The translations under genes and the position numbers were made by a program. Positions 1 to 64,000 of a DNA stretch of 64,000 nucleotides are shown piece after piece (position 1 is the first letter of the stretch; each line of letters opens with the position of its first letter). The stretch is taken from the NCBI RefSeq assembly GCF_947387515.1, contig NZ_CANDOB010000002.1, positions 1,178,001 through 1,242,000 on the forward strand, in the 5' to 3' direction. This stretch comes from Alkalihalobacillus sp. CinArs1. Its GTDB lineage: Bacteria > Bacillota > Bacilli > Bacillales > Guptibacillaceae. The notes under the pieces were generated by a model. That model saw nothing but the letters and a program-made list of their open reading frames with translations, did no database searches and was not told the origin of the DNA.

Positions 1-647
1 CAGATCTTGATTCTAAAGGATTCGAAAACGTGAAGTTCGAAGGAGAGTATCGTGACGAACCTAAGGGGGAAATCTATGACCAGAGTCCAGAAGCTGGTAA
101 GATGGTTCTCCCGACAGAAGATCGAATCGTTATCTGGTACAGTCAAGGACCAGAGCCTGTTTTATTACCAGACTTAACGAACAAAACGAAAGAAGAAGTA
201 GAAGCGTTCGCAAACGATGAAGGCCTAAAGGTTGCTTATAATGAAGCAGCTTTCAGCGATTCAGTCAAGGAAGGTCTCGTGATGGATCAGTCGCCTAATA
301 CGGCAACGAGAATCGATAAGGGACAAACGGTTACTGTAACGCTTTCTAAAGGTCCAGAACCAGAACCTGAACCGGAGCCAGAAGAAGAACGAATTGTTTT
401 TACTGAAGAAGTAAAAGTAGATGTTAAGGATAAGGAAAAGCATACAATTGAAATCATCTATCGTGACTCTAAGACAGAGAACGGTGAAATCGTTGAAGAA
501 GTTGACAAATCGAGCAAATTTGAGTTTGAACTGACGATCGATCCAGGAGACTATGCGTCGTATAAAGTCTTTGATAATGGTGAAGAAATTGAGTCGAAGA
601 CGATTACCTATGATCAAGCAAAACAAAAATACGGAAAAAACGAGTAA
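1..647 (+). CDS. prkC: PASTA-domain Ser/Thr protein kinase, C-terminal part (partial)
   Basis: This is the 3' end of a gene that begins outside the window; the reading frame is open from base 3 to the TAA at 645-647. The visible part holds the tail of one PASTA repeat, a complete PASTA repeat (from about base 160 to 350, ending in the typical TVTLSKGPEP), a Pro-Glu linker and a C-terminal beta-rich extracellular domain. PASTA repeats of this kinase family bind peptidoglycan fragments outside the membrane and control spore germination and cell-wall metabolism. The kinase domain itself is not in the window, so the assignment rests on the PASTA repeats and on the following rsgA-rpe order, which is that of prkC in Bacillus. 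PrkC is the likely name. Confidence 0.85.
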   Translation, partial: DLDSKGFENVKFEGEYRDEPKGEIYDQSPEAGKMVLPTEDRIVIWYSQGPEPVLLPDLTNKTKEEVEAFANDEGLKVAYNEAAFSDSVKEGLVMDQSPNTATRIDKGQTVTVTLSKGPEPEPEPEPEEERIVFTEEVKVDVKDKEKHTIEIIYRDSKTENGEIVEEVDKSSKFEFELTIDPGDYASYKVFDNGEEIESKTITYDQAKQKYGKNE

Positions 648-657
648 GGAGTCCTAC

Positions 658-1545
658 ATGGCAGATGGAAGAATTATTAAAGCTTTAAGTGGCTTTTATT
701 ACGTGCAGGATGAAGTGAATAAAGAAATCTATCAATGCAGAGGCAGAGGGAATTTTAGAAAGCGAAAGATCACCCCTTTAGTTGGAGATAACGTTGTCTA
801 TGAAGCGGAGAATAAAACAGATGGTTATATTCTAGAAGTAAAGAAAAGAGAAAATGAATTAGTTCGTCCACCGATTGCTAATATCGATCAGGCTTTTCTC
901 GTTTTTTCAGCTACTCAACCTACGTTCAATACGCAGCTGCTTGATAAGTTTCTTGTTCATATCGAAGCGAGTGATATAAAGCCAGTCATCTGCATCACAA
1001 AAATGGATCTTGTTTCAGAATCAGAAGAAGAAATCATACACAATTATAGCAAGGACTATAGTGAGGTGGGGTATGAAGTACTGATGAATTCTGCACAGAG
1101 TTTGTCTGGAATATCTGAGATCGAGGAGCATTTTTATGATAATGTCACTGTATTCGCAGGACAATCAGGAGTAGGGAAGTCCTCACTACTCAATGCGATC
1201 AATCCAGATTTAGACTTAGATACTAGCGATATTTCAACACATTTGGGACGAGGAAAACATACGACACGTCATGTTGAATTAATTCCGTTTGGATCTGGAT
1301 TAGTCGCTGACACACCCGGCTTTAGTTCTCTTGATTTCAGGGGCATAGAGGCAGATGATTTATGGCTTTACTTTCCTGAAATTAGAGAAAAAACGAACGA
1401 ATGTAAATTTAGAGGCTGCACTCATATGAAAGAACCTGGATGTGCGGTTAAAGCAGCTGTAGATGAAGGTGAGATAAAGGCGTACAGATACGACCATTAT
1501 TCATCGTTCTTCACAGAGATTAAGGACCAAAAACGGAGGTATTAA
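658..1545 (+). CDS. rsgA: Small ribosomal subunit biogenesis GTPase RsgA
   Basis: RsgA is a circularly permuted GTPase that acts late in 30S assembly and is stimulated by the 30S subunit. The 295-residue protein shows an N-terminal OB fold (about 1-70), then the GTPase motifs in permuted order: TKMD (114-117, G4), GQSGVGKS (168-175, G1) and DTPGF (218-222, G3). A zinc site follows with C249, C254, H256 and C262. The frame stays open upstream into prkC, but ATG 658 is the start because a TAAGGAG ribosome-binding site lies 645-651 and the protein then matches family length. The prkC stop codon forms part of that site, so the two genes are probably translated as one operon. Confidence 0.96.
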
Positions 1546-1546
1546 T

Positions 1547-2194
1547 ATGATAAAGATCGCACCATCAATCCTCTCAAGCGACTTCGCAAGACTTGGAGAA
1601 GAAGTGAAGGATGTTGAAGCGTGTGGAGCTGATTATATTCACGTAGACGTGATGGATGGACATTTCGTACCAAACATTACGATTGGAGCACCTATCGTTC
1701 GAGCTCTTCGTCCTGTTACGAACTTACCGCTCGACGTGCACCTAATGATTGAAAACCCAGATCACTACATCGAAGATTTCGCAGATGCAGGGGCAGATAT
1801 CCTGACTGTTCACGCAGAGGCATGTCCTCATTTACATCGCACGATTCAGTTGATCAAGAGCAAAGGTGTTAAAGCAGGCGTCGTCATCAATCCTGCAACA
1901 CCAGTCGATGCGATCAAACATGTGATCGAAGATGTTGACCTTGTTCTTCTCATGACCGTGAATCCAGGGTTTGGTGGACAGGCTTTCATCGAAAGAGTGG
2001 TTCCAAAAATTGCAGAAGTAAAAAAACTAGCGGATGATTTGGGTGTATCGCCTGAAATTGAAGTGGACGGCGGAGTCAACAAAGAGACAGCTAGAAAATG
2101 TATCGAAGCAGGTGCTACGGTACTTGTGGCAGGATCAGCGGTTTACAATATGGAAGATCGTAAATCAGCAATCGAAAGCCTTCGTCAATCTTAA
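1547..2194 (+). CDS. rpe: Ribulose-phosphate 3-epimerase
   Basis: Rpe interconverts D-ribulose 5-phosphate and D-xylulose 5-phosphate in the pentose phosphate pathway. The 215-residue TIM barrel carries the expected metal and catalytic motifs: APSILSSDF at the N-terminus, [12 protein letters not shown] near residue 30, HLMIENP near 65, [10 protein letters not shown] near 140 and EVDGGV near 170. The gene starts one base after the rsgA stop, with GGAGGT overlapping the end of rsgA, so the two are translationally linked. It is followed by a strong terminator. No oddities are seen. Confidence 0.97.
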
Positions 2195-2226
2195 AACAGC
2201 CGGGCGACACGCCCGCTGTTTTTTTG
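2194..2226 (+). terminator. Rho-independent terminator after rpe
   Basis: The arms AACAGC-CGGGCG and CGCCCG-CTGTT pair around a three-base loop, with one bulged C, and are followed by seven T residues. It closes the prkC-rsgA-rpe transcript. Confidence 0.85.
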
Positions 2227-2259
2227 TAAAGTGAAATTATTGTTTAGGAGTAGATGATT

Positions 2260-2808
2260 ATGAATAACAATCGCCTTGTTTTACTTCTTGAAATCGCCCT
2301 CATGGCAGGTATTGGGGTGATATTGGATTTATTCTCTATCCGATTATGGCCCAATGGTGGTTCGGTTTCTCTAGCGATGGTACCGATCTTCTTAATTGCC
2401 TTTCGGAGAGGGATCGGCCCTGGAATTGTCACTGGTTTGTTAGTGGGCATCCTACAGCCGCTTCTTGTCGCACCGTTTTATGTTCATCCGGTACAATTTT
2501 TACTAGATTATCCGGTTGGATTCATGGTAGTAGGTCTAGCGGGACTGTTTAGTGTTTCACAAGATGCTTCAAAAAAGAAACGGATCACGATGATTGCGAT
2601 CGGCTGCTTTCTCGGAGCATTGTTCCGATTAGTTTCTCATTTTACTTCGGGTGTTATCTGGTTCGGTGATATGGCGCCAGAAGGTACGCCTGTCGCGCTG
2701 TACTCATTTTTATATAATGCTTCTTATCTTTTCCCTGCAGCAGCCGTTTCGATTATTGTGTTAGCTTTACTATCATCAACTTCTCCGAAGATGGTTCATC
2801 GCCCATGA
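2260..2808 (+). CDS. thiT: Thiamine-specific ECF transporter S component ThiT
   Basis: ThiT is the membrane substrate-binding subunit that captures thiamine and works with the shared ECF module (EcfA, EcfA', EcfT), which is not in this window. The 182-residue protein is highly hydrophobic with about six membrane segments and the family signature RLWPNGGSVSLAMVPIF near residues 28-45, where the Trp and Asn sit in the thiamine pocket. Two in-frame ATGs occur at 2254 and 2260; the second is chosen because TAGGAG at 2245-2250 is then nine bases away. The stop overlaps the thiN start by four bases (ATGA). Together they form a thiamine uptake and pyrophosphorylation pair. This position is not occupied by thiT in B. 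subtilis. Confidence 0.9.
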   Translation: MNNNRLVLLLEIALMAGIGVILDLFSIRLWPNGGSVSLAMVPIFLIAFRRGIGPGIVTGLLVGILQPLLVAPFYVHPVQFLLDYPVGFMVVGLAGLFSVSQDASKKKRITMIAIGCFLGALFRLVSHFTSGVIWFGDMAPEGTPVALYSFLYNASYLFPAAAVSIIVLALLSSTSPKMVHRP

Positions 2809-3470
2809 CGAATGAAGCTATCTATCTTGTAGCAAGTGGACCAGTTTCTGATTTGCCTCAAAATCTACTAAAAGATAAGCGGGGTGTGCAATGGGTAGGT
2901 GTTGACCGGGGAGTGTATACGCTATTGAAGCATGGCATCACTCCTTCTCAGGGGTTTGGGGATTTTGACTCTGTCACGCCTGAAGAAAGAGAGTGGATCG
3001 AAACGCATAATCTGTCATTTCATGTGTATCCATCAGAAAAAGATCATACCGATCTTGAGTTAGCACTTGACTGGGCGATCGACCAACGACCGAGTGAAAT
3101 CATCATGTATGGGGTCACAGGGGGAAGACTTGATCATAGCTGGATGAACGTGCAGATGTTGATAAAAGGGTTGAAGAGTGGCGTAAGTGTAAAGCTAGAA
3201 GATCGACAGAATCGGCTTCAGTTAAAAGGACCAGGCCATTATTCTATAGAGAATGATGCGCGATATCCATATGCTTCGTTCTTATCGTATACACCCGAAG
3301 TAAAGGGGTTAACGTTAGAAGGCTTTAAATTCCCTCTTACGGATAAAAAGTTGGAATGGGGATCCAGTTTATGCATAAGTAATGAATTGGTCGAGGAAAA
3401 TGGGTCTTATTCATTTACTGAAGGCATACTTATGGTGGTAAGAAGTTCGGACGCCGAACATCAGGATTAG
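2805..3470 (+). CDS. thiN: Thiamine pyrophosphokinase
   Basis: ThiN transfers pyrophosphate from ATP to thiamine to make thiamine diphosphate. The 221-residue protein has the family's metal and nucleotide motifs: GVDRGVYTLLKHGI near residue 35, GDFDSVTPEE near 50, SEKDHTDLELALDWA near 80 and GVTGGRLDH near 105. The start ATG overlaps the thiT stop, so thiT and thiN are translationally coupled; uptake followed by phosphorylation traps thiamine in the cell. In B. subtilis the same gene (yloS) follows rpe directly. The length is normal and no residue is missing. Confidence 0.95.
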   Translation: MTNEAIYLVASGPVSDLPQNLLKDKRGVQWVGVDRGVYTLLKHGITPSQGFGDFDSVTPEEREWIETHNLSFHVYPSEKDHTDLELALDWAIDQRPSEIIMYGVTGGRLDHSWMNVQMLIKGLKSGVSVKLEDRQNRLQLKGPGHYSIENDARYPYASFLSYTPEVKGLTLEGFKFPLTDKKLEWGSSLCISNELVEENGSYSFTEGILMVVRSSDAEHQD

Positions 3471-3568
3471 GGTATATTTTATTTTTGGCGAATATAATAG
3501 TAAAGAATATTATGATCTCATATTGTTTTATCCTGGTCTCCATTTTTGACTTTTGAGGAGGGGGAAGT

Positions 3569-3652
3569 ATGAAGTTCTATACGATTAAACTACCTAAGTT
3601 TCTCGGTGGGTTTGTAAGGGCGATTCTTGGATCTCTTCGTAAAAATGAATAG
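3569..3652 (+). CDS. spoVM: Stage V sporulation protein SpoVM (27 aa)
   Basis: This tiny gene encodes 27 residues beginning MKFYTIKLPKFLGG and ending ILGSLRKNE, nearly identical to B. subtilis SpoVM. SpoVM is an amphipathic helix that recognises the convex outer forespore membrane, recruits SpoIVA for the coat basement layer and inhibits FtsH. The conserved Pro9 that kinks the helix is present. A very strong ribosome-binding site (GAGGAGGGGG, 3555-3564) precedes it. The position between thiN and rpmB is the same as in B. subtilis. Known family members are SigE-dependent in the mother cell; the AT-rich 3471-3568 region contains GAATATT, a fit to a SigE -35 element, but no correctly spaced -10, so I do not call a promoter. 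Confidence 0.96.
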   Translation: MKFYTIKLPKFLGGFVRAILGSLRKNE

Positions 3653-3656
3653 CACG

Positions 3657-3687
3657 AAAAAAAGCACCTGATCCCGGGTGCTTTTTT
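3657..3687 (+). terminator. Rho-independent terminator after spoVM
   Basis: AAAAAAGCACC and GGTGCTTTTTT form a perfect stem around an eight-base loop. It ends the short spoVM transcript and may work in both directions. Confidence 0.85.
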
Positions 3688-3750
3688 GTGTAAGCATGTT
3701 AAGGATCTAGTTGATCTGGTCCCTATGCCGTAGGAGTTTAAATACCTCTT

Positions 3751-3870
3751 GCTTTCCTGTGGACGAACGTCCGAGCCTCAAAGCGGACAAAGAGCCGTCC
3801 ACTCTGAGTCTCGAACGCCCGTTGGACCACGGGAGTCAAGCGGTATTCACTCCTACTAGAATACAATCAA
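3751..3870 (+). repeat. Degenerate Bacillaceae intergenic repeat, copy 1
   Basis: This non-coding stretch carries, in order, GCTTTCC, CGTCCGAGCCTC, GAGTCTCGAACG, CACGGGAGTCAAGCGGT, CACTCC and CAATCAA. From memory, these are the landmarks of a G+C-rich intergenic repeat seen in many copies in Bacillus-related genomes. The same landmarks recur inverted at 27374-27453. The sequence is eroded. The rest of the 3653-4057 gap holds only the flanking terminators and AT-rich sequence; the short open frame here has no ribosome-binding site and no recognisable product. Confidence 0.55.
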
Positions 3871-4016
3871 TCAAAGTTAAACTTTCCGACCTATTATGCT
3901 ACATAACTTTTCAGCTCGTCAAGGTGATTATTATTGGTTTAATCCTTCATATTAGCGCAGATTGGAGCGTAAATGATCACTATTTTGTTGGATGATCATT
4001 CAGTAGCCTTTTAACA

Positions 4017-4047
4017 TAAAAAAAGCACCCGCTAGCGGGTGCTTTTT
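4017..4047. terminator. Bidirectional terminator serving rpmB
   Basis: A near-perfect palindrome, AAAAGCACCCGC-TA-GCGGGTGCTTTT, with A and T tracts on both sides lies just beyond the rpmB stop. It ends minus-strand rpmB transcription and would also stop any plus-strand transcript passing through. Confidence 0.88.
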
Positions 4048-4057
4048 CGTGTGTCAA

Positions 4058-4243
4058 TTATACGCGTTCTACTTTCCCAGATTTAAGGGCACGAGCAGAA
4101 ACATATACTTTTTTCGGTTTACCATCAACCATGATACGTACCTTTTGAAGGTTTGCACCAAATTTACGTTTTGTTGTATTCAACGCGTGAGAACGCTTGT
4201 TACCAAACGCAGTCTTTTTGCCAGTGATTGCACATTTAGCCAT
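4058..4243 (-). CDS. rpmB: 50S ribosomal protein L28
   Basis: L28 is a small protein of the large ribosomal subunit. The 61-residue product begins [22 protein letters not shown] and ends SGKVERV, with the usual [13 protein letters not shown] core. A consensus AAGGAGG ribosome-binding site lies just upstream on the minus strand. Opposite orientation relative to spoVM and yloU is also the arrangement in B. subtilis. It has its own promoter and terminator, so it is a single-gene unit. The plus-strand frame over it is a shadow. Confidence 0.97.
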
Positions 4244-4301
4244 TATTTCAACCTCCTTACTGTCCTACATTGCACAAGAAGTGCAGGATAAATCCTCCAC
4301 T

Positions 4302-4330
4302 ATAGTATCACGTAGGTATAGTGAATGCAA
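4302..4330 (-). promoter_or_regulatory. SigA-type promoter for rpmB (extended -10)
   Basis: Read on the minus strand, TTGCAT (4325-4330) is followed by a 17-base spacer and TACTAT (4302-4307), with TG one base before the -10. The -35 is weak and the extended -10 compensates. A small hairpin (TGCAC...GTGCA, 4271-4285) lies in the leader. Confidence 0.6.
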
Positions 4331-4543
4331 GACAAACAACAGGGTTATCAAGAAAAAAACTTAACAGCTAAAAGTGATGATACGAGTGTTTTACAAGGAT
4401 GAACTTTTAAATTCACTAATATTGTAGTAAAATAACTATTAGCTCTAAATGAGATGTATTTAATTTATTTTAGCATCAAGAGTTAGTAATGAAGATAGAA
4501 TGGAACATTGGTCAGCACCCAAATCGCTAAGGGAGGAACAAAT
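4331..4543. other. AT-rich intergenic region before yloU
   Basis: This stretch separates the divergent rpmB and yloU genes. It is very AT-rich and probably holds the yloU-fakA promoter, but I find no -35/-10 pair good enough to place. No coding sequence, RNA structure or repeat is evident. Confidence 0.5.
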
Positions 4544-4906
4544 ATGTCAATTGAAATGAAAACCCAATACGGACAAATCGATATTTCTACTGAGGTAGTA
4601 GCTGCAATTGCAGGTGGCGCAGCGATAGATTGTTATGGTATCGTAGGTATGGCTTCTCAGAAGCAACTTAAAGACGGTATTACAGAATTGTTGGGAAAAG
4701 ATAACTTTAGCAGAGGGATAGTAGTTCGCAGAGAAGAAGAAGAACTCAATATCGATATGTATATTATTGTGAGCTATGGTACAAAAATTTCGGAAGTTGC
4801 TCATAACGTTCAAACAAAAGTAAAGTACCAGCTTGACCAAATGCTCGGACTATCTGTAGATTCTGTAAACATCTACGTACAAGGGGTCAGAGTAACGAAC
4901 CCTTAA
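4544..4906 (+). CDS. yloU: Asp23/Gls24 family protein YloU
   Basis: This 120-residue protein belongs to the Asp23/Gls24 (DUF322) family of small, abundant cell-envelope-associated proteins, whose Staphylococcus aureus member is anchored near the membrane and linked to cell-wall stress. The family core is visible: ISTEVVAAIAGGAAIDCYGIVGM near residues 10-30 and VDMYIIVSYGTKI-like strands later (here IDMYIIVSYGTKI), ending in VDSVNIYVQGVRV. ATG 4544 is preferred over an upstream in-frame ATG at 4508 because GGGAGGAAC at 4531-4539 is correctly spaced. It forms a two-gene unit with fakA, as in B. subtilis. Its biochemical role is not established. Confidence 0.92.
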   Translation: MSIEMKTQYGQIDISTEVVAAIAGGAAIDCYGIVGMASQKQLKDGITELLGKDNFSRGIVVRREEEELNIDMYIIVSYGTKISEVAHNVQTKVKYQLDQMLGLSVDSVNIYVQGVRVTNP

Positions 4907-4928
4907 GTGGAGTTAGGAGGAACAGTCT

Positions 4929-6596
4929 GTGACAATTAAGAGGATTGACGGTAAGCGGTTTGCGCATATGGTTATTGAAGGTGCAAACAACCTATCTAAA
5001 AATGCAAAAATGGTTGATGCATTAAACGTATTCCCTGTACCAGACGGAGATACAGGAACCAATATGAACCTAACCATTACTTCAGGTGCAAACGAGGTTA
5101 AGAAAAGCAGCTCAGAGAAAGTAGGAGATGTAGCATCTCTATTTGCACGAGGACTATTAATGGGTGCGCGAGGAAACTCTGGAGTAATTCTTTCACAGTT
5201 ATTCAGAGGGTTTTCTAAAGCGATCGATACAAAGAGTGAAATTGGAACAGTAGACTTTGCTGCTGCTTTAGACAATGGCGTTGAGTCGGCTTATAAAGCG
5301 GTTATGAAGCCTGTTGAAGGTACGATTCTAACTGTAGCAAAAGACGCTGCGAAGAAAGCTGTAAAGTCAGCAAAGCAAACGGAAGATATGATCGAGCTTA
5401 TGCAAATCGTTGTAAAGGAAGCGAAAGCCTCCCTTCAACGTACGCCTGATTTACTTCCAGTTCTAAAAGAAGTTGGGGTTGTAGACTCCGGTGGACAAGG
5501 TTTACTCGTGATCTATGAAGGGTTTCTTGCCGTGCTTGAAGGCAAAGAAGCACCTGATGTGTCACTCGAAGAAGAAAAGATGGATGAATTGGTTCGCGCT
5601 GAGCATCATAAAGGTGCACAAGGACATATGAAGACAGAAGATATCGAATTTGGATATTGTACTGAATTCATGGTTCAACTTGAGGATGCGAAGCTTAAAC
5701 AATCTCCGTATGATGAAGAATCGTTTCGAAATGAACTAGACAAGCACGGGGACTCACTTCTCGTGATATCTGATGACGACCTTGTCAAAGTACATATGCA
5801 TACTGAATACCCTGGTAATATCATGACATATGCACAGAATTTCGGAAGTTTGATCAAAATTAAGATTGAGAATATGCGTGAGCAGCATTCGACGATCCTT
5901 AACGAAGAAAAAGCTTCTAAGCCAGCTGCTGCTGAAAAGAAGAAGTATGGGATCATCACCGTTTCGATGGGTGATGGGATCGCTGACCTATTCAAGAGTT
6001 TGGGCGCGAGCTACGTGATCTCTGGTGGTCAAACGATGAACCCGAGCACAGAGGACATCGTGAAAGCGATCGAGGAAGTGAATGCCGAGAATATCATCAT
6101 CCTTCCGAATAACAGCAACATCGTCATGACAGCAGAGCAAGCAGCTTCCGTAGTTGAAGAAAATGTTGTTGTCATTCCTTCTAAAACTGTTCCACAAGGG
6201 ATCGCTAGCTTACTCGGATTTAATCCTTCGGTAGAAATCGAGGAAAATGGTACGGCGATGAAAGCAAGCATGTCTGAAGTGAAATCAGGTCAAGTTACGT
6301 TCGCTGTTCGTGACACTCAAATCGATGGCGTTTCAATCGCAAAAGATGATTTCATGGGGATTTCTGATGGGAAAATCGTAGTCTCTGAATCATCTCGATT
6401 CAATGTAGCGAAAGCTCTATTAGAATCCATGATCGGCGAAGATGATGAGATCATCACGATCATCTATGGTGAAGATGCAGACAAAGAAGAAGCAGAAAAG
6501 CTCGTTTCCTTTATAGAAGAGCAGTTCGAAGAAGTTGAAGTTGAACTCCATGAAGGAAAGCAACCGATCTATCCGTATATTGTTTCGGTCGAGTAG
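4929..6596 (+). CDS. fakA: Fatty acid kinase ATP-binding subunit FakA (YloV)
   Basis: FakA is the ATP-binding subunit of fatty acid kinase; with an acyl-binding FakB partner it phosphorylates exogenous fatty acids for entry into phospholipid synthesis by PlsX/PlsY. The 555-residue protein has an N-terminal DAK2 (Dhal) domain with PDGDTGTNM at about residue 37-45 binding Mg-ATP, GARGNSGVILSQ near 78, and VDSGGQGLL near 187; a central domain and a DegV-like C-terminal FakB-interaction domain follow. The start is GTG 4929 behind TTAGGAGG. The plsX operon lies a few kilobases downstream, which is functionally coherent. No FakB gene is in the window. Confidence 0.93.
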   Translation: MTIKRIDGKRFAHMVIEGANNLSKNAKMVDALNVFPVPDGDTGTNMNLTITSGANEVKKSSSEKVGDVASLFARGLLMGARGNSGVILSQLFRGFSKAIDTKSEIGTVDFAAALDNGVESAYKAVMKPVEGTILTVAKDAAKKAVKSAKQTEDMIELMQIVVKEAKASLQRTPDLLPVLKEVGVVDSGGQGLLVIYEGFLAVLEGKEAPDVSLEEEKMDELVRAEHHKGAQGHMKTEDIEFGYCTEFMVQLEDAKLKQSPYDEESFRNELDKHGDSLLVISDDDLVKVHMHTEYPGNIMTYAQNFGSLIKIKIENMREQHSTILNEEKASKPAAAEKKKYGIITVSMGDGIADLFKSLGASYVISGGQTMNPSTEDIVKAIEEVNAENIIILPNNSNIVMTAEQAASVVEENVVVIPSKTVPQGIASLLGFNPSVEIEENGTAMKASMSEVKSGQVTFAVRDTQIDGVSIAKDDFMGISDGKIVVSESSRFNVAKALLESMIGEDDEIITIIYGEDADKEEAEKLVSFIEEQFEEVEVELHEGKQPIYPYIVSVE

Positions 6597-6608
6597 CATT
6601 TAAATAAA

Positions 6609-6651
6609 GCAGAAAAAGAAACGTGGCACATGCCAGGTTTTCTTTTTCTGC
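6609..6651 (+). terminator. Terminator after fakA
   Basis: A long stem (GCAGAAAAAGAAA...TTTCTTTTTCTGC) is topped by TGGCA-CA-TGCCA. The stem itself supplies the T-rich 3' arm. It separates fakA from sdaAB. Confidence 0.75.
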
Positions 6652-6701
6652 CATTAACAAATAGTGTTCATTAGGTGTACATAACGAAAGGTGGAGTCGA
6701 T

Positions 6702-7364
6702 GTGAAGTTTCGCAGTGTCTTTGATATTATCGGTCCAGTAATGATCGGCCCTTCAAGTTCACATACAGCAGGTGCAGCAAGAATCGGACGAGTAGCTAGA
6801 CATCTATTTGGTCGGGAGCCACAAAGCATCACGATTTCTTTGTATGGTTCATTTGCAAAAACATACAAAGGACATGGAACTGATGTGGCGCTAGTGGGTG
6901 GTGTCCTAGATTTTGACACGTTCGATGAACGAATTGTGAATGCGCTTACATTGGCGAAAGAGAAAAAGATAAAGGTAAGGTTCATTGAGGAAGATGCTGT
7001 TACTGATCATCCGAACACAGCTAGGGTGCACTTGAAAGACGATAAAGGTGAGCTGGAACTAGTAGGGATCTCAATCGGTGGCGGTAAGATGGAAGTGATC
7101 GAATTAAATGGCTTTGCACTTGGCTTGTCTGGAAACAGTCCCGCAATACTTGTTGTTCATAATGATCGGTTCGGTGCGATCGCAGGAGTATCGAACTTAC
7201 TAGCGAAGCATGAAATCAATATTGGACACATGAACGTTTCGAGGAAAGAAAAAGGGAAAGAAGCCCTCATGACGATAGAGGTTGATCAAAACATTCCTCA
7301 GGTAGTGCTCGATGAAGTCGAATCACTTCCAAACATTCTTCAAGTTGCAAAAATCAGTGAATAA
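6702..7364 (+). CDS. sdaAB: L-serine dehydratase, iron-sulfur-dependent, beta subunit
   Basis: SdaAB pairs with SdaAA to form the oxygen-sensitive [4Fe-4S] enzyme that deaminates L-serine to pyruvate and ammonia. The 220-residue protein begins KFRSVFDIIGPVMIGPSSSHTAGAARIGR, the beta-subunit signature, and ends in an ACT-like domain (about 148-220) beginning LVVHNDRFGAIAGVSNLLA, which is a likely serine-sensing site. GTG 6702 is chosen over an upstream in-frame GTG at 6675 because AAAGGTGGAG (6687-6696) sits directly before it and the N-terminus then matches the family. It is cotranscribed with sdaAA 20 bases downstream. Confidence 0.95.
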   Translation: MKFRSVFDIIGPVMIGPSSSHTAGAARIGRVARHLFGREPQSITISLYGSFAKTYKGHGTDVALVGGVLDFDTFDERIVNALTLAKEKKIKVRFIEEDAVTDHPNTARVHLKDDKGELELVGISIGGGKMEVIELNGFALGLSGNSPAILVVHNDRFGAIAGVSNLLAKHEINIGHMNVSRKEKGKEALMTIEVDQNIPQVVLDEVESLPNILQVAKISE

Positions 7365-7384
7365 CGAATAGAGGAGGAATCGCT

Positions 7385-8272
7385 ATGTTTCGTAATGTAG
7401 CAGAACTAGTTGAGCTAGCACAATCAAGAAATGTGCCGATCTCAGAAATTATGATCGAACAAGAAATGGAAGTTAGGGGTTCGACTCGTGAACAAGTCGT
7501 AGGTCAAATGGAAAGGAACCTTGAGGTGATGGAGCAAGCTGTAGAGCGTGGTATTACAGAAGACGTTCGGTCTCACTCTGGTTTAACGGGTGGAGATGCT
7601 GTCCTGCTTCAAACTTACTTAAAATCCGGAAAATCCCTTTCTGGTGAAACGATGCTCGATGCAGTTAGTAAAGCGATGGCAACAAACGAAGTAAATGCAG
7701 CGATGGGTACGATTTGCGCAACGCCAACGGCTGGTTCAGCAGGGGTTGTTCCTGGAACATTGTTTGCGATCAGAGAAAAGGTGAATCCAACAAGAGAACA
7801 AATGGTGAACTACCTCTTCACATCAGGAGCTTTCGGATTCGTTGTTGCGAACAATGCTTCCATTTCAGGGGCTGCAGGTGGATGTCAAGCGGAGGTTGGT
7901 TCAGCTACAGGTATGGCTGCAGCTGCAATCGTTGAACTTATGGGTGGAACACCTGAACAGTCTTCACACGCTTTTGCAATCGCGCTTAAAAATATGCTTG
8001 GGTTAGTATGCGACCCAGTTGCTGGTCTTGTAGAAGTTCCTTGTGTAAAGAGAAATGCAATGGGTGCATCGAATGCTCTCGTAGCAGCAGATATGTCACT
8101 AGCAGGAATAACAAGCCGGATTCCTTGTGATGAAGTGATCGATGCAATGTATAAGATCGGTCAAACGATGCCATCTGCTCTACGTGAAACAGCGCAAGGA
8201 GGTCTTGCAGCAACACCGACTGGACGAGAATTAGAAGCCAGGATCTTTGGAGTATCCCTGGATAAGAAATGA
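7385..8272 (+). CDS. sdaAA: L-serine dehydratase, iron-sulfur-dependent, alpha subunit
   Basis: This is the catalytic subunit of the two-chain bacterial L-serine dehydratase. The 295-residue protein has three cysteines, C167, C209 and C220, whose 42- and 11-residue spacing equals that of the [4Fe-4S] ligands of known type-2 L-serine dehydratases, so they are the probable cluster ligands. SGLTGGDA near 65-72 and ATPTAGSAGVVPG near 112-124 form the substrate-binding loops. GAGGAGG precedes the ATG. The stop lies only four bases before recG, so recG may be read from the same message. Confidence 0.96.
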   Translation: MFRNVAELVELAQSRNVPISEIMIEQEMEVRGSTREQVVGQMERNLEVMEQAVERGITEDVRSHSGLTGGDAVLLQTYLKSGKSLSGETMLDAVSKAMATNEVNAAMGTICATPTAGSAGVVPGTLFAIREKVNPTREQMVNYLFTSGAFGFVVANNASISGAAGGCQAEVGSATGMAAAAIVELMGGTPEQSSHAFAIALKNMLGLVCDPVAGLVEVPCVKRNAMGASNALVAADMSLAGITSRIPCDEVIDAMYKIGQTMPSALRETAQGGLAATPTGRELEARIFGVSLDKK

Positions 8273-8276
8273 GTGA

Positions 8277-10310
8277 ATGAAGGTGACTGAACTCACGAAA
8301 ATCAAAGGAATAGGTGATGAGAAAGCTGCTTCTCTATCATCGATCGGAATCAATAGCATATCGGATTTAATAGAATATTTTCCTTTTCGATATGAAGACT
8401 ATGAACTGAAAGATTTAGCAGATGTTAAGCATGAGGAGGGAGCTACACTTGAAGGAAAGGTTCACAGTGAACCTGTCGTTCGCTACTATGGAAAGAAAAA
8501 GTCTAGACTGTCTGTAAGGCTGTTAGTGGGAAGATTCCTCATTACAGCCGTTTTTTTTAATCGTGCTTTTCTTAAAAAGCAGTTCTCACTTGGGCAGACG
8601 GTCACCGTAACTGGGAAGTGGGACCAACATAAGATGACCTTATCCGCTTCTGAGATTACTTTCTCGACTCACGACCCAGATGGTACGATCGAGCCTGTGT
8701 ATCCAGTAGGTGGAGACATAACTGTGAAAGCGATCAAGCGCTACATTCAGCTCGCTTTAAAACAATTTGCAGGTGAAATCGAAGAGACGCTCCCCCCTCA
8801 AATGCTAGAGCGGTACAAGCTGATGAATAGAAGAGAAGCGATCGAGACGATGCATACACCACAATCGCACGATCATTTAAAGCAAGCGAGAAGAAGGTTC
8901 GTCTACGAGGAGCTGCTGCAATTTCAACTGAAGATGCAGCTGTTTCGAAAGAGGGAGAGAGAAAACACGAAGGGCTCTTCTCACCATTATAGTAGAAAGG
9001 ATCTGGAGGGATTTATTAAGAGTCTTCCGTTTCCTCTAACAGGAGCACAAAATAGAGTGGTAGAAGAAATCTTGAACGACATGGAAAGCCCGTATCGTAT
9101 GAATCGGTTGCTTCAAGGGGACGTAGGTTCAGGTAAAACGGTCGTAGCAGCGATCGGACTCTTTGCTACGTACCTCTCAGGGAATCAAGGTGCTTTGATG
9201 GTACCAACAGAAATTCTTGCTGAGCAGCATTTTGAATCGTTTGAAGACCTTTTAGGAGACAGGCTGAACGTAGAACTGTTAACTGGTTCGATAAAAGGCA
9301 AGAAACGGAGAGAGCTTCTTGAACGGTTGGCAAGTGGAGAAATCGATTTGTTGATCGGTACTCATGCGCTCATTCAGGATGAAGTTGTTTTTAAGCAACT
9401 TGGTTTAGTCATTACCGATGAGCAGCACCGCTTTGGTGTTATGCAGAGGAGGGTGCTAAAAGAAAAAGGTTTGACTCCGGATGTGCTTTACATGACAGCG
9501 ACACCGATCCCTCGAACGCTCGCCATCTCTGTATTTGGTGATATGGATGTATCGACAATCGATGAGATGCCTGCTGGCAGAAAGCCGATCGAAACGTATT
9601 GGGCTAAGCCAGATATGCTCTCGAGAGTGCTTGACTTTGTAACGAAAGAGCTTGATCAAGGCCGTCAAGGGTACGTCATTTGTCCTCTTATTGAAGAGTC
9701 AGAGAAACTGGATGTCCAAAATGCAATCGATGTTCATGCTCAAATGCAAACCGCACTGCCTAACTATCAAGTTGGATTGATGCATGGAAGACTAAGTTCT
9801 GATGAAAAGGAAGCCGTAATGGAAGCCTACAGCCGAAATGACGTTCAGCTATTGGTATCGACAACGGTTGTTGAAGTCGGCGTAAACGTACCGAACGCGA
9901 CGATCATGGTCATTTATGATGCCGAGCGTTTTGGGTTAGCGCAGCTTCATCAGCTACGAGGTCGAGTAGGACGAGGGAGCAATCAGTCCTACTGTATTTT
10001 ACTTGCTGATCCTAAATCCGAAGTCGGGAAGGAACGCATGCAGATCATGACAGAATCGAACGATGGCTTTGTGCTATCACAGCGGGACCTCGAGCTTCGT
10101 GGCCCAGGAGATTTCTTTGGAAGAAAACAAAGTGGTTTGCCGGAGTTCAAAGTTGCCGATCTTGTCCACGACTATCGCGTCCTTGAAGTTGCACGTCAAG
10201 ACGCTTCAGCACTCGTTGAATCTACGGCGTTTTGGGAAGATGACGCTTATCGTCGCCTTAGAACCTATTTATCAAACGAGGGGGTTTTAAGTGGCGAAAA
10301 GCTTGATTAG
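8277..10310 (+). CDS. recG: ATP-dependent DNA helicase RecG
   Basis: RecG remodels stalled replication forks and drives branch migration of Holliday junctions. The 677-residue protein has the N-terminal wedge/OB domain (about 1-230), Walker A GDVGSGKT (about 281-288), the DEQH box (about 381-384), motif III TATPIPRT, and the C-terminal QLRGRVGRG and RGPGDFFG motifs. ATG 8277 lacks a clear ribosome-binding site and lies four bases after the sdaAA stop, so it may depend on translational coupling. A GTG two codons in is an alternative. Length matches relatives. Confidence 0.97.
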   Translation: MKVTELTKIKGIGDEKAASLSSIGINSISDLIEYFPFRYEDYELKDLADVKHEEGATLEGKVHSEPVVRYYGKKKSRLSVRLLVGRFLITAVFFNRAFLKKQFSLGQTVTVTGKWDQHKMTLSASEITFSTHDPDGTIEPVYPVGGDITVKAIKRYIQLALKQFAGEIEETLPPQMLERYKLMNRREAIETMHTPQSHDHLKQARRRFVYEELLQFQLKMQLFRKRERENTKGSSHHYSRKDLEGFIKSLPFPLTGAQNRVVEEILNDMESPYRMNRLLQGDVGSGKTVVAAIGLFATYLSGNQGALMVPTEILAEQHFESFEDLLGDRLNVELLTGSIKGKKRRELLERLASGEIDLLIGTHALIQDEVVFKQLGLVITDEQHRFGVMQRRVLKEKGLTPDVLYMTATPIPRTLAISVFGDMDVSTIDEMPAGRKPIETYWAKPDMLSRVLDFVTKELDQGRQGYVICPLIEESEKLDVQNAIDVHAQMQTALPNYQVGLMHGRLSSDEKEAVMEAYSRNDVQLLVSTTVVEVGVNVPNATIMVIYDAERFGLAQLHQLRGRVGRGSNQSYCILLADPKSEVGKERMQIMTESNDGFVLSQRDLELRGPGDFFGRKQSGLPEFKVADLVHDYRVLEVARQDASALVESTAFWEDDAYRRLRTYLSNEGVLSGEKLD

Positions 10311-10311
10311 C

Positions 10312-10340
10312 TTGCAAAATTGCGCCTTACATTATATACT
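10312..10340 (+). promoter_or_regulatory. SigA promoter of the fapR-plsX-fabDG-acpP operon
   Basis: TTGCAA (10312-10317), a 17-base spacer and TATACT (10335-10340) form a good promoter directly after recG. Transcription would start near 10347, inside the FapR box. Confidence 0.75.
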
Positions 10341-10345
10341 ACGTT

Positions 10346-10362
10346 TTAGGACCTAGTCATAA
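10346..10362 (+). promoter_or_regulatory. FapR operator (malonyl-CoA-responsive)
   Basis: TTAGGACCTAGTCATAA matches the FapR box of Bacillus (recalled as TTAGTACCTAGTCTTAA) at 15 of 17 positions. It covers the predicted transcription start of fapR itself. FapR bound here would block transcription until malonyl-CoA releases it, giving autoregulation of the operon. Confidence 0.8.
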
Positions 10363-10368
10363 GACTGA

Positions 10369-10398
10369 GATAAAGAGGATCATAGGATCCTCTTTATC
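10369..10398 (+). terminator. Hairpin in the fapR leader, terminator-like
   Basis: GATAAAGAGGATC pairs perfectly with GATCCTCTTTATC (13 bp, four-base loop). Only a short, interrupted T run (CGTTTATT) follows. It lies downstream of the fapR promoter and upstream of the fapR start, so it could end recG read-through, attenuate the fap operon or stabilise its mRNA. Confidence 0.55.
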
Positions 10399-10431
10399 CG
10401 TTTATTAATGCTAGATAGGCGGCGGTAGAGA

Positions 10432-10989
10432 GTGAAGAGGAGTAAGAGAGAACGTCAAACGTTATTAAAAGAGACAATCGAAAAAACACCTTTTATAACC
10501 GATGAGGAACTTGCAGATAAATTTAACGTGAGCATTCAAACAATCAGATTAGATCGCCTTGAACTATCTATTCCAGAATTACGGGAGCGGATCAAATATG
10601 TTGCCCAGCAGCAGTTTGATGAGGTGAAAGCTCTCCCGATGGAGGAAGTGATCGGTCAAGTCATCGACCTACAGCTAGATGAAAATGCGATTTCAATTCT
10701 AGATATCCGACCAGAACATGTTTTTTCTAGAAATAATATCGCTCGAGGCCATCACCTTTTCGCACAAGCGAATTCTTTAGCAGTTGCGATTATCAATGAT
10801 GAGCTTGCCTTAACTGCAAAAGCGAATATTCGTTTTTCAAGACAGGTTAAGGAAGGCGAACGAGTGATAGCCAAAGCAAATGTTACCGACAATAGTAAAG
10901 GAAGAACAACGGTCGAGGTCAATAGCTTTGTTCAGAATGAAAACGTATTTTCGGGTGAGTTTGTGATGTATCGCTCTACTAAACCTTGA
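10432..10989 (+). CDS. fapR: Transcriptional repressor of lipid biosynthesis FapR
   Basis: FapR represses fatty acid and phospholipid genes and is released by malonyl-CoA or malonyl-ACP. The 185-residue protein has an N-terminal DeoR-like helix-turn-helix (about 17-45, with [19 protein letters not shown]), a connecting helix and a C-terminal hot-dog thioesterase-like ligand domain (about 75-185) with the conserved [21 protein letters not shown] segment. The start is GTG 10432 behind a weak GGCGGT site; the N-terminus KRSKRERQ agrees with relatives. It heads the plsX-fabD-fabG-acpP cluster and has its own operator. Confidence 0.95.
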
Positions 10990-11006
10990 AAGGAAGCTGA
11001 ACTAAC

Positions 11007-12008
11007 ATGAGACTTGCAATAGATGCGATGGGTGGGGACAATGCTCCTAAAGCGATCATCGATGGGGTTTATGAAGCCTTAGAAACGTATAAAGATCTTT
11101 CAGTAACCATCGTAGGAGACGAAAATCAAATCAACCCCTTACTATCTGGGAGTAAAGAGCGAATAACAGTATTACATACGGATGAATACATATCGTCAGA
11201 AGATCAGCCAGTACGTGCAGCAAGAAGAAAGAAGAAAGCGTCGATGGTACTCGCTGTTAACGAAGTTAAAGAAGGTCGAGCGGATGCTTGTATTTCTGCA
11301 GGAAATACAGGAGCACTCATGGCAGCCGGTTTGCTCTATGTAGGACGGATCGAGGGGATCGAAAGGCCAGGCCTTGCTCCAACCCTTCCGACGATCGATG
11401 AAAAAGGTTTTCTTTTACTTGATGTTGGTGCGAATATGGACGCAAAGCCTGAACACTTGCTTCAGTATGCACAGATGGGTGCTGTTTATGCTGAAAAAGT
11501 TCGAGGAATCGACTCTCCTCGCATCGGCTTATTAAACATCGGTACAGAAGAAGGCAAAGGGAACGAACTTAGTAAACAAGCATTCACATTGTTACAAGAA
11601 AGTGGTTTGAATTTTGTTGGTAACGTTGAATCACGAGATATATTGAGCAATGCAGCTGATGTCGTCGTATGCGATGGGTTTTCCGGAAATTTAGTACTTA
11701 AAACGATCGAAGGAACCGCACTTACGATGTTTACAATGCTTAAAGAAGAGCTCACAAGTTCTTTCACAAGTAAGGTAGCTGCTGGAGTGCTAAAGCCTAA
11801 GTTGAAGAATTTAAAAAACAAGCTTGACTACTCTGAGTACGGTGGAGCTGGATTGTTTGGCTTACGAGCTCCAGTTATTAAAGCTCATGGCTCCTCAAAC
11901 GGGCGTGCTGTTTTCAGTGCAATAAGACAAGCTAGAATGATGGTAACAGGAAATGTCGTAACTGAAATCAAAACTTCTCTTGAAGAGAAGCAGGAAGGAG
12001 ATCAGTAA
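11007..12008 (+). CDS. plsX: Phosphate acyltransferase PlsX
   Basis: PlsX converts acyl-ACP and phosphate to acyl-phosphate, the donor for PlsY in the first step of phosphatidic acid synthesis; it sits peripherally on the membrane. The 333-residue protein begins [20 protein letters not shown] and has [13 protein letters not shown] near 95 and the [17 protein letters not shown] motif near 220-237, all characteristic. AGGAAGCTG precedes the ATG. The final base of its stop codon is the first base of the fabD start (TAATG), so translation is coupled. Confidence 0.97.
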
Positions 12009-12949
12009 TGGGAAAAACAGCGTTTTTATTTCCGGGTCAAGGTTCACAAGCGGTAGGAATGGGGAAAGATTTTATCGAAGTTTATTCTGCTTCAGAAAAG
12101 ATTTTCAGCGAAGCGGATAACCGTCTCGACTACGACCTTACGAAACTAATCATGAACGGACCGATCGAAACCCTTACAAAAACAGAGAACACACAGCCAG
12201 CTCTTGTAACAACGAGTGTAGCAGTTCTAGAAGCGCTTAGAGAAAAAGGGATTACGCCAGATTACACCGCTGGACATAGTCTCGGTGAATACTCTGCACT
12301 AGTTGCTTCTGGTTCTATGTCGTTTTCTGATGCTGTCTATGCTGTTAGAAATCGAGGTCTTTACATGGAGGAAGCTGTTCCTGCAGGTGAAGGAGCGATG
12401 GCAGCGATCATGGGCATGGACCGTGACGAACTTCAAAAGATCGTAGATGATGTGTCTGAATCGACTGACACTGTTCAGCTAGCCAACTTGAATAGCCCTG
12501 GTCAAATCGTTATTTCTGGTGCAAAAGCCGGAGTTGAAAAAGCGTCTGAAGTCGCGAAGGAAAATGGCGCGAGGAGGGTCATCCCTCTACAAGTCAGCGG
12601 ACCATTTCATTCAAGCTTAATGAAGCCGGCAGCTGAAAAGATGTCTGCAATCTTAGATTCCATCACGATTTCTGATGCTACAGTGCCAGTCATCGCAAAC
12701 GTATCAGCAGAACCTTCTACATCAGCTGAAGAGATCAAGAGCAACTTGCTTCAACAGATTTATTCACCTGTTCTATTTGAAGATACGATTCGTAAACTGA
12801 TGGATCTCGGTGTTGATCGATTTATCGAAGTAGGACCAGGAAATGTTCTTTCAGGATTAGTTAAGAAAGTAAACCGACGTGCATTTGTTCATGCGGTGAG
12901 TACACCCGAACAACTTGATCAACTAATGGAAAAGCTAGGGGAGGAATAA
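12008..12949 (+). CDS. fabD: Malonyl-CoA:ACP transacylase
   Basis: FabD moves malonyl groups from CoA to acyl carrier protein, priming each elongation cycle. The 313-residue alpha/beta hydrolase-like protein has FPGQGSQ at 8-14, the nucleophile motif GHSLGEYSA with Ser near residue 90, and the catalytic His in [10 protein letters not shown] near 200. It starts within the plsX stop codon and is followed three bases later by fabG. It belongs to the FapR-controlled operon, and its substrate malonyl-CoA is the FapR effector. Confidence 0.97.
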
Positions 12950-12951
12950 TC

Positions 12952-13692
12952 ATGGCAGAGAAAAAATCGGCACTCGTTACTGGCGGATCTCGCGGGATCG
13001 GACGAGCTATCGCACTTGAACTTGCTTCAGAGGGAATGAACGTAGCTGTTAACTATGCCGGTAGTGAAGCGAAAGCGAACGAGGTTGTTGAAGAAATCAA
13101 AGCTGCTGGCGGACAAGCCATTGCGATCCAGGCTAACGTTGGTAATATGGAAGAAGTACAAGGAATGGTTAAGGAAGTTATCTCGGAGTTCGGTAGTCTC
13201 GATGTTTTGGTTAACAACGCTGGGATAACGAGAGATAACCTATTGATGCGTATGAAAGAGCAAGAGTGGGACGATGTGATCAATACGAACCTCAAAGGTG
13301 TATTTAACTGTACGAAATCGGTGACTCGCCAAATGATGAAACAGCGCTACGGCCGTATCATCAATGTAGCGTCTGTCGTTGGTGTTGCAGGAAATGCAGG
13401 GCAAGCTAACTATGTAGCTGCCAAAGCAGGCGTGATCGGCTTAACTAAAACGACCGCAAAAGAACTTGCTAGCCGTAATATTACGGTCAATGCTCTTGCT
13501 CCTGGGTTCATCGAAACCGATATGACAGATGAACTATCTGAAGAAGTGAAGAGCGGAATGAAAGGTCAAATTCCTCTTGGAAGACTTGGGGCTGCAGAAG
13601 ATATTGCAAAAGCAGTAAAGTTTCTTGCTTCTGATGACGCAAACTATATCACCGGTCAAACCCTCCACATCGATGGCGGAATGGTGATGTAA
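12952..13692 (+). CDS. fabG: 3-oxoacyl-[acyl-carrier-protein] reductase
   Basis: FabG reduces beta-ketoacyl-ACP with NADPH in fatty acid elongation. The 246-residue short-chain dehydrogenase has the cofactor motif [10 protein letters not shown] at 11-20, NNAG near 89, and the catalytic Ser141, Tyr154 and Lys158 (YVAAKAG). The C-terminal [14 protein letters not shown] is typical. GGGGAGG sits at the fabD end. Length and active site are complete. Confidence 0.97.
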
Positions 13693-13737
13693 CAGAAGAG
13701 AAAAATTGTACATCTAGTTTTTTTCTTTTAGATATCC

Positions 13738-13743
13738 TATAAT
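13738..13743 (+). promoter_or_regulatory. Possible internal promoter before acpP (-10 only)
   Basis: A perfect TATAAT lies 22 bases before acpP. The matching -35 position (TAGTTT) is poor. A small inverted repeat (ATCTA...TAGAT, 13712-13734) lies just upstream. An extra promoter would fit the high demand for acyl carrier protein. Confidence 0.4.
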
Positions 13744-13765
13744 AGCTTGAGGGGAGGTGAGTATA

Positions 13766-13999
13766 ATGGCAGATACACTAGAGCGTGTAACAAAAATCAT
13801 CGTTGATCGTCTTGGAGTTGAAGCGTCTGAAGTTAAACCTGAAGCTTCTTTTAAAGATGACCTTGGTGCCGATTCCCTGGATGTTGTGGAATTAGTTATG
13901 GAGCTTGAAGATGAGTTTGACATGGAAATCTCAGACGAGGACGCTGAGAAGATCGTAACAGTTGGCGATGTAATTGATTACATAAATAGCCAAAATTAA
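13766..13999 (+). CDS. acpP: Acyl carrier protein
   Basis: ACP carries growing acyl chains on a 4'-phosphopantetheine arm. The 77-residue acidic protein has the attachment motif [10 protein letters not shown] with Ser37 as the modified residue, and the helix III sequence [20 protein letters not shown] 13766 is used instead of an in-frame GTG at 13757 because GGGGAGGTG (13750-13758) then has normal spacing. It closes the fap operon. Confidence 0.97.
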
Positions 14000-14028
14000 T
14001 ATTCGGGAATTTCCTGAATTGGTGGATT

Positions 14029-14055
14029 AAGCCCCGTATATGCGGGGCTTTATTC
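14029..14055 (+). terminator. Terminator after acpP
   Basis: AAGCCCCG and CGGGGCTT form a stem around TATATG, followed by TATTCCCTTT. A weaker repeat (ATTCGGGAA...TTCCTGAAT) lies just before it. Confidence 0.75.
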
Positions 14056-14096
14056 CCTTTCTATGTAGAAGATTTTGATTAGTCGTGGAGGTATTT

Positions 14097-14888
14097 ATGT
14101 CCAAATCACACAAACACACACATAAAACAAAAAGACGTTTTAAACCTAAGCATTCACGACAACTCGTGGTTGGGGACACTGCGAAAGATAAGTTCGCTCA
14201 GTTTCTAAAAGAAATTGATGTTTCTTTTAATAATGAGCAACTTCTTTACCAGGCATTTACTCATTCATCGTATGTGAATGAGCATCGACTGCATCCGCAG
14301 ATGGATAATGAACGTCTAGAATTTCTTGGTGATGCTGTACTTGAACTTACAATATCACGGTACCTGTTTGAAAAATACCCGAATATGAGTGAAGGAGAGC
14401 TAACGAAGCTAAGAGCGGCCATCGTATGTGAGCCATCGCTCGTGCAGTTTGCTAACGATCTCAATTTTGGGCACCTTGTCCTTCTTGGTAAGGGTGAGGA
14501 AATGACGGGTGGAAGAGCAAGACCAGCACTTCTTGCCGATGTGTTCGAATCATTTATATGTGCACTGTATCTTGATCAAGGCATAGAAGTGGTCTTTGAG
14601 TTTCTAGAGAAGTTTGTCTATCCGAAGATTAACGCCGGTGCTTTTTCGCATGTGATGGATTATAAAAGCCAGCTTCAAGAAGTGATTCAGCGTGAAAGCC
14701 TTGGGGTCATAGACTATGTCATCACGGATGAAAAAGGGCCAGCGCACAACCGAGAGTTTGCGTCCAAAGTAACGCTTAACGGAGCTGACCTCGGGATCGG
14801 GGTAGGTCGTTCGAAGAAAGAAGCTGAACAAAAGGCTGCACAACAGGCGCTTCTCAATTTAAAAGAAAGTAATCAAAAAGAATCCTGA
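14097..14888 (+). CDS. rnc: Ribonuclease III
   Basis: RNase III cuts double-stranded RNA in rRNA precursors and structured mRNAs. The 263-residue protein has the nuclease signature [14 protein letters not shown] near residue 70-83 with the metal-binding Glu and Asp, the second acidic cluster [18 protein letters not shown] near 140-158, and a C-terminal dsRNA-binding domain (about 183-258) ending [19 protein letters not shown] 14097 follows GTGGAGG with correct spacing; an in-frame GTG at 14085 lies inside that site. A basic His/Lys-rich N-terminal tail of about 25 residues precedes the nuclease domain. The stop codon is inside the terminator stem. Confidence 0.97.
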
Positions 14889-14906
14889 TCAACAGGATTC
14901 TTTTTA
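14875..14906. terminator. Bidirectional terminator between rnc and the UPF0435 gene
   Basis: AAAAAGAATCCTG pairs perfectly with CAGGATTCTTTTT around ATCAA. The rnc stop codon lies within it. The flanking A and T tracts let it serve both converging genes. Confidence 0.88.
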
Positions 14907-14923
14907 CGTATGTGGTCATCAGA

Positions 14924-15148
14924 TTATGTTGTGCGTAGCTTACCAAGTTCTGCAAGCAACGCCTGCATTTCACCCGGTGTAAGCGAATCTTTCTTATTGA
15001 CCATCGTATAGATTTCATGAATATCTTCGTAACGAGAAAGGTCGAAAGATTCTGGTTTGATCATGGCGGCGTTAATTACTTGAAGTTTTTCTTTAATGCC
15101 TTCAACCATAAATGCAAGGTTTTCTTCTGTCTTGTTAGATAGATCCAT
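14924..15148 (-). CDS. UPF0435 (DUF1128) family protein, YfkK-like
   Basis: This 74-residue protein resembles the UPF0435 family (YfkK) of small Bacillota proteins of unknown function: ENLAFMVEGIKEKLQVINAAMIKPESF followed by a helical segment and SLTPGEMQALLAELGKL. It appears all-helical and soluble. It is transcribed against its neighbours, between convergent rnc and divergent smc, where B. subtilis has no gene; there yfkK is elsewhere. The start ATG is preceded by GGCAGGTGG on the minus strand. No functional link to rnc or smc can be claimed. Confidence 0.85.
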   Translation of the reverse strand: MDLSNKTEENLAFMVEGIKEKLQVINAAMIKPESFDLSRYEDIHEIYTMVNKKDSLTPGEMQALLAELGKLRTT

Positions 15149-15221
15149 TATGTACCACCTGCCTTTTTACACAATCTGGCTCTAAGCCCTTCGTCAGTTG
15201 AAGGATTAAGGAGCTTTTCCT

Positions 15222-15230
15222 ATTGTAACA
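15222..15230 (-). promoter_or_regulatory. Extended -10 promoter for the UPF0435 gene
   Basis: On the minus strand TG-T-TACAAT forms an extended -10; no good -35 is seen. A hairpin (CCTTC...GAAGG, around 15188-15204) lies in the transcribed leader. Confidence 0.45.
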
Positions 15231-15266
15231 TGGATCACGCATTGTATCGTAGGCTATAGGAATTTA

Positions 15267-15275
15267 TGATAAAAT
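15267..15275 (+). promoter_or_regulatory. Extended -10 promoter for smc
   Basis: TG-A-TAAAAT forms an extended -10 about 60 bases before the smc start; the -35 region is weak. It is divergent from the UPF0435 promoter about 40 bases away. Confidence 0.45.
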
Positions 15276-15335
15276 AAGACAGTTAGTTCAAGAGATAGCA
15301 TACATAGATATGAAACAGATGAGGGGGAAAAATTG

Positions 15336-18300
15336 ATGTTCCTCAAACGATTAGATGTAGTCGGCTTTAAATCATTCGCCGATCGAATTTCAGTAGAGTT
15401 TGTTCCAGGAGTTACATCAGTTGTCGGTCCAAACGGAAGCGGCAAGAGTAATATAAATGACGCGATACGATGGGTGCTAGGCGAGCAGTCTGCAAGGTCA
15501 CTCAGAGGATCAAAGATGGAAGATATCATCTTCTCAGGTAGTGAGTCACGAAGAGCTGTCAATCTTGCAGAAGTAACATTGACTCTCGATAATCATGACC
15601 AATACCTTCCGATCGAATACAACGAAGTTAGCGTAACGAGAAGAGTCTATCGCTCAGGTGATAGCGAGTACTTATTAAACAATCAAACTTGTCGCCTTAA
15701 AGATATCATCGAACTTTTTATGGATTCAGGTCTTGGTAAGGAATCGTTCTCAATCATCGGACAAGGACGTATTGAGGAGATATTAAGCAGCAAGTCTGAA
15801 GAAAGAAGAAAGATTTTTGAAGAAGCGGCAGGCGTTCTTAAATATAAAACGCGTAAACATAAAGCAGAAGCAAGGTTAAAAGAAACAGCGGACAACCTAC
15901 ACCGCGTGGAAGATATTCTGTATGAACTCGAAGATCAAGTAGAGCCATTACGTATCCAAGCTTCGATAGCGAAAGACTACCTTGAGAAAAGGGAAGAGTT
16001 AGAAAAGATCGAAGCAGCTCTAACCGTTCATGAGATCGAAGAGTTTCACGCTGCTTGGAAAAAGAAATCTGCTGAGTTCGATGAGTTGAAACAGAAAGAA
16101 TTGGAGATCTCAGAGTCGGTTCGGGTTAAGAAGGAAGAACTCGAAAACGCAAAGCAAGAATTGCTCATAGCTGAAAACAATATTGAGCGTTTCCAGCAAA
16201 CCCTACTCGAGACAAGTGAAGAACTTGAAAAGCTCGAAGGGAAAAGAGAAGTCCTTAAAGAACGAAAAAAGAACGCTCATCAGAATAAAGAGAATCTCAA
16301 AGAACGAATCAACTTTTTAAACGAAAAGAAAAGCTACTATGAAAATGAAATCACTCAGCATCGAAGCAGGTTTGAGCGCCAGAAAAAAGAATTAGCTCAA
16401 TTGAAAGATCAGCTGAAGAAAGAAACTGAGTTACTTGCTGATGTCGAGCAAGATATCGAACAAGAATTAGACCGAATGAAGTCTGATTACTTTGAGCTGT
16501 TGAATGAACAAGCATCGATTCGTAATGAAAATCGCTACATTCAAGATCAGCTCACTGTTCTTTCACAGCGCAAAAAGCGATTGGATGATGACAATCATAA
16601 ATTCATTAAACAGCGGACGGATGTAGAAGATAAAAAGAAAGAGCTCACTAAATCTCTAAAAGTTTCAAAAAAGAACCTCGAAACTCATGTTTCATCGTTT
16701 TATAAAAGAAAGCACGACGTAGAAGAAAAGAAAAAAGCTCTCGGAGAAAAAGAATCAAAACTCTATCAAGCTTATCAATATATTCAGCAATATCGTTCTA
16801 AGAAACAAATGCTTGAGGAAATGCAGGAAGATTACGCTGGTTTCTATCAAGGTGTTAAAGAAGTGCTGAAGGCTAGGAATGACCTTGAAGGAATAGAGGG
16901 TGCGGTCGCGGAGCTTGTGACGGTACCAAAACAAGTGGAGACAGCACTGGAAACAGCTTTAGGTGGTGCGATGCAAAGCGTTGTCGTAAGTGATGAACGA
17001 GCAGGGCGCGGAGCGATATCATTTTTAAAGAAAAATCGTTCAGGACGGGCAACGTTTCTTCCGCTAACCGTCATTCGGTCGAGGAAGGTTTCAGGATATG
17101 ATTATGAACGCGTGAAGAATCACGAGGCGTTTGTTGGCGTCGCATCAGACTTAATCGAGTTTGATGAGAAGTATCGCAACGTCCTAGAAAACTTATTAGG
17201 TTCGGTCCTTGTAGCAAATGACTTAAAAGGTGCGAACGAACTAGCTAAAATCGTTCAGTACAAGAACCGTATCGTGACGCTCGAAGGTGACGTTGTAAAC
17301 CCGGGTGGTTCGATGAGTGGAGGAAGTGTGAAGCAAAAGTCTACTTCTCTACTTAGTAGACAGCGTGAACTGGAAGTTCTAGAAACAAAGCTTGCAGAGA
17401 TGGAAAAGAAGACGTTAGGTGTAGAAAACGAAATTCAGCGTGAGAAAGCAGAGCTTGAGAGACTCGAATCAGAGCTTGAAACGATGAGGGAGCACGGTGA
17501 AAATCTCCGACTGGAAGAGCAGTCACTTCTAGGAGACTTAAGAGGAATCGAAGGTGAAGAGCGAAATACGAACGAACGACTTCAGCTATATGATCGTGAG
17601 AAGAACGCGATCGAAGAAGAAATAGAAACGCATGAAAGCAGGAGCGACTACTTATCGAACCGTTTAGAAACGATCTCAAAGCAAGCCGAGGAACTAGAAG
17701 AGAAGATCGAAGCACTAACGCTGAAAAAGCAATCTCAGCAGACGTCGAAGGAAACCATCCAAACAGAAATCACTGAGTTAAAAGTGAAGGTAGCTGAACA
17801 TCAGCAGTCCTTTCAGAACCAAAAAGAAACGCTCGATCGCCTTTCTTCAGAACAAAAGGAAACGACGAATCAGTTGAATGAAACGATGGAAGAGCATTCC
17901 TTACTAAATGAAGCGATGACATCTAATTCAACTGGTGAAGAGAAGCTTGATGAAAATATCAAGAAATTAAGAGAAGAAAAAGACGGTTTGTTAGCTTCAC
18001 TACAAGAAGAAAGAGAAGTGAAAACAAATCATCAGCGAACGATCGATGTGATAGGTAGTGAACATGAAGCAGTATCGAATGAGGAAAAGCAGATAGCAGG
18101 GTTACTGCAAGCTGCTGAAGTACAAGTGAACCGTTTAGACGTAGAACTTGAAAACCGTCTCACGATGCTAAGTGAAGAGTATGGATTAACGTATGAAGCA
18201 GCGAAAGAGAAGCATGTGCTTAAGATCGATGCTAGTGAAGCAAAGAAGAAGTTAAAGCTGATCAAGCTTGAAATCGATGAACTAGGGACGGTTAACATTG

Positions 18301-18899
18301 GTGCGATCGATGAGTTTGAGCGTGTGAATGAGCGCTATACGTTCTTAACAGAGCAGCAAAAAGATTTGTTACAGGCAAAAGATACGCTTTATACGGTAAT
18401 CGATGAGATGGACAAAGAAATGAAGAAGCGTTTTCAAGATACGTTTACGAAGATTCGAACTCAGTTCCAACAAGTGTTTGAAGAATTATTTGGGGGAGGA
18501 AAGGCGGATCTCGTTCTCACGGATCCTGAGAATCTCTTATCTACCGGGGTCGATATTCTTGCACAGCCTCCGGGCAAAAAGCTTCAGCACCTTGCTCTCC
18601 TTTCTGGCGGGGAACGAGCATTTACAGCGATTGCGCTACTGTTTGCCATCCTGAAAGTGCGCCCAGTTCCTTTCTGTGTCCTAGATGAAGTTGAAGCCGC
18701 ACTCGATGATGCAAATGTGAATAGGTTTGCGAGATATTTGAAACAATTCAGTGAGAAGACACAGTTCATCGTCATTACGCACCGTAAGGGTACGATGGAG
18801 GAGTCAGATGTTCTCTATGGTGTGACCATGCAGGAATCAGGCGTTTCAAGGCTTGTGTCAGTTAGACTTGAAGATTCGAAACAATTAATATCGCAATAA
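15336..18899 (+). CDS. smc: Chromosome segregation ATPase SMC
   Basis: SMC forms the condensin core with ScpA and ScpB, organising and segregating the chromosome. The 1187-residue protein has Walker A GPNGSGKSN (about 31-39), two long coiled-coil arms (about 170-500 and 670-1000), a hinge domain (about 515-640) with GAISFLKKNRSGRATFLPL, and the C-terminal ABC signature LSGGERA (about 1089) and Walker B CVLDEVEAALDDAN (about 1111-1124). ATG 15336 is preferred over the TTG codon just before it; GAGGGGGA is well spaced. It is 18 bases from ftsY, so the two form an operon as in B. subtilis. Confidence 0.98.
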   Translation: MFLKRLDVVGFKSFADRISVEFVPGVTSVVGPNGSGKSNINDAIRWVLGEQSARSLRGSKMEDIIFSGSESRRAVNLAEVTLTLDNHDQYLPIEYNEVSVTRRVYRSGDSEYLLNNQTCRLKDIIELFMDSGLGKESFSIIGQGRIEEILSSKSEERRKIFEEAAGVLKYKTRKHKAEARLKETADNLHRVEDILYELEDQVEPLRIQASIAKDYLEKREELEKIEAALTVHEIEEFHAAWKKKSAEFDELKQKELEISESVRVKKEELENAKQELLIAENNIERFQQTLLETSEELEKLEGKREVLKERKKNAHQNKENLKERINFLNEKKSYYENEITQHRSRFERQKKELAQLKDQLKKETELLADVEQDIEQELDRMKSDYFELLNEQASIRNENRYIQDQLTVLSQRKKRLDDDNHKFIKQRTDVEDKKKELTKSLKVSKKNLETHVSSFYKRKHDVEEKKKALGEKESKLYQAYQYIQQYRSKKQMLEEMQEDYAGFYQGVKEVLKARNDLEGIEGAVAELVTVPKQVETALETALGGAMQSVVVSDERAGRGAISFLKKNRSGRATFLPLTVIRSRKVSGYDYERVKNHEAFVGVASDLIEFDEKYRNVLENLLGSVLVANDLKGANELAKIVQYKNRIVTLEGDVVNPGGSMSGGSVKQKSTSLLSRQRELEVLETKLAEMEKKTLGVENEIQREKAELERLESELETMREHGENLRLEEQSLLGDLRGIEGEERNTNERLQLYDREKNAIEEEIETHESRSDYLSNRLETISKQAEELEEKIEALTLKKQSQQTSKETIQTEITELKVKVAEHQQSFQNQKETLDRLSSEQKETTNQLNETMEEHSLLNEAMTSNSTGEEKLDENIKKLREEKDGLLASLQEEREVKTNHQRTIDVIGSEHEAVSNEEKQIAGLLQAAEVQVNRLDVELENRLTMLSEEYGLTYEAAKEKHVLKIDASEAKKKLKLIKLEIDELGTVNIGAIDEFERVNERYTFLTEQQKDLLQAKDTLYTVIDEMDKEMKKRFQDTFTKIRTQFQQVFEELFGGGKADLVLTDPENLLSTGVDILAQPPGKKLQHLALLSGGERAFTAIALLFAILKVRPVPFCVLDEVEAALDDANVNRFARYLKQFSEKTQFIVITHRKGTMEESDVLYGVTMQESGVSRLVSVRLEDSKQLISQ

Positions 18900-18917
18900 G
18901 ACTTTGGGGGGATTTCA

Positions 18918-19910
18918 ATGAGCTTTTTCAAAAAGCTAAAAGACAAGTTTACAACGCAATCGGATAATGTGACTGAGAAATTTAGAGATGGACTCGAGAA
19001 AACACGAACATCGTTTTCTACAAAAATGAACGACCTTGTAAAGAACTATCTTAAAGTTGATGAGGAATTTTTCGAAGAGCTAGAAGAATTATTGATCAGC
19101 GCTGACGTGGGTGTTGCGACAGTAATGGACCTTATCGATGTATTGAAAGATGAAGCGAGAGCTAGAAACATTAAGGACACAGAAGCACTTCAAAGCGTCA
19201 TTTCTGAAAAGCTTGCTGAATTGCTTCATAAAGAAGAAGATAATTCGTTGAACATTCAAGAAGACGAATTAACGGTCTTCTTGTTCGTTGGCGTTAACGG
19301 TGTAGGTAAAACCACTACGATCGGGAAGCTTGCTCACAAGTTTAAGAAAGAGAACAAGAAGGTTCTCCTAGCGGCTGGTGACACGTTTAGAGCTGGAGCC
19401 ATCGAACAGTTAGATGTGTGGGGCGAGCGGGTAGGAGTCGATGTCGTGAAGCATCAGGCAGGTTCTGATCCTGCAGCAGTCGTGTTCGATGCGGTACAAT
19501 CAGCTAAGTCCAGAAAAGCAGACATCCTGCTTTGTGATACGGCTGGACGTCTTCAGAACAAAGTGAACTTGATGAACGAACTTGAAAAAGTGAAGCGCGT
19601 GATTCAAAGGGAAATCCCGAATGCGCCACATGAAGTCATTCTCGTTCTCGATGCGACGACTGGTCAGAATGCGATGAGCCAGGCGAAGCAGTTCAGTCAA
19701 TCGACTGATGTTTCAGGAATCGCTCTGACGAAACTCGATGGAACTGCAAAAGGCGGTATCGTTTTAGCCATTCGACATGAGCTAGATATCCCTGTTAAGC
19801 TAGTTGGACTCGGTGAGCAAATGGATGATTTACAGGAGTTTGACGCTGATACGTTCGTTTATGGACTCTTCTCATCGATCATCGAAGAAGACGTTGAAAA
19901 AGAAGAGTAA
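18918..19910 (+). CDS. ftsY: Signal recognition particle receptor FtsY
   Basis: FtsY is the membrane receptor for SRP-ribosome complexes. The 330-residue protein has a short charged N-terminal region, the helical N domain (about 20-110) and the G domain with GVNGVGKTTT (about 124-133), DTAGR near 209 and TKLDGTAKGG near 270. It has no long acidic A domain, which is usual in Bacillus. It shares a promoter with smc; its partner ffh lies about 450 bases downstream. Confidence 0.97.
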   Translation: MSFFKKLKDKFTTQSDNVTEKFRDGLEKTRTSFSTKMNDLVKNYLKVDEEFFEELEELLISADVGVATVMDLIDVLKDEARARNIKDTEALQSVISEKLAELLHKEEDNSLNIQEDELTVFLFVGVNGVGKTTTIGKLAHKFKKENKKVLLAAGDTFRAGAIEQLDVWGERVGVDVVKHQAGSDPAAVVFDAVQSAKSRKADILLCDTAGRLQNKVNLMNELEKVKRVIQREIPNAPHEVILVLDATTGQNAMSQAKQFSQSTDVSGIALTKLDGTAKGGIVLAIRHELDIPVKLVGLGEQMDDLQEFDADTFVYGLFSSIIEEDVEKEE

Positions 19911-19940
19911 AACACGAAAAGATTGTGTTAAGAAAAAATC

Positions 19941-19969
19941 TTGACAAATGATTTTACGCATAGTAGTAT
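19941..19969 (+). promoter_or_regulatory. SigA promoter for ylxM-ffh
   Basis: A perfect TTGACA (19941-19946), a 17-base spacer and TAGTAT (19964-19969) precede ylxM. An inverted pair GTGTTAAG (19925-19932) and CTTAACAC (19991-19998) brackets it. Confidence 0.8.
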
Positions 19970-20013
19970 ATTTAACGTAAAGGTGATTGCCTTAACACGA
20001 GGGGGTGCTACCA

Positions 20014-20343
20014 TTGCTCGAAAAAACAATGCGTATGAATGCGTTATTCGACTTTTACCAGTCGCTCTTAACTCCGAAACAAAGGAATTACATGGCATTG
20101 TATTATTTGGATGACTACTCCCTTGGTGAGATCGCAGAAGAATTTCAAGTTAGCCGTCAGGCTGTCTATGATAACATTAAGCGAACGGAACAAATGATAG
20201 AAGAATACGAAGCAAAACTATTGCTATTCGAGAGATACAACAAGCGTCAAGAGTTGTTTGAAGAGCTTACTGAAGTGCTCAAGCAAGAGGATTCAAACTC
20301 GAAAGCTCTAACATTGATTAAATCTCTCGAAAAACTCGATTAG
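20014..20343 (+). CDS. ylxM: YlxM/p13 family helix-turn-helix protein, SRP-associated
   Basis: YlxM is a small helical protein encoded next to ffh throughout Bacillota; the Streptococcus homologue binds SRP and modulates its GTPase activity. The 109-residue product has the sigma-factor region 4-like helix-turn-helix [23 protein letters not shown] near residues 38-60. Start choice: TTG 20014 gives MLEKTMRMN, which matches the family N-terminus, with GAGGGGG eight bases upstream; an in-frame GTG at 20005 overlaps that site. The stop is 12 bases before ffh, so the pair is one operon. Confidence 0.9.
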
Positions 20344-20355
20344 GAGGCGGCAAAC

Positions 20356-21705
20356 ATGGCATTTGAAGGTTTAGCCGACCGACTGCAAGGCACCCTGCAG
20401 AAAATTCGCGGCAAAGGGAAAGTTACTGAAGCAGACGTCAAAGAGATGATGCGTGAAGTAAGGTTAGCTCTACTTGAAGCGGATGTTAACTTTAAAGTCG
20501 TGAAGCAGTTCATTAATAAAGTTAAGGAGAGGGCTGTAGGGCAGGAAGTAATGAAGAGCCTGACGCCGGGTCAGCAAGTCATTAAAGTAGTTAATGAAGA
20601 GCTGACTGCACTTATGGGCGGAGAGCAAAGCAAGATCGCAGTATCAAACCGTCCGCCAACTGTTATTATGATGGCTGGTCTACAGGGTGCGGGTAAAACG
20701 ACAACTGTCGGGAAGCTTGCGAACCATTTACGAAAGAAGCACAATCGAAAACCTTTACTCGTTGCGGCAGATATCTATCGTCCAGCAGCGATCAATCAGC
20801 TAGAAACCCTAGGTAAACAGCTCAGCATGCCTGTATTCTCGATGGGAGATCAGGTAAGCCCTGTCGAAATCGCCACGAAAGCGATCGAAAAAGCTAAAGA
20901 AGAGCATTTAGATTACGTACTGATCGATACGGCCGGTCGTCTTCATATCGATGAAGACCTTATGCAAGAACTGAAGGACGTAAAAGAAGCAGTAACACCT
21001 GATGAAATCTTCTTAGTAGTAGACGCAATGACTGGACAAGACGCTGTGAACGTAGCCGAAAACTTTAACGATGCACTAGATATTACTGGTGTTGTTCTAA
21101 CAAAGCTTGATGGTGATACTCGCGGAGGGGCTGCACTTTCGATCAAGTCAGTCACTGACAAACCGATCAAGTTTGCTGGTATGGGTGAAAAGCTTGATGC
21201 GCTCGAACCATTTCATCCAGAAAGGATGGCGTCCCGTATATTAGGGATGGGAGATGTGCTCTCTCTAATTGAAAAAGCACAAACTTCAGTGGATGAAGAC
21301 AAAGCAAAAGAGCTCGAGAAGAAAATGAGAACGATGAGCTTTACGTTCGATGATTTTCTTGATCAACTTGGACAGGTTCGCAGCATGGGCCCTCTTGATG
21401 AATTGATGGATATGATTCCTGGGATGAACAAGAAGGCGATGAAAAACGTCAGCGTTGATGAAAAACAAATCGGTCGAGTTGAAGCGATCATTCAATCGAT
21501 GACCACTCTTGAAAAAGAGCAGCCTGATGTGATCAATGCGAGCCGCAAGAAAAGGATTGCTACAGGCAGTGGAACATCTGTACAAGACGTCAATCGTCTC
21601 TTAAAACAATTTGATGAGATGAAGAAAATGATGAAACAGATGACCAACATGTCTAAAGGTGGCAAGAAAAAAGGCAAGGGCATGAACTTCCCATTCATGC
21701 AATAA
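20356..21705 (+). CDS. ffh: Signal recognition particle protein Ffh
   Basis: Ffh binds signal sequences and 4.5S/scRNA and delivers ribosomes to FtsY. The 449-residue protein has an N domain (1-90), the G domain with GLQGAGKTTT (about 109-118), DTAGR near 193, TKLDGDTRGG near 250, and a methionine-rich M domain (about 300-435) with SGTSVQDVNRLLKQFDEM. The C-terminus is Lys/Gly-rich. All SRP protein components except the RNA are in this part of the window. Confidence 0.98.
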   Translation: MAFEGLADRLQGTLQKIRGKGKVTEADVKEMMREVRLALLEADVNFKVVKQFINKVKERAVGQEVMKSLTPGQQVIKVVNEELTALMGGEQSKIAVSNRPPTVIMMAGLQGAGKTTTVGKLANHLRKKHNRKPLLVAADIYRPAAINQLETLGKQLSMPVFSMGDQVSPVEIATKAIEKAKEEHLDYVLIDTAGRLHIDEDLMQELKDVKEAVTPDEIFLVVDAMTGQDAVNVAENFNDALDITGVVLTKLDGDTRGGAALSIKSVTDKPIKFAGMGEKLDALEPFHPERMASRILGMGDVLSLIEKAQTSVDEDKAKELEKKMRTMSFTFDDFLDQLGQVRSMGPLDELMDMIPGMNKKAMKNVSVDEKQIGRVEAIIQSMTTLEKEQPDVINASRKKRIATGSGTSVQDVNRLLKQFDEMKKMMKQMTNMSKGGKKKGKGMNFPFMQ

Positions 21706-21724
21706 AAACGAAATAAATTTCCTC

Positions 21725-21753
21725 TTTACAAGAGTGACAATTTATGATATTAT
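21725..21753 (+). promoter_or_regulatory. SigA promoter for rpsP
   Basis: TTTACA (21725-21730), a 17-base spacer and TATTAT (21748-21753) with a TG extension form a good promoter immediately after ffh. Confidence 0.75.
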
Positions 21754-21789
21754 ATTTATTTATGTGAGTATTTTTTGGAGGTGAAACAC

Positions 21790-22062
21790 ATGGCAGTTAA
21801 AATTCGTCTAAAACGTATGGGTGCTAAAAGAAACCCTTATTACCGCGTAGTTGTTGCAGATTCTCGTGCTCCTCGTGACGGACGTTTCATCGAGGAAATC
21901 GGAACTTATAATCCGGTTGCTAATCCTGTTGACGTTAAAATTAACGAGGAAAAAGCTCTTGATTGGATGCTAAAAGGCGCTAAGCCTTCCGATACAGTCC
22001 GTAACCTTTTCTCTAAAGAAGGTCTTATGGAAAAGCTACACAACGCAAAAAACCAAAAGTAA
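21790..22062 (+). CDS. rpsP: 30S ribosomal protein S16
   Basis: S16 is an early-assembling small-subunit protein. The 90-residue product begins [35 protein letters not shown] in the universal pattern. ATG 21790 follows TTGGAGGTG with normal spacing; the frame's upstream TTG lies in that site. rpsP-khpA-ylqD-rimM-trmD is the standard Bacillus order. Confidence 0.98.
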
Positions 22063-22066
22063 CATG

Positions 22067-22116
22067 ACACCGTGGGGGAGGCTTTATCGTAAAGCCTCCT
22101 TTGGTGTATTTTTTTC
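22067..22116 (+). terminator. Terminator after rpsP
   Basis: GGAGGCTTTA pairs with TAAAGCCTCC around TCG; outer ACACC and GGTGT extend the stem, and seven T residues follow. It probably partially separates abundant rpsP mRNA from the genes downstream. Confidence 0.8.
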
Positions 22117-22142
22117 CATCATCTAAAAAGGTGGGGTAATAA

Positions 22143-22370
22143 ATGAAGGAACTCGTTGAAACGATCGTAAAAGCCCTTGTCGATTATCCTGATGAGGTAA
22201 TGGTTGAAGAACTACCTGGAAGCAAGGAAGTCACTTATAAACTCCATGTTCATACGAACGATACTGGCAAAGTGATTGGAAAGAATGGTAAGGTAGCTAA
22301 ATCCATCCGAACAGTAATGAATGCAGCAGCAGTGCAATCAGGCACGCGTGTACAGTTAGAAATCGTATAA
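22143..22370 (+). CDS. khpA: KH-domain RNA-binding protein KhpA (YlqC)
   Basis: KhpA is a single-KH-domain RNA-binding protein; in streptococci it pairs with KhpB and influences cell elongation and division. The 75-residue protein has the type II KH signature HTNDTGKVIGKNGKVAKSIRTVMNAA, with the GKNGK loop near residues 45-49. AAAGGTGG precedes the ATG. It sits between rpsP and ylqD as in B. subtilis. Confidence 0.94.
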   Translation: MKELVETIVKALVDYPDEVMVEELPGSKEVTYKLHVHTNDTGKVIGKNGKVAKSIRTVMNAAAVQSGTRVQLEIV

Positions 22371-22395
22371 GGGGAGTCGTACTCCTCTTTTTTGT
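22371..22395 (+). terminator. Terminator after khpA
   Basis: AGGGGAGT and ACTCCTCT form a short stem with one mismatch, followed by six T residues. Confidence 0.65.
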
Positions 22396-22478
22396 TGTTT
22401 TAAGGGACGTGAATGTTTACATAGTTAACTTATATTGAGTTGCTACCAAATCCCTCTATACCATGGAGGTAAACCGAA

Positions 22479-22868
22479 ATGAATATCATAAAGAAGTATG
22501 AAGTGAAGCAGCTGTTGACAGAATCTAGTCGAGCTTTTTATATAGATAAGTGGGATCAAGAGATTGCGATCCTCGATCAAGAACGAGAACAACTTCAATT
22601 TGAAAAGAAACGGTTGCAGAAGAAACGGCCCTCTGATAAAGAGTGGATCAGTGAGCAATTCGAGAAGGAATTGCATTCTCGAAATGAGCAAATATCGATT
22701 CTTGAATATAAGATTGAACAAATCGAGCAGCTTCCACCAGAAAGCGAACTTCATGAAGGGGAAGTGGATGCCATCCAAAGTATTGAAGTGGGGGATGAGT
22801 GGAAAGCTGCTGAACAAAAAGGTAAAATCATTATTAAAGATGGGATTGTGCAAAGCATAACCCCATAG
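22479..22868 (+). CDS. ylqD: YlqD family protein
   Basis: The 129-residue protein matches the YlqD family by position and content. A central Glu/Lys/Gln-rich stretch (about 25-85) looks like an alpha-helical coiled coil, followed by a small beta domain with [24 protein letters not shown], reminiscent of an SH3-like or KOW fold. ATGGAGG lies nine bases before the ATG. No function is established for the family; the location between khpA and rimM hints at a translation-related role, which is inference. Confidence 0.85.
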
Positions 22869-22890
22869 TTCAAACGAAAGGAATTACATC

Positions 22891-23409
22891 ATGACACAAT
22901 GGTTAAACGTTGGGAAAATAGTGAATACACATGGTGTTCGAGGTGAGGTAAGAGTCATTTCTAGGACTGACTTCCCTGAAGAACGCTACGCTGAAGGGAA
23001 TAAACTCTTTTTGTTTAAAGAAAACAAAGAGCCGATTCAGTTGGTTGTTCGTTCTCATCGAAAACATAAGCAGTTCGATCTGCTTACGTTTGAAGGGTTA
23101 CATTCCTTAAATGAGGTCGAGCATATGAAAGAGGGAATTCTTAAAATTAAAGAGGAACAGCTTGGTACGTTAGAAGCAGACGAATTTTATTATCGTGACA
23201 TCATTGGTCTTGAAGTTCACTCAGACGAAGGAGAATACCTTGGTAAGGTGAAAGAGATTCTTTCTCCAGGTGCGAACGATGTCTGGGTTGTACAACAAGC
23301 TAGCGGAGGAAAGGATTTGCTGCTTCCTTACATCAGTCAGGTAGTCAAAAGCGTAGACTTATCGAAGGGTGAAGTGATCGTTCATTTAATGGAAGGACTT
23401 CGTGATTAG
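22891..23409 (+). CDS. rimM: Ribosome maturation factor RimM
   Basis: RimM binds S19 and assists maturation of the 30S head. The 172-residue protein has the N-terminal RimM barrel beginning [18 protein letters not shown] and a C-terminal PRC-barrel (about 95-170) with [22 protein letters not shown] and DLLLPYI. The stop TAG is one base before the trmD ATG, giving tight coupling. Confidence 0.96.
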
Positions 23410-23410
23410 C

Positions 23411-24145
23411 ATGAAGATCGATGTACTATCGTTGTTCCCTGAGATGTTTACAGGTGTGTTTAATCACTCGATCTTAAAGCGTGCGCAGGAAAGTGGTGCG
23501 GTTTCTTATCAAGTGACGAATTTCAGAGAGTACAGTACCAATAAGCATAAGAATGTAGACGATTACCCTTATGGTGGTGGTGCTGGTATGGTCTTAACGC
23601 CACAGCCCGTGTTCGATGCTGTCTCATCACTCGCGGATCCTTCAAAAAAACCTCGCGTTATATTGATGTGTCCACAGGGAGAAAGGTTTACACAGTCGAA
23701 AGCTGAAGAATTGGCAGCTGAAGACCACCTTATCTTCGTGTGTGGTCATTATGAGGGTTATGACGAAAGGATTCGAGAGCACCTCATTACAGATGAAATC
23801 TCGATCGGAGATTTTGTTTTGACCGGCGGAGAACTTGCGAGCATGGTCGTCATTGACAGTGTGACGAGGTTGCTGCCTGGGGTGTTAGGTAATAAGAGCT
23901 CAGCACCAATGGACTCATTCAGTAGCGGGCTTCTTGAGCATCCTCATTATACACGACCATCATCGTACGAAGGGCATGCTGTGCCTGACGTGCTTCTGTC
24001 GGGAAACCACGCTGCGATCGAAAAGTGGCGTTTAAAGGAATCACTCAGACGAACCTGGACAAGAAGACCAGACTTATTAGAGTCTAAGGAGCTTTCGAAA
24101 GAAGAGCAGAAAATCCTTAACGAAATAAAAGAAGAATCTGATTGA
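23411..24145 (+). CDS. trmD: tRNA (guanine-N1-)-methyltransferase TrmD
   Basis: TrmD methylates G37 next to the anticodon, preventing +1 frameshifts. The 244-residue SPOUT enzyme has the trefoil-knot AdoMet motifs LMCPQGERF near 90, [11 protein letters not shown] near 115 and [13 protein letters not shown] near 133-145. ATG 23411 follows the rimM stop; an in-frame GTG at 23402 inside rimM is less likely because GGAAGGA lies 23394-23400, too near it. Confidence 0.96.
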
Positions 24146-24152
24146 TTCTCCC

Positions 24153-24181
24153 TTGTAATCTAATACCTGCTATGCTATGAT
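24153..24181 (+). promoter_or_regulatory. SigA promoter for rplS
   Basis: TTGTAA (24153-24158), a 17-base spacer and TATGAT (24176-24181) lie just after trmD. The predicted start near 24188 gives a leader of about 80 bases. Confidence 0.75.
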
Positions 24182-24187
24182 ATTTTT

Positions 24188-24270
24188 TGTGGCATTAGTC
24201 ATGAATTACGATGTTCCGCTGTAATGCACCATTATTTATAAGAGCATCTGTGTGGAAGGAGGGTTACTTG
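24188..24270 (+). ncRNA. Structured rplS mRNA leader (L19 leader candidate)
   Basis: GTG-GCATTA (24189-24197) pairs with TAATGCAC (24222-24229), enclosing CATGAATTACGATG and a Pyr-rich loop, directly between the promoter and the rplS ribosome-binding site. Bacillus rplS is known to carry a conserved L19 leader used for autoregulation; this one fits in position and size. I have not matched it to the family model. Confidence 0.55.
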
Positions 24271-24615
24271 ATGCACAAGTTAATCCAGGAAATCACAAAA
24301 GAACAGCTTAAGTCGGATCTTCCGAATTTCCGACCAGGGGATACTGTGAAAGTTCACGTTAAAGTTGTCGAAGGCACTCGTGAGCGTATTCAGGTATTCG
24401 AAGGTGTTGTGATTAAACGACGTGGTGGCGGAATTAGCGAAACGTTCACAGTACGTAAGATTTCTTACGGAACTGGAGTTGAGCGTACATTCCCTGTACA
24501 TTCACCAAAAGTTGCTAAGCTTGAGGTAGTTCGTCGCGGTAAAGTTCGCCGTGCTAAGCTATACTACTTGCGTGCACTTCGTGGTAAAGCCGCTCGTATT
24601 AAAGAAATTCGATAA
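24271..24615 (+). CDS. rplS: 50S ribosomal protein L19
   Basis: L19 lies at the 30S-50S interface. The 114-residue protein shows [33 protein letters not shown] and the basic C-terminus [21 protein letters not shown] 24271 follows GGAAGGAGGG; the open frame extends further upstream but without a ribosome-binding site. Own promoter, leader and terminator make it a single-gene unit. Confidence 0.98.
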
Positions 24616-24629
24616 TAATGGTATCTATG

Positions 24630-24662
24630 AAAAAGGAGCTTGCGCTGTCAGGCTCCTTTTTT
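24630..24662 (+). terminator. Terminator after rplS
   Basis: AAAAAGGAGC and GCTCCTTTTTT pair around a 12-base loop and end in a T tract. Confidence 0.85.
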
Positions 24663-24783
24663 CTATTCTATAGGATATCGGTGTCCTATTTGCTATGGTA
24701 AAATGAACTGTGCATAGGTTTGTGAGAGGGTATTAAAGGGAATTAATGATTCCGGAACTATCCATCATAGGAGGAGAACGAAC

Positions 24784-25347
24784 ATGAGCAGTGAAAAAAC
24801 AGGAGAGAAAAAAGATTCTTGGGATTGGATAAAAGCATTAGTGATCGCTTTTATACTTGCTGGAGCTGTTCGTTATTTCATATTTGCACCTATCGTCGTA
24901 GATGGTGAAAGCATGATGCCGACACTTCATGATCGTGATCGAATGATTGTAAATAAGATAAGTTATAATATTGGTGAGCCAGAGCGCTTCGATATCGTTG
25001 TTTTCGAGGCTGTAGAAGGAAGAGATTACATTAAGCGCATCATCGGATTACCAGGTGATAAAATCGAATATAAAGATGATAACCTGTATGTGAACGGTCA
25101 ACTTGTGGAGGAACCGTATCTAGATACAGCAAAGAACGATTTACTCTCGGGTAATTTGACATATGATTTTGACCTCATCGGTTTAACAGGTGAAACGACT
25201 GTACCAGAGGGGCACCTGTTCGTTATGGGGGATAATCGACAACATAGTAAAGATAGCCGTTCGATCGGCTTTGTTTCTAAAGATAAAGTGATTGGAGAGG
25301 CGAACATCGTGTTTTGGCCTCTAACAGATATTCAAGTAATGGAATAG
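24784..25347 (+). CDS. lepB: Signal peptidase I, SipS-type
   Basis: This membrane protease removes signal peptides from secreted proteins. The 187-residue protein has a single N-terminal membrane segment (about 16-35), then the catalytic Ser43 in DGESMMPTL and Lys84 in [13 protein letters not shown], and the box E motif [16 protein letters not shown] near 150-165. It is the prokaryotic S26 type. TAGGAGGAG precedes the ATG. It lies between rplS and rbgA, where B. subtilis has none but some other Bacilli do; cotranscription with rbgA is likely given the 11-base gap. Confidence 0.95.
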
Positions 25348-25358
25348 GTGGAGATTGC

Positions 25359-26213
25359 ATGACGATTCAATGGTTCCCTGGTCACATGGCCAAAGCCCGT
25401 CGGGAGATAACTGAAAAACTAAAAATGATCGATGTTGTAATTGAACTTGTGGATGCTAGAATTCCACTTTCTTCTCGAAATCCAATGATCGACGAGATCG
25501 TTTCTTCTAAACCGAGGCTAATCCTGTTAAATAAATCTGATATGGCTGACGATCAGAAAACAGCAGAATGGAAGGAGTATTTCCAGCGTCAGGGGCACAA
25601 AGCTCTGCCGATCGACTCTCACACGGGTAAGGGCGTGAAATCGATTCCTGCTGCAGCGAGAGAGCTTGTTAGCGAAAAGCTCGATCGTATGGTAGAGAAG
25701 GGGATGAAGCCGCGTGCTGTTCGGGCGCTCATTCTTGGTATTCCTAACGTAGGGAAATCTACTCTGATCAATAAGCTCGCGGGAAAGAAGATTGCGAAAA
25801 CGGGCGATCGTCCAGGCATCACTAAGAAACAGCAATGGATCAAAGTAGGCAAAGAAATGGATCTACTCGATACGCCAGGAATTCTATGGCCGAAGTTTGA
25901 AGATCAAAAAACCGGTTATAAGCTTGCTGCAACCGGTGCGATCAAAGACGAAATTTTGGATTTTCAAGATGTCGCAGTCTTCACTCTGAAATTTCTAGGC
26001 GAACATTATCCCAACAGACTGATGGATCGTTATAAGTTAGATGATATTCCAGAAGATATCGTTGAATTATTTGATGAAATCGGTAAAAAACGTGGGTTCT
26101 TATTAGGCGGTGGTTGGATCGATTACGATAAAACTGCTGAAACAGTACTTAGAGAACTTAGAAGTGGTAAGCTTGGCGATCTGACTCTTGAGACGCCAGA
26201 GGAGGAAAGGTAA
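25359..26213 (+). CDS. rbgA: Ribosome biogenesis GTPase A (RbgA/YlqF)
   Basis: RbgA is an essential GTPase for late 50S assembly, needed for incorporation of L16, L27 and others. The 284-residue protein has permuted GTPase motifs: NKSD (58-61, G4), GIPNVGKS (127-134, G1) and DTPG (171-174, G3), and the family's PGHM at 7-10 near the N-terminus. ATG 25359 follows GGTGGAG; the open frame extends back into lepB without a site. A terminator overlaps its stop. Confidence 0.96.
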
Positions 26214-26240
26214 GGCATTGCCTTGCCTTTTTTATTATTT
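26206..26240 (+). terminator. Terminator overlapping the rbgA stop
   Basis: AAGGTAAGGC pairs with GCCTTGCCTT with a minimal loop, followed by TTTTTTATTATTTTT. The TAA stop of rbgA lies in the 5' arm. Confidence 0.75.
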
Positions 26241-26265
26241 TTCAAATAAAGAAAGAGGGAAATGT

Positions 26266-27045
26266 GTGGGCAATTCCAAAAAAACAATCAGCGAAATCAA
26301 AAAGATGATTTTAGAAAAGAAGTACTCAGAGGAAGACTGGGCTGAATTTCAATCTGATGACAGAAAAGGTGTGAAAGAACTTTTAGCGAAAGAACAGAGA
26401 AAAAAGGAGCAAATCGAAAAAGTTAAAGAATTACATAAAGAGATGAGCGTGTTTGAAGAGCGATACAGCGCATCTGGGTTTACGACTATAGCAGGAGTCG
26501 ATGAAGTAGGAAGAGGGCCATTAGCGGGGCCTGTAGTGGCTTCTGCGGTCATATTAGATGGTGAGAAGCCAATCTATGGCCTTCAGGACTCGAAGAAGCT
26601 TTCTACAGCAAAGCTTGAAGAACTATACGAAGCGATACTTGAAAACTCTGTCTCTGTTGGGATAGGAGTCATGACCCCTGAGGAAATAGACGAACTCAAC
26701 ATCTACCACGCAACAAAAAAAGCAATGCAGAAAGCAGTCCATGCGCTATCGGTTTCCCCTGACTTCTTACTAGTGGACGCGATGGAGCTTCCGCTATCAA
26801 TCCAACAAGAATCGTTAATCAAAGGAGATGCTAGAAGTATAAGCATCGCTGCTGCTTCGATCGTTGCAAAAGTTACGCGAGACCGCATGATGGAGAAGCT
26901 GGCGGTACGGTATCCTCAGTATGGCTTCGAAAGACACGTTGGTTATGGAACGAAAGAGCATCTGACTGCATTAGACCGTTATGGCGTCACAAATGAACAT
27001 CGTAAGACGTTTGCTCCTGTGAGAGAACGTTTAGGTATGCTTTGA
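26266..27045 (+). CDS. rnhB: Ribonuclease HII
   Basis: RNase HII cuts RNA in RNA-DNA hybrids and single ribonucleotides in DNA. The 259-residue protein has an N-terminal helical extension (1-70) typical of Bacillus RnhB, the catalytic D79-E80 in GVDEVGRGPLAGPVV, Asp171 in LLVDAMELPL, and a C-terminal FERHVGYGTKEH motif. Start GTG 26266 is chosen because AAAGAGGGA lies 26251-26259 and no in-frame ATG fits. It is separated from rbgA by a terminator, though in B. subtilis the genes are adjacent too. Confidence 0.95.
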   Translation: MGNSKKTISEIKKMILEKKYSEEDWAEFQSDDRKGVKELLAKEQRKKEQIEKVKELHKEMSVFEERYSASGFTTIAGVDEVGRGPLAGPVVASAVILDGEKPIYGLQDSKKLSTAKLEELYEAILENSVSVGIGVMTPEEIDELNIYHATKKAMQKAVHALSVSPDFLLVDAMELPLSIQQESLIKGDARSISIAAASIVAKVTRDRMMEKLAVRYPQYGFERHVGYGTKEHLTALDRYGVTNEHRKTFAPVRERLGML

Positions 27046-27106
27046 TGCATGAATCACTGTAAATTGATGATACTATGGTTATTCTACTTAGAAGGAGAAG
27101 AGCCAA

Positions 27107-27277
27107 GTGAACGATCGATTGCATCCAGAAAAAAATGACCCTTATTATGAAGAAGCTGGTGAGGAGTTTGGTGTCTATACTCCTGCTGCAGCAAGGGATC
27201 TATCTGTAACGGATCATCAAAAGCGGGAGCAGGAGAAAAAATCTCCAGGTGAAAAAGAACAAGAAGATCGAAGATAA
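27107..27277 (+). CDS. Small hydrophilic protein of unknown function (56 aa)
   Basis: This gene is too short for most ORF cut-offs but has a strong AAGGAGAAG ribosome-binding site (27092-27100) seven bases before GTG 27107, a stop at 27275 and its own terminator. The 56-residue product begins NDRLHPEKNDPYYEEAGEEF after Met and ends in a charged Lys/Glu/Gln-rich tail. It has no signal peptide, membrane segment, Cys or Trp. About half the residues are charged. I recognise no family. It lies where B. subtilis has ylqG and ylqH and does not resemble either as I remember them. Confidence 0.7.
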   Translation: MNDRLHPEKNDPYYEEAGEEFGVYTPAAARDLSVTDHQKREQEKKSPGEKEQEDRR

Positions 27278-27284
27278 AAATAGT

Positions 27285-27314
27285 TACTGCTGAGGACGCC
27301 TCGGCAGTTTTTGT
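27285..27314 (+). terminator. Terminator after the 56-aa gene
   Basis: ACTGCTGAGG and CCTCGGCAGT pair (one mismatch) around ACG, followed by five T residues. Confidence 0.8.
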
Positions 27315-27487
27315 TTGGTTTTTTCTAAAAGACGGTTGCTTTTGAAGATTTTGCTATAGAGACCCACACTTAGTTGATTGGAGGGGTGCTCGACTCCTAC
27401 AGGACTTGCGGAACAGGTGAGACCCCGCTAGAGCGCAAGTTAACCACTCCTCTTATAGCAACAAAGTTTAAGAAAGGAGCCTTTTGT
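27315..27487 (-). repeat. Degenerate Bacillaceae intergenic repeat, copy 2, with imperfect inverted ends
   Basis: The core (27374-27453) reads on the minus strand as GCGGGGTCTCACCTG, then TAGGAGTCGAGCACC and CCAATCAA, the same landmarks as copy 1 at 3751-3870 but inverted. The outer sequences TTTCTAAAAGACGGTTGCT (27325-27343) and AGCAACAAAGTTTAAGAAA (27458-27476) are imperfect inverted repeats, suggesting a non-autonomous mobile unit or a large folded RNA. The remaining bases 27488-27590 are AT-rich with no gene visible; the short open frame across the region lacks a ribosome-binding site. Confidence 0.55.
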
Positions 27488-27590
27488 TTTGAACGCACTA
27501 AACTGCTAAAGAAAGGCTATGTGAAAGGCTTAAGGAAGACCACCCATCCAACTTAAGTAATGTAAAGAAAAGGTACTTTTAGTAAAAGGG

Positions 27591-27620
27591 TAGACAAGCG
27601 GTGGGAATTTTCTATACAAT
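27591..27620 (+). promoter_or_regulatory. SigA promoter for sucCD
   Basis: TAGACA (27591-27596) and TATACAAT (27613-27620) are separated by 16 bases. The leader to sucC is about 40 bases. Confidence 0.7.
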
Positions 27621-27634
27621 GAAAACGTCGTCAA
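27619..27634 (+). promoter_or_regulatory. Candidate CcpA site (cre) at the sucCD start
   Basis: ATGAAAACGTCGTCAA fits the cre pattern WTGNNARCGNWWWCAW with two W mismatches and sits at the predicted transcription start, where CcpA binding would repress. Catabolite control of the TCA cycle makes this sensible but it is untested. Confidence 0.45.
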
Positions 27635-27667
27635 TGACTTGATTGAGTAGGATAGGAGGACAAGAGA

Positions 27668-28828
27668 ATGAATATCCATGAGTATCAGGGAAAAGAAGTC
27701 CTAAGAAGTTATGGGGTCTCAGTCCCAAATGGACAAGTTGCTTACTCCGCAAAAGAAGCGGTGGACGTTGCTAAACAACTAGAGAGCGACGTTTATGTAG
27801 TGAAAGCTCAAATCCATGCTGGTGGTCGAGGCAAAGCCGGTGGGGTTAAGATTGCAAAGAACCTCGACGAAGTACGTACATATGCTGAGGAGATCCTCGG
27901 TAAAACACTCGTTACTCATCAAACGGGTCCTGAAGGTAAGGAAGTAAAGCGCTTACTTATCGAAGAAGGTTGCGACATTAAAAACGAATACTATGTAGGT
28001 CTAGTAGTCGATCGTGCGACATCTCGCGTCGTAATGATGGCTTCTGAAGAAGGCGGTACTGAAATTGAAGAAGTGGCTGAAAAAACGCCAGAGAAAATCT
28101 TCAAAGAAGTAATCGATCCTGCAGTTGGTCTTCAAGGCTATCAAGCTAGAAGACTAGCGTTTAACATTAATATCCCTAAAGAAATGGTAAATAAGACAGT
28201 GAAGTTTATGCTTGGTCTTTACAAAGCCTTTATTGAAAAAGATGCTTCCATCGCTGAGATCAATCCACTAGTAACTACTGGTGATGGTAACGTGATGGCG
28301 CTAGATGCGAAGCTTAACTTTGATCCAAATGCGCTTTATCGTCATAAGGATATCCTTGAGCTACGTGATCTTGATGAAGAAGATACGAAGGAAATTGAGG
28401 CTTCAAAATACGAGCTCAGCTATATTGCATTAGAAGGAAATATCGGTTGTATGGTCAATGGCGCAGGTCTTGCTATGTCTACGATGGATATTATCAAGCA
28501 CTATGGAGGCGACCCTGCTAACTTCCTTGACGTTGGGGGCGGTGCTACAGCTGAGAAAGTTACTGAGGCGTTCAAGATCATCCTTTCAGATCAAAATGTT
28601 AAAGGTATCTATGTAAACATCTTTGGTGGAATCATGAAGTGTGACGTAATCGCTGAAGGTGTAGTCGAAGCAACAAAACAAGTAGGTCTTGAAATTCCAC
28701 TTGTGGTTCGACTTGAAGGTACAAACGTAGATCTAGGAAAGCAAATCCTTAAAGACTCAGGATTAAATATTACAGCTGCAGAATCAATGGCTGACGGCGC
28801 AGAAAAAATTGTTTCATTAGTTAAGTAG
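27668..28828 (+). CDS. sucC: Succinate-CoA ligase (ADP-forming) beta subunit
   Basis: SucC is the nucleotide-binding subunit of succinyl-CoA synthetase in the TCA cycle. The 386-residue protein begins [17 protein letters not shown] and has an ATP-grasp domain with [17 protein letters not shown] near 43-59, EINPLVTT near 197, and the C-terminal CoA-ligase domain with [16 protein letters not shown] near 317. TAGGAGG precedes the ATG. It forms an operon with sucD 16 bases downstream. Confidence 0.97.
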
Positions 28829-28844
28829 AAAGGCGGGACTAGGA

Positions 28845-29753
28845 ATGAGCGTTTACATTAATAAAGATACAAAAGTTATCGTTCAAGGTATCACCGGTTC
28901 AGTTGGATTATTTCATACACAGCAAATGCTAGAGTATGGTACTAAGATTGTCGGCGGAGTGACACCTGGAAAAGGCGGAACAGAAATCGAAGGCGTTCCG
29001 GTTTTCAACACGGTTGAGCAAGCTGTTAAATCAACAGGTGCTACAGCGTCAGTAATCTATGTTCCACCTGCATTTGCAGCTGATGCGATCATGGAAGCTG
29101 TCGACGCTGAACTCGATATTGCGATCTGTATTACTGAAGGTATTCCTGTAATCGATATGGTAAAAGTTAGTCGTTATATGGAAGGGAAGAAAACCCGTCT
29201 TGTAGGACCAAACTGTCCAGGGGTCATCACTCCTGACGAGTGCAAGATCGGTATCATGCCTGGATACATCCACAAAAAAGGTCACGTCGGTGTTGTCTCC
29301 CGCTCTGGTACGTTGACGTATGAAGCTGTACATCAACTATCTGAACAAGGTATCGGACAATCTACTGCAGTAGGTATCGGTGGTGACCCGGTTAACGGTA
29401 CGAACTTTATCGATGTATTGAAAGCATTCAATGAAGATGAAGATACGTATGCAGTTATCATGATCGGTGAAATCGGTGGTACAGCTGAAGAAGAAGCAGC
29501 AGAGTGGGTCAAAGCAAACATGACGAAGCCTGTTGTTGGCTTTATCGGTGGTCAAACGGCACCTCCAGGGAAGCGCATGGGCCATGCTGGTGCGATCATT
29601 TCTGGCGGTAAGGGTACTGCTGAAGAGAAGATCAAAACGATGGAATCAGCGGGCATTAAAGTTGCTCCTACCCCTGCCGTAATGGGTGATACACTGATTT
29701 CCGTTTTGAAGGAAAAAGACTTACTAGAGAAATGCACAACACATAAAGCGTAA
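28845..29753 (+). CDS. sucD: Succinate-CoA ligase (ADP-forming) alpha subunit
   Basis: SucD binds CoA and carries the phosphohistidine intermediate. The 302-residue protein has the Rossmann CoA-binding motif [15 protein letters not shown] near 15-29, [10 protein letters not shown] near 123, and the active-site His247 in GHAGAI. AAAGGCGGG precedes the ATG. The operon ends at a strong terminator. Confidence 0.97.
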
Positions 29754-29757
29754 AGGC

Positions 29758-29788
29758 AATAGCTCCCGGTCGGGAGCTATTTCTCTTA
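29758..29788 (+). terminator. Terminator after sucCD
   Basis: AATAGCTCCCG and CGGGAGCTATT form a perfect stem around GT, followed by TCTCTTAT. Confidence 0.8.
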
Positions 29789-29830
29789 TACATAAAAAAA
29801 TGAAAGATTCCTTGATTGGAGAGAATTGTA

Positions 29831-30712
29831 GTGAGGACATTGAGAAGCCGATTGATCCAACTACATCACTGTGAAGGCGCAAATTGGAACGTTATTCGAT
29901 CACTGTTAACATTTGACCCCACGCTTCAAAGCATATATGATATGTCTGCTGTTGACTTAATGAACTTTAACCTTGATTTTCAGTCCGCATCACGGTTTCA
30001 CCAGGACCTGCATGTAACGAAACCCTGGAAAACGAATGGGATTAGAGAAATGAAAGTGATCACACGGTTCGATGAAGCATACCCAGAAAGTCTAAAGCAT
30101 ATTTATGATGCACCATGGGTTGTTTACTGTATGGGGAAGGTTCAACTTTTGAATACTCCTAGCTTAAGTGTAGTGGGGACGAGACACCCTTCACCACATG
30201 CTAAAGATACGATGAAGATCGTCTTAAAACCGATCATTCAACATAATGTGACAGTGGTGAGTGGACTAGCACGGGGGATCGATACACTCGCCCATCGTCT
30301 TGCACTCCAGTCAGGAACGATAGCAGTACTAGGTTCTGGTTTCAAACATATTTATCCTAAAGAAAACATAGAGCTTGCTGCAACGATTGCGAAGGAAGGA
30401 TTGCTTTTATCCGAGTATCCTCCTCACCGTTTTCCAGAACGAAAACAGTTCCCGGAGAGAAACCGCATCATCAGCGGCTTATCAAAAGGTACTCTCGTTG
30501 TCGAAGCGAAAAAGAAAAGTGGCTCTCTTATAACAGCAGACCAGGCCATCGACCAGGGACGCGACGTCTTCTGTTTGCCTGGAAGATTGACAGACGTGCA
30601 TTCTGAAGGTACGAATCGATTGATTCAGCAGGGAGCAAAACTTATATTAAAAGGTGAAGATATACTGGCTGAATACAGTGAATTTCAAGAAAAAGTAGCT
30701 AGCACTATTTGA
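29831..30712 (+). CDS. dprA: DNA-processing protein DprA (Smf)
   Basis: DprA loads RecA onto incoming single-stranded DNA during natural transformation. The 293-residue protein has a short helical N-terminal region and the Rossmann-like core with VVGTRHPS near 113, VVSGLARGIDTLAH near 142-155, VLGSGF near 168 and FPERNRIISGLS near 207, ending with the LPGRLTDVHSEGTNRLIQQGA motif. GTG 29831 is used because GGAGAG (29818-29823) is seven bases away; a TTG at 29816 is an alternative. No C-terminal winged helix is present beyond a short tail. Presence alone does not prove competence. Confidence 0.95.
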   Translation: MRTLRSRLIQLHHCEGANWNVIRSLLTFDPTLQSIYDMSAVDLMNFNLDFQSASRFHQDLHVTKPWKTNGIREMKVITRFDEAYPESLKHIYDAPWVVYCMGKVQLLNTPSLSVVGTRHPSPHAKDTMKIVLKPIIQHNVTVVSGLARGIDTLAHRLALQSGTIAVLGSGFKHIYPKENIELAATIAKEGLLLSEYPPHRFPERKQFPERNRIISGLSKGTLVVEAKKKSGSLITADQAIDQGRDVFCLPGRLTDVHSEGTNRLIQQGAKLILKGEDILAEYSEFQEKVASTI

Positions 30713-30737
30713 CAAAAGAGTTTTGAATATTTAATAA
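30709..30737 (+). promoter_or_regulatory. Candidate promoter for topA
   Basis: A perfect TTGACA (30709-30714) overlaps the dprA stop; TAATAA at 17 bases or TTTAAT at 15 bases could be the -10. Confidence 0.5.
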
Positions 30738-30782
30738 TGGTGAAGATTTTAAAATTACCTCAATGGGGGGAGGAAACTTACT

Positions 30783-32855
30783 GTGGCAGATTATCTAGTT
30801 ATTGTTGAATCTCCCGCTAAAGCAAAAACAATTGAAAAATATTTAGGAAAGAAGTATAAGGTGAAAGCATCGATGGGTCACGTGATCGACTTACCCAGAA
30901 GTCAGATGGGCGTTGATGTAGAAAACAACTATGCTCCTAAATATATAACAATACGCGGGAAAGGGCCTGTGCTTAAAGAAATTAAAGATGCTGCGAAGAA
31001 GGCGAAGAAAGTTTATCTAGCGGCCGACCCCGATCGCGAAGGGGAAGCGATTGCATGGCATTTAGCACATAGCTTGAAAATTCATGAAGACAAAGAATGC
31101 AGAGTAGTATTTAATGAAATTACGAAAGATGCAGTAAAAGATGCGTTTAAACGACCTCGAGCAATCAACATGGACTTAGTAGATGCTCAACAAGCACGAA
31201 GAGTATTGGACCGACTCGTTGGTTACAATATCAGTCCTTTACTTTGGAAGAAAGTGAAAAAAGGATTGAGCGCAGGAAGAGTTCAAACGGTAGCGGTTCG
31301 GTTGATCGTGGAAAGAGAAAAGGAAATACAAAACTTCCAGGCTGAAGAATATTGGAAGATTAAAGCTGCTTTTGAGAAAGACGGCGAACAGTTTGAAGCT
31401 GGATTCTACGGTATAGAAGGAAAGAAAACAGACCTTTCATCCCGTGAAGATGTTGATAACATATTGAATCGAATCGAAGGGGATCAGTTCCGTATACAGT
31501 CCGTTCAAAAGAAGGAACGGAAGCGAAACCCTGCACAACCGTTCACGACGTCATCCCTTCAACAGGAAGCTGCGAGAAAGCTTAACTTTAGAGCAAAGAA
31601 GACGATGATGCTCGCTCAGCAGTTATACGAAGGAATCGAGTTAGGGAAACAGGGTACCGTTGGTTTAATCACGTATATGAGAACGGATTCTACGAGAATT
31701 TCTGAAACTGCTAAAGCAGAAGCGAGTGAATACATCGAAGGTAAGTATGGTCAAGAGTACTTATCGACTAAAAAACCTTCCAAGAAACAATCTGGTAAAT
31801 CTCAAGATGCACACGAAGCTGTAAGACCTACTTCTGTGATGAGAAATCCAACTGAAATGAAAGCCTATTTAAAGCGCGACCAACTTCGTTTATACCGATT
31901 GATTTGGGAGCGTTTCGTCGCGAGCCAAATGGCTCCTGCGATCATGGACACGATGAGCGTCGATCTCGATAATAATGGCGCTACGTTCCGAGCTACAGGA
32001 TCCAAAGTAAAGTTCAAAGGCTTTATGAAGGTGTATGTAGAAGGGAACGACGATAACAAAAAAGAAGAAGATAAGATGCTTCCTGATTTAGAAGAGGGGA
32101 TGGATGTAGCTACGACGGAAATTGATCCTACTCAGCACTTCACTCAACCACCTCCACGTTATTCCGAGGCACGACTCGTAAAAACGATGGAAGAGCTAGG
32201 TATAGGAAGACCTTCAACATACGCACCAACTCTCGATACGATTCAAAGAAGAGGCTACGTTGCGTTAGAAGATCGTAAATTCGTTCCAACTGAGCTAGGT
32301 GAAATTGTGCTAGAGCTCATTCTGGAGTTCTTCGAAGACATTATTAACATCGAATTTACAGCTGCTCTTGAAAATGACCTTGACAAAGTTGAGGATGGAG
32401 GGGCAGAATGGATTTCTGTAATCGATGAATTTTATCAGAACTTCGATAAGCGATTGAAAGTCGCAGAAGAGGAAATGAAGGAAGTTGAGATAAAAGATGA
32501 GCCAGCCGGTGAGGACTGCGAAAAATGCGGATCGCCGATGGTTATCAAAATGGGGCGCTACGGAAAATTCATGGCGTGCTCTAATTTCCCAGATTGCCGA
32601 AACACGAAACCAATCTTGAAAGAGATCGGTGTCGACTGTCCGAAATGTAAGGAAGGAAACATCGTAGAACGAAAAAGCAAAAAGAATCGTCTATTCTATG
32701 GGTGCGACCGTTTTCCTGAATGCGACTTCCTTTCTTGGGATAAGCCGATCAAGCGTCCATGCCCGAAATGTGGAGACATGCTTGTCGAAAAGAAAACGAA
32801 GAAGAAAAAAGAAATCAAGTGTGTGAACTGTGATTTCGTTGAAGAAGAAAACTAG
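30783..32855 (+). CDS. topA: DNA topoisomerase I
   Basis: TopA relaxes negative supercoils by a type IA strand-passage mechanism. The 690-residue protein has the TOPRIM domain with [15 protein letters not shown] (E9) and [12 protein letters not shown] near 82, the active-site Tyr298 in [11 protein letters not shown], and three C-terminal four-Cys zinc ribbons from about residue 577 to 687. The start is GTG 30783 behind GGGGGGAGG. It heads the topA-trmFO-xerC-hslVU-codY run, the same as in B. subtilis. Confidence 0.98.
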
Positions 32856-32870
32856 TAAGGGGTTTTTGAA

Positions 32871-34175
32871 ATGAGTAATCACGTTACGGTGATTGGTGCT
32901 GGGCTCGCTGGAAGTGAAGCGGCCTGGCAGCTAGCCAAGCGAGGAATCAACGTACATCTTTATGAGATGAGACCAAAGAAGCAAACGCCTGCTCACCATA
33001 CGGATAAGTTCGCTGAGCTCGTTTGCAGTAACTCACTTCGTGCAAATACATTAACGAATGCCGTTGGTGTCTTGAAAGAAGAAATGCGTGAGATGGATTC
33101 TGTCATCATCAAAGCAGCGGATGAGTGTGCAGTACCTGCTGGTGGTGCATTAGCTGTCGACCGACATGAATTTGCAGCGAAAGTAACGGAATATGTGAAA
33201 GGACATCCAAACGTAACGGTTTTTTCTGATGAATTCACAACGATTCCAGAAGGTCCTGCAATTATTGCAACTGGACCACTCACTTCAAAAGATCTATCAG
33301 ATCAGCTTAAAGCACTAACGGGTGAAGAGTACTTGTATTTCTATGATGCAGCAGCTCCGATAATCGAAACGGAGAGCATCGACATGGATAAAGTGTACAA
33401 GAAGTCTCGTTATGATAAAGGTGAGGCTGCTTATTTAAACTGTCCGATGACTGAAGAAGAGTTCAACCGTTTCTATGAAGCTCTCATTTCAGCAGAAACG
33501 GTACCTTTGAAAGAATTTGAAAAAGAAATCTTTTTCGAAGGGTGTATGCCGATCGAAGTCATGGCACAAAGAGGGAAGAAAACGATGACGTTCGGTCCAC
33601 TCAAGCCAGTTGGACTTGAAGATCCTAAAACAGGAAAGCGCCCATACGCAGTAGTGCAGCTGCGACAGGATAATTCCTCAGGGACACTTTATAACATCGT
33701 TGGTTTTCAAACTCATCTGAAGTGGGGACCTCAAAAAGAAGTGATCCGAATGATTCCTGGTCTAGAGAATGCTGATATCGTACGCTATGGTGTTATGCAC
33801 CGAAACACGTTTATCAACTCACCGAATCTACTGAAGCCAACTTATCAGTATAGAGATCGAGATGATTTATTCTTCGCTGGTCAGATGACTGGAGTAGAAG
33901 GTTATGTAGAATCTGCAGCTGCAGGACTCATTGCAGGGTTTAACGCTGCGAGGTTGATGGACGGAGAAGAAACAGTGGTGTTCCCTGAGCAAACGGCTCT
34001 AGGAAGCTTAGCTAACTATATCACTACTGCGAACCCGGACAACTTCCAACCGATGAACGCTAATTTTGGTCTTTTTCCACCGTTAGAGAACAGGATTAAG
34101 AACAAAAAAGAACGCAATGAAGCGATCGCTAATCGCGCATTGGAAACAATTCAGAATTTTAAAAAAATATTGTAA
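32871..34175 (+). CDS. trmFO: Methylenetetrahydrofolate-tRNA-(uracil-5-)-methyltransferase TrmFO
   Basis: TrmFO makes m5U54 in tRNA using methylene-THF and FAD. The 434-residue protein has the FAD-binding motif [16 protein letters not shown] near 6-21, the conserved Cys52 in [10 protein letters not shown], and [21 protein letters not shown] near 340. AAGGGG precedes the ATG. It is 15 bases from topA, so cotranscribed. Confidence 0.96.
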
Positions 34176-34188
34176 ATTTCTATTGCTT

Positions 34189-34226
34189 AGGCTTCTAAAT
34201 TGTGATACGATTTAGAAGCCTTTTGA
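34189..34226 (+). terminator. Terminator between trmFO and xerC
   Basis: AGGCTTCTAAAT pairs perfectly with ATTTAGAAGCCT (12 bp) and is followed by TTTTGAGG, so the T tract runs into the xerC ribosome-binding site. Probably a partial terminator. Confidence 0.65.
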
Positions 34227-34237
34227 GGTGATAAAGG

Positions 34238-35143
34238 ATGGATAATAATCAAAAGAGGCTTGTTCAGTCTTTCTCAGAGTATTTGCAGATTGAAAAGAAC
34301 TGTTCACCTCATACGATCTCTAGTTATTTGCAGGATATCGAACATTTTCAGAACTTCATGAAGCAGCAGACTCTCGATGTCTTTGCTGCTGTTTCTTATG
34401 CAGATGTTAGGATTTACCTAACTCAATTGCATGAGCAAGGATTTGCAAGAAAAACGGCTGCTAGGAAAATATCAACGTTACGTAGCCTTTATCGTTTTCT
34501 TTTAAGAGAGGAAGTTTTAGAGGTTAATCCGTTTACGATGAGTTCACTTCTTAAACAAGAGAAGCGACTTCCGCAGTTTTTGTACACACAGGAGTTAGAT
34601 AAGCTCTTCGATGCTCCGGATGTAACGACTGCACTTGGTCAGCGAGATAAAGCGTTACTCGAAGTTCTTTATGGCTGTGGCATTCGTGTGAGTGAATGTG
34701 TAGCACTTGATATAGAAGATATCGATTTTTCTATCGGAACGATCTTTGTAATTGGAAAAGGTCGTAAAGAGCGGTATGTCCCGATCGGGAGTTTTGCAAT
34801 CGATGCAATTAAAAATTACATGGACGATGGAAGAAGGCAGCTTATTCCGAAAGACAAAGACTCTACGAGAGCTCTTTTCTTAAACTTTCGAGGTGCAAGG
34901 TTAACGGCTCGTGGCGTCAGAACGATTTTAAATCGTATTGTTGAAGAAGCTTCGATGCATGTACATATCAGTCCACATGTCATGAGGCATACCTTTGCAA
35001 CTCACCTGTTGAATGAAGGGGCTGATCTTCGGTCTGTTCAAGAGCTGTTAGGCCATGCGAACCTTTCAACGACGCAAATCTACACCCATGTGACAGGCGA
35101 TCGATTGCGAAATATATATATGAACCATCATCCAAGAGCTTGA
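34238..35143 (+). CDS. xerC: Tyrosine recombinase XerC (CodV)
   Basis: XerC with XerD resolves chromosome dimers at dif. The 301-residue protein has the N-terminal SAM-like core-binding domain (about 1-90) and the catalytic domain with R150 (GIRVSE), Lys in GKGRKER near 172-178, H247-x-x-R250 ([10 protein letters not shown]), a His in LLGHANLS near 270 and the nucleophile Tyr282 (QIYTHV). This is the codV position of B. subtilis. No dif site is in the window that I can recognise. Confidence 0.94.
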
Positions 35144-35163
35144 ATGCTCGGGAGGAGGAACTT

Positions 35164-35703
35164 ATGGGAGACTTTCACGCAACCACTATATTTGCAATTC
35201 AACATAATGGAGGATGTGCAATGGCTGGCGACGGCCAAGTAACGTTCGGAAATGCAGTTGTTATGAAGCATACTGCAAAAAAAGTAAGAAGACTTTTCCA
35301 TGGGAAAGTCGTGGCAGGCTTTGCTGGTTCTGTGGCCGATGCGTTTACTCTTTTTGAAAAGTTTGAAGGAAAGCTCGAAGAATTTGGAGGTAACCTCCAG
35401 AGAGCAGCGGTCGAACTTGCGAAAGAATGGAGAAGCGACCGTGTGTTACGAAAACTTGAAGCAATGCTAATCGTAATGAACAAGGAACAGTTGCTGCTCA
35501 TCTCAGGAACGGGTGAAGTGATCGAGCCTGACGATGGCATTCTCTCAATCGGTTCTGGGTCCAATTATGCTCTCTCAGCAGGAAGGGCGCTGAAGCGATA
35601 TAGTGAAGGGAAAAGCGCTGAAGAAATTGCAAAAGCTTCGATGCAGATTGCTGCAGAAATTTGTGTTTATACAAATGATCAGATAATCGTAGAATCCTTA
35701 TAA
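35164..35703 (+). CDS. hslV: ATP-dependent protease proteolytic subunit HslV (ClpQ)
   Basis: HslV is the peptidase of the HslUV (CodWX) proteasome-like protease. The 179-residue protein has [24 protein letters not shown] and [21 protein letters not shown] motifs. ATG 35164 follows GGGAGGAGGA; an in-frame ATG at 35140 inside xerC would add eight residues and has no site. The N-terminus reads [10 protein letters not shown]. subtilis CodW uses Ser2 as nucleophile, whereas Gly2 occurs here; processing to Thr7 as in Gram-negative HslV is the alternative. The gene is followed 30 bases later by hslU. Confidence 0.95.
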
Positions 35704-35733
35704 GATAAATTTTGTAACCTTGGAGGCGATCAT

Positions 35734-37128
35734 ATGTCTAATCCGTTAACACCTCGCCAAATCGTAGAAAAACTCGACCAATATATTGTAGGTCAAAACG
35801 ATGCTAAGAAAGCCGTAGCTGTAGCGCTAAGAAATCGATACCGCAGAGGCCTTTTGAGCGATAAGTTAAGAGATGAAGTGAATCCGAAAAACATCTTGAT
35901 GATCGGACCTACTGGTGTTGGTAAGACCGAGATAGCTAGACGCCTTGCGAAGCTTGTTAATGCGCCATTTATTAAAGTTGAAGCAACGAAGTTTACTGAA
36001 GTAGGGTATGTAGGTAGAGATGTAGAATCGATGGTAAGAGATCTCGTTGAAACCTCGATCCGTATCGTGAAGGAAGAGCGGATGGATCAGGTAAAAGATA
36101 AAGCAGAGGAAAATGCAAACAAACGAATCGTTGAGCTGCTCGTACCTTCTGCAAAAAAACAATCTCAGTACAAAAACCCACTCGAAATGTTCTTTGGTAA
36201 TCAAGGGCAAGATGACACGAGTGATCAACAGACTTCTGAAGACCAAACAATTGCTACGAAGAGAAGACAGATCGCGCATCAGCTAGCGCTTGGTGAATTA
36301 GAGGACAGAATGATTACGGTTGAAGTAGAAGAGCAGAATCAATCGATGATGGATATGTTCCAAGGTTCCGGCATGGAGCAAATGGGAATGAACATGCAAG
36401 ATATGCTAGGAAACATCATGCCAAAGAAGAAAAAGAAGCGAAAGCTTTCCGTAGCTGAAGCAAGGAAGGTCTTGACTCAGGATGAAGCTGCTAAGTTAAT
36501 CGATATGGATGAAGTATCCCAGGATGCTGTTTCGAAGACAGAACAAACGGGTATCATTTTTATTGATGAAATTGATAAGGTAGCTGGTAAGAGTCAACAA
36601 TCCGCCGATGTTTCACGCGAAGGGGTCCAGCGTGACATCCTACCAATCGTTGAGGGTTCAACGGTAACAACGAAATATGGTCCAGTAAAAACCGATCATA
36701 TCTTATTCGTTGCGGCTGGTGCTTTCCATATGGCTAAACCATCAGACCTTATACCAGAATTACAGGGAAGGTTCCCAATTCGTGTTGAGTTATCGAGCTT
36801 GACAGTCGATGACTTTAAACGAATTTTAACAGAACCTGATAATGCACTTGTGAAGCAATACACAGCATTATTGGAAACTGAAGGTATTAAAGTTGAATTT
36901 TCTGACGATGCTATTTATAAAATTGCAACAATTGCAGCAGACGTAAATCAGGACACAGATAATATCGGAGCTAGAAGACTTCACACGATTCTCGAGAAAC
37001 TATTAGAAGATCTATCTTTCGAAGCGCCCGATATCAATTTGGAAAGTATTACGATCACACCAGAATACGTTGATGAAAAATTAGCGACTATAGCTAAGAA
37101 TCGTGACTTAAGTCAATATATCTTATAA
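35734..37128 (+). CDS. hslU: ATP-dependent protease ATPase subunit HslU (ClpY)
   Basis: HslU is the AAA+ unfoldase that feeds HslV. The 464-residue protein begins [31 protein letters not shown] after Met-Ser-Asn-Pro, has Walker [10 protein letters not shown] near residue 59-67, the GYVGRD pore loop near 91, a variable I domain (about 110-240, Met/Gln-rich around 200-225), Walker B IIFIDEID near 270 and sensor motifs [10 protein letters not shown] near 411. TTGGAGG precedes the ATG. It forms an operon with hslV and codY. Confidence 0.97.
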
Positions 37129-37149
37129 CACATGCAGGAGGACAAAAAG

Positions 37150-37926
37150 ATGAACTTACTTGAGAAAACAAGAAAGATTAATGGAATGCTACAGAAATCA
37201 GAAGGACCGGTAAATTTCACAGACATGGCAGAAACGCTTCGTGACGTGATTCTTGCTAACGTATATGTGGTTAGCCGTAGAGGAAAGCTGTTAGGAATCG
37301 CGATTAACCAGGAGATCGAAAATGAGCGCATGAAGAAAATGTTCTCTGAAAGACAATTCCCTGAGGAGTACACTCAGAATCTATTTAACATTAATGAAAC
37401 ATCTTCTAACCTTGATATTACGAGTGAGTACACTGCTTTTCCAGTTGAAAACCGTGACCTATTTGAAAAAGGCTTAACTACGATCGTACCGATCGTTGGT
37501 GGAGGAGAGCGTCTTGGAACACTGATTCTTTCTCGTCTAAGCGATTCGTTCTCTAACGACGACCTTCTACTTGCAGAATATGGTGCTACAGTTGTAGGTA
37601 TGGAGATTCTGCATGAGAAAGCAGAAGAAATTGAAGAAGAAGCTAGAAACAAAGCGGTCGTTCAAATGGCGATTTCGTCGCTATCTTATAGTGAACTCGA
37701 AGCGATCGAGCATATCTTCGAAGAACTAGAAGGTAACGAAGGTTTGCTAGTTGCTAGTAAAATTGCTGATAGAGTAGGCATCACGCGTTCTGTTATCGTT
37801 AACGCACTTAGAAAGCTTGAAAGTGCTGGTGTAATTGAATCTCGTTCTCTAGGTATGAAAGGAACGTATATTAAAGTTCTTAATGATAAATTCCTCGTTG
37901 AATTATCAAAACTTAAGACGCAATAG
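37150..37926 (+). CDS. codY: GTP-sensing global transcriptional regulator CodY
   Basis: CodY represses stationary-phase and nitrogen genes when GTP and branched-chain amino acids are high. The 258-residue protein has an N-terminal GAF-like ligand domain (about 1-155) beginning [15 protein letters not shown] and a C-terminal winged helix (about 165-258) with [37 protein letters not shown] 37150 follows CAGGAGGA; an in-frame ATG at 37132 lies before that site and is rejected. It ends the xerC-hslVU-codY operon. Confidence 0.97.
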
Positions 37927-37944
37927 AATTACGTGAATGTACCG

Positions 37945-37975
37945 ACTGCCGAGATTTCTCGGCAGTTTTTTTCTT
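37945..37975 (+). terminator. Terminator after codY
   Basis: ACTGCCGAG and CTCGGCAGT pair perfectly around ATTT, followed by seven T residues. Confidence 0.88.
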
Positions 37976-38011
37976 TGTGAAAACCTCACCATTCGTATTT
38001 ATAGAGCTTAT

Positions 38012-38027
38012 TAGTAAGAACTTACTA
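38012..38027. repeat. Palindrome upstream of the rpsB promoter
   Basis: TAGTAAG-AA-CTTACTA is a perfect 7-bp-arm palindrome 30 bases before the rpsB -35. It could be a protein-binding site; nothing else supports this. Confidence 0.35.
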
Positions 38028-38056
38028 GGTCATAAGCGGAATTTTAGATTTCTAAC

Positions 38057-38085
38057 TTGCGGCAGAGAAAACAATATGGTATATT
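38057..38085 (+). promoter_or_regulatory. SigA promoter for rpsB-tsf
   Basis: TTGCGG (38057-38062), a 17-base spacer and TATATT (38080-38085) with a TG extension give a promoter starting near 38092. Confidence 0.75.
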
Positions 38086-38091
38086 AATCAA

Positions 38092-38197
38092 CGGTGTTAA
38101 ACACACACGCTTGTTGATTTGGGAAATGGTGCTGCGTTCGCAGTTTTTCCCGAAAGCGATGCAAGCGGAGGCTAAAAAACCATTAGGAGGATTTATC
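38092..38197 (+). ncRNA. Structured rpsB mRNA leader
   Basis: Three nested stems are readable: CGCTTG (38108-38113) with CAAGCG (38162-38167), GGGAAA (38121-38126) with TTTCCC (38146-38151), and CTGCG-TT-CGCAG (38132-38143). The fold sits between promoter and the AGGAGG site of rpsB, the place expected for S2 autoregulation. Function is inferred. Confidence 0.55.
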
Positions 38198-38932
38198 ATG
38201 GCAGTTATCTCTATGAAACAGCTTCTAGAAGCTGGGGTACACTTCGGACACCAAACTCGTCGTTGGAACCCAAAAATGAAACCTTACATCTTCACTGAAA
38301 GAAACGGTATCTACATTATCGATCTTCAAAAAACAGTGAAGAAAGTTGAAGAAGCATTCAACTTTGTACGTGAAATCGCTCAAGACGGCGGTAAAGTTCT
38401 TTTCGTAGGAACGAAAAAGCAGGCGCAAGAATCTGTTAAGGATGAAGCGATCCGTGCTGGTCAATACTACATCAACCAACGTTGGTTGGGTGGAACGCTT
38501 ACGAACTTTGAAACAATTCAAAAGCGTATCAACCGTCTTAAGAGTCTTGAAAAGATGCAAGAAGATGGTACGTTCGATGTACTTCCTAAGAAAGAAGTTA
38601 TTCTTCTTAAGAAGGAAATGGACCGTCTAGAAAGATTCCTTGGTGGTATCAAGGATATGAACGGTATTCCGGACGCATTGTTTGTTATCGACCCTCGTAA
38701 AGAGCGTATTGCAATTGCGGAAGCGCGTAAGCTTAACATTCCGATCGTTGCAATCGTTGATACTAACTGTGATCCTGATGAAGTAGATTATGTGATCCCT
38801 GGTAACGACGACGCGATCCGCGCTGTTAAACTTCTTACTGCTAAAATGGCTGACGCTGTTATCGAAGTTAGCAAAGTAGAAGAAGAAGAGGCAGAAGCTG
38901 AAGCAGTTGAAACTGAAGAAACATCTGTATAA
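38198..38932 (+). CDS. rpsB: 30S ribosomal protein S2
   Basis: S2 joins the 30S subunit late and contacts S1-like factors. The 244-residue protein begins [27 protein letters not shown] in shortened family form and has FVGTKKQAQ near 70 and [12 protein letters not shown] near 155; the C-terminal tail is Glu/Ala-rich. ATG 38198 follows TTAGGAGG; the open frame runs upstream over the leader and promoter but that part is not coding. tsf follows, as in nearly all bacteria. Confidence 0.98.
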
Positions 38933-38941
38933 GAACACAAA

Positions 38942-38984
38942 GGGGTGATAAAGGGGAACTCTACCCCTTTATCACCTTTTTTTA
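38942..38984 (+). terminator. Terminator between rpsB and tsf
   Basis: GGTGATAAAGGGG and CCCCTTTATCACC form a perfect 13-bp stem around AACTCTA, followed by seven T residues. Read-through must supply tsf unless a separate promoter exists. Confidence 0.85.
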
Positions 38985-39030
38985 ACCAACAGAGTATGTT
39001 TACATATCATAATCCAAGGAGGAATTTCTA

Positions 39031-39912
39031 ATGGCAGTAACAGCTAAAATGGTAAAAGAATTGCGCGACCAAACTGGCGCAGGTATGATGGATTGCAAAA
39101 AGGCACTAACTGAAAACGACGGTGACATGGACAAGGCAATCGACTGGCTACGTGAGAAAGGTATCTCTAAAGCAGCTAAGAAAGCTGATCGCGTGGCAGC
39201 AGAAGGTCTTGCAGCTATCGCAGTTGAAGGTAACAAAGCAGTAATCGCTGAAATCAACTCTGAAACTGACTTCGTTGCGAAGAACGATAACTTCAAAGTG
39301 TTGATCAACGACATCGCTACTCACCTTCTTAAGACGAACCCTGAGTCTGTAGAAGCAGCTCTTGAAAGCAAGATGGAAAACGGACAAACTGTTTCAGAAT
39401 TCTTGAACAATGCAATCGCTAAGATTGGTGAAAAGATTTCTCTACGTCGCTTCCAAATCGTTGAGAAAACAGATGCTGACGCATTCGGTTCTTACCTACA
39501 CATGGGTGGACGCATCGGCGTATTGACTCTTCTAGAAGGAACAACTGACGAAGAAGTTGCAAAAGACGTTGCTATGCACGCTGCAGCTGTTAACCCTCGT
39601 TTCGTTTCTCGTGATGAGATCCCAGCTGAAGAAGTTGAGCGTGAGCGTGAAGTACTAAAACAACAAGCTCTTAACGAAGGAAAGCCTGAAAAGATCGTTG
39701 AGAAGATGGTAGAAGGCCGTCTTGGCAAGTTCTTCGAAGAAATTTCTCTAGTTGACCAAGCATTCGTTAAAGATACTGACCAAAAGGTTGGCAAGTATGT
39801 TGAATCTAAAGGTGGTTCTGTAAAAGGATTCATCCGCTATGAAGTTGGAGAAGGCATGGAAAAACGCGAAGATAACTTCGCTGAAGAAGTTATGTCTCAA
39901 GTGAAGAAGTAA
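39031..39912 (+). CDS. tsf: Elongation factor Ts
   Basis: EF-Ts exchanges GDP for GTP on EF-Tu. The 293-residue protein has the N-terminal UBA-like domain with [19 protein letters not shown], the TDFVAKND motif near residue 80 that contacts EF-Tu, and the C-terminal core ending [17 protein letters not shown] precedes the ATG. No oddities. Confidence 0.98.
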
Positions 39913-39917
39913 TACAG

Positions 39918-39947
39918 GTAGGGAACACGATGTGTTCCCTATTTTTC
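39918..39947 (+). terminator. Terminator after tsf
   Basis: TAGGGAACAC pairs with GTGTTCCCTA around GAT and is followed by TTTTTC. Confidence 0.82.
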
Positions 39948-39984
39948 AAGAAAAAGGATAGAATAAACATGCTGGAGGGTTAAT

Positions 39985-40710
39985 ATGAGCGGAGCCAAGT
40001 ATGAACGCGTTGTGTTAAAATTAAGCGGTGAAGCATTATCAGGTGGAGAAGGACTTGGTATATCACCTTCCATCGTTCAGTCGATTGCATCCCAAATCAA
40101 AGAGATCCATGAGATGGGTGTAGAAGTTGCAGTCGTCGTTGGCGGTGGCAATATCTGGCGTGGTAAAGTTGGTAGCGAGATGGGCATGGACCGCGCTACT
40201 GCAGATTATATGGGAATGCTTGCAACAGTGATGAATTCTCTAGCGATGCAAGATAGCCTTGAGACGTTGGGCGTTGAAACGAGAGTCCAAACGTCGATCG
40301 AGATGAAAGAGGTAGCAGAACCTTATATTCGTCGTAAAGCAATTCGCCATCTTGAGAAAAAACGCGTTGTGATCTTTGCAGCAGGTACAGGGAACCCTTA
40401 CTTCTCTACAGATACAACTGCGGCACTACGAGCAGCTGAAATTGAGGCTGACGTGATTTTAATGGCGAAAAACAATGTAGATGGTGTGTACTCAGCAGAT
40501 CCAACTGTTGACGCAACAGCGAAAAAGTATGAAACTCTATCATATCTCGATGTACTTAAAGAAGGTCTTGCAGTAATGGATTCTACTGCTTCTTCACTTT
40601 GTATGGATAATGATATTCCACTTGTCGTCTTCTCCATTATGGAAGAAGGTAACATCAAGCGCGCCGTTTGTGGCGAAGAAATCGGAACAGTCGTAAAGGG
40701 GAGAAATTAA
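39985..40710 (+). CDS. pyrH: UMP kinase
   Basis: PyrH phosphorylates UMP to UDP with ATP. The 241-residue amino-acid-kinase-fold protein has [12 protein letters not shown] near 9-20, [11 protein letters not shown] near 50, [11 protein letters not shown] near 74 and [19 protein letters not shown] near 132-150. GCTGGAGGG precedes the ATG. frr begins one base after its stop, so the two are one unit. Confidence 0.97.
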
Positions 40711-40711
40711 G

Positions 40712-41269
40712 ATGCCAGAAGAAATCTTGAAAAACGCTGAAGAACGTATGAAGAACGGAATTTCTAGCTTAAGAAAAGAGCTAGCTACTCTAAGAGCAGG
40801 AAGAGCTAACGCTTCTTTACTCGACAAGATCCAAGTTGACTACTATGGCGCTCCGACTCCAGTAAACCAACTTGCAGGGATCTCTGTTCCTGAAGCTCGT
40901 ATGCTTCTTATCCAGCCTTATGATAAGTCAGCGATCGGTGATATCGAGAAAGCGATCTTGAAATCCGATCTTGGTCTTACTCCTTCTAACGATGGAAACG
41001 TCATTCGTATTACGATCCCAGCTCTTACTGAAGAGCGTCGTAAAGAGCTAGTAAAATTCGTTAAGAAGTATGCTGAAGATGGTAAGGTCGTTATCCGAAA
41101 CATCCGTCGTGATGCGAACGATGAGTTAAAGAAGAAGGAAAAAGATGGCGACATCACAGAAGATGAGCTTCGCCGTAAAACCGACGAAGTACAAAAGCTT
41201 ACTGATAAGTTCGTTGCTGAAGCAGATAGCATTGCATCAGACAAAGAAAAAGAAATCATGGAAGTCTAA
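40712..41269 (+). CDS. frr: Ribosome recycling factor
   Basis: RRF splits post-termination ribosomes with EF-G. The 185-residue, highly charged protein shows [60 protein letters not shown] and [10 protein letters not shown] motifs. AAAGGGGAG in the pyrH end serves as its ribosome-binding site. Normal length. Confidence 0.98.
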
Positions 41270-41301
41270 TTCAATAACAGGTAAAATAAGATAATAAAAG
41301 G

Positions 41302-41331
41302 ACCCTCTTTTCCCACAGGGGGTTTTTTTGT
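41302..41331 (+). terminator. Terminator after frr
   Basis: ACCCTC and GGGGGT form a short stem (one G-T pair) with a long loop and seven T residues. Confidence 0.6.
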
Positions 41332-41360
41332 TAAGTAAGTGACACAATGGAGGATTTGCA

Positions 41361-42128
41361 ATGCTTGGGAAGTTCTCAAACTGGATGAGAAAGAATGAAG
41401 ATGAAGAACATTTAGACATTAACACATCTGCTAATATTCCAAGGCATATTGCGATCATAATGGATGGCAATGGACGCTGGGCGAAGAAGCGTGGCCTGCC
41501 ACGAGTGGCTGGGCATCGTGAAGGAGTTAAAGTAGTTAAGAAAATCGTCAGGAAAGCAAATGACATCGGTGTTAACTATTTAACGCTATACGCCTTCTCA
41601 ACCGAGAATTGGAAGCGGCCAAAAGAAGAAGTAGACTTCTTGATGAAGCTCCCTGAACAGTTTTTACTAAGTCATCTGCCAGAATTAATCGAGCAGAATG
41701 TACAAGTTCGAATAATGGGGGATCGTGAACAACTGCCTTCTCATACCTTTAAAGCAATTTCGAAGGCAGTCGAAGATACGAAAGACAATACCGGACTTAT
41801 TTTGAATTTCGCATTGAACTATGGAAGTCGTCATGAAATGAAGACTGCGATGCAACGGTTATTAAGCGACGTACAAAAGGGGATACTGTCTGAAGATGAG
41901 ATATCCGAGGAAAAGATTTCCTCCTATCTTCTAAGTAGCCAATACCCAGATCCTGACCTGTTGATTCGGACAAGCGGGGAAATTCGTCTCAGCAATTTTA
42001 TGCTATGGCAACTGGCTTATACTGAACTCTGGTTTACAGAGGTGCTATGGCCCGACTTTACAGAGCATCATTTTGTTGAGGCTGTACAAGAGTATCAGCG
42101 ACGTGGTCGCCGCTATGGCGGGGTTTAA
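41361..42128 (+). CDS. uppS: Undecaprenyl diphosphate synthase (isoprenyl transferase)
   Basis: UppS condenses isopentenyl diphosphate onto farnesyl diphosphate to make the C55 carrier for peptidoglycan and teichoic acids. The 255-residue cis-prenyltransferase has MDGNGRWAKKRGLPRVAGHREG with catalytic Asp35, TLYAFSTENWKRP near 75, and DLLIRTSGEIRLSNFMLWQLAYTE near 196-220. ATGGAGG precedes the ATG. It starts the uppS-cdsA-dxr-rseP-proS run. Confidence 0.97.
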   Translation: MLGKFSNWMRKNEDEEHLDINTSANIPRHIAIIMDGNGRWAKKRGLPRVAGHREGVKVVKKIVRKANDIGVNYLTLYAFSTENWKRPKEEVDFLMKLPEQFLLSHLPELIEQNVQVRIMGDREQLPSHTFKAISKAVEDTKDNTGLILNFALNYGSRHEMKTAMQRLLSDVQKGILSEDEISEEKISSYLLSSQYPDPDLLIRTSGEIRLSNFMLWQLAYTELWFTEVLWPDFTEHHFVEAVQEYQRRGRRYGGV

Positions 42129-42149
42129 TTGTAGGAGGACATTAGCGTT

Positions 42150-42956
42150 ATGAAGCAACGTATTATTACTGGTGTGATTTTTGGCGTATTACTATTAGGT
42201 ATGATCATTGTAGGAGACTGGCCTTTTATTATTTTAATGACGCTGGTAGCTACTGTTGGAATGGTCGAGCTATTGTTGATGAAAAAGATCTCGCTCGTTT
42301 CATTACCTGGTTTGCTGGCTCTTATCGGGACTTGGATTCTAGTCATGCCTGAAGATTGGATCGCTGCGCTCACATCCTCTGTTTTTACAAAGATAGATTT
42401 ATTATTTTTTGGCTTGCTCATTCTTTTAGCAATGACGGTCCTTACAAAGAATAAATATAGTTTTGATGAAAGTTCTTTTATTTTGATGGCATCACTGTAT
42501 GTCGGATTAGGCTTTTATTATTTTACAGCAACGCGTTATTTAGGAGACACAAGCTTAGAAGGCATGATCCAGCTCTTCTTTATCATCTTTTTGATATGGG
42601 CTTCGGACTCTGGTGCGTACTTTGTTGGTCGAGCAATAGGAAAGAAAAAGCTATGGCCGCATATATCTCCTAATAAAACGGTAGAAGGTGCGCTCGGAGG
42701 AGTAGGGATGGCTCTGATTGTAGGAATTGTTTTTCAAATGATCTATCCGGTCTATGAATCAATTTCTATCGTGATTATCGTCTCAGTATTAACCTCAGTT
42801 TTTGGACAGATTGGTGATCTGGTAGAGTCAGCGTTTAAACGTCATTATGGCGTAAAAGACTCTGGAAGCATTTTACCAGGACACGGAGGGATATTAGACC
42901 GGTTTGATAGCCTGATCTTTGTACTCCCAATTCTACATTTGCTACACCTGGTATAA
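42150..42956 (+). CDS. cdsA: Phosphatidate cytidylyltransferase
   Basis: CdsA makes CDP-diacylglycerol from CTP and phosphatidic acid at the membrane. The 268-residue protein has about eight membrane segments, [32 protein letters not shown] in the middle and the C-terminal signature [26 protein letters not shown] near 230-255. TAGGAGG precedes the ATG. It continues the lipid theme of the window (PlsX product path). Confidence 0.96.
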
Positions 42957-42999
42957 ATGTGCAACTGGATCAACAGAATGGATTGGAGGAACAGATCGT

Positions 43000-44148
43000 T
43001 TGAAAAAAATCAGCTTACTGGGAGCTTCTGGGTCCATTGGTACCCAGACTCTTGATATCATAAGAATGCACCCTGAGTTGTTTTCCCTCGTTGCGGTTTC
43101 AGTAGGTAGAAACATTGAAAAAGCTGCTGAGATCGTAGATGAATTCCAACCTAAGTTGCTATCGGTTCAATTAAGGGAAGACGCAGAAAGCTTGAGAAGA
43201 AGTATTTCGAGACAAACGAAGATCGTTTATGGGGAAGAAGGATTGCTTGAAGTAGCGTGTCATCCGGAATCAACCGTCCTCGTAAATGCGGTTCTTGGAA
43301 GCATTGGTCTTACTCCAACGTTGTCTGCAATCGAACAGGGTAAGACGATTGCGATTGCAAACAAAGAAACACTCGTCACTGCAGGACATCTCGTGACGGA
43401 AGCAGCCAAAAAGTACGGATCAGCTCTGTTGCCTGTAGACAGCGAACATTCTGCGCTATTTCAGTGTTTGAATGGAGAGAAGATCGATCAGATGGACCGA
43501 TTGATTCTTACTGCTTCAGGAGGAAGCTTTCGAGATAAAACAAGAAAAGAGTTACAAGGTGTCAGCGTAGAAGATGCGCTAAATCATCCAAACTGGTCAA
43601 TGGGAGCAAAAATTACGATCGATTCTGCGACTATGATGAACAAAGGTCTAGAAGTAATCGAAGCTCATTGGTTATTTGGAACTCCTTATGATCAGATCGA
43701 CGTTCTGCTTCATAAAGAGAGTATCATCCACTCGATGGTCGAGTACATAGACGGAAGCGTAATGGCTCATCTAGGTACTCCGGATATGAGAATTCCGATT
43801 CAATATGCACTTAGCTATCCTGATCGGCTTGAAATGAGAAATGCAAAAAAGTTAAACTTATGGGAAGTTGGTAAGCTTCACTTTGAAAAGGTAGATTTCG
43901 AGCGTTTCCGTAGTTTGAAACTCGCTTATGATGCTGGTCGAATTGGCGGCTCAATGACAGCGGTGTTGAATGCTGCGAACGAAACGGCAGTTGCTGCATT
44001 TCTACAGAGCAAGATCGATTTCTTGACGATTGAAGAGCTCGTTGAAAAAGCGCTAGAACAACACGATTCGATTCAGAACGCATCGCTAGAAGAAATTCTT
44101 GAGATCGATTCTGAAACGCGATCGAGAGTTCAGTCATTAATTAAATAA
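43000..44148 (+). CDS. dxr: 1-deoxy-D-xylulose 5-phosphate reductoisomerase
   Basis: Dxr makes MEP, the committed step of the non-mevalonate isoprenoid pathway that feeds UppS. The 382-residue protein has the NADPH motif [13 protein letters not shown] near 6-18, ANKETLV near 122, [12 protein letters not shown] near 145-157, and [10 protein letters not shown] and [14 protein letters not shown] further on. The start is TTG 43000 behind TTGGAGGAA; the frame is open back into cdsA but that would be unusual. Rare TTG start is the only oddity. Confidence 0.95.
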
Positions 44149-44158
44149 AGGTGGTTAA

Positions 44159-45418
44159 GTGGATATGAATACTGTGATTTCGATCATTATCATATTCGGA
44201 GCACTGGTCTTTTTCCATGAACTGGGTCACTTGCTCCTTGCAAAACGTGCAGGAATTCTATGCCGTGAATTCGCGATCGGATTTGGGCCGAAGCTTTTCA
44301 CGATAAAAAAAGGTGAAACGGTATATACGATAAGACTATTGCCACTTGGTGGGTTTGTTCGAATGGCCGGAGAAGATCCGGAAATGATCGAATTAAAACC
44401 CGGTCAACGCGTAGGCTTGCTATTCAATAACAAAAACAAGATAGAAAAAATCGTTATTAATCAGAAATCTGCTTACACGAACTTAAAAGAAATCACGGTT
44501 GAAGAAGCCGATTTAGAACACAAACTTTTTATAAAAGGGTACGAAGGTGAAGATGAACCAGCGGTCGTTTATCCGCTTGATGAGCAGTCACACTATGTGA
44601 TGGACGGATCTGAATTTCAGATTGCGCCATATGATCGTCAATTCGGATCTAAGTCTCTCTGGGATCGCTTCCTAGCTATTTTCGCTGGACCAGTCATGAA
44701 CTTTTTACTTGCTATCGTGATTTTCTTCCTACTTGGTTTGCTTCAAGGAACACCTACGAATCAAGTGAATGAAGTTGTTGAAGGAAGCCCCGCTGAGCAA
44801 GCAGGTATGATGAATGGAGATGTGATCACTGAGATCAACGGAACTGAAATAACGAGCTGGGACAAAATGACCTCGATCATTCAAGATAATGCAGAAAACC
44901 AGCTAAGTTTCACCGTGGATCGTGAAGGAGAAGCAGTATCTCTCTCAATAACTCCGGAAAAACAAGAGTTGACTGAGAATCAGTCGGTGGGTCGAATCGG
45001 AGTTGCACCGGCATATCAGGTGAACTTCCTCGATTCAGTTGCTTTTGGTTTTACATCTACGTATGAATTCTCTAAAGCGATCTTTGTAGGTCTAGGTCAG
45101 CTCGTAACAGGTCAGCTTTCGATCGATGCTTTTTCTGGACCAGTAGGGATCTATAGTTATACAGAAGAAGCGGCATCAAAAGGTGTGTACGTATTGATGA
45201 GATGGGCTGCTTTTCTAAGCATCAACCTAGGAATCTTTAATCTCCTGCCATTACCTGCTCTAGATGGAGGAAGATTATTGTTTATTGGGGTAGAAGCATT
45301 AAGAGGCAAGCCGATCGACCCTCAAAAAGAAAGTCTTGTACACTTTATTGGATTCTCTTTCCTCATGTTACTTATGCTCGTTGTAACATGGAATGATATT
45401 CAACGTTTCTTTTTGTAA
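44159..45418 (+). CDS. rseP: Site-2 intramembrane zinc protease RseP/RasP
   Basis: RasP cleaves anti-sigma factors such as RsiW and FtsL within the membrane. The 419-residue protein has HELGH at 20-24 in the first membrane helix, a PDZ domain (about 200-275) with VNEVVEGSPAEQAGMMNGD, and the third zinc ligand in NLLPLPALDGGRL near 362-374; a C-terminal membrane helix follows. GTG 44159 gives an N-terminus that aligns with relatives, but ATG 44165 is better spaced from AAGGTGG and is equally possible. Confidence 0.95.
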   Translation: MDMNTVISIIIIFGALVFFHELGHLLLAKRAGILCREFAIGFGPKLFTIKKGETVYTIRLLPLGGFVRMAGEDPEMIELKPGQRVGLLFNNKNKIEKIVINQKSAYTNLKEITVEEADLEHKLFIKGYEGEDEPAVVYPLDEQSHYVMDGSEFQIAPYDRQFGSKSLWDRFLAIFAGPVMNFLLAIVIFFLLGLLQGTPTNQVNEVVEGSPAEQAGMMNGDVITEINGTEITSWDKMTSIIQDNAENQLSFTVDREGEAVSLSITPEKQELTENQSVGRIGVAPAYQVNFLDSVAFGFTSTYEFSKAIFVGLGQLVTGQLSIDAFSGPVGIYSYTEEAASKGVYVLMRWAAFLSINLGIFNLLPLPALDGGRLLFIGVEALRGKPIDPQKESLVHFIGFSFLMLLMLVVTWNDIQRFFL

Positions 45419-45463
45419 GAAAGTAGGGGCAGAAGTCCTTTTAAATGAAATGAGGTGCAGGTC

Positions 45464-47083
45464 ATGAAACAATCGAGTTATTTTAATCCTACCCTCAGAG
45501 ACAACCCAGCTGATGCCGAGATAAAAAGTCATCAGCTGCTTGTCCGAGCGGGTTTTATACGACAGAACGCAGCAGGCATTTATTCTTACCTTCCTTTAGG
45601 TAAGAAAGTATTAATGAAGATTGAAGAAGTCGTTCGAGAAGAATTGAACGAGGCTGGTGCACAGGAGCTTCTTATGCCTGCTATTCAACCAGCTGAACTA
45701 TGGCAAGAAACAGGTCGATGGGATGTTTATGGACCAGAGCTTATGAGGCTTAAAGATCGTCATGACAGACCTTTCGCTCTAGGTGCAACGCATGAAGAAT
45801 TGATTACGAGCCTTGTCAGAGATGAGCTTAGCTCTTATAAGCAAATGCCGGTTATTCTTTATCAAGTTCAGACGAAGTACCGAGATGAGCGTCGTCCTCG
45901 CTTTGGCCTTTTAAGAGGTAGAGAGTTCATCATGAAAGATGCTTATTCTTTCCATTCATCTGAAGAGCAATTAGATGAAGCATATGATCTTATGCACAAA
46001 ACCTATAGCAAAATCTTTACTAGACTCGGACTTAATTTCCGTCCTGTAGTGGCAGATTCAGGCGCCATGGGTGGAAAAGATACAGAGGAATTTATGGCTC
46101 TCTCAAGCGTTGGAGAAGACACGATCGCGTATAGCGATGAATCCGATTATGCAGCGAACATCGAGATGGCAGAAGTGAAAGTCGAATACGTTAAGCCTAG
46201 TGAAGCGGAAGAGGCTTTAGCTAAAGGTGAAAAAGAAACATCTCCTGATCGTGAACTGAAAGCAACACTTCTGAATGTAAACGATGAAGAGCTGCTCGTT
46301 CTTGTAAGAGGCGACCATGACCTCAATGAAATTAAAGTGAAGAACTTATTCGGTACAGACCTTGTAGAAAAAGTAAATAAAGAGATCGATGTAAGAGAAT
46401 TCGAAGGCACGGTCATTGCTGACAATGCGGTCAAATCGATCGTTAACGGAAGCGTTAATGGTAGTAACCCTTATCATAATGTGAACCCTGAACGTGACCT
46501 TAACATCGAACGCTATGAAGATTTAAGATTTATCCAAGAAGGCGACCCTTCTCCAGACGGAAAAGGCAGAGTCGTCTTTGCTGAAGGAATCGAAATTGGA
46601 CAAGTCTTTAAATTAGGTACAAAATATAGCGAAGCGATGGGAGCGAATTATCTTAACGAGGGCGGAAAAGCTGAGCCAATCATCATGGGTTGCTATGGAA
46701 TCGGGATCTCTCGTACGTTAGCAGCGATCGCAGAGCAAAGTGCAGACGAAAACGGACTCAACTGGCCGATGGGTGTCACTCCGTTCCATGTTCATCTTAT
46801 TGCAGTCAATGTAAAAAATGATGATCAAAAGGAATTGTCGGACAGACTTTATGAATCGCTGCGTAATGAGCGCTACGATGTTCTTTACGACGACCGTAAA
46901 GAGCGAGCAGGAGTGAAGTTCAAGGATGCCGATTTAATCGGAGTACCGCTTCGCGTTGTTGTTGGTAAAAAGGCAGCAGACGGCATCGTTGAAGTAAAAC
47001 GCAGAGATACAGGTGAATCATTCGAAGTGGCTGTAGATGAATTGAATTCAGAACTACAAAAGCTCTTTGAACAATTGGGTTAA
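45464..47083 (+). CDS. proS: Prolyl-tRNA synthetase with reduced editing domain
   Basis: ProRS charges tRNA-Pro. The 539-residue class II synthetase has the bacterial architecture: [17 protein letters not shown] near 30, GATHEE near 108, the motif 2 [25 protein letters not shown] near 140, the insertion (INS) domain between about 235 and 360, and the anticodon-binding domain with [22 protein letters not shown] 45464 follows GAGGTG. The INS domain is shorter than usual: the HTP-type helix before the editing Lys and the G-x-x-G-P loop after VRGDH are missing, giving a total about 25 residues short of B. subtilis ProS. Aminoacylation motifs are intact. Confidence 0.95.
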
Positions 47084-47085
47084 AT

Positions 47086-47128
47086 AGTGGACAGGTGCCC
47101 TTTATTGGGTCCTGCCACCTTTTTTTTT
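47086..47128 (+). terminator. Terminator between proS and polC
   Basis: TGG-CAGG-CCC pairs with GGG-CCTG-CCA with small bulges around TTTATT, followed by nine T residues. Confidence 0.78.
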
Positions 47129-47165
47129 CGTTTACCCAAAGGATGTCAATAAAGGGGGTTTTGAC

Positions 47166-50100
47166 ATGGATCAGGAGTTAACGGTAAGGAAGGAACGACT
47201 TCAGCTACTCCTTCAGCAAATATCGTTTCCGGATAAGTTTGAAGAATTCTTTAAAGAAGGATATATCTCGAAACTAACAGTATACAAGGAAACGAGGAAG
47301 TGGCATTTCCACTTTCATTTACCTACAATCCTACCATTTCATATATATGAACTATTTCGAAGTCGATTGGTCGATGGGTTAAAGCATATCGCTACAGTTG
47401 ACTTTTCGATTACGACAGATGGTGAAGCAACTGAAGAACTAGCTTCTAGCTACTGGGAAAATGTAGTGGAACTCATGCAGGACCACTCTGCTTCCTTAAC
47501 GGCACTATTGAAGAGTCAAACACCGAGAATCAATGGAAACAAGCTGCTCGTTCACGTTCGAAACGAGACGGAAGCAGCCATCGCAAAGAAGAAGCTAACA
47601 GGCCCATTAGCAGAGTGCTATGAAGCAGCTGGCTTTCCTAAATACATGCTAGAAATCGAAGTAAAAGAATCAAAGCAAGATTACGATAAGTTTATGGAGC
47701 AGAAGCAGCAAGAAGACCACTCCAAGATGATGGAAGCATTGATCGAAAAGCAAAAAGCTGATACAGCTGAAAGCAAAGGTCAGACGCCTGATACGCTCGT
47801 TATCGGCTATAAGATCAAGGAAGATCCTGTGCCGATCGAAACCATTCAAGATGAAGAGCGGAGAATCGCTGTTCAAGGTTATGTGTTCGATGCAGAAACG
47901 AAGGAGCTTCGAAGTGGTCGTACGCTCTTAACATTCAAAATTACAGATTACACGGATTCGATCTTAGTGAAGATGTTCTCTCGCGACAAAGAAGATGTGC
48001 CGATTCTTGAAGCGGTTCGAAAAGGAATTTGGGTAAAAGTTAGAGGCGGTATTCAAAACGATACGTTCGTTCGAGATCTCGTCATGATTGGAAACGACCT
48101 CACTCAAGTGACGCCGGAGCTTCGTAAAGATGAAGCACCTGAAGATGAGAAGCGTGTAGAACTGCATGCACATACACAGATGAGTCAAATGGATGCTGTG
48201 AGTTCTGTTGGTGATCTGATCAGTCAGGCTGCTAACTGGGGTCACCCGGCTATTGCGATTACGGATCATAACAACGTACAGTCGTTTCCTGATGCATACG
48301 CAGCGGGGAAGAAAAATGGCATCAAAATCCTTTACGGATTAGAAGCTGATCTTGTTGATGACGGTGTTCCTATCGCATATAACGAAGCAGATCGAGATCT
48401 TGAGTCAAGTACGTATATCGTATTTGACGTCGAGACGACAGGGTTATCTGCAGTTTATAATAAGATTATCGAGCTTGCAGCCGTTAAAGTGAAGGACGGA
48501 GAGATCGTCGATAAGTTTGAGCGATTCGCAAATCCTCATCATCCGCTATCGTCGACTACGATCGAACTTACTGGCATAACAGATGACATGGTGGAGAATG
48601 CACCTGAAATAGAGGACGTTTTAAAAGATTTTCATGAGTTTATCGGCGACGATATCCTCGTAGCCCATAACGCTAGTTTCGATATGGGATTCCTGAACGT
48701 TGGGTTTCGTAACATCGGATTAGGTGAAGCGAAAAATCCAGTTATCGATACACTAGAGCTTGCGCGATTCCTGTTTCCAGAAATGAGAAACCACCGACTC
48801 AATACGCTTTGTAAGAAGTTTGATATCAACCTTACGCAGCACCATAGGGCGATCTATGACGCGGAAGCGACAGGCTATCTGATGTGGAAACTTTTAAAAG
48901 ATGCGCTGGAAAGAGAAATTACAAACCATAATCAGCTTAATGAGAATATGGGACAGACAGGATTCCAGCGAACAAGACCATCTCACACGATCATTCTAGC
49001 TAAAAACGATGTAGGACTAAAAAATCTTTTCAAACTTGTATCGCTTTCCCATCTCGACTACTTTTATCGGACAGCACGTATTCCAAGGTCAAAGCTTGAG
49101 AAGTATCGAGAAGGTCTATTGATCGGATCAGGGTGCGATAAAGGTGAAGTATTTGAAGGCATGATGCAAAAATCTCCTGAAGAGGTTGAGGAGATTGCAA
49201 AATTTTACGACTATCTAGAAGTTCAGCCGCCTCAGAACTACATGCATCTTATTGAAAAAGAGCTTGTACAGGATGAAATGGCACTAAGAGACATTATCGG
49301 AAATATCGTAAAGCTAGGAGAGAAATTAGATAAGCCTGTCGTTGCGACAGGGAATGTGCATTATCTAGACCCTCAAGATCACATCTATCGTAAAGTTCTG
49401 ATCAAAGCACAAGCTGGTAATCCATTGAACAGACAGACGTTGCCTCAAGTTCATTTTAGAACGACGAACGAAATGCTCGACTGCTTCCATTTCCTTGGTT
49501 CAGAGAAAGCAAAAGAAATCGTGGTTGAAAAACCGCAGCATGTCGCGAGTCTTATCGATGACATCAAGCCGATCAAGGATGATCTTTTCACGCCTAAGAT
49601 CGAAGGTGCCGATGAAGAGATGAGAAAGATGAGCTATGATCGGGCTAGGAGTATTTATGGTGATGAACTACCGACGATCGTTGAGGAAAGACTAGAAAAA
49701 GAGCTGAAAAGTATTATAGGTCACGGATTTGCGGTAATCTATTTGATCTCTCAAAAGCTAGTTAAAAAATCATTGGATGACGGATATCTCGTAGGCTCAC
49801 GTGGGTCAGTCGGGTCATCATTCGTAGCAACGATGACGGAAATTACAGAAGTTAACCCATTGCCGCCTCATTACGTATGTCCGACGTGTAAAGAGTCCAA
49901 ATTCTTCGATGACGGTTCCGTAGGCTCAGGGTTTGACCTTCCTGATAAAGAGTGTGATACGTGCGGCGTTCCGCTCATTAAGGATGGTCATGATATTCCG
50001 TTTGAAACGTTCCTAGGATTTAAAGGGGATAAAGTACCCGATATCGATTTGAACTTCTCAGGTGAATATCAGCCGAGAGCACACAATTATACGAAAGAAC

Positions 50101-51458
50101 TCTTCGGGGAAGACAACGTCTATCGTGCGGGAACCATCGGCACTGTCGCAGAAAAAACGGCATATGGATATGTGAAAGGGTACATGGGTGATAACGACCT
50201 CCATTTCAGAGGTGCTGAAATCGACCGACTCGTAGCAGGCTGTACAGGCGTCAAACGTACATCAGGTCAGCACCCTGGAGGAATCATCGTAGTACCAGAT
50301 TACATGGACATCTACGACTTTTCACCGATACAATTTCCAGCTGACGATAAAACTTCCGCTTGGAAAACAACTCATTTTGACTTCCACTCGATCCACGACA
50401 ATCTCTTGAAGCTCGATATTCTAGGACATGATGATCCTACCGTGATCAGAATGCTTCAAGATTTAAGTGGAATCGACCCGAAGACGATTCCGACCGATGA
50501 CGCTGAAGTGATGAAGCTATTCAGTGGCACAGAATCGCTCGGTGTTACGCAAGATCAAATCATGTGTAAAACTGGAACGTACGGCATTCCTGAATTCGGT
50601 ACGCGCTTCGTTCGACAGATGCTTGAAGACACGAAACCTAGTACGTTCTCAGAACTCGTACAGATCTCTGGTCTATCACACGGCACGGATGTATGGCTTG
50701 GGAATGCACAGGAGCTCATTCAGGCCGGTACATGTTCACTTAGTGAAGTGATCGGGTGTCGTGACGATATCATGGTGTACTTGATCTATAAAGGGCTCGA
50801 ACCATCCCTTGCATTTAAGATCATGGAGTTCGTTCGTAAAGGGAAAGGTCTTCAAGAGGAATGGGTCAACGAAATGAAGAAGCACGATGTGCCTGATTGG
50901 TATATTGATTCTTGCTTGAAGATCAAATACATGTTCCCAAAAGCCCATGCGGCAGCATATGTCCTTATGGCGGTGAGGATCGCTTACTTCAAAGTGCATC
51001 ATCCTATTCTTTTCTATGCTGCTTACTTCACAGTAAGAGCAGATGACTTTGATATCGATACGATGGTAAAAGGATCGAACGCAATCCGAGCGAGAATTGA
51101 AGAGATCAACGAAAAGGGTCTCGATGCTTCTCCGAAAGAGAAGAACCTACTCACTGTCCTTGAGATCGCGCTTGAAATGTCAGAGAGAGGTCTTCGTATG
51201 CAGAAAGTTGATCTCTACAGATCGAAGGCAACAGAGTTTATCGTAGATGGCGATTCTCTTATTCCTCCGTTCAACTCACTACCTGGAGTGGGAACAAACG
51301 CTGCATTGAATATCGAAGCTTCAAAAGAGGATGGAGAATTCCTCTCGAAAGAAGATCTTCAACAGCGAAGTAAGATTTCAAAAACGGTCCTTGAGTATCT
51401 AGATGACCATGGCTGTCTAGAAGGGCTGCCAGATGCTAATCAGCTCAGTCTTTTCTAA
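47166..51458 (+). CDS. polC: DNA polymerase III alpha subunit, PolC-type
   Basis: PolC is the replicative polymerase of low-GC Gram-positives. The 1430-residue protein has an N-terminal domain (1-200), an OB fold (about 215-320), a PHP domain starting [14 protein letters not shown] near 331, a DnaQ-type 3'-5' exonuclease inserted in it (FDVETTGLS near 418, HNASFDMGF near 500, [10 protein letters not shown] near 560), a zinc module with CPTC and CDTCG near 905-940, and the palm with [16 protein letters not shown] near 955. AAGGGGG precedes the ATG. Length and motifs match the B. subtilis enzyme. Confidence 0.98.
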
Positions 51459-51481
51459 AGGAAGCCGCGTTCTCTTCTTTG

Positions 51482-51510
51482 TTGAATTGGCTAAATGAGT
51501 ATGGTATAGT
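51482..51510 (+). promoter_or_regulatory. SigA promoter for the rimP-nusA-infB operon
   Basis: TTGAAT (51482-51487), a 17-base spacer and TATAGT (51505-51510) with a TG extension. Start predicted near 51517. Confidence 0.7.
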
Positions 51511-51542
51511 AATTGTGGAAATACTAGTGAATACACACGCAG

Positions 51543-51575
51543 CGAAAGAGTGGGGCTAACCCACTCTTTCGTTTT
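51543..51575 (+). terminator. Attenuator-like hairpin in the rimP-nusA leader
   Basis: CGAAAGAGTGGG pairs perfectly with CCCACTCTTTCG around GCTAA and is followed by TTTTCGATT. It lies between the operon promoter and rimP, so it would terminate or regulate the nusA operon rather than polC. A smaller hairpin (CCTG-CTTGA-CAGG, 51585-51598) precedes the rimP ribosome-binding site. Confidence 0.65.
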
Positions 51576-51618
51576 CGATTGGGACCCTGCTTGACAGGAT
51601 CAGAAAGGAGGACAACCA

Positions 51619-52089
51619 ATGACTGAACATGTGATCACGGTTACAGAAGAACTAGTAAAACCAATAGCAGATGAAATGAACCTGGAACTTGTAGATGTAG
51701 AATTCACACAGGAGGGAAAGAACTGGTTTCTCCGTGTCTATATCGATTCTCCGCGGGGCGTTGATATCGAGGAATGCGGTGTTGTGAGCGAGAAATTAAG
51801 TGAGCAACTTGATAAGCAAGATCCGATCGAGCAACCATACTTCCTAGAAGTATCTTCGCCAGGTGCCGAGCGTCCACTTAAGAAACCATCCGATTTCGAG
51901 AAAGTGGTAGGTAAGCAAGTATACATTACAACCTATGAACCCATCGACGGCGAAAAGAGCTTTGAAGGTAAGCTTGTAAACTTTGATGGTGAGACGGTTG
52001 TCGTCGAGCAGAAGGTTAAAACAAGAACAATAACGGTAGAAGTACCTTATGACAAAGTGGCAAGCGCTAGGCTTGCAGTTGTTTTTTAA
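51619..52089 (+). CDS. rimP: Ribosome maturation factor RimP
   Basis: RimP assists early 30S assembly. The 156-residue protein has the N-terminal alpha/beta domain with [21 protein letters not shown], the [20 protein letters not shown] motif near 75-95 and a C-terminal Sm-like fold. AAAGGAGG precedes the ATG. It opens the operon that continues through nusA, rnpM, ylxQ and infB. Confidence 0.96.
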
Positions 52090-52107
52090 TTAAAGGGGAG
52101 AATGAAA

Positions 52108-53214
52108 ATGAATAGTAGTGATCTATTGGATGCACTGACCGTTCTTGAAAAGGAGAAGGGCATCAGTAAGGATATTATCGTGGAGGCAATCGAAGCAGCG
52201 TTGATCTCCGCTTATAAGCGTAATTTCCACCAGGCGCAAAATGTTAGAGTAGACTTCAATCAAGATACAGGGTCGATTCGTGTATTCGCACGTAAAGATG
52301 TTGTGGAAGAAGTTGAAGACTCCCGCTTAGAGATCTCTCTTGCAGATGCGAAGGATATGGATCCACAGTATGAAGTTGAAGATGTTGTTGAGATTGAAGT
52401 AACGCCTCGTAACTTCGGTAGAATTGCCGCTCAGACAGCGAAGCAGGTTGTCACTCAGCGAGTTCGTGAAGCTGAACGCGGCATTATTTTTAGTGAGTTT
52501 ATCGAGCGTGAAGACGATATCATGACAGGTATCGTACAGCGTCAAGATCACCGCTTCATCTATGTTGACCTCGGTAGGATCGAAGCCCTTCTTCCAACTG
52601 GCGAACAGATGCCGAACGAAACATACAAATCGCATGATAGAATAAAAGTGTATGTTACAAAAGTTGAAAAAACGACAAAAGGACCACAGGTGATGGTTTC
52701 ACGTACACACCCTGGTCTTTTGAAGCGTCTCTTCGAGCTTGAAGTACCAGAAATCTACGATGGTACTGTAGAAGTGAAGTCGATCTCCCGCGAAGCAGGC
52801 GATCGTTCAAAGATCTCTGTTCATGCAGAAGATCCTGAAATCGATCCGGTTGGCTCTTGTGTAGGCCAGCGTGGACAGCGAGTACAGGCGATCGTGAACG
52901 AATTGAAAGGCGAGAAAATCGATATCGTCCGCTGGTCAGAAGATATCGTTGAATACGTAGCAAACGCTCTAAGTCCTTCAAAAGTACTTAAAGTGAATGT
53001 TGATGAAGAGAATAAGATGACTCAGGTGATCGTACCTGATTATCAACTATCTCTAGCGATTGGAAAACGTGGTCAGAATGCACGTCTTGCTGCGAAACTA
53101 ACAGGCTGGAAAATTGATATTAAGAGTCAGTCAGAAGCGGAAGAAGAAGGCATTTATACTGAAGATGACACTCCGCTCTTCGAAGAGGAAGAAACTGACT
53201 ACGATAACGAATAG
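52108..53214 (+). CDS. nusA: Transcription termination/antitermination factor NusA
   Basis: NusA modulates pausing, intrinsic termination and rRNA antitermination. The 368-residue protein has an N-terminal RNA polymerase-binding domain (1-125), an S1 domain (about 135-200), and two KH domains (about 205-345) with DPVGSCVGQRGQRVQAIVNELKGEKID and SLAIGKRGQNARLAAKLTGWKID. The C-terminus is acidic; no E. coli-type acidic repeats. ATG 52108 is chosen since AAAGGGGAG (52092-52100) is too close to the in-frame ATG at 52102. Confidence 0.97.
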   Translation: MNSSDLLDALTVLEKEKGISKDIIVEAIEAALISAYKRNFHQAQNVRVDFNQDTGSIRVFARKDVVEEVEDSRLEISLADAKDMDPQYEVEDVVEIEVTPRNFGRIAAQTAKQVVTQRVREAERGIIFSEFIEREDDIMTGIVQRQDHRFIYVDLGRIEALLPTGEQMPNETYKSHDRIKVYVTKVEKTTKGPQVMVSRTHPGLLKRLFELEVPEIYDGTVEVKSISREAGDRSKISVHAEDPEIDPVGSCVGQRGQRVQAIVNELKGEKIDIVRWSEDIVEYVANALSPSKVLKVNVDEENKMTQVIVPDYQLSLAIGKRGQNARLAAKLTGWKIDIKSQSEAEEEGIYTEDDTPLFEEEETDYDNE

Positions 53215-53237
53215 TAGGATCAGGAGAGGTGTCCATC

Positions 53238-53498
53238 GTGAAAAACCGTAAGATTCCGATGCGTAAGTGTGTAGCCTGTCAGGAAATGAAGCCAAAGAAA
53301 GAACTAGTACGCGTTGTCAGGTCTAAAGAAGGAGAAATAGCGATTGACCCGACTGGAAAGATGAACGGCCGTGGGGCATACCTCTGCAATAGTGAAGAGT
53401 GTTTTAAACTAGCTAGAAAAAAGAACGCACTCTCTGCACATCTTAAAGCAGAAGTTACAGATGACGTTTATCTCCATCTTGAAGAGTTACGTTCATGA
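53238..53498 (+). CDS. rnpM: RNase P modulator RnpM (YlxR)
   Basis: YlxR-family proteins bind RNA; in B. subtilis the protein was shown to bind RNase P RNA and modulate it. The 86-residue basic protein has the family signature IPMRKCVACQEMKPKKELVRVV and GRGAYLCNSEECFKLA. GTG 53238 is chosen because AGGAGAGG (53222-53229) is then well spaced; an in-frame GTG at 53229 overlaps it. It overlaps ylxQ by four bases (ATGA). Confidence 0.93.
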   Translation: MKNRKIPMRKCVACQEMKPKKELVRVVRSKEGEIAIDPTGKMNGRGAYLCNSEECFKLARKKNALSAHLKAEVTDDVYLHLEELRS

Positions 53499-53797
53499 GA
53501 GGAAATTGGGAATCACTTCTGGGACTTGCTCAACGTGCAGGCAAACTCGTATCGGGTGAAGAATTAGTAGTTAAGGAAATCCGACGAAAACATGCGAGAC
53601 TCGTACTGTTAGCGGATGACGCATCCGACAATACAAAGAAGAAAATTACAGATAAAGCAACTACTTATGGAATCCCAGTATGTATTGTAGCAGGACGCTA
53701 TGAACTCGGGCATGCGATCGGTAAAGCACAGCGAGTGACGATAGCCGTCACTGATGAAGGATTTGCAAAGAAACTTTTTGCTATTCTTGATCAATAA
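53495..53797 (+). CDS. ylxQ: L7Ae/L30e-family RNA-binding protein YlxQ
   Basis: The 100-residue protein is an L7Ae-like kink-turn RNA-binding protein, with GLAQRAGKLVSGEELVVKEIRRKHARLVLLADDAS and GRYELGHAIGKAQRVTIAVTD. B. subtilis YlxQ associates with RNase P RNA or ribosomes by report; its role is not settled. The start overlaps the rnpM stop and GAGG within rnpM is the likely site. It lies 15 bases before infB. Confidence 0.9.
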   Translation: MRGNWESLLGLAQRAGKLVSGEELVVKEIRRKHARLVLLADDASDNTKKKITDKATTYGIPVCIVAGRYELGHAIGKAQRVTIAVTDEGFAKKLFAILDQ

Positions 53798-53812
53798 CTC
53801 GGGGGTGAACGT

Positions 53813-55900
53813 ATGAGTAAGATGCGAATTTATGAATATGCAAAGGAACACAATACAACAAGTAAGGATGTTATCGAAAAGTTAAAAAGCATGAATATAA
53901 AAGTCACGAATCACATGTCTGTGATCGACGATTCAACAGTGGAGAAGCTTAATAGCAATTCGAAACAATCCAAAAAGGGAAGCGACAAAAACAGTATGGA
54001 AAATAAAAACAACAGAAATAACCCAAAAGCAAACTCAAACCAAAAGAGCAACACAAATAAACCAAACAATGCACGTCGTGGTGGCAGACGCCCAAATCGT
54101 CGTGGCAAAGGACAACCACCTAAGAACACTGCAGCTCCAAGAAGATTGCCTGAAAAGGTAACGTTCATCGGTTCATTGACGGTTGGACAGCTTGCAGAGA
54201 AGCTTGGTAAAGATGCTTCTGAGATCATCAAGAAGCTTATGGGTCTTGGTGTAATGGCAACGATCAACCAGGAGCTCGATAAAGATACAATGGAACTTAT
54301 TTGTGACGATTACGGCGTAAAAGTAGAAGAAGAAGAAATCTTTGAAATTACAGACCTTGATAATTATACAAAAGAAGATGATAGCGAGAAGCTTGTAGAG
54401 CGTCCTGCTGTCGTAACAATCATGGGTCACGTTGACCACGGTAAAACAACTCTACTAGATAGCATCCGTAACACGAAGGTAACGCAAGGTGAAGCTGGCG
54501 GAATCACACAGCACATCGGTGCTTACCAAATCGATAACAAAGACAAAAAGATCACTTTTTTAGATACACCTGGTCACGCAGCATTTACAACAATGCGTGC
54601 ACGTGGTGCGAAAGTTACAGATATCGCAATCATCGTAGTAGCGGCAGATGACGGTATTATGCCTCAGACTGTCGAAGCGATTAACCATGCGAAAGCTGCA
54701 GAGGTGCCAATTATCGTTGCAGTTAATAAGATGGATAAAGAAGGTGCAAATCCTGACCGTGTCCTTCAGGAACTTACTGAGTATGAGCTAGTTCCAGAAG
54801 CATGGGGTGGTGACACGATCACTGTTAATCTTTCTGCGATCAAAGGGGAAGGAATCGATGAGCTCCTTGAAATGATCGTTCTAGTTTCTGAAGTAGAAGA
54901 ATTCAAAGCGAACCCTGATAAGTTAGCTTCTGGATCTGTTATTGAAGCTCAGCTAGACAAAGGTCGTGGTGCAGTTGCAACACTTCTCGTACAAGAAGGT
55001 ACGTTAAAAGTTGGAGATCCTGTCGTTGTCGGTAATACGTTCGGACGTGTGCGTGCAATGGTCAACGACCTTGGTAAGCGCGTGAAAACAGCTGAACCAT
55101 CTACACCGGTTGAAATAACTGGACTTAGTGATGTTCCTCAAGCTGGAGACCGCTTCGTGGCATTTGAAGATGAAAAGCAGGCTCGCCAAGTAGGTGAAGC
55201 GCGTGCTCAGCAACAAATTGAAGCACAGCGTAAAGAGTCTTCTAAGATGAATCTTGACGATCTATTTGAGAAGATCCAACAAGGTGATGTGAAAGACATC
55301 AACATCATCATCAAAGCAGATGTGCAAGGTTCCGTTGAAGCACTTGCAGGTTCTCTCAAGAAGATCGAAGTTGAAGGTGTTAAGATCAACATCATTCATA
55401 CAGGCGTAGGTGCGATCACTGAATCTGACATCATCCTTGCTTCTGCTTCGAATGCGATCATTATCGGCTTCAGTGTACGTCCTGATAACAATGCGAAGAA
55501 AGTTGCAGATGCAGAGCAAGTTGATATTCGTCTTCACCGCGTAATTTATACAGCGATCGAAGAAATTGAATCAGCGATGAAAGGGATGCTTGATCCTGTT
55601 TATGAAGAAAAGGTCATCGGTCAAGCTGAAGTTCGTGAAACGTTCAAAGTTTCTAAAGTTGGTACGATCGCAGGTTCTTACGTGATCGAAGGTAAGATCA
55701 CTAGAAACTCTGGCGTACGAGTAATCCGTGACGGCATCGTCGTTTTCGAAGGTGAAGTCGATACCTTGAAGCGTTTCAAAGATGATGCAAAAGAAGTTGC
55801 GAAAGGCTATGAGTGTGGTATTACACTTGCGAAGTTCAACGATGTTAAGGAAGGCGACATCATTGAAGCATTCGTAATGGAGGAAGTAAAACCTAAGTGA
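53813..55900 (+). CDS. infB: Translation initiation factor IF-2
   Basis: IF-2 is the GTPase that brings fMet-tRNA to the 30S subunit. The 695-residue protein has an N-terminal IF2_N module ([21 protein letters not shown]), an Asn/Lys/Arg-rich linker (about 45-105), a second IF2_N near 115-165, the G domain with GHVDHGKTT near 204-212, DTPGH near 250 and NKMD near 305, and the C-terminal domains binding fMet-tRNA. CGGGGGTG precedes the ATG. The linker is low-complexity as in relatives. Confidence 0.97.
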
Positions 55901-56172
55901 TCGGCTACATTGAGTGCGAATGCATAATCTATGATGCGCAGTCACTTAAACAGAAAAGATCAGTGCTGCAGTCGGTGATAAGCCGGCTGAAGCACTATAA
56001 TTTAGCAGTTTCTGAGCTTGATAATCAGGATTTGTGGCAACGAACTGTGATAGGAATCGTAACGACTGCTTCTAGCAAGACAGCCTGTGAGCGGGAATTA
56101 CAGAGAGCTATCGCATTGATCGATTCAAATCCTGACATTGAGCTTACCCGAACAACTTATGAATGGCTTTAG
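55897..56172 (+). CDS. ylxP: DUF503 family protein YlxP
   Basis: The 91-residue protein belongs to the DUF503 family: [42 protein letters not shown] and a ferredoxin-like beta-alpha-beta pattern. Start GTG 55897 overlaps the infB stop by four bases. It always lies between infB and rbfA in Bacilli, which hints at ribosome function; no activity is established. Confidence 0.9.
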
Positions 56173-56191
56173 GAAGAAATGAGGTGTAACG

Positions 56192-56542
56192 ATGAGCAAT
56201 GTTCGCGCGCACCGCGTAGGTGAACAGATGAAGAAAGAACTTGGGGATATCATCAGCAGAAAGATAAAAGATCCTCGTGTAGGTTTCGTTACAGTAACAG
56301 CTGTTGAGGTTACAAACGACCTTCAACAAGCAACAGTATTCATTACTGTTTTAGGTGATGAAGAGAAGAAAGATGCTACTCTTAACGGTCTTGCAAAAGC
56401 GACAGGTTTTATTCGCTCAGAAATCGGAAAGAGAATTCGTCTTCGCAAAACACCTGAAATTTATTTCGAATTCGATGAATCCATCGATTACGGTAATAAA
56501 ATAGAGAGACTTCTTGCGGATTTAAATCAATCTGATGAATAG
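56192..56542 (+). CDS. rbfA: Ribosome-binding factor A
   Basis: RbfA is a cold-shock 30S maturation factor acting on 16S rRNA 5' end. The 116-residue KH-like protein has [33 protein letters not shown] and the C-terminal [38 protein letters not shown] precedes the ATG. Complete and typical. Confidence 0.96.
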
Positions 56543-56582
56543 AGAACGTTAGGATAGGCAGGAATGTCTATCCTTTCTCTAT
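56541..56582 (+). terminator. Hairpin between rbfA and truB
   Basis: AGGATAG pairs with CTATCCT and an outer AGAGAA pairs with TTCTCT; only a weak T content follows. Possibly a processing or partial termination site within the operon. Confidence 0.5.
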
Positions 56583-56603
56583 GTTTAGAAAGGAGGAAAA
56601 GTG

Positions 56604-57500
56604 ATGGAAGGGATCTTACCATTAAAGAAACCTGCTGGGATGACGTCACATGACTGCGTTGCGAAAGTACGCAAAATTCTTATGACAAAGAAGGTAGGGC
56701 ATACAGGAACGCTCGATCCTGCAGTTACGGGAGTGTTGCCCCTCTGTATTGGAAGAGCAACAAAGGTTGCACAGTATATGACGGATTTCTCTAAAACTTA
56801 TGAAGCAGTTATTACTCTTGGCTATTCGACTTCTACTGAAGACGCAACTGGAGAGAAGATTGAAGAAAAAAGCATAACGACGAATTTCGAACCTGAGGAA
56901 ATCACGTCTACTCTAGAAGCCTTCAAAGGAGAAATTGAACAAATTCCACCGATGTATTCAGCGGTTAAAGTGAACGGAAAGCGGCTGTACGAATATGCAT
57001 TTGAAGGAAAAGTAGTCGAACGACCTTCACGTCATGTCACGATTCATGAAATTGAACGAACCGGAGAAATCGTCTATAAGGACGGTACAGTGGATATTCC
57101 TGTTCGAGTCGTATGTAGTAAAGGAACGTATATCAGAACGCTAGCTGTCGATATCGGAGCTTCATTAGGATATCCGGCTCATATGTCATCATTAGTCAGG
57201 ACTGCTTCTGGCCCATTTAAGCTCGAAGAATGTTTGACATTTGATGAGATTACACAGATGATAGAAGAAGAAACGTTAAGACTTTTTCCCCTGGAATATG
57301 CCCTTTCTTCTATGCCTTCTCTTACGGTAGACAAAGAGATGGAATCGAAGCTACAAAATGGTTCGGTACTGCCTGAAGTTGAAGAGATGACAGATGAGCG
57401 ACTCGTTATGTATAGTGAAGAAGGTAAAGCCATCGCCATTTATCAGAAACACCCAGAAAAGCCAGGGCTTATGAAACCTGAAAAAGTGTTCTCGAGATGA
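56604..57500 (+). CDS. truB: tRNA pseudouridine(55) synthase
   Basis: TruB makes psi55 in the T loop of tRNAs. The 298-residue protein has GHTGTLDPAVTGVLPLCIGRATK with catalytic Asp38, PPMYSAVKVNGKRLYEYA near 113, and a C-terminal PUA-like domain. ATG 56604 follows AAAGGAGG; the preceding in-frame GTG is too close. It is followed by ribF 18 bases on, as in many Bacilli. Confidence 0.96.
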   Translation: MEGILPLKKPAGMTSHDCVAKVRKILMTKKVGHTGTLDPAVTGVLPLCIGRATKVAQYMTDFSKTYEAVITLGYSTSTEDATGEKIEEKSITTNFEPEEITSTLEAFKGEIEQIPPMYSAVKVNGKRLYEYAFEGKVVERPSRHVTIHEIERTGEIVYKDGTVDIPVRVVCSKGTYIRTLAVDIGASLGYPAHMSSLVRTASGPFKLEECLTFDEITQMIEEETLRLFPLEYALSSMPSLTVDKEMESKLQNGSVLPEVEEMTDERLVMYSEEGKAIAIYQKHPEKPGLMKPEKVFSR

Positions 57501-57518
57501 AGTTAGAAGGTGAAAGCT

Positions 57519-58451
57519 ATGAAAACAATTTATTTATCTCATCCGCATTTTATTGAATCGAATAAACCATCTGTCATGGCGCTCGGGTATTTTGATGGGA
57601 TTCACCGAGGTCATCAAAAGGTGATATCTACAGCGAAGAAAATCGCAGAGGAAAAAGGCGTTGCTTCCTCAGTTATGACGTTTTACCCTCATCCATCAGT
57701 CGTTCTTGGAAAGTCATCACCTCAAGTTGAAGCGATCACGCCGCTTGATGAGAAGATCGACCTGATCGACGAGATGGGAATCGACGTACTATATATTGTA
57801 AAGTTCGATACAACCATCGCAGGATTGACGCCACAGCAATTCGTTGATGACTATATCATCAATCTATCAGTGGTTCATGTCGTAGCTGGATTCGATTTTA
57901 CATATGGAAGTAAAGGCAGAGGAACGATGGAGTCGATGCCATTCCATGCGCGTAATAAATTCGACCAGACGGTTATTGAAAAAGTGTCAAGGGATGATGA
58001 AAAAGTGAGCTCTACTCTAATCCGCTCTTATATTCGAGATGGCGCAGTAGAAAACATCGAAGAAGTCTTAGGTCGTAGGTACGTGATTTCTGGGAATGTA
58101 ATCAAAGGTGATCAGCGAGGCAGGACGATTGGATTTCCTACAGCAAACATTCAGCTTGATAACGAATACCTTGTTCCTGCAACTGGTGTATATGCTGTAA
58201 GGCTGAAACACGATGGCCAGTGGAGAAATGGTGTTTGCAACATAGGCTATAAACCTACTTTTTATGATGATGCTCCAGACAAACCTTCTATCGAAGTTCA
58301 TGTTTTTGATTTCGAAGAAGATTTGTATGGAAAAGAAGTTTCGGTCGAGTTTTACAAGAAGATACGTGGTGAAGTGAAATTTCCATCCGTTGACGCATTG
58401 ATCGAACAGATTGGAAAAGATGCAGATCTCGCAAGAAAAATCCTAGAATAG
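57519..58451 (+). CDS. ribF: Bifunctional riboflavin kinase/FAD synthetase
   Basis: RibF phosphorylates riboflavin to FMN and adenylates it to FAD. The 310-residue protein has an N-terminal nucleotidyltransferase domain with LGYFDGIHRGHQKVI near 21-35 and VAGFDFTYGSKGRG near 122, and a C-terminal flavokinase domain with KGDQRGRTIGFPTANI near 195-210 and NGVCNIGYKPTF. ATG 57519 is eight bases after AGAAGG; an in-frame GTG at 57510 lies in that site. FAD from it is used by TrmFO. Confidence 0.96.
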   Translation: MKTIYLSHPHFIESNKPSVMALGYFDGIHRGHQKVISTAKKIAEEKGVASSVMTFYPHPSVVLGKSSPQVEAITPLDEKIDLIDEMGIDVLYIVKFDTTIAGLTPQQFVDDYIINLSVVHVVAGFDFTYGSKGRGTMESMPFHARNKFDQTVIEKVSRDDEKVSSTLIRSYIRDGAVENIEEVLGRRYVISGNVIKGDQRGRTIGFPTANIQLDNEYLVPATGVYAVRLKHDGQWRNGVCNIGYKPTFYDDAPDKPSIEVHVFDFEEDLYGKEVSVEFYKKIRGEVKFPSVDALIEQIGKDADLARKILE

Positions 58452-58464
58452 ATTCCTCTTGCAT

Positions 58465-58492
58465 TTTACTACAAAAACATGTAGTCTAATAT
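58465..58492 (+). promoter_or_regulatory. Candidate promoter for rpsO
   Basis: TTTACT (58465-58470) and TAATAT (58487-58492) with a 16-base spacer. A CTACA...TGTAG inverted repeat overlaps it. Confidence 0.5.
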
Positions 58493-58498
58493 CTGTAC

Positions 58499-58583
58499 GA
58501 TATGTACACAACCTTTACTGGGCAATCGACTCTCCGACGTTTGCGCGGTAACAGGGGATTAAGAATTGAAGGAGGTGAAAAGG
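58499..58583 (+). ncRNA. Structured rpsO mRNA leader (S15 leader candidate)
   Basis: GGGCAA with TTTGCGC, TTAC with GTAA, and TCGACTCTCCGA can fold as a branched structure just before the GGAGG site of rpsO. Autoregulatory S15 leaders with a three-way junction are known in Bacillus and Geobacillus. The match to a known class was not tested. Confidence 0.45.
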
Positions 58584-58853
58584 ATGGCAATCACACAAGA
58601 GCGTAAGCAAGAGCTTATCACTAAGTTCAAAACTCACGAGAATGATACTGGTTCTCCAGAAGTTCAAATCGCTGTCCTAACTGAGGAAATTAACAATTTG
58701 AACGGTCATCTTCGTTTCCACAAGAAAGACCACCACTCTCGTCGCGGTCTTCTAAAGATGGTTGGTAAACGTCGTAACCTACTAACGTACCTTCGTAACA
58801 AGGACGTTACTCGTTACCGTGAACTAATCAAAGAACTTGGTCTACGTAGATAA
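58584..58853 (+). CDS. rpsO: 30S ribosomal protein S15
   Basis: S15 binds 16S rRNA and bridges to 23S rRNA. The 89-residue protein has [39 protein letters not shown] and ends [14 protein letters not shown] 58584 follows GAAGGAGGTG; the frame extends six codons upstream over that site. Own leader and terminator. Confidence 0.98.
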
Positions 58854-58858
58854 TGAGT

Positions 58859-58888
58859 TAAAAAGCGGGATTCTTTCCCGCTTTTTTA
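58859..58888 (+). terminator. Terminator after rpsO
   Basis: AAAAAGCGGGA and TCCCGCTTTTTT pair around TTCTT. Confidence 0.87.
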
Positions 58889-58944
58889 TTAGGTTTAAAA
58901 TACATAGATTTCGTCCTTTCTTTTTAGAAGATAAAAGGTTAGGG

Positions 58945-58950
58945 TATAAT
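58945..58950 (+). promoter_or_regulatory. Probable pnp promoter (-10)
   Basis: A perfect TATAAT lies 49 bases before pnp; the -35 position is weak (TTTTAG). Confidence 0.5.
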
Positions 58951-58998
58951 GTATACTAAAAGAAATGATTTTATAGGATGAGAGGAGTTCTCACAGTA

Positions 58999-61116
58999 AT
59001 GGCACAAGATAAGCAAGTGTTTTCGATCGAGTGGGCTGGCCGCCAGCTGACTGTAGAAATCGGTCAATTGGCTAAACAGGCGAGCGGTGCAGCCATGATT
59101 CGTTATGGCGATACAGCTGTACTATCAACAGTAACAGGTTCGAAGGAACCAAAGGACCTTCCATTCTTCCCACTTACAGTTAACTATGAAGAAAGACTAT
59201 ATGCAGTCGGTAAGATTCCAGGAGGCTTCATTAAACGTGAAGGCCGTCCTAGTGAAAAGGCAATCTTAGCAAGCAGATTGATCGACCGCCCGATTCGTCC
59301 ATTGTTCCCAGATGGTTTCCGTAATGAGGTACAGGTCGTAAGTACTGTAATGAGCGTTGATCAAGACTGCTCTTCTGAAATGGCAGCAATGTTCGGCTCA
59401 TCTCTTTCTTTAGGTATCAGTGATCTACCATTCGATGGACCGATCGCTGGAGTTGTAATCGGACGCATCAACGGAGAGTTTGTCGTAAACCCTGGCGTTG
59501 AGCAGCTTGAAGAAAGTGATATCAACTTAACGGTTGCAGGAACAAAAGAAGCGATCAACATGGTAGAAGCAGGTGCAGATGAAGTTCCTGAAGAAACGAT
59601 GCTTGAAGCGATCCTATTCGGACATCAGGAAATCAAACGCCTGATTACGTTCCAAGAAGAAATCATTGAAGCTTGCGGAAAAGAAAAGCGTGAAGTCGTT
59701 CTGAAAAAAGCTGATGAAACGCTTGAAGCTGAACTTAGCGAAAAGTTTCTAACTGACGTTAAAGAGGCAGTAAAAGTAGTTGAAAAGCATGCACGTCAAG
59801 AAGCGATCGATGAAGTAATGAATCGTGCTGTTGAAGCTTACGAAGACAATGAAGAAGTTCCTGAAGGTGAAGTAAGTTCGATCATGAATAGCTTCGTAAA
59901 ACAGGAAGTTCGTCGCTTGATCCTTAAGGATAAAGTGAGACCTGATGGACGTGGTGTGGATGAAATTCGTCCACTAAACTCAGAAGTTGGCATTCTTCCA
60001 AGAACACACGGATCTGGATTGTTCACTAGAGGACAAACGCAAGCACTAAGTATTTGTACGCTAGGAGCACTCGGTGATGTTCAAATCTTAGATGGTCTAG
60101 GGACAGAAGAATCCAAACGTTTCATGCATCATTATAACTTCCCTAAGTTCAGTGTTGGTGAAACTGGACCTATGAGAGGACCTGGTCGTCGTGAAATTGG
60201 ACACGGTGCGCTAGGTGAGCGTGCGCTTGAACCTGCTATCCCAACTGAAAAAGACTTCCCATACACAATCCGTCTTGTTTCAGAAGTTCTTGAATCAAAC
60301 GGATCTACATCTCAAGCAAGTATCTGCGCAAGCACACTTGCTATGATGGATGCGGGTGTACCGATCAAAGCACCTGTCGCTGGAATTGCAATGGGATTAG
60401 TAAGCGACGGAGAAGACGTAACCGTTCTGACTGATATTCAAGGCATGGAAGACGCACTAGGCGATATGGACTTTAAAGTTGCCGGAACGAAGCAAGGTGT
60501 AACGGCACTTCAAATGGATATCAAGATTTCAGGTATCAACGAAGATATCCTTCGTCAAGCACTTGAACAAGCTAGAAAAGGGCGTTTAGATATCCTTGAG
60601 AACATGATGAGTGCGATCAGCGAGCCACGTACTGAGCTTTCTGCATATGCTCCGAAGATCTTAACGATGTCCATCAAACCAGATAAGATTCGTGACGTGA
60701 TCGGGCCAAGCGGGAAGATCATCAACAAGATTATCGAAGAGACTAACGTTAAGATCGATATCGAACAAGATGGTTCGATCTTCATCTCATCAACTGATCA
60801 AGAAATGAACGCAAAAGCGAAGAAGATCATCGAAGATCTTGTAAGAGAAGTAGAAGTAGGCGCAACTTACCTTGGTAAAGTTAAGCGTGTTGAGAAGTTC
60901 GGCGCGTTTGTTGAACTCTTCCAAGGAAAAGAAGGTCTCGTTCATATTTCTGAGCTCGCTGAAGAGCGTACGAACAAGGTTGAAGACGTTGTATCGATCG
61001 GCGATGAAGTAATGGTTAAAGTAAAAGAGATCGACAAGCAGGGACGCGTTAACCTTTCTCGCAAAGCATTATTGAAAGAAGCGCGTGAAAGAGAAGAACA
61101 AAGTCAACAAAGCTAA
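58999..61116 (+). CDS. pnp: Polyribonucleotide nucleotidyltransferase (PNPase)
   Basis: PNPase degrades RNA 3'-5' by phosphorolysis and is part of the RNA degradosome. The 705-residue protein has two RNase PH domains (about 1-220 and 310-545), with [12 protein letters not shown] near 345 and the active-site [17 protein letters not shown] near 450, then a KH domain (about 555-615, [21 protein letters not shown]) and an S1 domain (about 620-690). ATG 58999 is about 10 bases from AGAGGAG; the open frame extends seven codons further. Normal length. Confidence 0.97.
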
Positions 61117-61146
61117 GAATTCGGCTCAGCCGAATTCTTTTTTTAT
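61115..61146 (+). terminator. Terminator after pnp
   Basis: AAGAATTCGGC and GCCGAATTCTT form a perfect stem around TCA with T tract following. Confidence 0.88.
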
Positions 61147-61224
61147 TTCAATTTAGTTTCTTTTCACACTAGTTCTAGGGCTTGCCTTTTTCACATAACC
61201 TTTGTACAAAAGGGGGTCATGTTG

Positions 61225-62184
61225 ATGAAGAAAACTTGGATACACATTGTTGTATTTGTGATCATTCTGGCAATGACAGCAGAAACCATTCAAAACCCCT
61301 ACACAACGATGTACTTAACTTCTCTAAAAGAGGAAGCAATCATGGTGAGTGGCAGTAACTCACTACATAATGAGATTTTAGAAGCGAAAGAAAAATACGA
61401 TATAAAGCCGGTAAATGCCGTCGTCGATCGGGTATGGAAAGGCATTCCTGGGTACAATGGAGTAGAGGTAGAAGTAAAAGCATCTCTTGAAAAAATGCAA
61501 GGGAAGAAGTTTGACGAAGCGATGTTAGTTAAAAAAGAAATCGAGCCTGAAATCCAGCTAGAAGACCTGAAACCAGCACCTGTCTATAAAGGGAACCCAA
61601 ACAAACCGATGGTGGCCTTGATGATCAACGTCGCATGGGGAGAAGAATTTTTACCAGACATGTTGAAGCATCTAAAGAAACATAATGTGCATGCTACATT
61701 TTTTCTGGATGGTTCCTGGGCTAAGAAAAATTCGGATCTTGTTCGAATGATTCATGAAGAAGGGCATGAAATAGGGAATCACGCTTATTCACATCCAGAT
61801 TTGAAGCAAATGAATGATGCTGCTATTAAAAAGGAGCTCGAAGATACGAATAAAGTGATCGAAGCAGCGATCGATCAAAAGCCTGTCGTGTTCGCACCAC
61901 CTAGTGGAAGCTACGCTTACAATAGCGTAGAAATCGCACATAAGCTCGGTATGCAAACGGTACTGTGGAGTGTTGACACGGTGGACTGGAAAAAACCATC
62001 ACCTCATGTGATTACACAGAGAGTTCTTCAAAAGGTTCATGCAGGTGCTTTAGTTCTAATGCACCCTACAGAGCCAACAGAAAAAAGCTTGGAAGCAATG
62101 GTTAGGGGAATTAAAGATCGAGGCTATCACTTAGGTACGGTATCTCAAGTTTTGGATTCAAAACGAGTTTCGAAGATTCCATAA
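61225..62184 (+). CDS. ylxY: YlxY-like polysaccharide deacetylase-fold sporulation protein
   Basis: The 319-residue protein has an N-terminal hydrophobic signal/anchor (about 5-22) and a NodB-type domain (about 130-315). Motif 2 (GNHAYSHPD) with its two metal-binding His is present, as are APPSGSYAYN and LMHPTEPTEKSL, but the usual motif 1 TFDDG is replaced by INVAWGEE, so the catalytic Asp pair is absent; I recall this as a feature of the YlxY family. Deacetylase activity is therefore doubtful. Starts at ATG 61219 or 61225; the latter is better spaced from AAAAGGGGG. It lies between pnp and ymxG as in B. subtilis. Confidence 0.9.
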   Translation: MKKTWIHIVVFVIILAMTAETIQNPYTTMYLTSLKEEAIMVSGSNSLHNEILEAKEKYDIKPVNAVVDRVWKGIPGYNGVEVEVKASLEKMQGKKFDEAMLVKKEIEPEIQLEDLKPAPVYKGNPNKPMVALMINVAWGEEFLPDMLKHLKKHNVHATFFLDGSWAKKNSDLVRMIHEEGHEIGNHAYSHPDLKQMNDAAIKKELEDTNKVIEAAIDQKPVVFAPPSGSYAYNSVEIAHKLGMQTVLWSVDTVDWKKPSPHVITQRVLQKVHAGALVLMHPTEPTEKSLEAMVRGIKDRGYHLGTVSQVLDSKRVSKIP

Positions 62185-62186
62185 AA

Positions 62187-62215
62187 TTGTTTCCAATCTG
62201 TTTTAATGATATAGT
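62187..62215 (+). promoter_or_regulatory. SigA promoter for ymxG
   Basis: TTGTTT (62187-62192), a 17-base spacer and TATAGT (62210-62215) with a TG extension. Confidence 0.65.
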
Positions 62216-62260
62216 GTTTTTGGAACAGAATGACTAGGTTACATTACAGGAGGAACAAGC

Positions 62261-63502
62261 TTGATTAACAAAGTAACTTGTAAAAATGGAGTAAGAGTAG
62301 TATTAGAAAATATTCCGACCGTTCGATCAGTAGCTATAGGAATCTGGATCGGTACTGGATCTCGTTTTGAACCTAAAGAACTTAATGGAGTTTCTCACTT
62401 TCTTGAGCATATGTTTTTTAAAGGCACTGACAAGCGAAACGCAAAGGAAATTGCTGAATCATTCGATAGCATCGGTGGACAGGTGAATGCGTTCACTTCA
62501 AAAGAATACACGTGCTATTATGCGAAGGTTCTCGATGATCATTCTGAATATGCGTTAGATGTGCTAAGCGATATGTTTTTCAATTCACAGTTTGAAGCAT
62601 CTGAGCTCGCGAAAGAGAAAAACGTTGTTTATGAGGAAATTAAGATGTATGAAGACACTCCTGATGACATCGTACACGATATTCTTAGTCAGGCGAGTTA
62701 TGGGGACCACGAACTTGCGATGCCTATTCTAGGAACAGAAGAAACGTTAAAAGGATTCTCAGGCGACACGCTTCGAGAGTATATGCAAACTCATTACACA
62801 CCTGACAACATCGTGATCTCGATCGCTGGTAATGTGGACAAATCGTTCATGGAAAAAGTGGAGAGAGCGTTTGAGAACTGGGAGACACCTGCAGGAAAAC
62901 CAGAAGTTCAAGCACCGACGTTTGAACCTGGTCATATCGCTAGAAAGAAAGAAACAGAGCAGGCTCATCTTTGTCTAGGGTATAAAGGGCTTCCGTTCGG
63001 AACAGACGACATCTATAGCTTAATCGTCATGAACAATGTGTTAGGCGGTAGCATGAGTAGTCGACTTTTCCAAGAAGTACGTGAAGAACAGGGTCTAGCT
63101 TACTCTGTGTTCTCCTATCACTCTGCATACCAAGATAGTGGATTGCTAACGATTTATGCAGGTACAGCTCAAAATCAGCTAGATCGTCTTTACGAAACGA
63201 TTCAGAACACGCTTTCTCAGTTCAAACAAGAAGGCATCACGACGAAAGAGCTTCAAAACTGTAAAGAACAGTTAAAAGGTAACTTGATGCTCAGTTTAGA
63301 AAGTACAAATAGTAGAATGAGCCGTAACGGTAAGAATGAACTTCTGCTAAATCAACATCGCACGCTTGATGATATCATTAAAAACATTGAAAACGTTGAC
63401 CATGAAAAAGTGAACAACATGGTTCAGGCAACGTTTACAGACGATTTCTCTTCTTCTTTAATCAGTCCGAACGGATTGTTTCCAAAAGGCATGGAGAAGT
63501 GA
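62261..63502 (+). CDS. ymxG: M16-family zinc metallopeptidase YmxG (MlpA)
   Basis: The 413-residue protein is a single-chain-half M16 (mitochondrial processing peptidase-like) protease. It has the inverted zinc motif HFLEH at 46-50 (H46, E49, H50) and the third ligand Glu in YEEIKMYEDTPDD near 125, and an LGGSMSSRLFQEVREEQGLAYSVFSYHS region in the second half. The TTG start 62261 follows CAGGAGGAA. The B. subtilis homologue affects aprE expression; substrate is unknown. Confidence 0.93.
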   Translation: MINKVTCKNGVRVVLENIPTVRSVAIGIWIGTGSRFEPKELNGVSHFLEHMFFKGTDKRNAKEIAESFDSIGGQVNAFTSKEYTCYYAKVLDDHSEYALDVLSDMFFNSQFEASELAKEKNVVYEEIKMYEDTPDDIVHDILSQASYGDHELAMPILGTEETLKGFSGDTLREYMQTHYTPDNIVISIAGNVDKSFMEKVERAFENWETPAGKPEVQAPTFEPGHIARKKETEQAHLCLGYKGLPFGTDDIYSLIVMNNVLGGSMSSRLFQEVREEQGLAYSVFSYHSAYQDSGLLTIYAGTAQNQLDRLYETIQNTLSQFKQEGITTKELQNCKEQLKGNLMLSLESTNSRMSRNGKNELLLNQHRTLDDIIKNIENVDHEKVNNMVQATFTDDFSSSLISPNGLFPKGMEK

Positions 63503-63506
63503 TTAG

Positions 63507-63538
63507 AAGCTGTCGAGTTTAACTCGGCAGCTTTTTTT
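63507..63538 (+). terminator. Terminator after ymxG
   Basis: AAGCTG-CGAGT pairs with ACTCG-CAGCTT around TTA, with seven T residues. Confidence 0.85.
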
Positions 63539-63628
63539 CTGTCATCTGAAATCGACTCGTTTATCACGTCTTCTACATTCGCCTCAAACATAGACTATGG
63601 TAAGGATATTGCTCAGGGAGGGCTTCGA

Positions 63629-63889
63629 ATGAGACTTAGTCAGTTGAGTGGAAAAGAGCTTGTGGACGTTGAAAAGGGGAAAAGGCTCGGCGTACTCGGG
63701 CAAACAGATTTACTATTCGATGAAACAAACGGATCTTTGAAGGCGCTGATCATCCCAAAAACATCATGGGGAGGACTAAAACGGACGGAAAACGCGATAT
63801 CGATACCTTGGGAAAATATTCAAACGATCGGTCGAGATATGATCATTGTTCAAAATAAAAATGAAGGTAAAATTGAGCAAGATCGATAA
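63629..63889 (+). CDS. ymxH: YlmC/YmxH family PRC-barrel sporulation protein
   Basis: The 86-residue protein has the YlmC/YmxH family PRC-barrel pattern: SQLSGKELVDVEKGKRLGVLGQTDLLFDETNGSLKALIIP and IPWENIQTIGRDMIIV. GGGAGGG precedes the ATG. The family occurs in spore formers next to dpaA; B. subtilis ymxH has the same place. Function is not established. Confidence 0.9.
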   Translation: MRLSQLSGKELVDVEKGKRLGVLGQTDLLFDETNGSLKALIIPKTSWGGLKRTENAISIPWENIQTIGRDMIIVQNKNEGKIEQDR

Positions 63890-63892
63890 TTC

Positions 63893-63920
63893 ACCAAGCG
63901 GGCATCAACCACATAGAATG
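63893..63920 (+). promoter_or_regulatory. Candidate SigK promoter for dpaA-dpaB
   Basis: AC (63893-63894), a 17-base spacer and CATAGAATG (63912-63920) fit the SigK pattern AC-N16/17-CATANNNTA with one mismatch. The spoVF (dpa) operon is a known SigK target in the mother cell. Confidence 0.6.
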
Positions 63921-63977
63921 TTGAGAAATTACAATAAATCCCCGTAGGTAGACGTGGAAAAAGAAAGGGGAGGAACG

Positions 63978-64000
63978 ATGCTAACGAATCAACATATCGC
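63978..64000 (+). CDS. dpaA: Dipicolinate synthase subunit A, N-terminal codons (partial)
   Basis: Only seven codons are in the window: MLTNQHI after AGGGGAGG. The start, MLT, matches the beginning of DpaA as I recall it, and the position after ymxH with a SigK-like promoter fits the dpaA-dpaB (spoVFAB) operon for spore dipicolinic acid. The call rests on context more than sequence. Confidence 0.6.

Follow-up and report, generated by a model that had tools for sequence, protein, structure and literature searches.

The window analysed here, a stretch of 64,000 nucleotides from Alkalihalobacillus sp. CinArs1, contains the gene proS (45464..47080, + strand; stop codon 47081-47083, +), which encodes a bacterial-type prolyl-tRNA synthetase (ProRS) of 539 amino acids. 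Judging from their sequences, the upstream frame (44159..45418, +) probably encodes an RseP-type site-2 protease and the downstream frame (47166..51458, +) probably DNA polymerase III PolC. Profile searches with the window ProS gave 728 bits for NF006625 (cut-off 558) and 690.8 bits for TIGR00409 (cut-off 306.7). The Pfam domains PF00587 (catalytic core) and PF03129 (anticodon-binding domain) were both above their cut-offs, in agreement with the earlier note on this DNA, which had described the aminoacylation motifs as intact. In an alignment of 77 ProS sequences T109, E111, R140 and E218 were among the invariant columns. Judged by its sequence, the window ProS is a normal bacterial-type ProRS with an intact class II core and anticodon-binding domain, and the conservation of these parts suggests that the ProS of the genus is active in synthesis.

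Among the 80 loci compared the nearest named relative was the ProS of Pseudalkalibacillus hwajinpoensis (L002), which shares 81% identity with the window protein. The L002 protein shows 0 differences from that of L087, one of the 14 genus genomes surveyed, and therefore does not count as a 15th independent case. A second ProRS in the genome of the window was rejected, as only a single full-length match was found. The three other matches were partial and lie in frames of 678 and 432 amino acids, which fit ThrRS-like and HisRS-like synthetases. An odd tRNA-Pro was rejected as well. The one tRNA-Pro(UGG) found for the UGG isoacceptor (G000:C1:92-168) is ordinary, with two mismatches to a B. subtilis-type pattern and with the C1:G72, A73 and G35 G36 of a cognate tRNA-Pro.

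The shortened INS domain

The alignments define a vestigial INS domain at residues 223-366 of the window ProS (46130..46561, +), which AlphaFold2 predicted with ten-residue pLDDT means of 87-96. The domain comprises about 145 amino acids, whereas the intact ProRS in the alignments have 173-178. Across the stretch from window residue 215 to 373 each of the 14 genus ProS has 159 amino acids and the intact rows have 186-192, while the total length of the 14 proteins is 539 amino acids, or 538 in three of them.

The deletions were placed by aligning the window ProS with those of E. coli, L003 and L015, all of which have an intact INS domain. The first deletion removes 13 residues after window residue 257 (for example PSVKTIEELAAFL), corresponding to the TPxxKTIEEL stretch, a strand followed by a helix. 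A short linker ending at K266 (46178..46261, +) stands in its place. The second deletion removes 12-14 residues after residue 313 (for example GTEPGFVGPVGLNT) and takes away the last part of a helix together with the GXXXP loop; this deletion site, with the substitute for the second helix and the loop, lies at 46370..46426 (+). Three further residues are missing after residue 333, within GAN..GxH and ahead of the pocket His, and the remains of this motif, including the column of E. coli H369, are found at 46448..46498 (+). In total about 28-30 INS residues are missing. The earlier note had described the INS domain as short and deprived of two conserved segments, and the alignment with E. coli, L003 and L015 bears this out; the G-x-x-G-P loop reported lost there is the GXXXP loop inside the second deletion. 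This loop is deleted in all 14 genus genomes. The retained INS core (46304..46369, +) is invariant in the 14 genus sequences. PF04073, the profile used here for INS-family proteins, gave 15.9 bits with the window ProS (cut-off 25.5) over 50 of its 123 positions, and its cut-off was reached in none of the 14 genus genomes.

The residues of the editing pocket were compared across the genus. E. coli K279, identified by counting along the K-12 sequence, aligns with window K266. In the 14 genus genomes this editing-Lys column contains His in 11, Asn in one, Arg in one and Lys in the window only, and the pocket-His column (E. coli H369) contains Ala in 13 and Pro in the window. T257 and G362 (E. coli numbering) are kept in none of the 14. 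Both are invariant in all 93 intact ProS, which were defined among the 129 ProS compared by the presence of both that Lys and that His. The 36 ProS without this pair are the 14 genus rows, L002, L096 from the sister genus, 16 from family f15 (with L021), L113, L115, L117 and L118. VRGDH is present and invariant in all 14 genus sequences, and the longer motif LVRGDH.LN.IKVK is also invariant across the genus. The earlier statement that the Lys and VRGDH remain thus holds for VRGDH throughout and for the Lys in the window (K266); it does not hold for the Lys in the genus, in which 13 of 14 sequences have His, Asn or Arg. The loss of the pocket His comes in addition to the losses named at that time. 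The editing Lys and the GXXXP loop are described, in the passages of PMC11286415 considered here, as features shared by all members of the INS superfamily studied to date. Of these two features the loop is deleted and the Lys column unconserved in the genus. The K279A variant serves as an editing-defective E. coli ProRS, as part of PMC3973320 indicates.

AlphaFold2 models were obtained for the window ProS (77 sequences in the alignment) and for the intact control L010 (50 sequences). The window model reached a mean pLDDT of 93.1 and a pTM of 0.89, the L010 model a pLDDT of 90.4. The two models were compared through their secondary structure strings, without superposition. In the window model the stub contains strands at 264-272, 275-282, 316-320, 329-331 and 337-340 and helices at 289-296 and 321-325. 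The L010 model additionally has a helix at 263-269, a short strand at 314-316, a helix at 319-326 and a loop before strand 342-346, and its strand 253-256 is cut to two residues in the window model. According to these predictions the INS core is kept as a confidently folded stub that has lost two helices and the GXXXP loop. A complete INS fold with a usable editing pocket, which the earlier note had named as evidence against its claim, was not seen in the model; as regards its other such criterion, relatives of the same sequence that edit normally, no assay of a ProRS bearing this stub was found. The closest solved structures were full-length bacterial ProRS, with Z of 53-54, an rmsd of 2.1-2.7 and 537-538 residues aligned.

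Selection was compared between the stub and the rest of the protein. The median dN/dS of the genus stub was 0.135 and that of the rest of the protein 0.036, both rough measures because dS is near saturation. The dN ratio of stub to rest was 3.24 in the genus, 4.08 for the pair formed by the window ProS and its closest congener, and 4.90 in one sub-group of three; it was 3.08-3.29 in the f15 stubs. The corresponding ratio was 1.64-2.74 in nine groups with intact INS, a comparison limited by the different columns that stub and intact INS hold. Relaxed selection was thus partly borne out: the ratio is raised, and the stub's own dN/dS falls inside the range of the intact INS groups (0.025-0.205). 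These sequence comparisons indicate that the genus stub is under purifying selection, a constraint that is weaker only when set against the remainder of the same protein.

Free-standing INS-family proteins and relatives

The genome of the window gave no PF04073 match at E<=0.001. Over the 14 genus genomes the same threshold gave one match (7.9e-4), located inside ProS, and none of the 14 had a free-standing match. At E<=10 the best match was the ProS stub in all 14. Three genomes showed one extra match each (10.5 bits, E about 1.6), which covers 25 positions within a frame of 653-668 amino acids and is chance-level. A free-standing INS-family protein in the genus was therefore rejected, nothing convincing being found even at this threshold, and the PF04073 search detected no YbaK, ProXp-ala or ProXp-x in the 14 genomes. 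The earlier note had seen no free-standing YbaK/ProXp gene in the window, and this search likewise gave no free-standing member of the INS family for the whole genome. In a positive control the search found matches in 12 of 14 well-known genomes; by its nature it is blind to deacylases outside the INS superfamily. The genus genomes are listed as 99-100% complete, and most are not closed.

PF07973 matches over cut-off were found in three frames of the genome, of 892, 678 and 405 amino acids, the first two of which fit AlaRS and ThrRS. A general decay of proofreading was rejected on the basis of these three domains, as far as PF07973 is concerned. The 405-residue frame (L185; match at G000:C2:720181-720306), found beside the AlaRS and ThrRS frames, may be a long AlaX-type protein.

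In the sister genus (G014) a single PF04073 match was found at E<=0.001, inside ProS and with 27.7 bits (cut-off 25.5). This ProS (L096) keeps Lys at the editing column. Across the order, a PF04073 match was obtained for 376 of the 397 genomes, and the 21 without one consist of 13 of the genus and eight others, including G363, which was counted because its handle is missing from the match rows. Six of the eight (G063, G180, G245, G286, G338 and G363) have TIGR00409 matches under the cut-off in frames of 479-526 amino acids and probably carry an archaeal-type ProRS; the remaining two (G072 and G181, both of f15) have ProS stubs. In the class 21 of 249 genomes lack a PF04073 match, that of the window included. 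Of the 20 others, 19 belong to f53 (nine), f54 (three), f49 g131 (two), f73 g206 (two), f79 (two) and f58 (one). Consequently, the genus is not alone in having no INS-family protein, as eight other genomes of the order and 20 of the class, the latter regardless of ProRS type, also lack a match.

Stubs were found in the ProS of all 15 sampled f15 genomes and in Sporolactobacillus L021, which nests within f15 in the tree. The same two segments are gone and the Lys and His columns vary, with Lys kept in five and His in one of the 16 aligned sequences. VRGDH is lost in these stubs, unlike in the genus. Free-standing PF04073 proteins occur in 13 of the 15 f15 genomes and were not found in G072 and G181. 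From seven of the 13 genomes two such proteins each were examined, and in all seven one was of the L171 kind and one of the L172 kind; identities of the 14 proteins were 63-72% to L171 for one kind and 42-49% to L172 for the other. L172 is a YbaK by NCBIfam (179 bits, cut-off 153.25). L171 lies below all NCBIfam cut-offs and is ProXp-x-like, its best solved relative being the Thermus putative trans-editing protein 2cx5. A review presents 2cx5 as ProXp-x and, in the part considered, states that ProXp-x acts on Abu-tRNAs and less on Ala-tRNA-Pro (PMC11295145).

A different pattern was observed in family f35. In three of its genomes (G048, G231 and G332, with ProS L118, L117 and L115) the INS domain is near full length, with 163-168 residues compared with 170 in most intact rows. 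The Lys column contains His or Arg, the His column Phe or Tyr, and no second PF04073 match was found. The 13 other f35 ProS have both Lys and His. A single origin of all stubs is disfavoured, since the altered f35 sequences nest among the intact ones and apart from the genus in core-only trees, which leave out the INS columns. Sequence comparison thus points to probably at least two separate erosions of INS, the one in f35 proceeding without a large deletion. The stubs of the genus and f15 may share one origin; the intact Exiguobacterium (L016) sits in a polytomy with both in the core-only trees. The state count gave three changes, a number that does not tell gain from loss.

Three further ProS from this comparison are recorded here. 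That of L113 (G029) appears partly eroded, with an INS domain about nine residues shorter, Gln at the Lys column, Tyr at the His column and no other PF04073 match. The L010 record is titled Pseudomonas sp. ISL-84, yet the tree places its ProS with those of Bacillaceae, so that the record is probably mislabelled or contaminated. The L051 record is titled Lutibacter sp. B2 (Bacteroidota), and its long-branch ProS groups loosely with Bacillota sequences.

Interpretation of the INS stub

We consider it highly probable that the INS domain has decayed into a smaller folded stub which is unable to hydrolyse Ala-tRNA-Pro and is kept for the sake of the synthetic site. The decay would have been complete no later than in the last ancestor shared by the genus. 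From then on the stub would no longer hydrolyse Ala-tRNA-Pro and would persist since the synthetic site needs a domain there, while the organism would rely on synthetic-site selectivity, tolerate some Ala at Pro codons, or both. The observations behind this reading are that both segments are missing, the pocket residues are lost or vary, the synthetic and anticodon domains are conserved and no free-standing INS-family protein was detected by PF04073. They fit the prediction of the earlier note that the enzyme should charge tRNA-Pro and may not clear Ala-tRNA-Pro. When INS is removed entirely from E. coli ProRS, the activation of amino acids falls 1200-fold, as stated in the passages considered of PMC12547528. 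Such a cost could explain why the core of the stub would be kept without editing. Counting against a loss of editing are the Lys at the key column in the window ProS and in L096 of the sister genus, the PF04073 score of L096 above the cut-off and the dN/dS of the stub inside the intact range. As to the consequences for the cell, the high cellular Ala:Pro ratio is said to leave ProRS with an effective discrimination factor of 1200, from which the authors of PMC10164551, in the part considered, conclude that editing is likely required.

Several other explanations were weighed against this reading. Editing may have been lost harmlessly if the synthetic site of the genus is more selective for Pro over Ala. 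This explanation competes with mistranslation as the consequence and not with the loss itself, and we give it somewhat less than an even chance. The stub is common to all 14 genus genomes and the loss has consequently been lived with for long, which speaks in its favour. However, of the synthetic and anticodon positions conserved in at least 90% of the intact ProS only I56V and M61L are changed in all 14; both changes are conservative and also present in L096. At R187 most of the genus has another residue, yet the window has Arg. Little compensation is visible at these strongly conserved positions, and I56V and M61L neither prove nor exclude a re-tuning of the synthetic site.

It is unlikely that Ala-tRNA-Pro is cleared by a deacylase outside the INS superfamily. 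A trypanosome paper on an enzymatic activity not expected of a nucleic acid-binding fold reportedly mentions Ala-tRNA-Pro, and the genome contains the 405-residue frame with a PF07973 match beyond those that fit AlaRS and ThrRS; however, we know of no bacterial non-INS Ala-tRNA-Pro deacylase. Moreover, the activity of AlaX is described as exclusive to Ser-tRNA-Ala in the passages considered of PMC7373986. Less likely still is continued editing by the shortened INS domain through a rebuilt pocket or on another substrate. The folded stub of the model, its purifying selection, the invariant VRGDH core and the Lys of the window would agree with such an activity, but the GXXXP loop is gone, the Lys column varies and the His column is replaced in the genus, the invariant stretch is the core and not the pocket, and two helices are missing from the predicted structure. 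A sequencing or assembly artefact was rejected and has a negligible probability, as the same INS architecture is present in all 14 genus genomes and in L002 in open frames without stops; the identical INS length in the 14 ProS likewise argues against a sequencing error.

Going beyond the loss of cis editing, we lean towards the view that the genus has given up every known INS-family post-transfer route on tRNA-Pro (cis INS, ProXp-ala, ProXp-x and YbaK), with INS retained only as a structural prop, and that either the synthetic site has been re-tuned or a measurable fraction of Pro codons is read as Ala or Cys. The genus is apparently free-living, as suggested by its genomes of 3.9-4.7 Mb and by a study that reportedly describes sediment isolates. 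If this holds true, it lives without the usual check against Ala in place of Pro. Together with two of the 15 f15 genomes the genus seems exceptional among bacteria whose ProRS is of the bacterial type. Since its neighbours have intact, half-eroded or stub INS domains, with or without free-standing INS-family proteins, the group forms a natural series. In such a series one could ask whether bacteria that have lost editing compensate with a more selective active site or with trans factors or instead tolerate mistranslation, and which portion of INS is indispensable to the synthetic site.

Comparison with known editing systems

Full-length bacterial ProRS (E. coli, Enterococcus faecalis 2j3l and 5znj, which we take to be the Staphylococcus aureus enzyme) are encoded by the same gene and have the same domain order and fold as the window ProS. 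In comparison with them the INS domain of the window protein is about 28-30 residues shorter, without the GXXXP loop, the pocket His and two of the helices, and its PF04073 score is under the cut-off. Caulobacter crescentus possesses a ProRS with a truncated mini-INS together with a free-standing ProXp-ala. Such mini-INS enzymes, presumably also including the Rhodopseudomonas palustris ProRS 2i4n, are likewise without a working cis editing domain. However, the stub in the window is longer (2i4n_B has 442 residues in total, 410 of them aligned), and neither ProXp-ala nor another INS-family protein was found beside the genus stub. The f15 stub is similar to that of the genus, but 13 of the 15 f15 genomes carry free-standing INS-family proteins.

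According to the passages considered of PMC3973320, a ProRS without a functional editing domain occurs in about 34% of bacteria, many of which rely on ProXp-ala. An archaeal-type ProRS also has no cis editing domain, and the six genomes of the order probably carrying this type are likewise without a PF04073 match; in contrast, the window enzyme is of the bacterial type, which normally bears INS. In the titles and abstract openings surveyed, which cover the literature on ProRS editing in part, we found no description of a bacterial-type ProRS with an intermediate, genus-fixed stub in the absence of an INS-family protein.

Other accounts of synthetases that have lost editing come mainly from host-restricted organisms (parts of PMC11415595); in host-restricted Mycoplasma and Microsporidia the loss affects other synthetases (passages of PMC7373986 and PMC11415595). 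As in those organisms, a degenerate editing domain is present in a synthetase which otherwise works, an activity that conservation suggests for the genus. In contrast to them, the enzyme concerned here is ProRS, and the genus has genomes of 3.9-4.7 Mb. Loss of cis editing was thus already known, and the unusual part is its loss from a bacterial-type ProRS without any INS-family backup.
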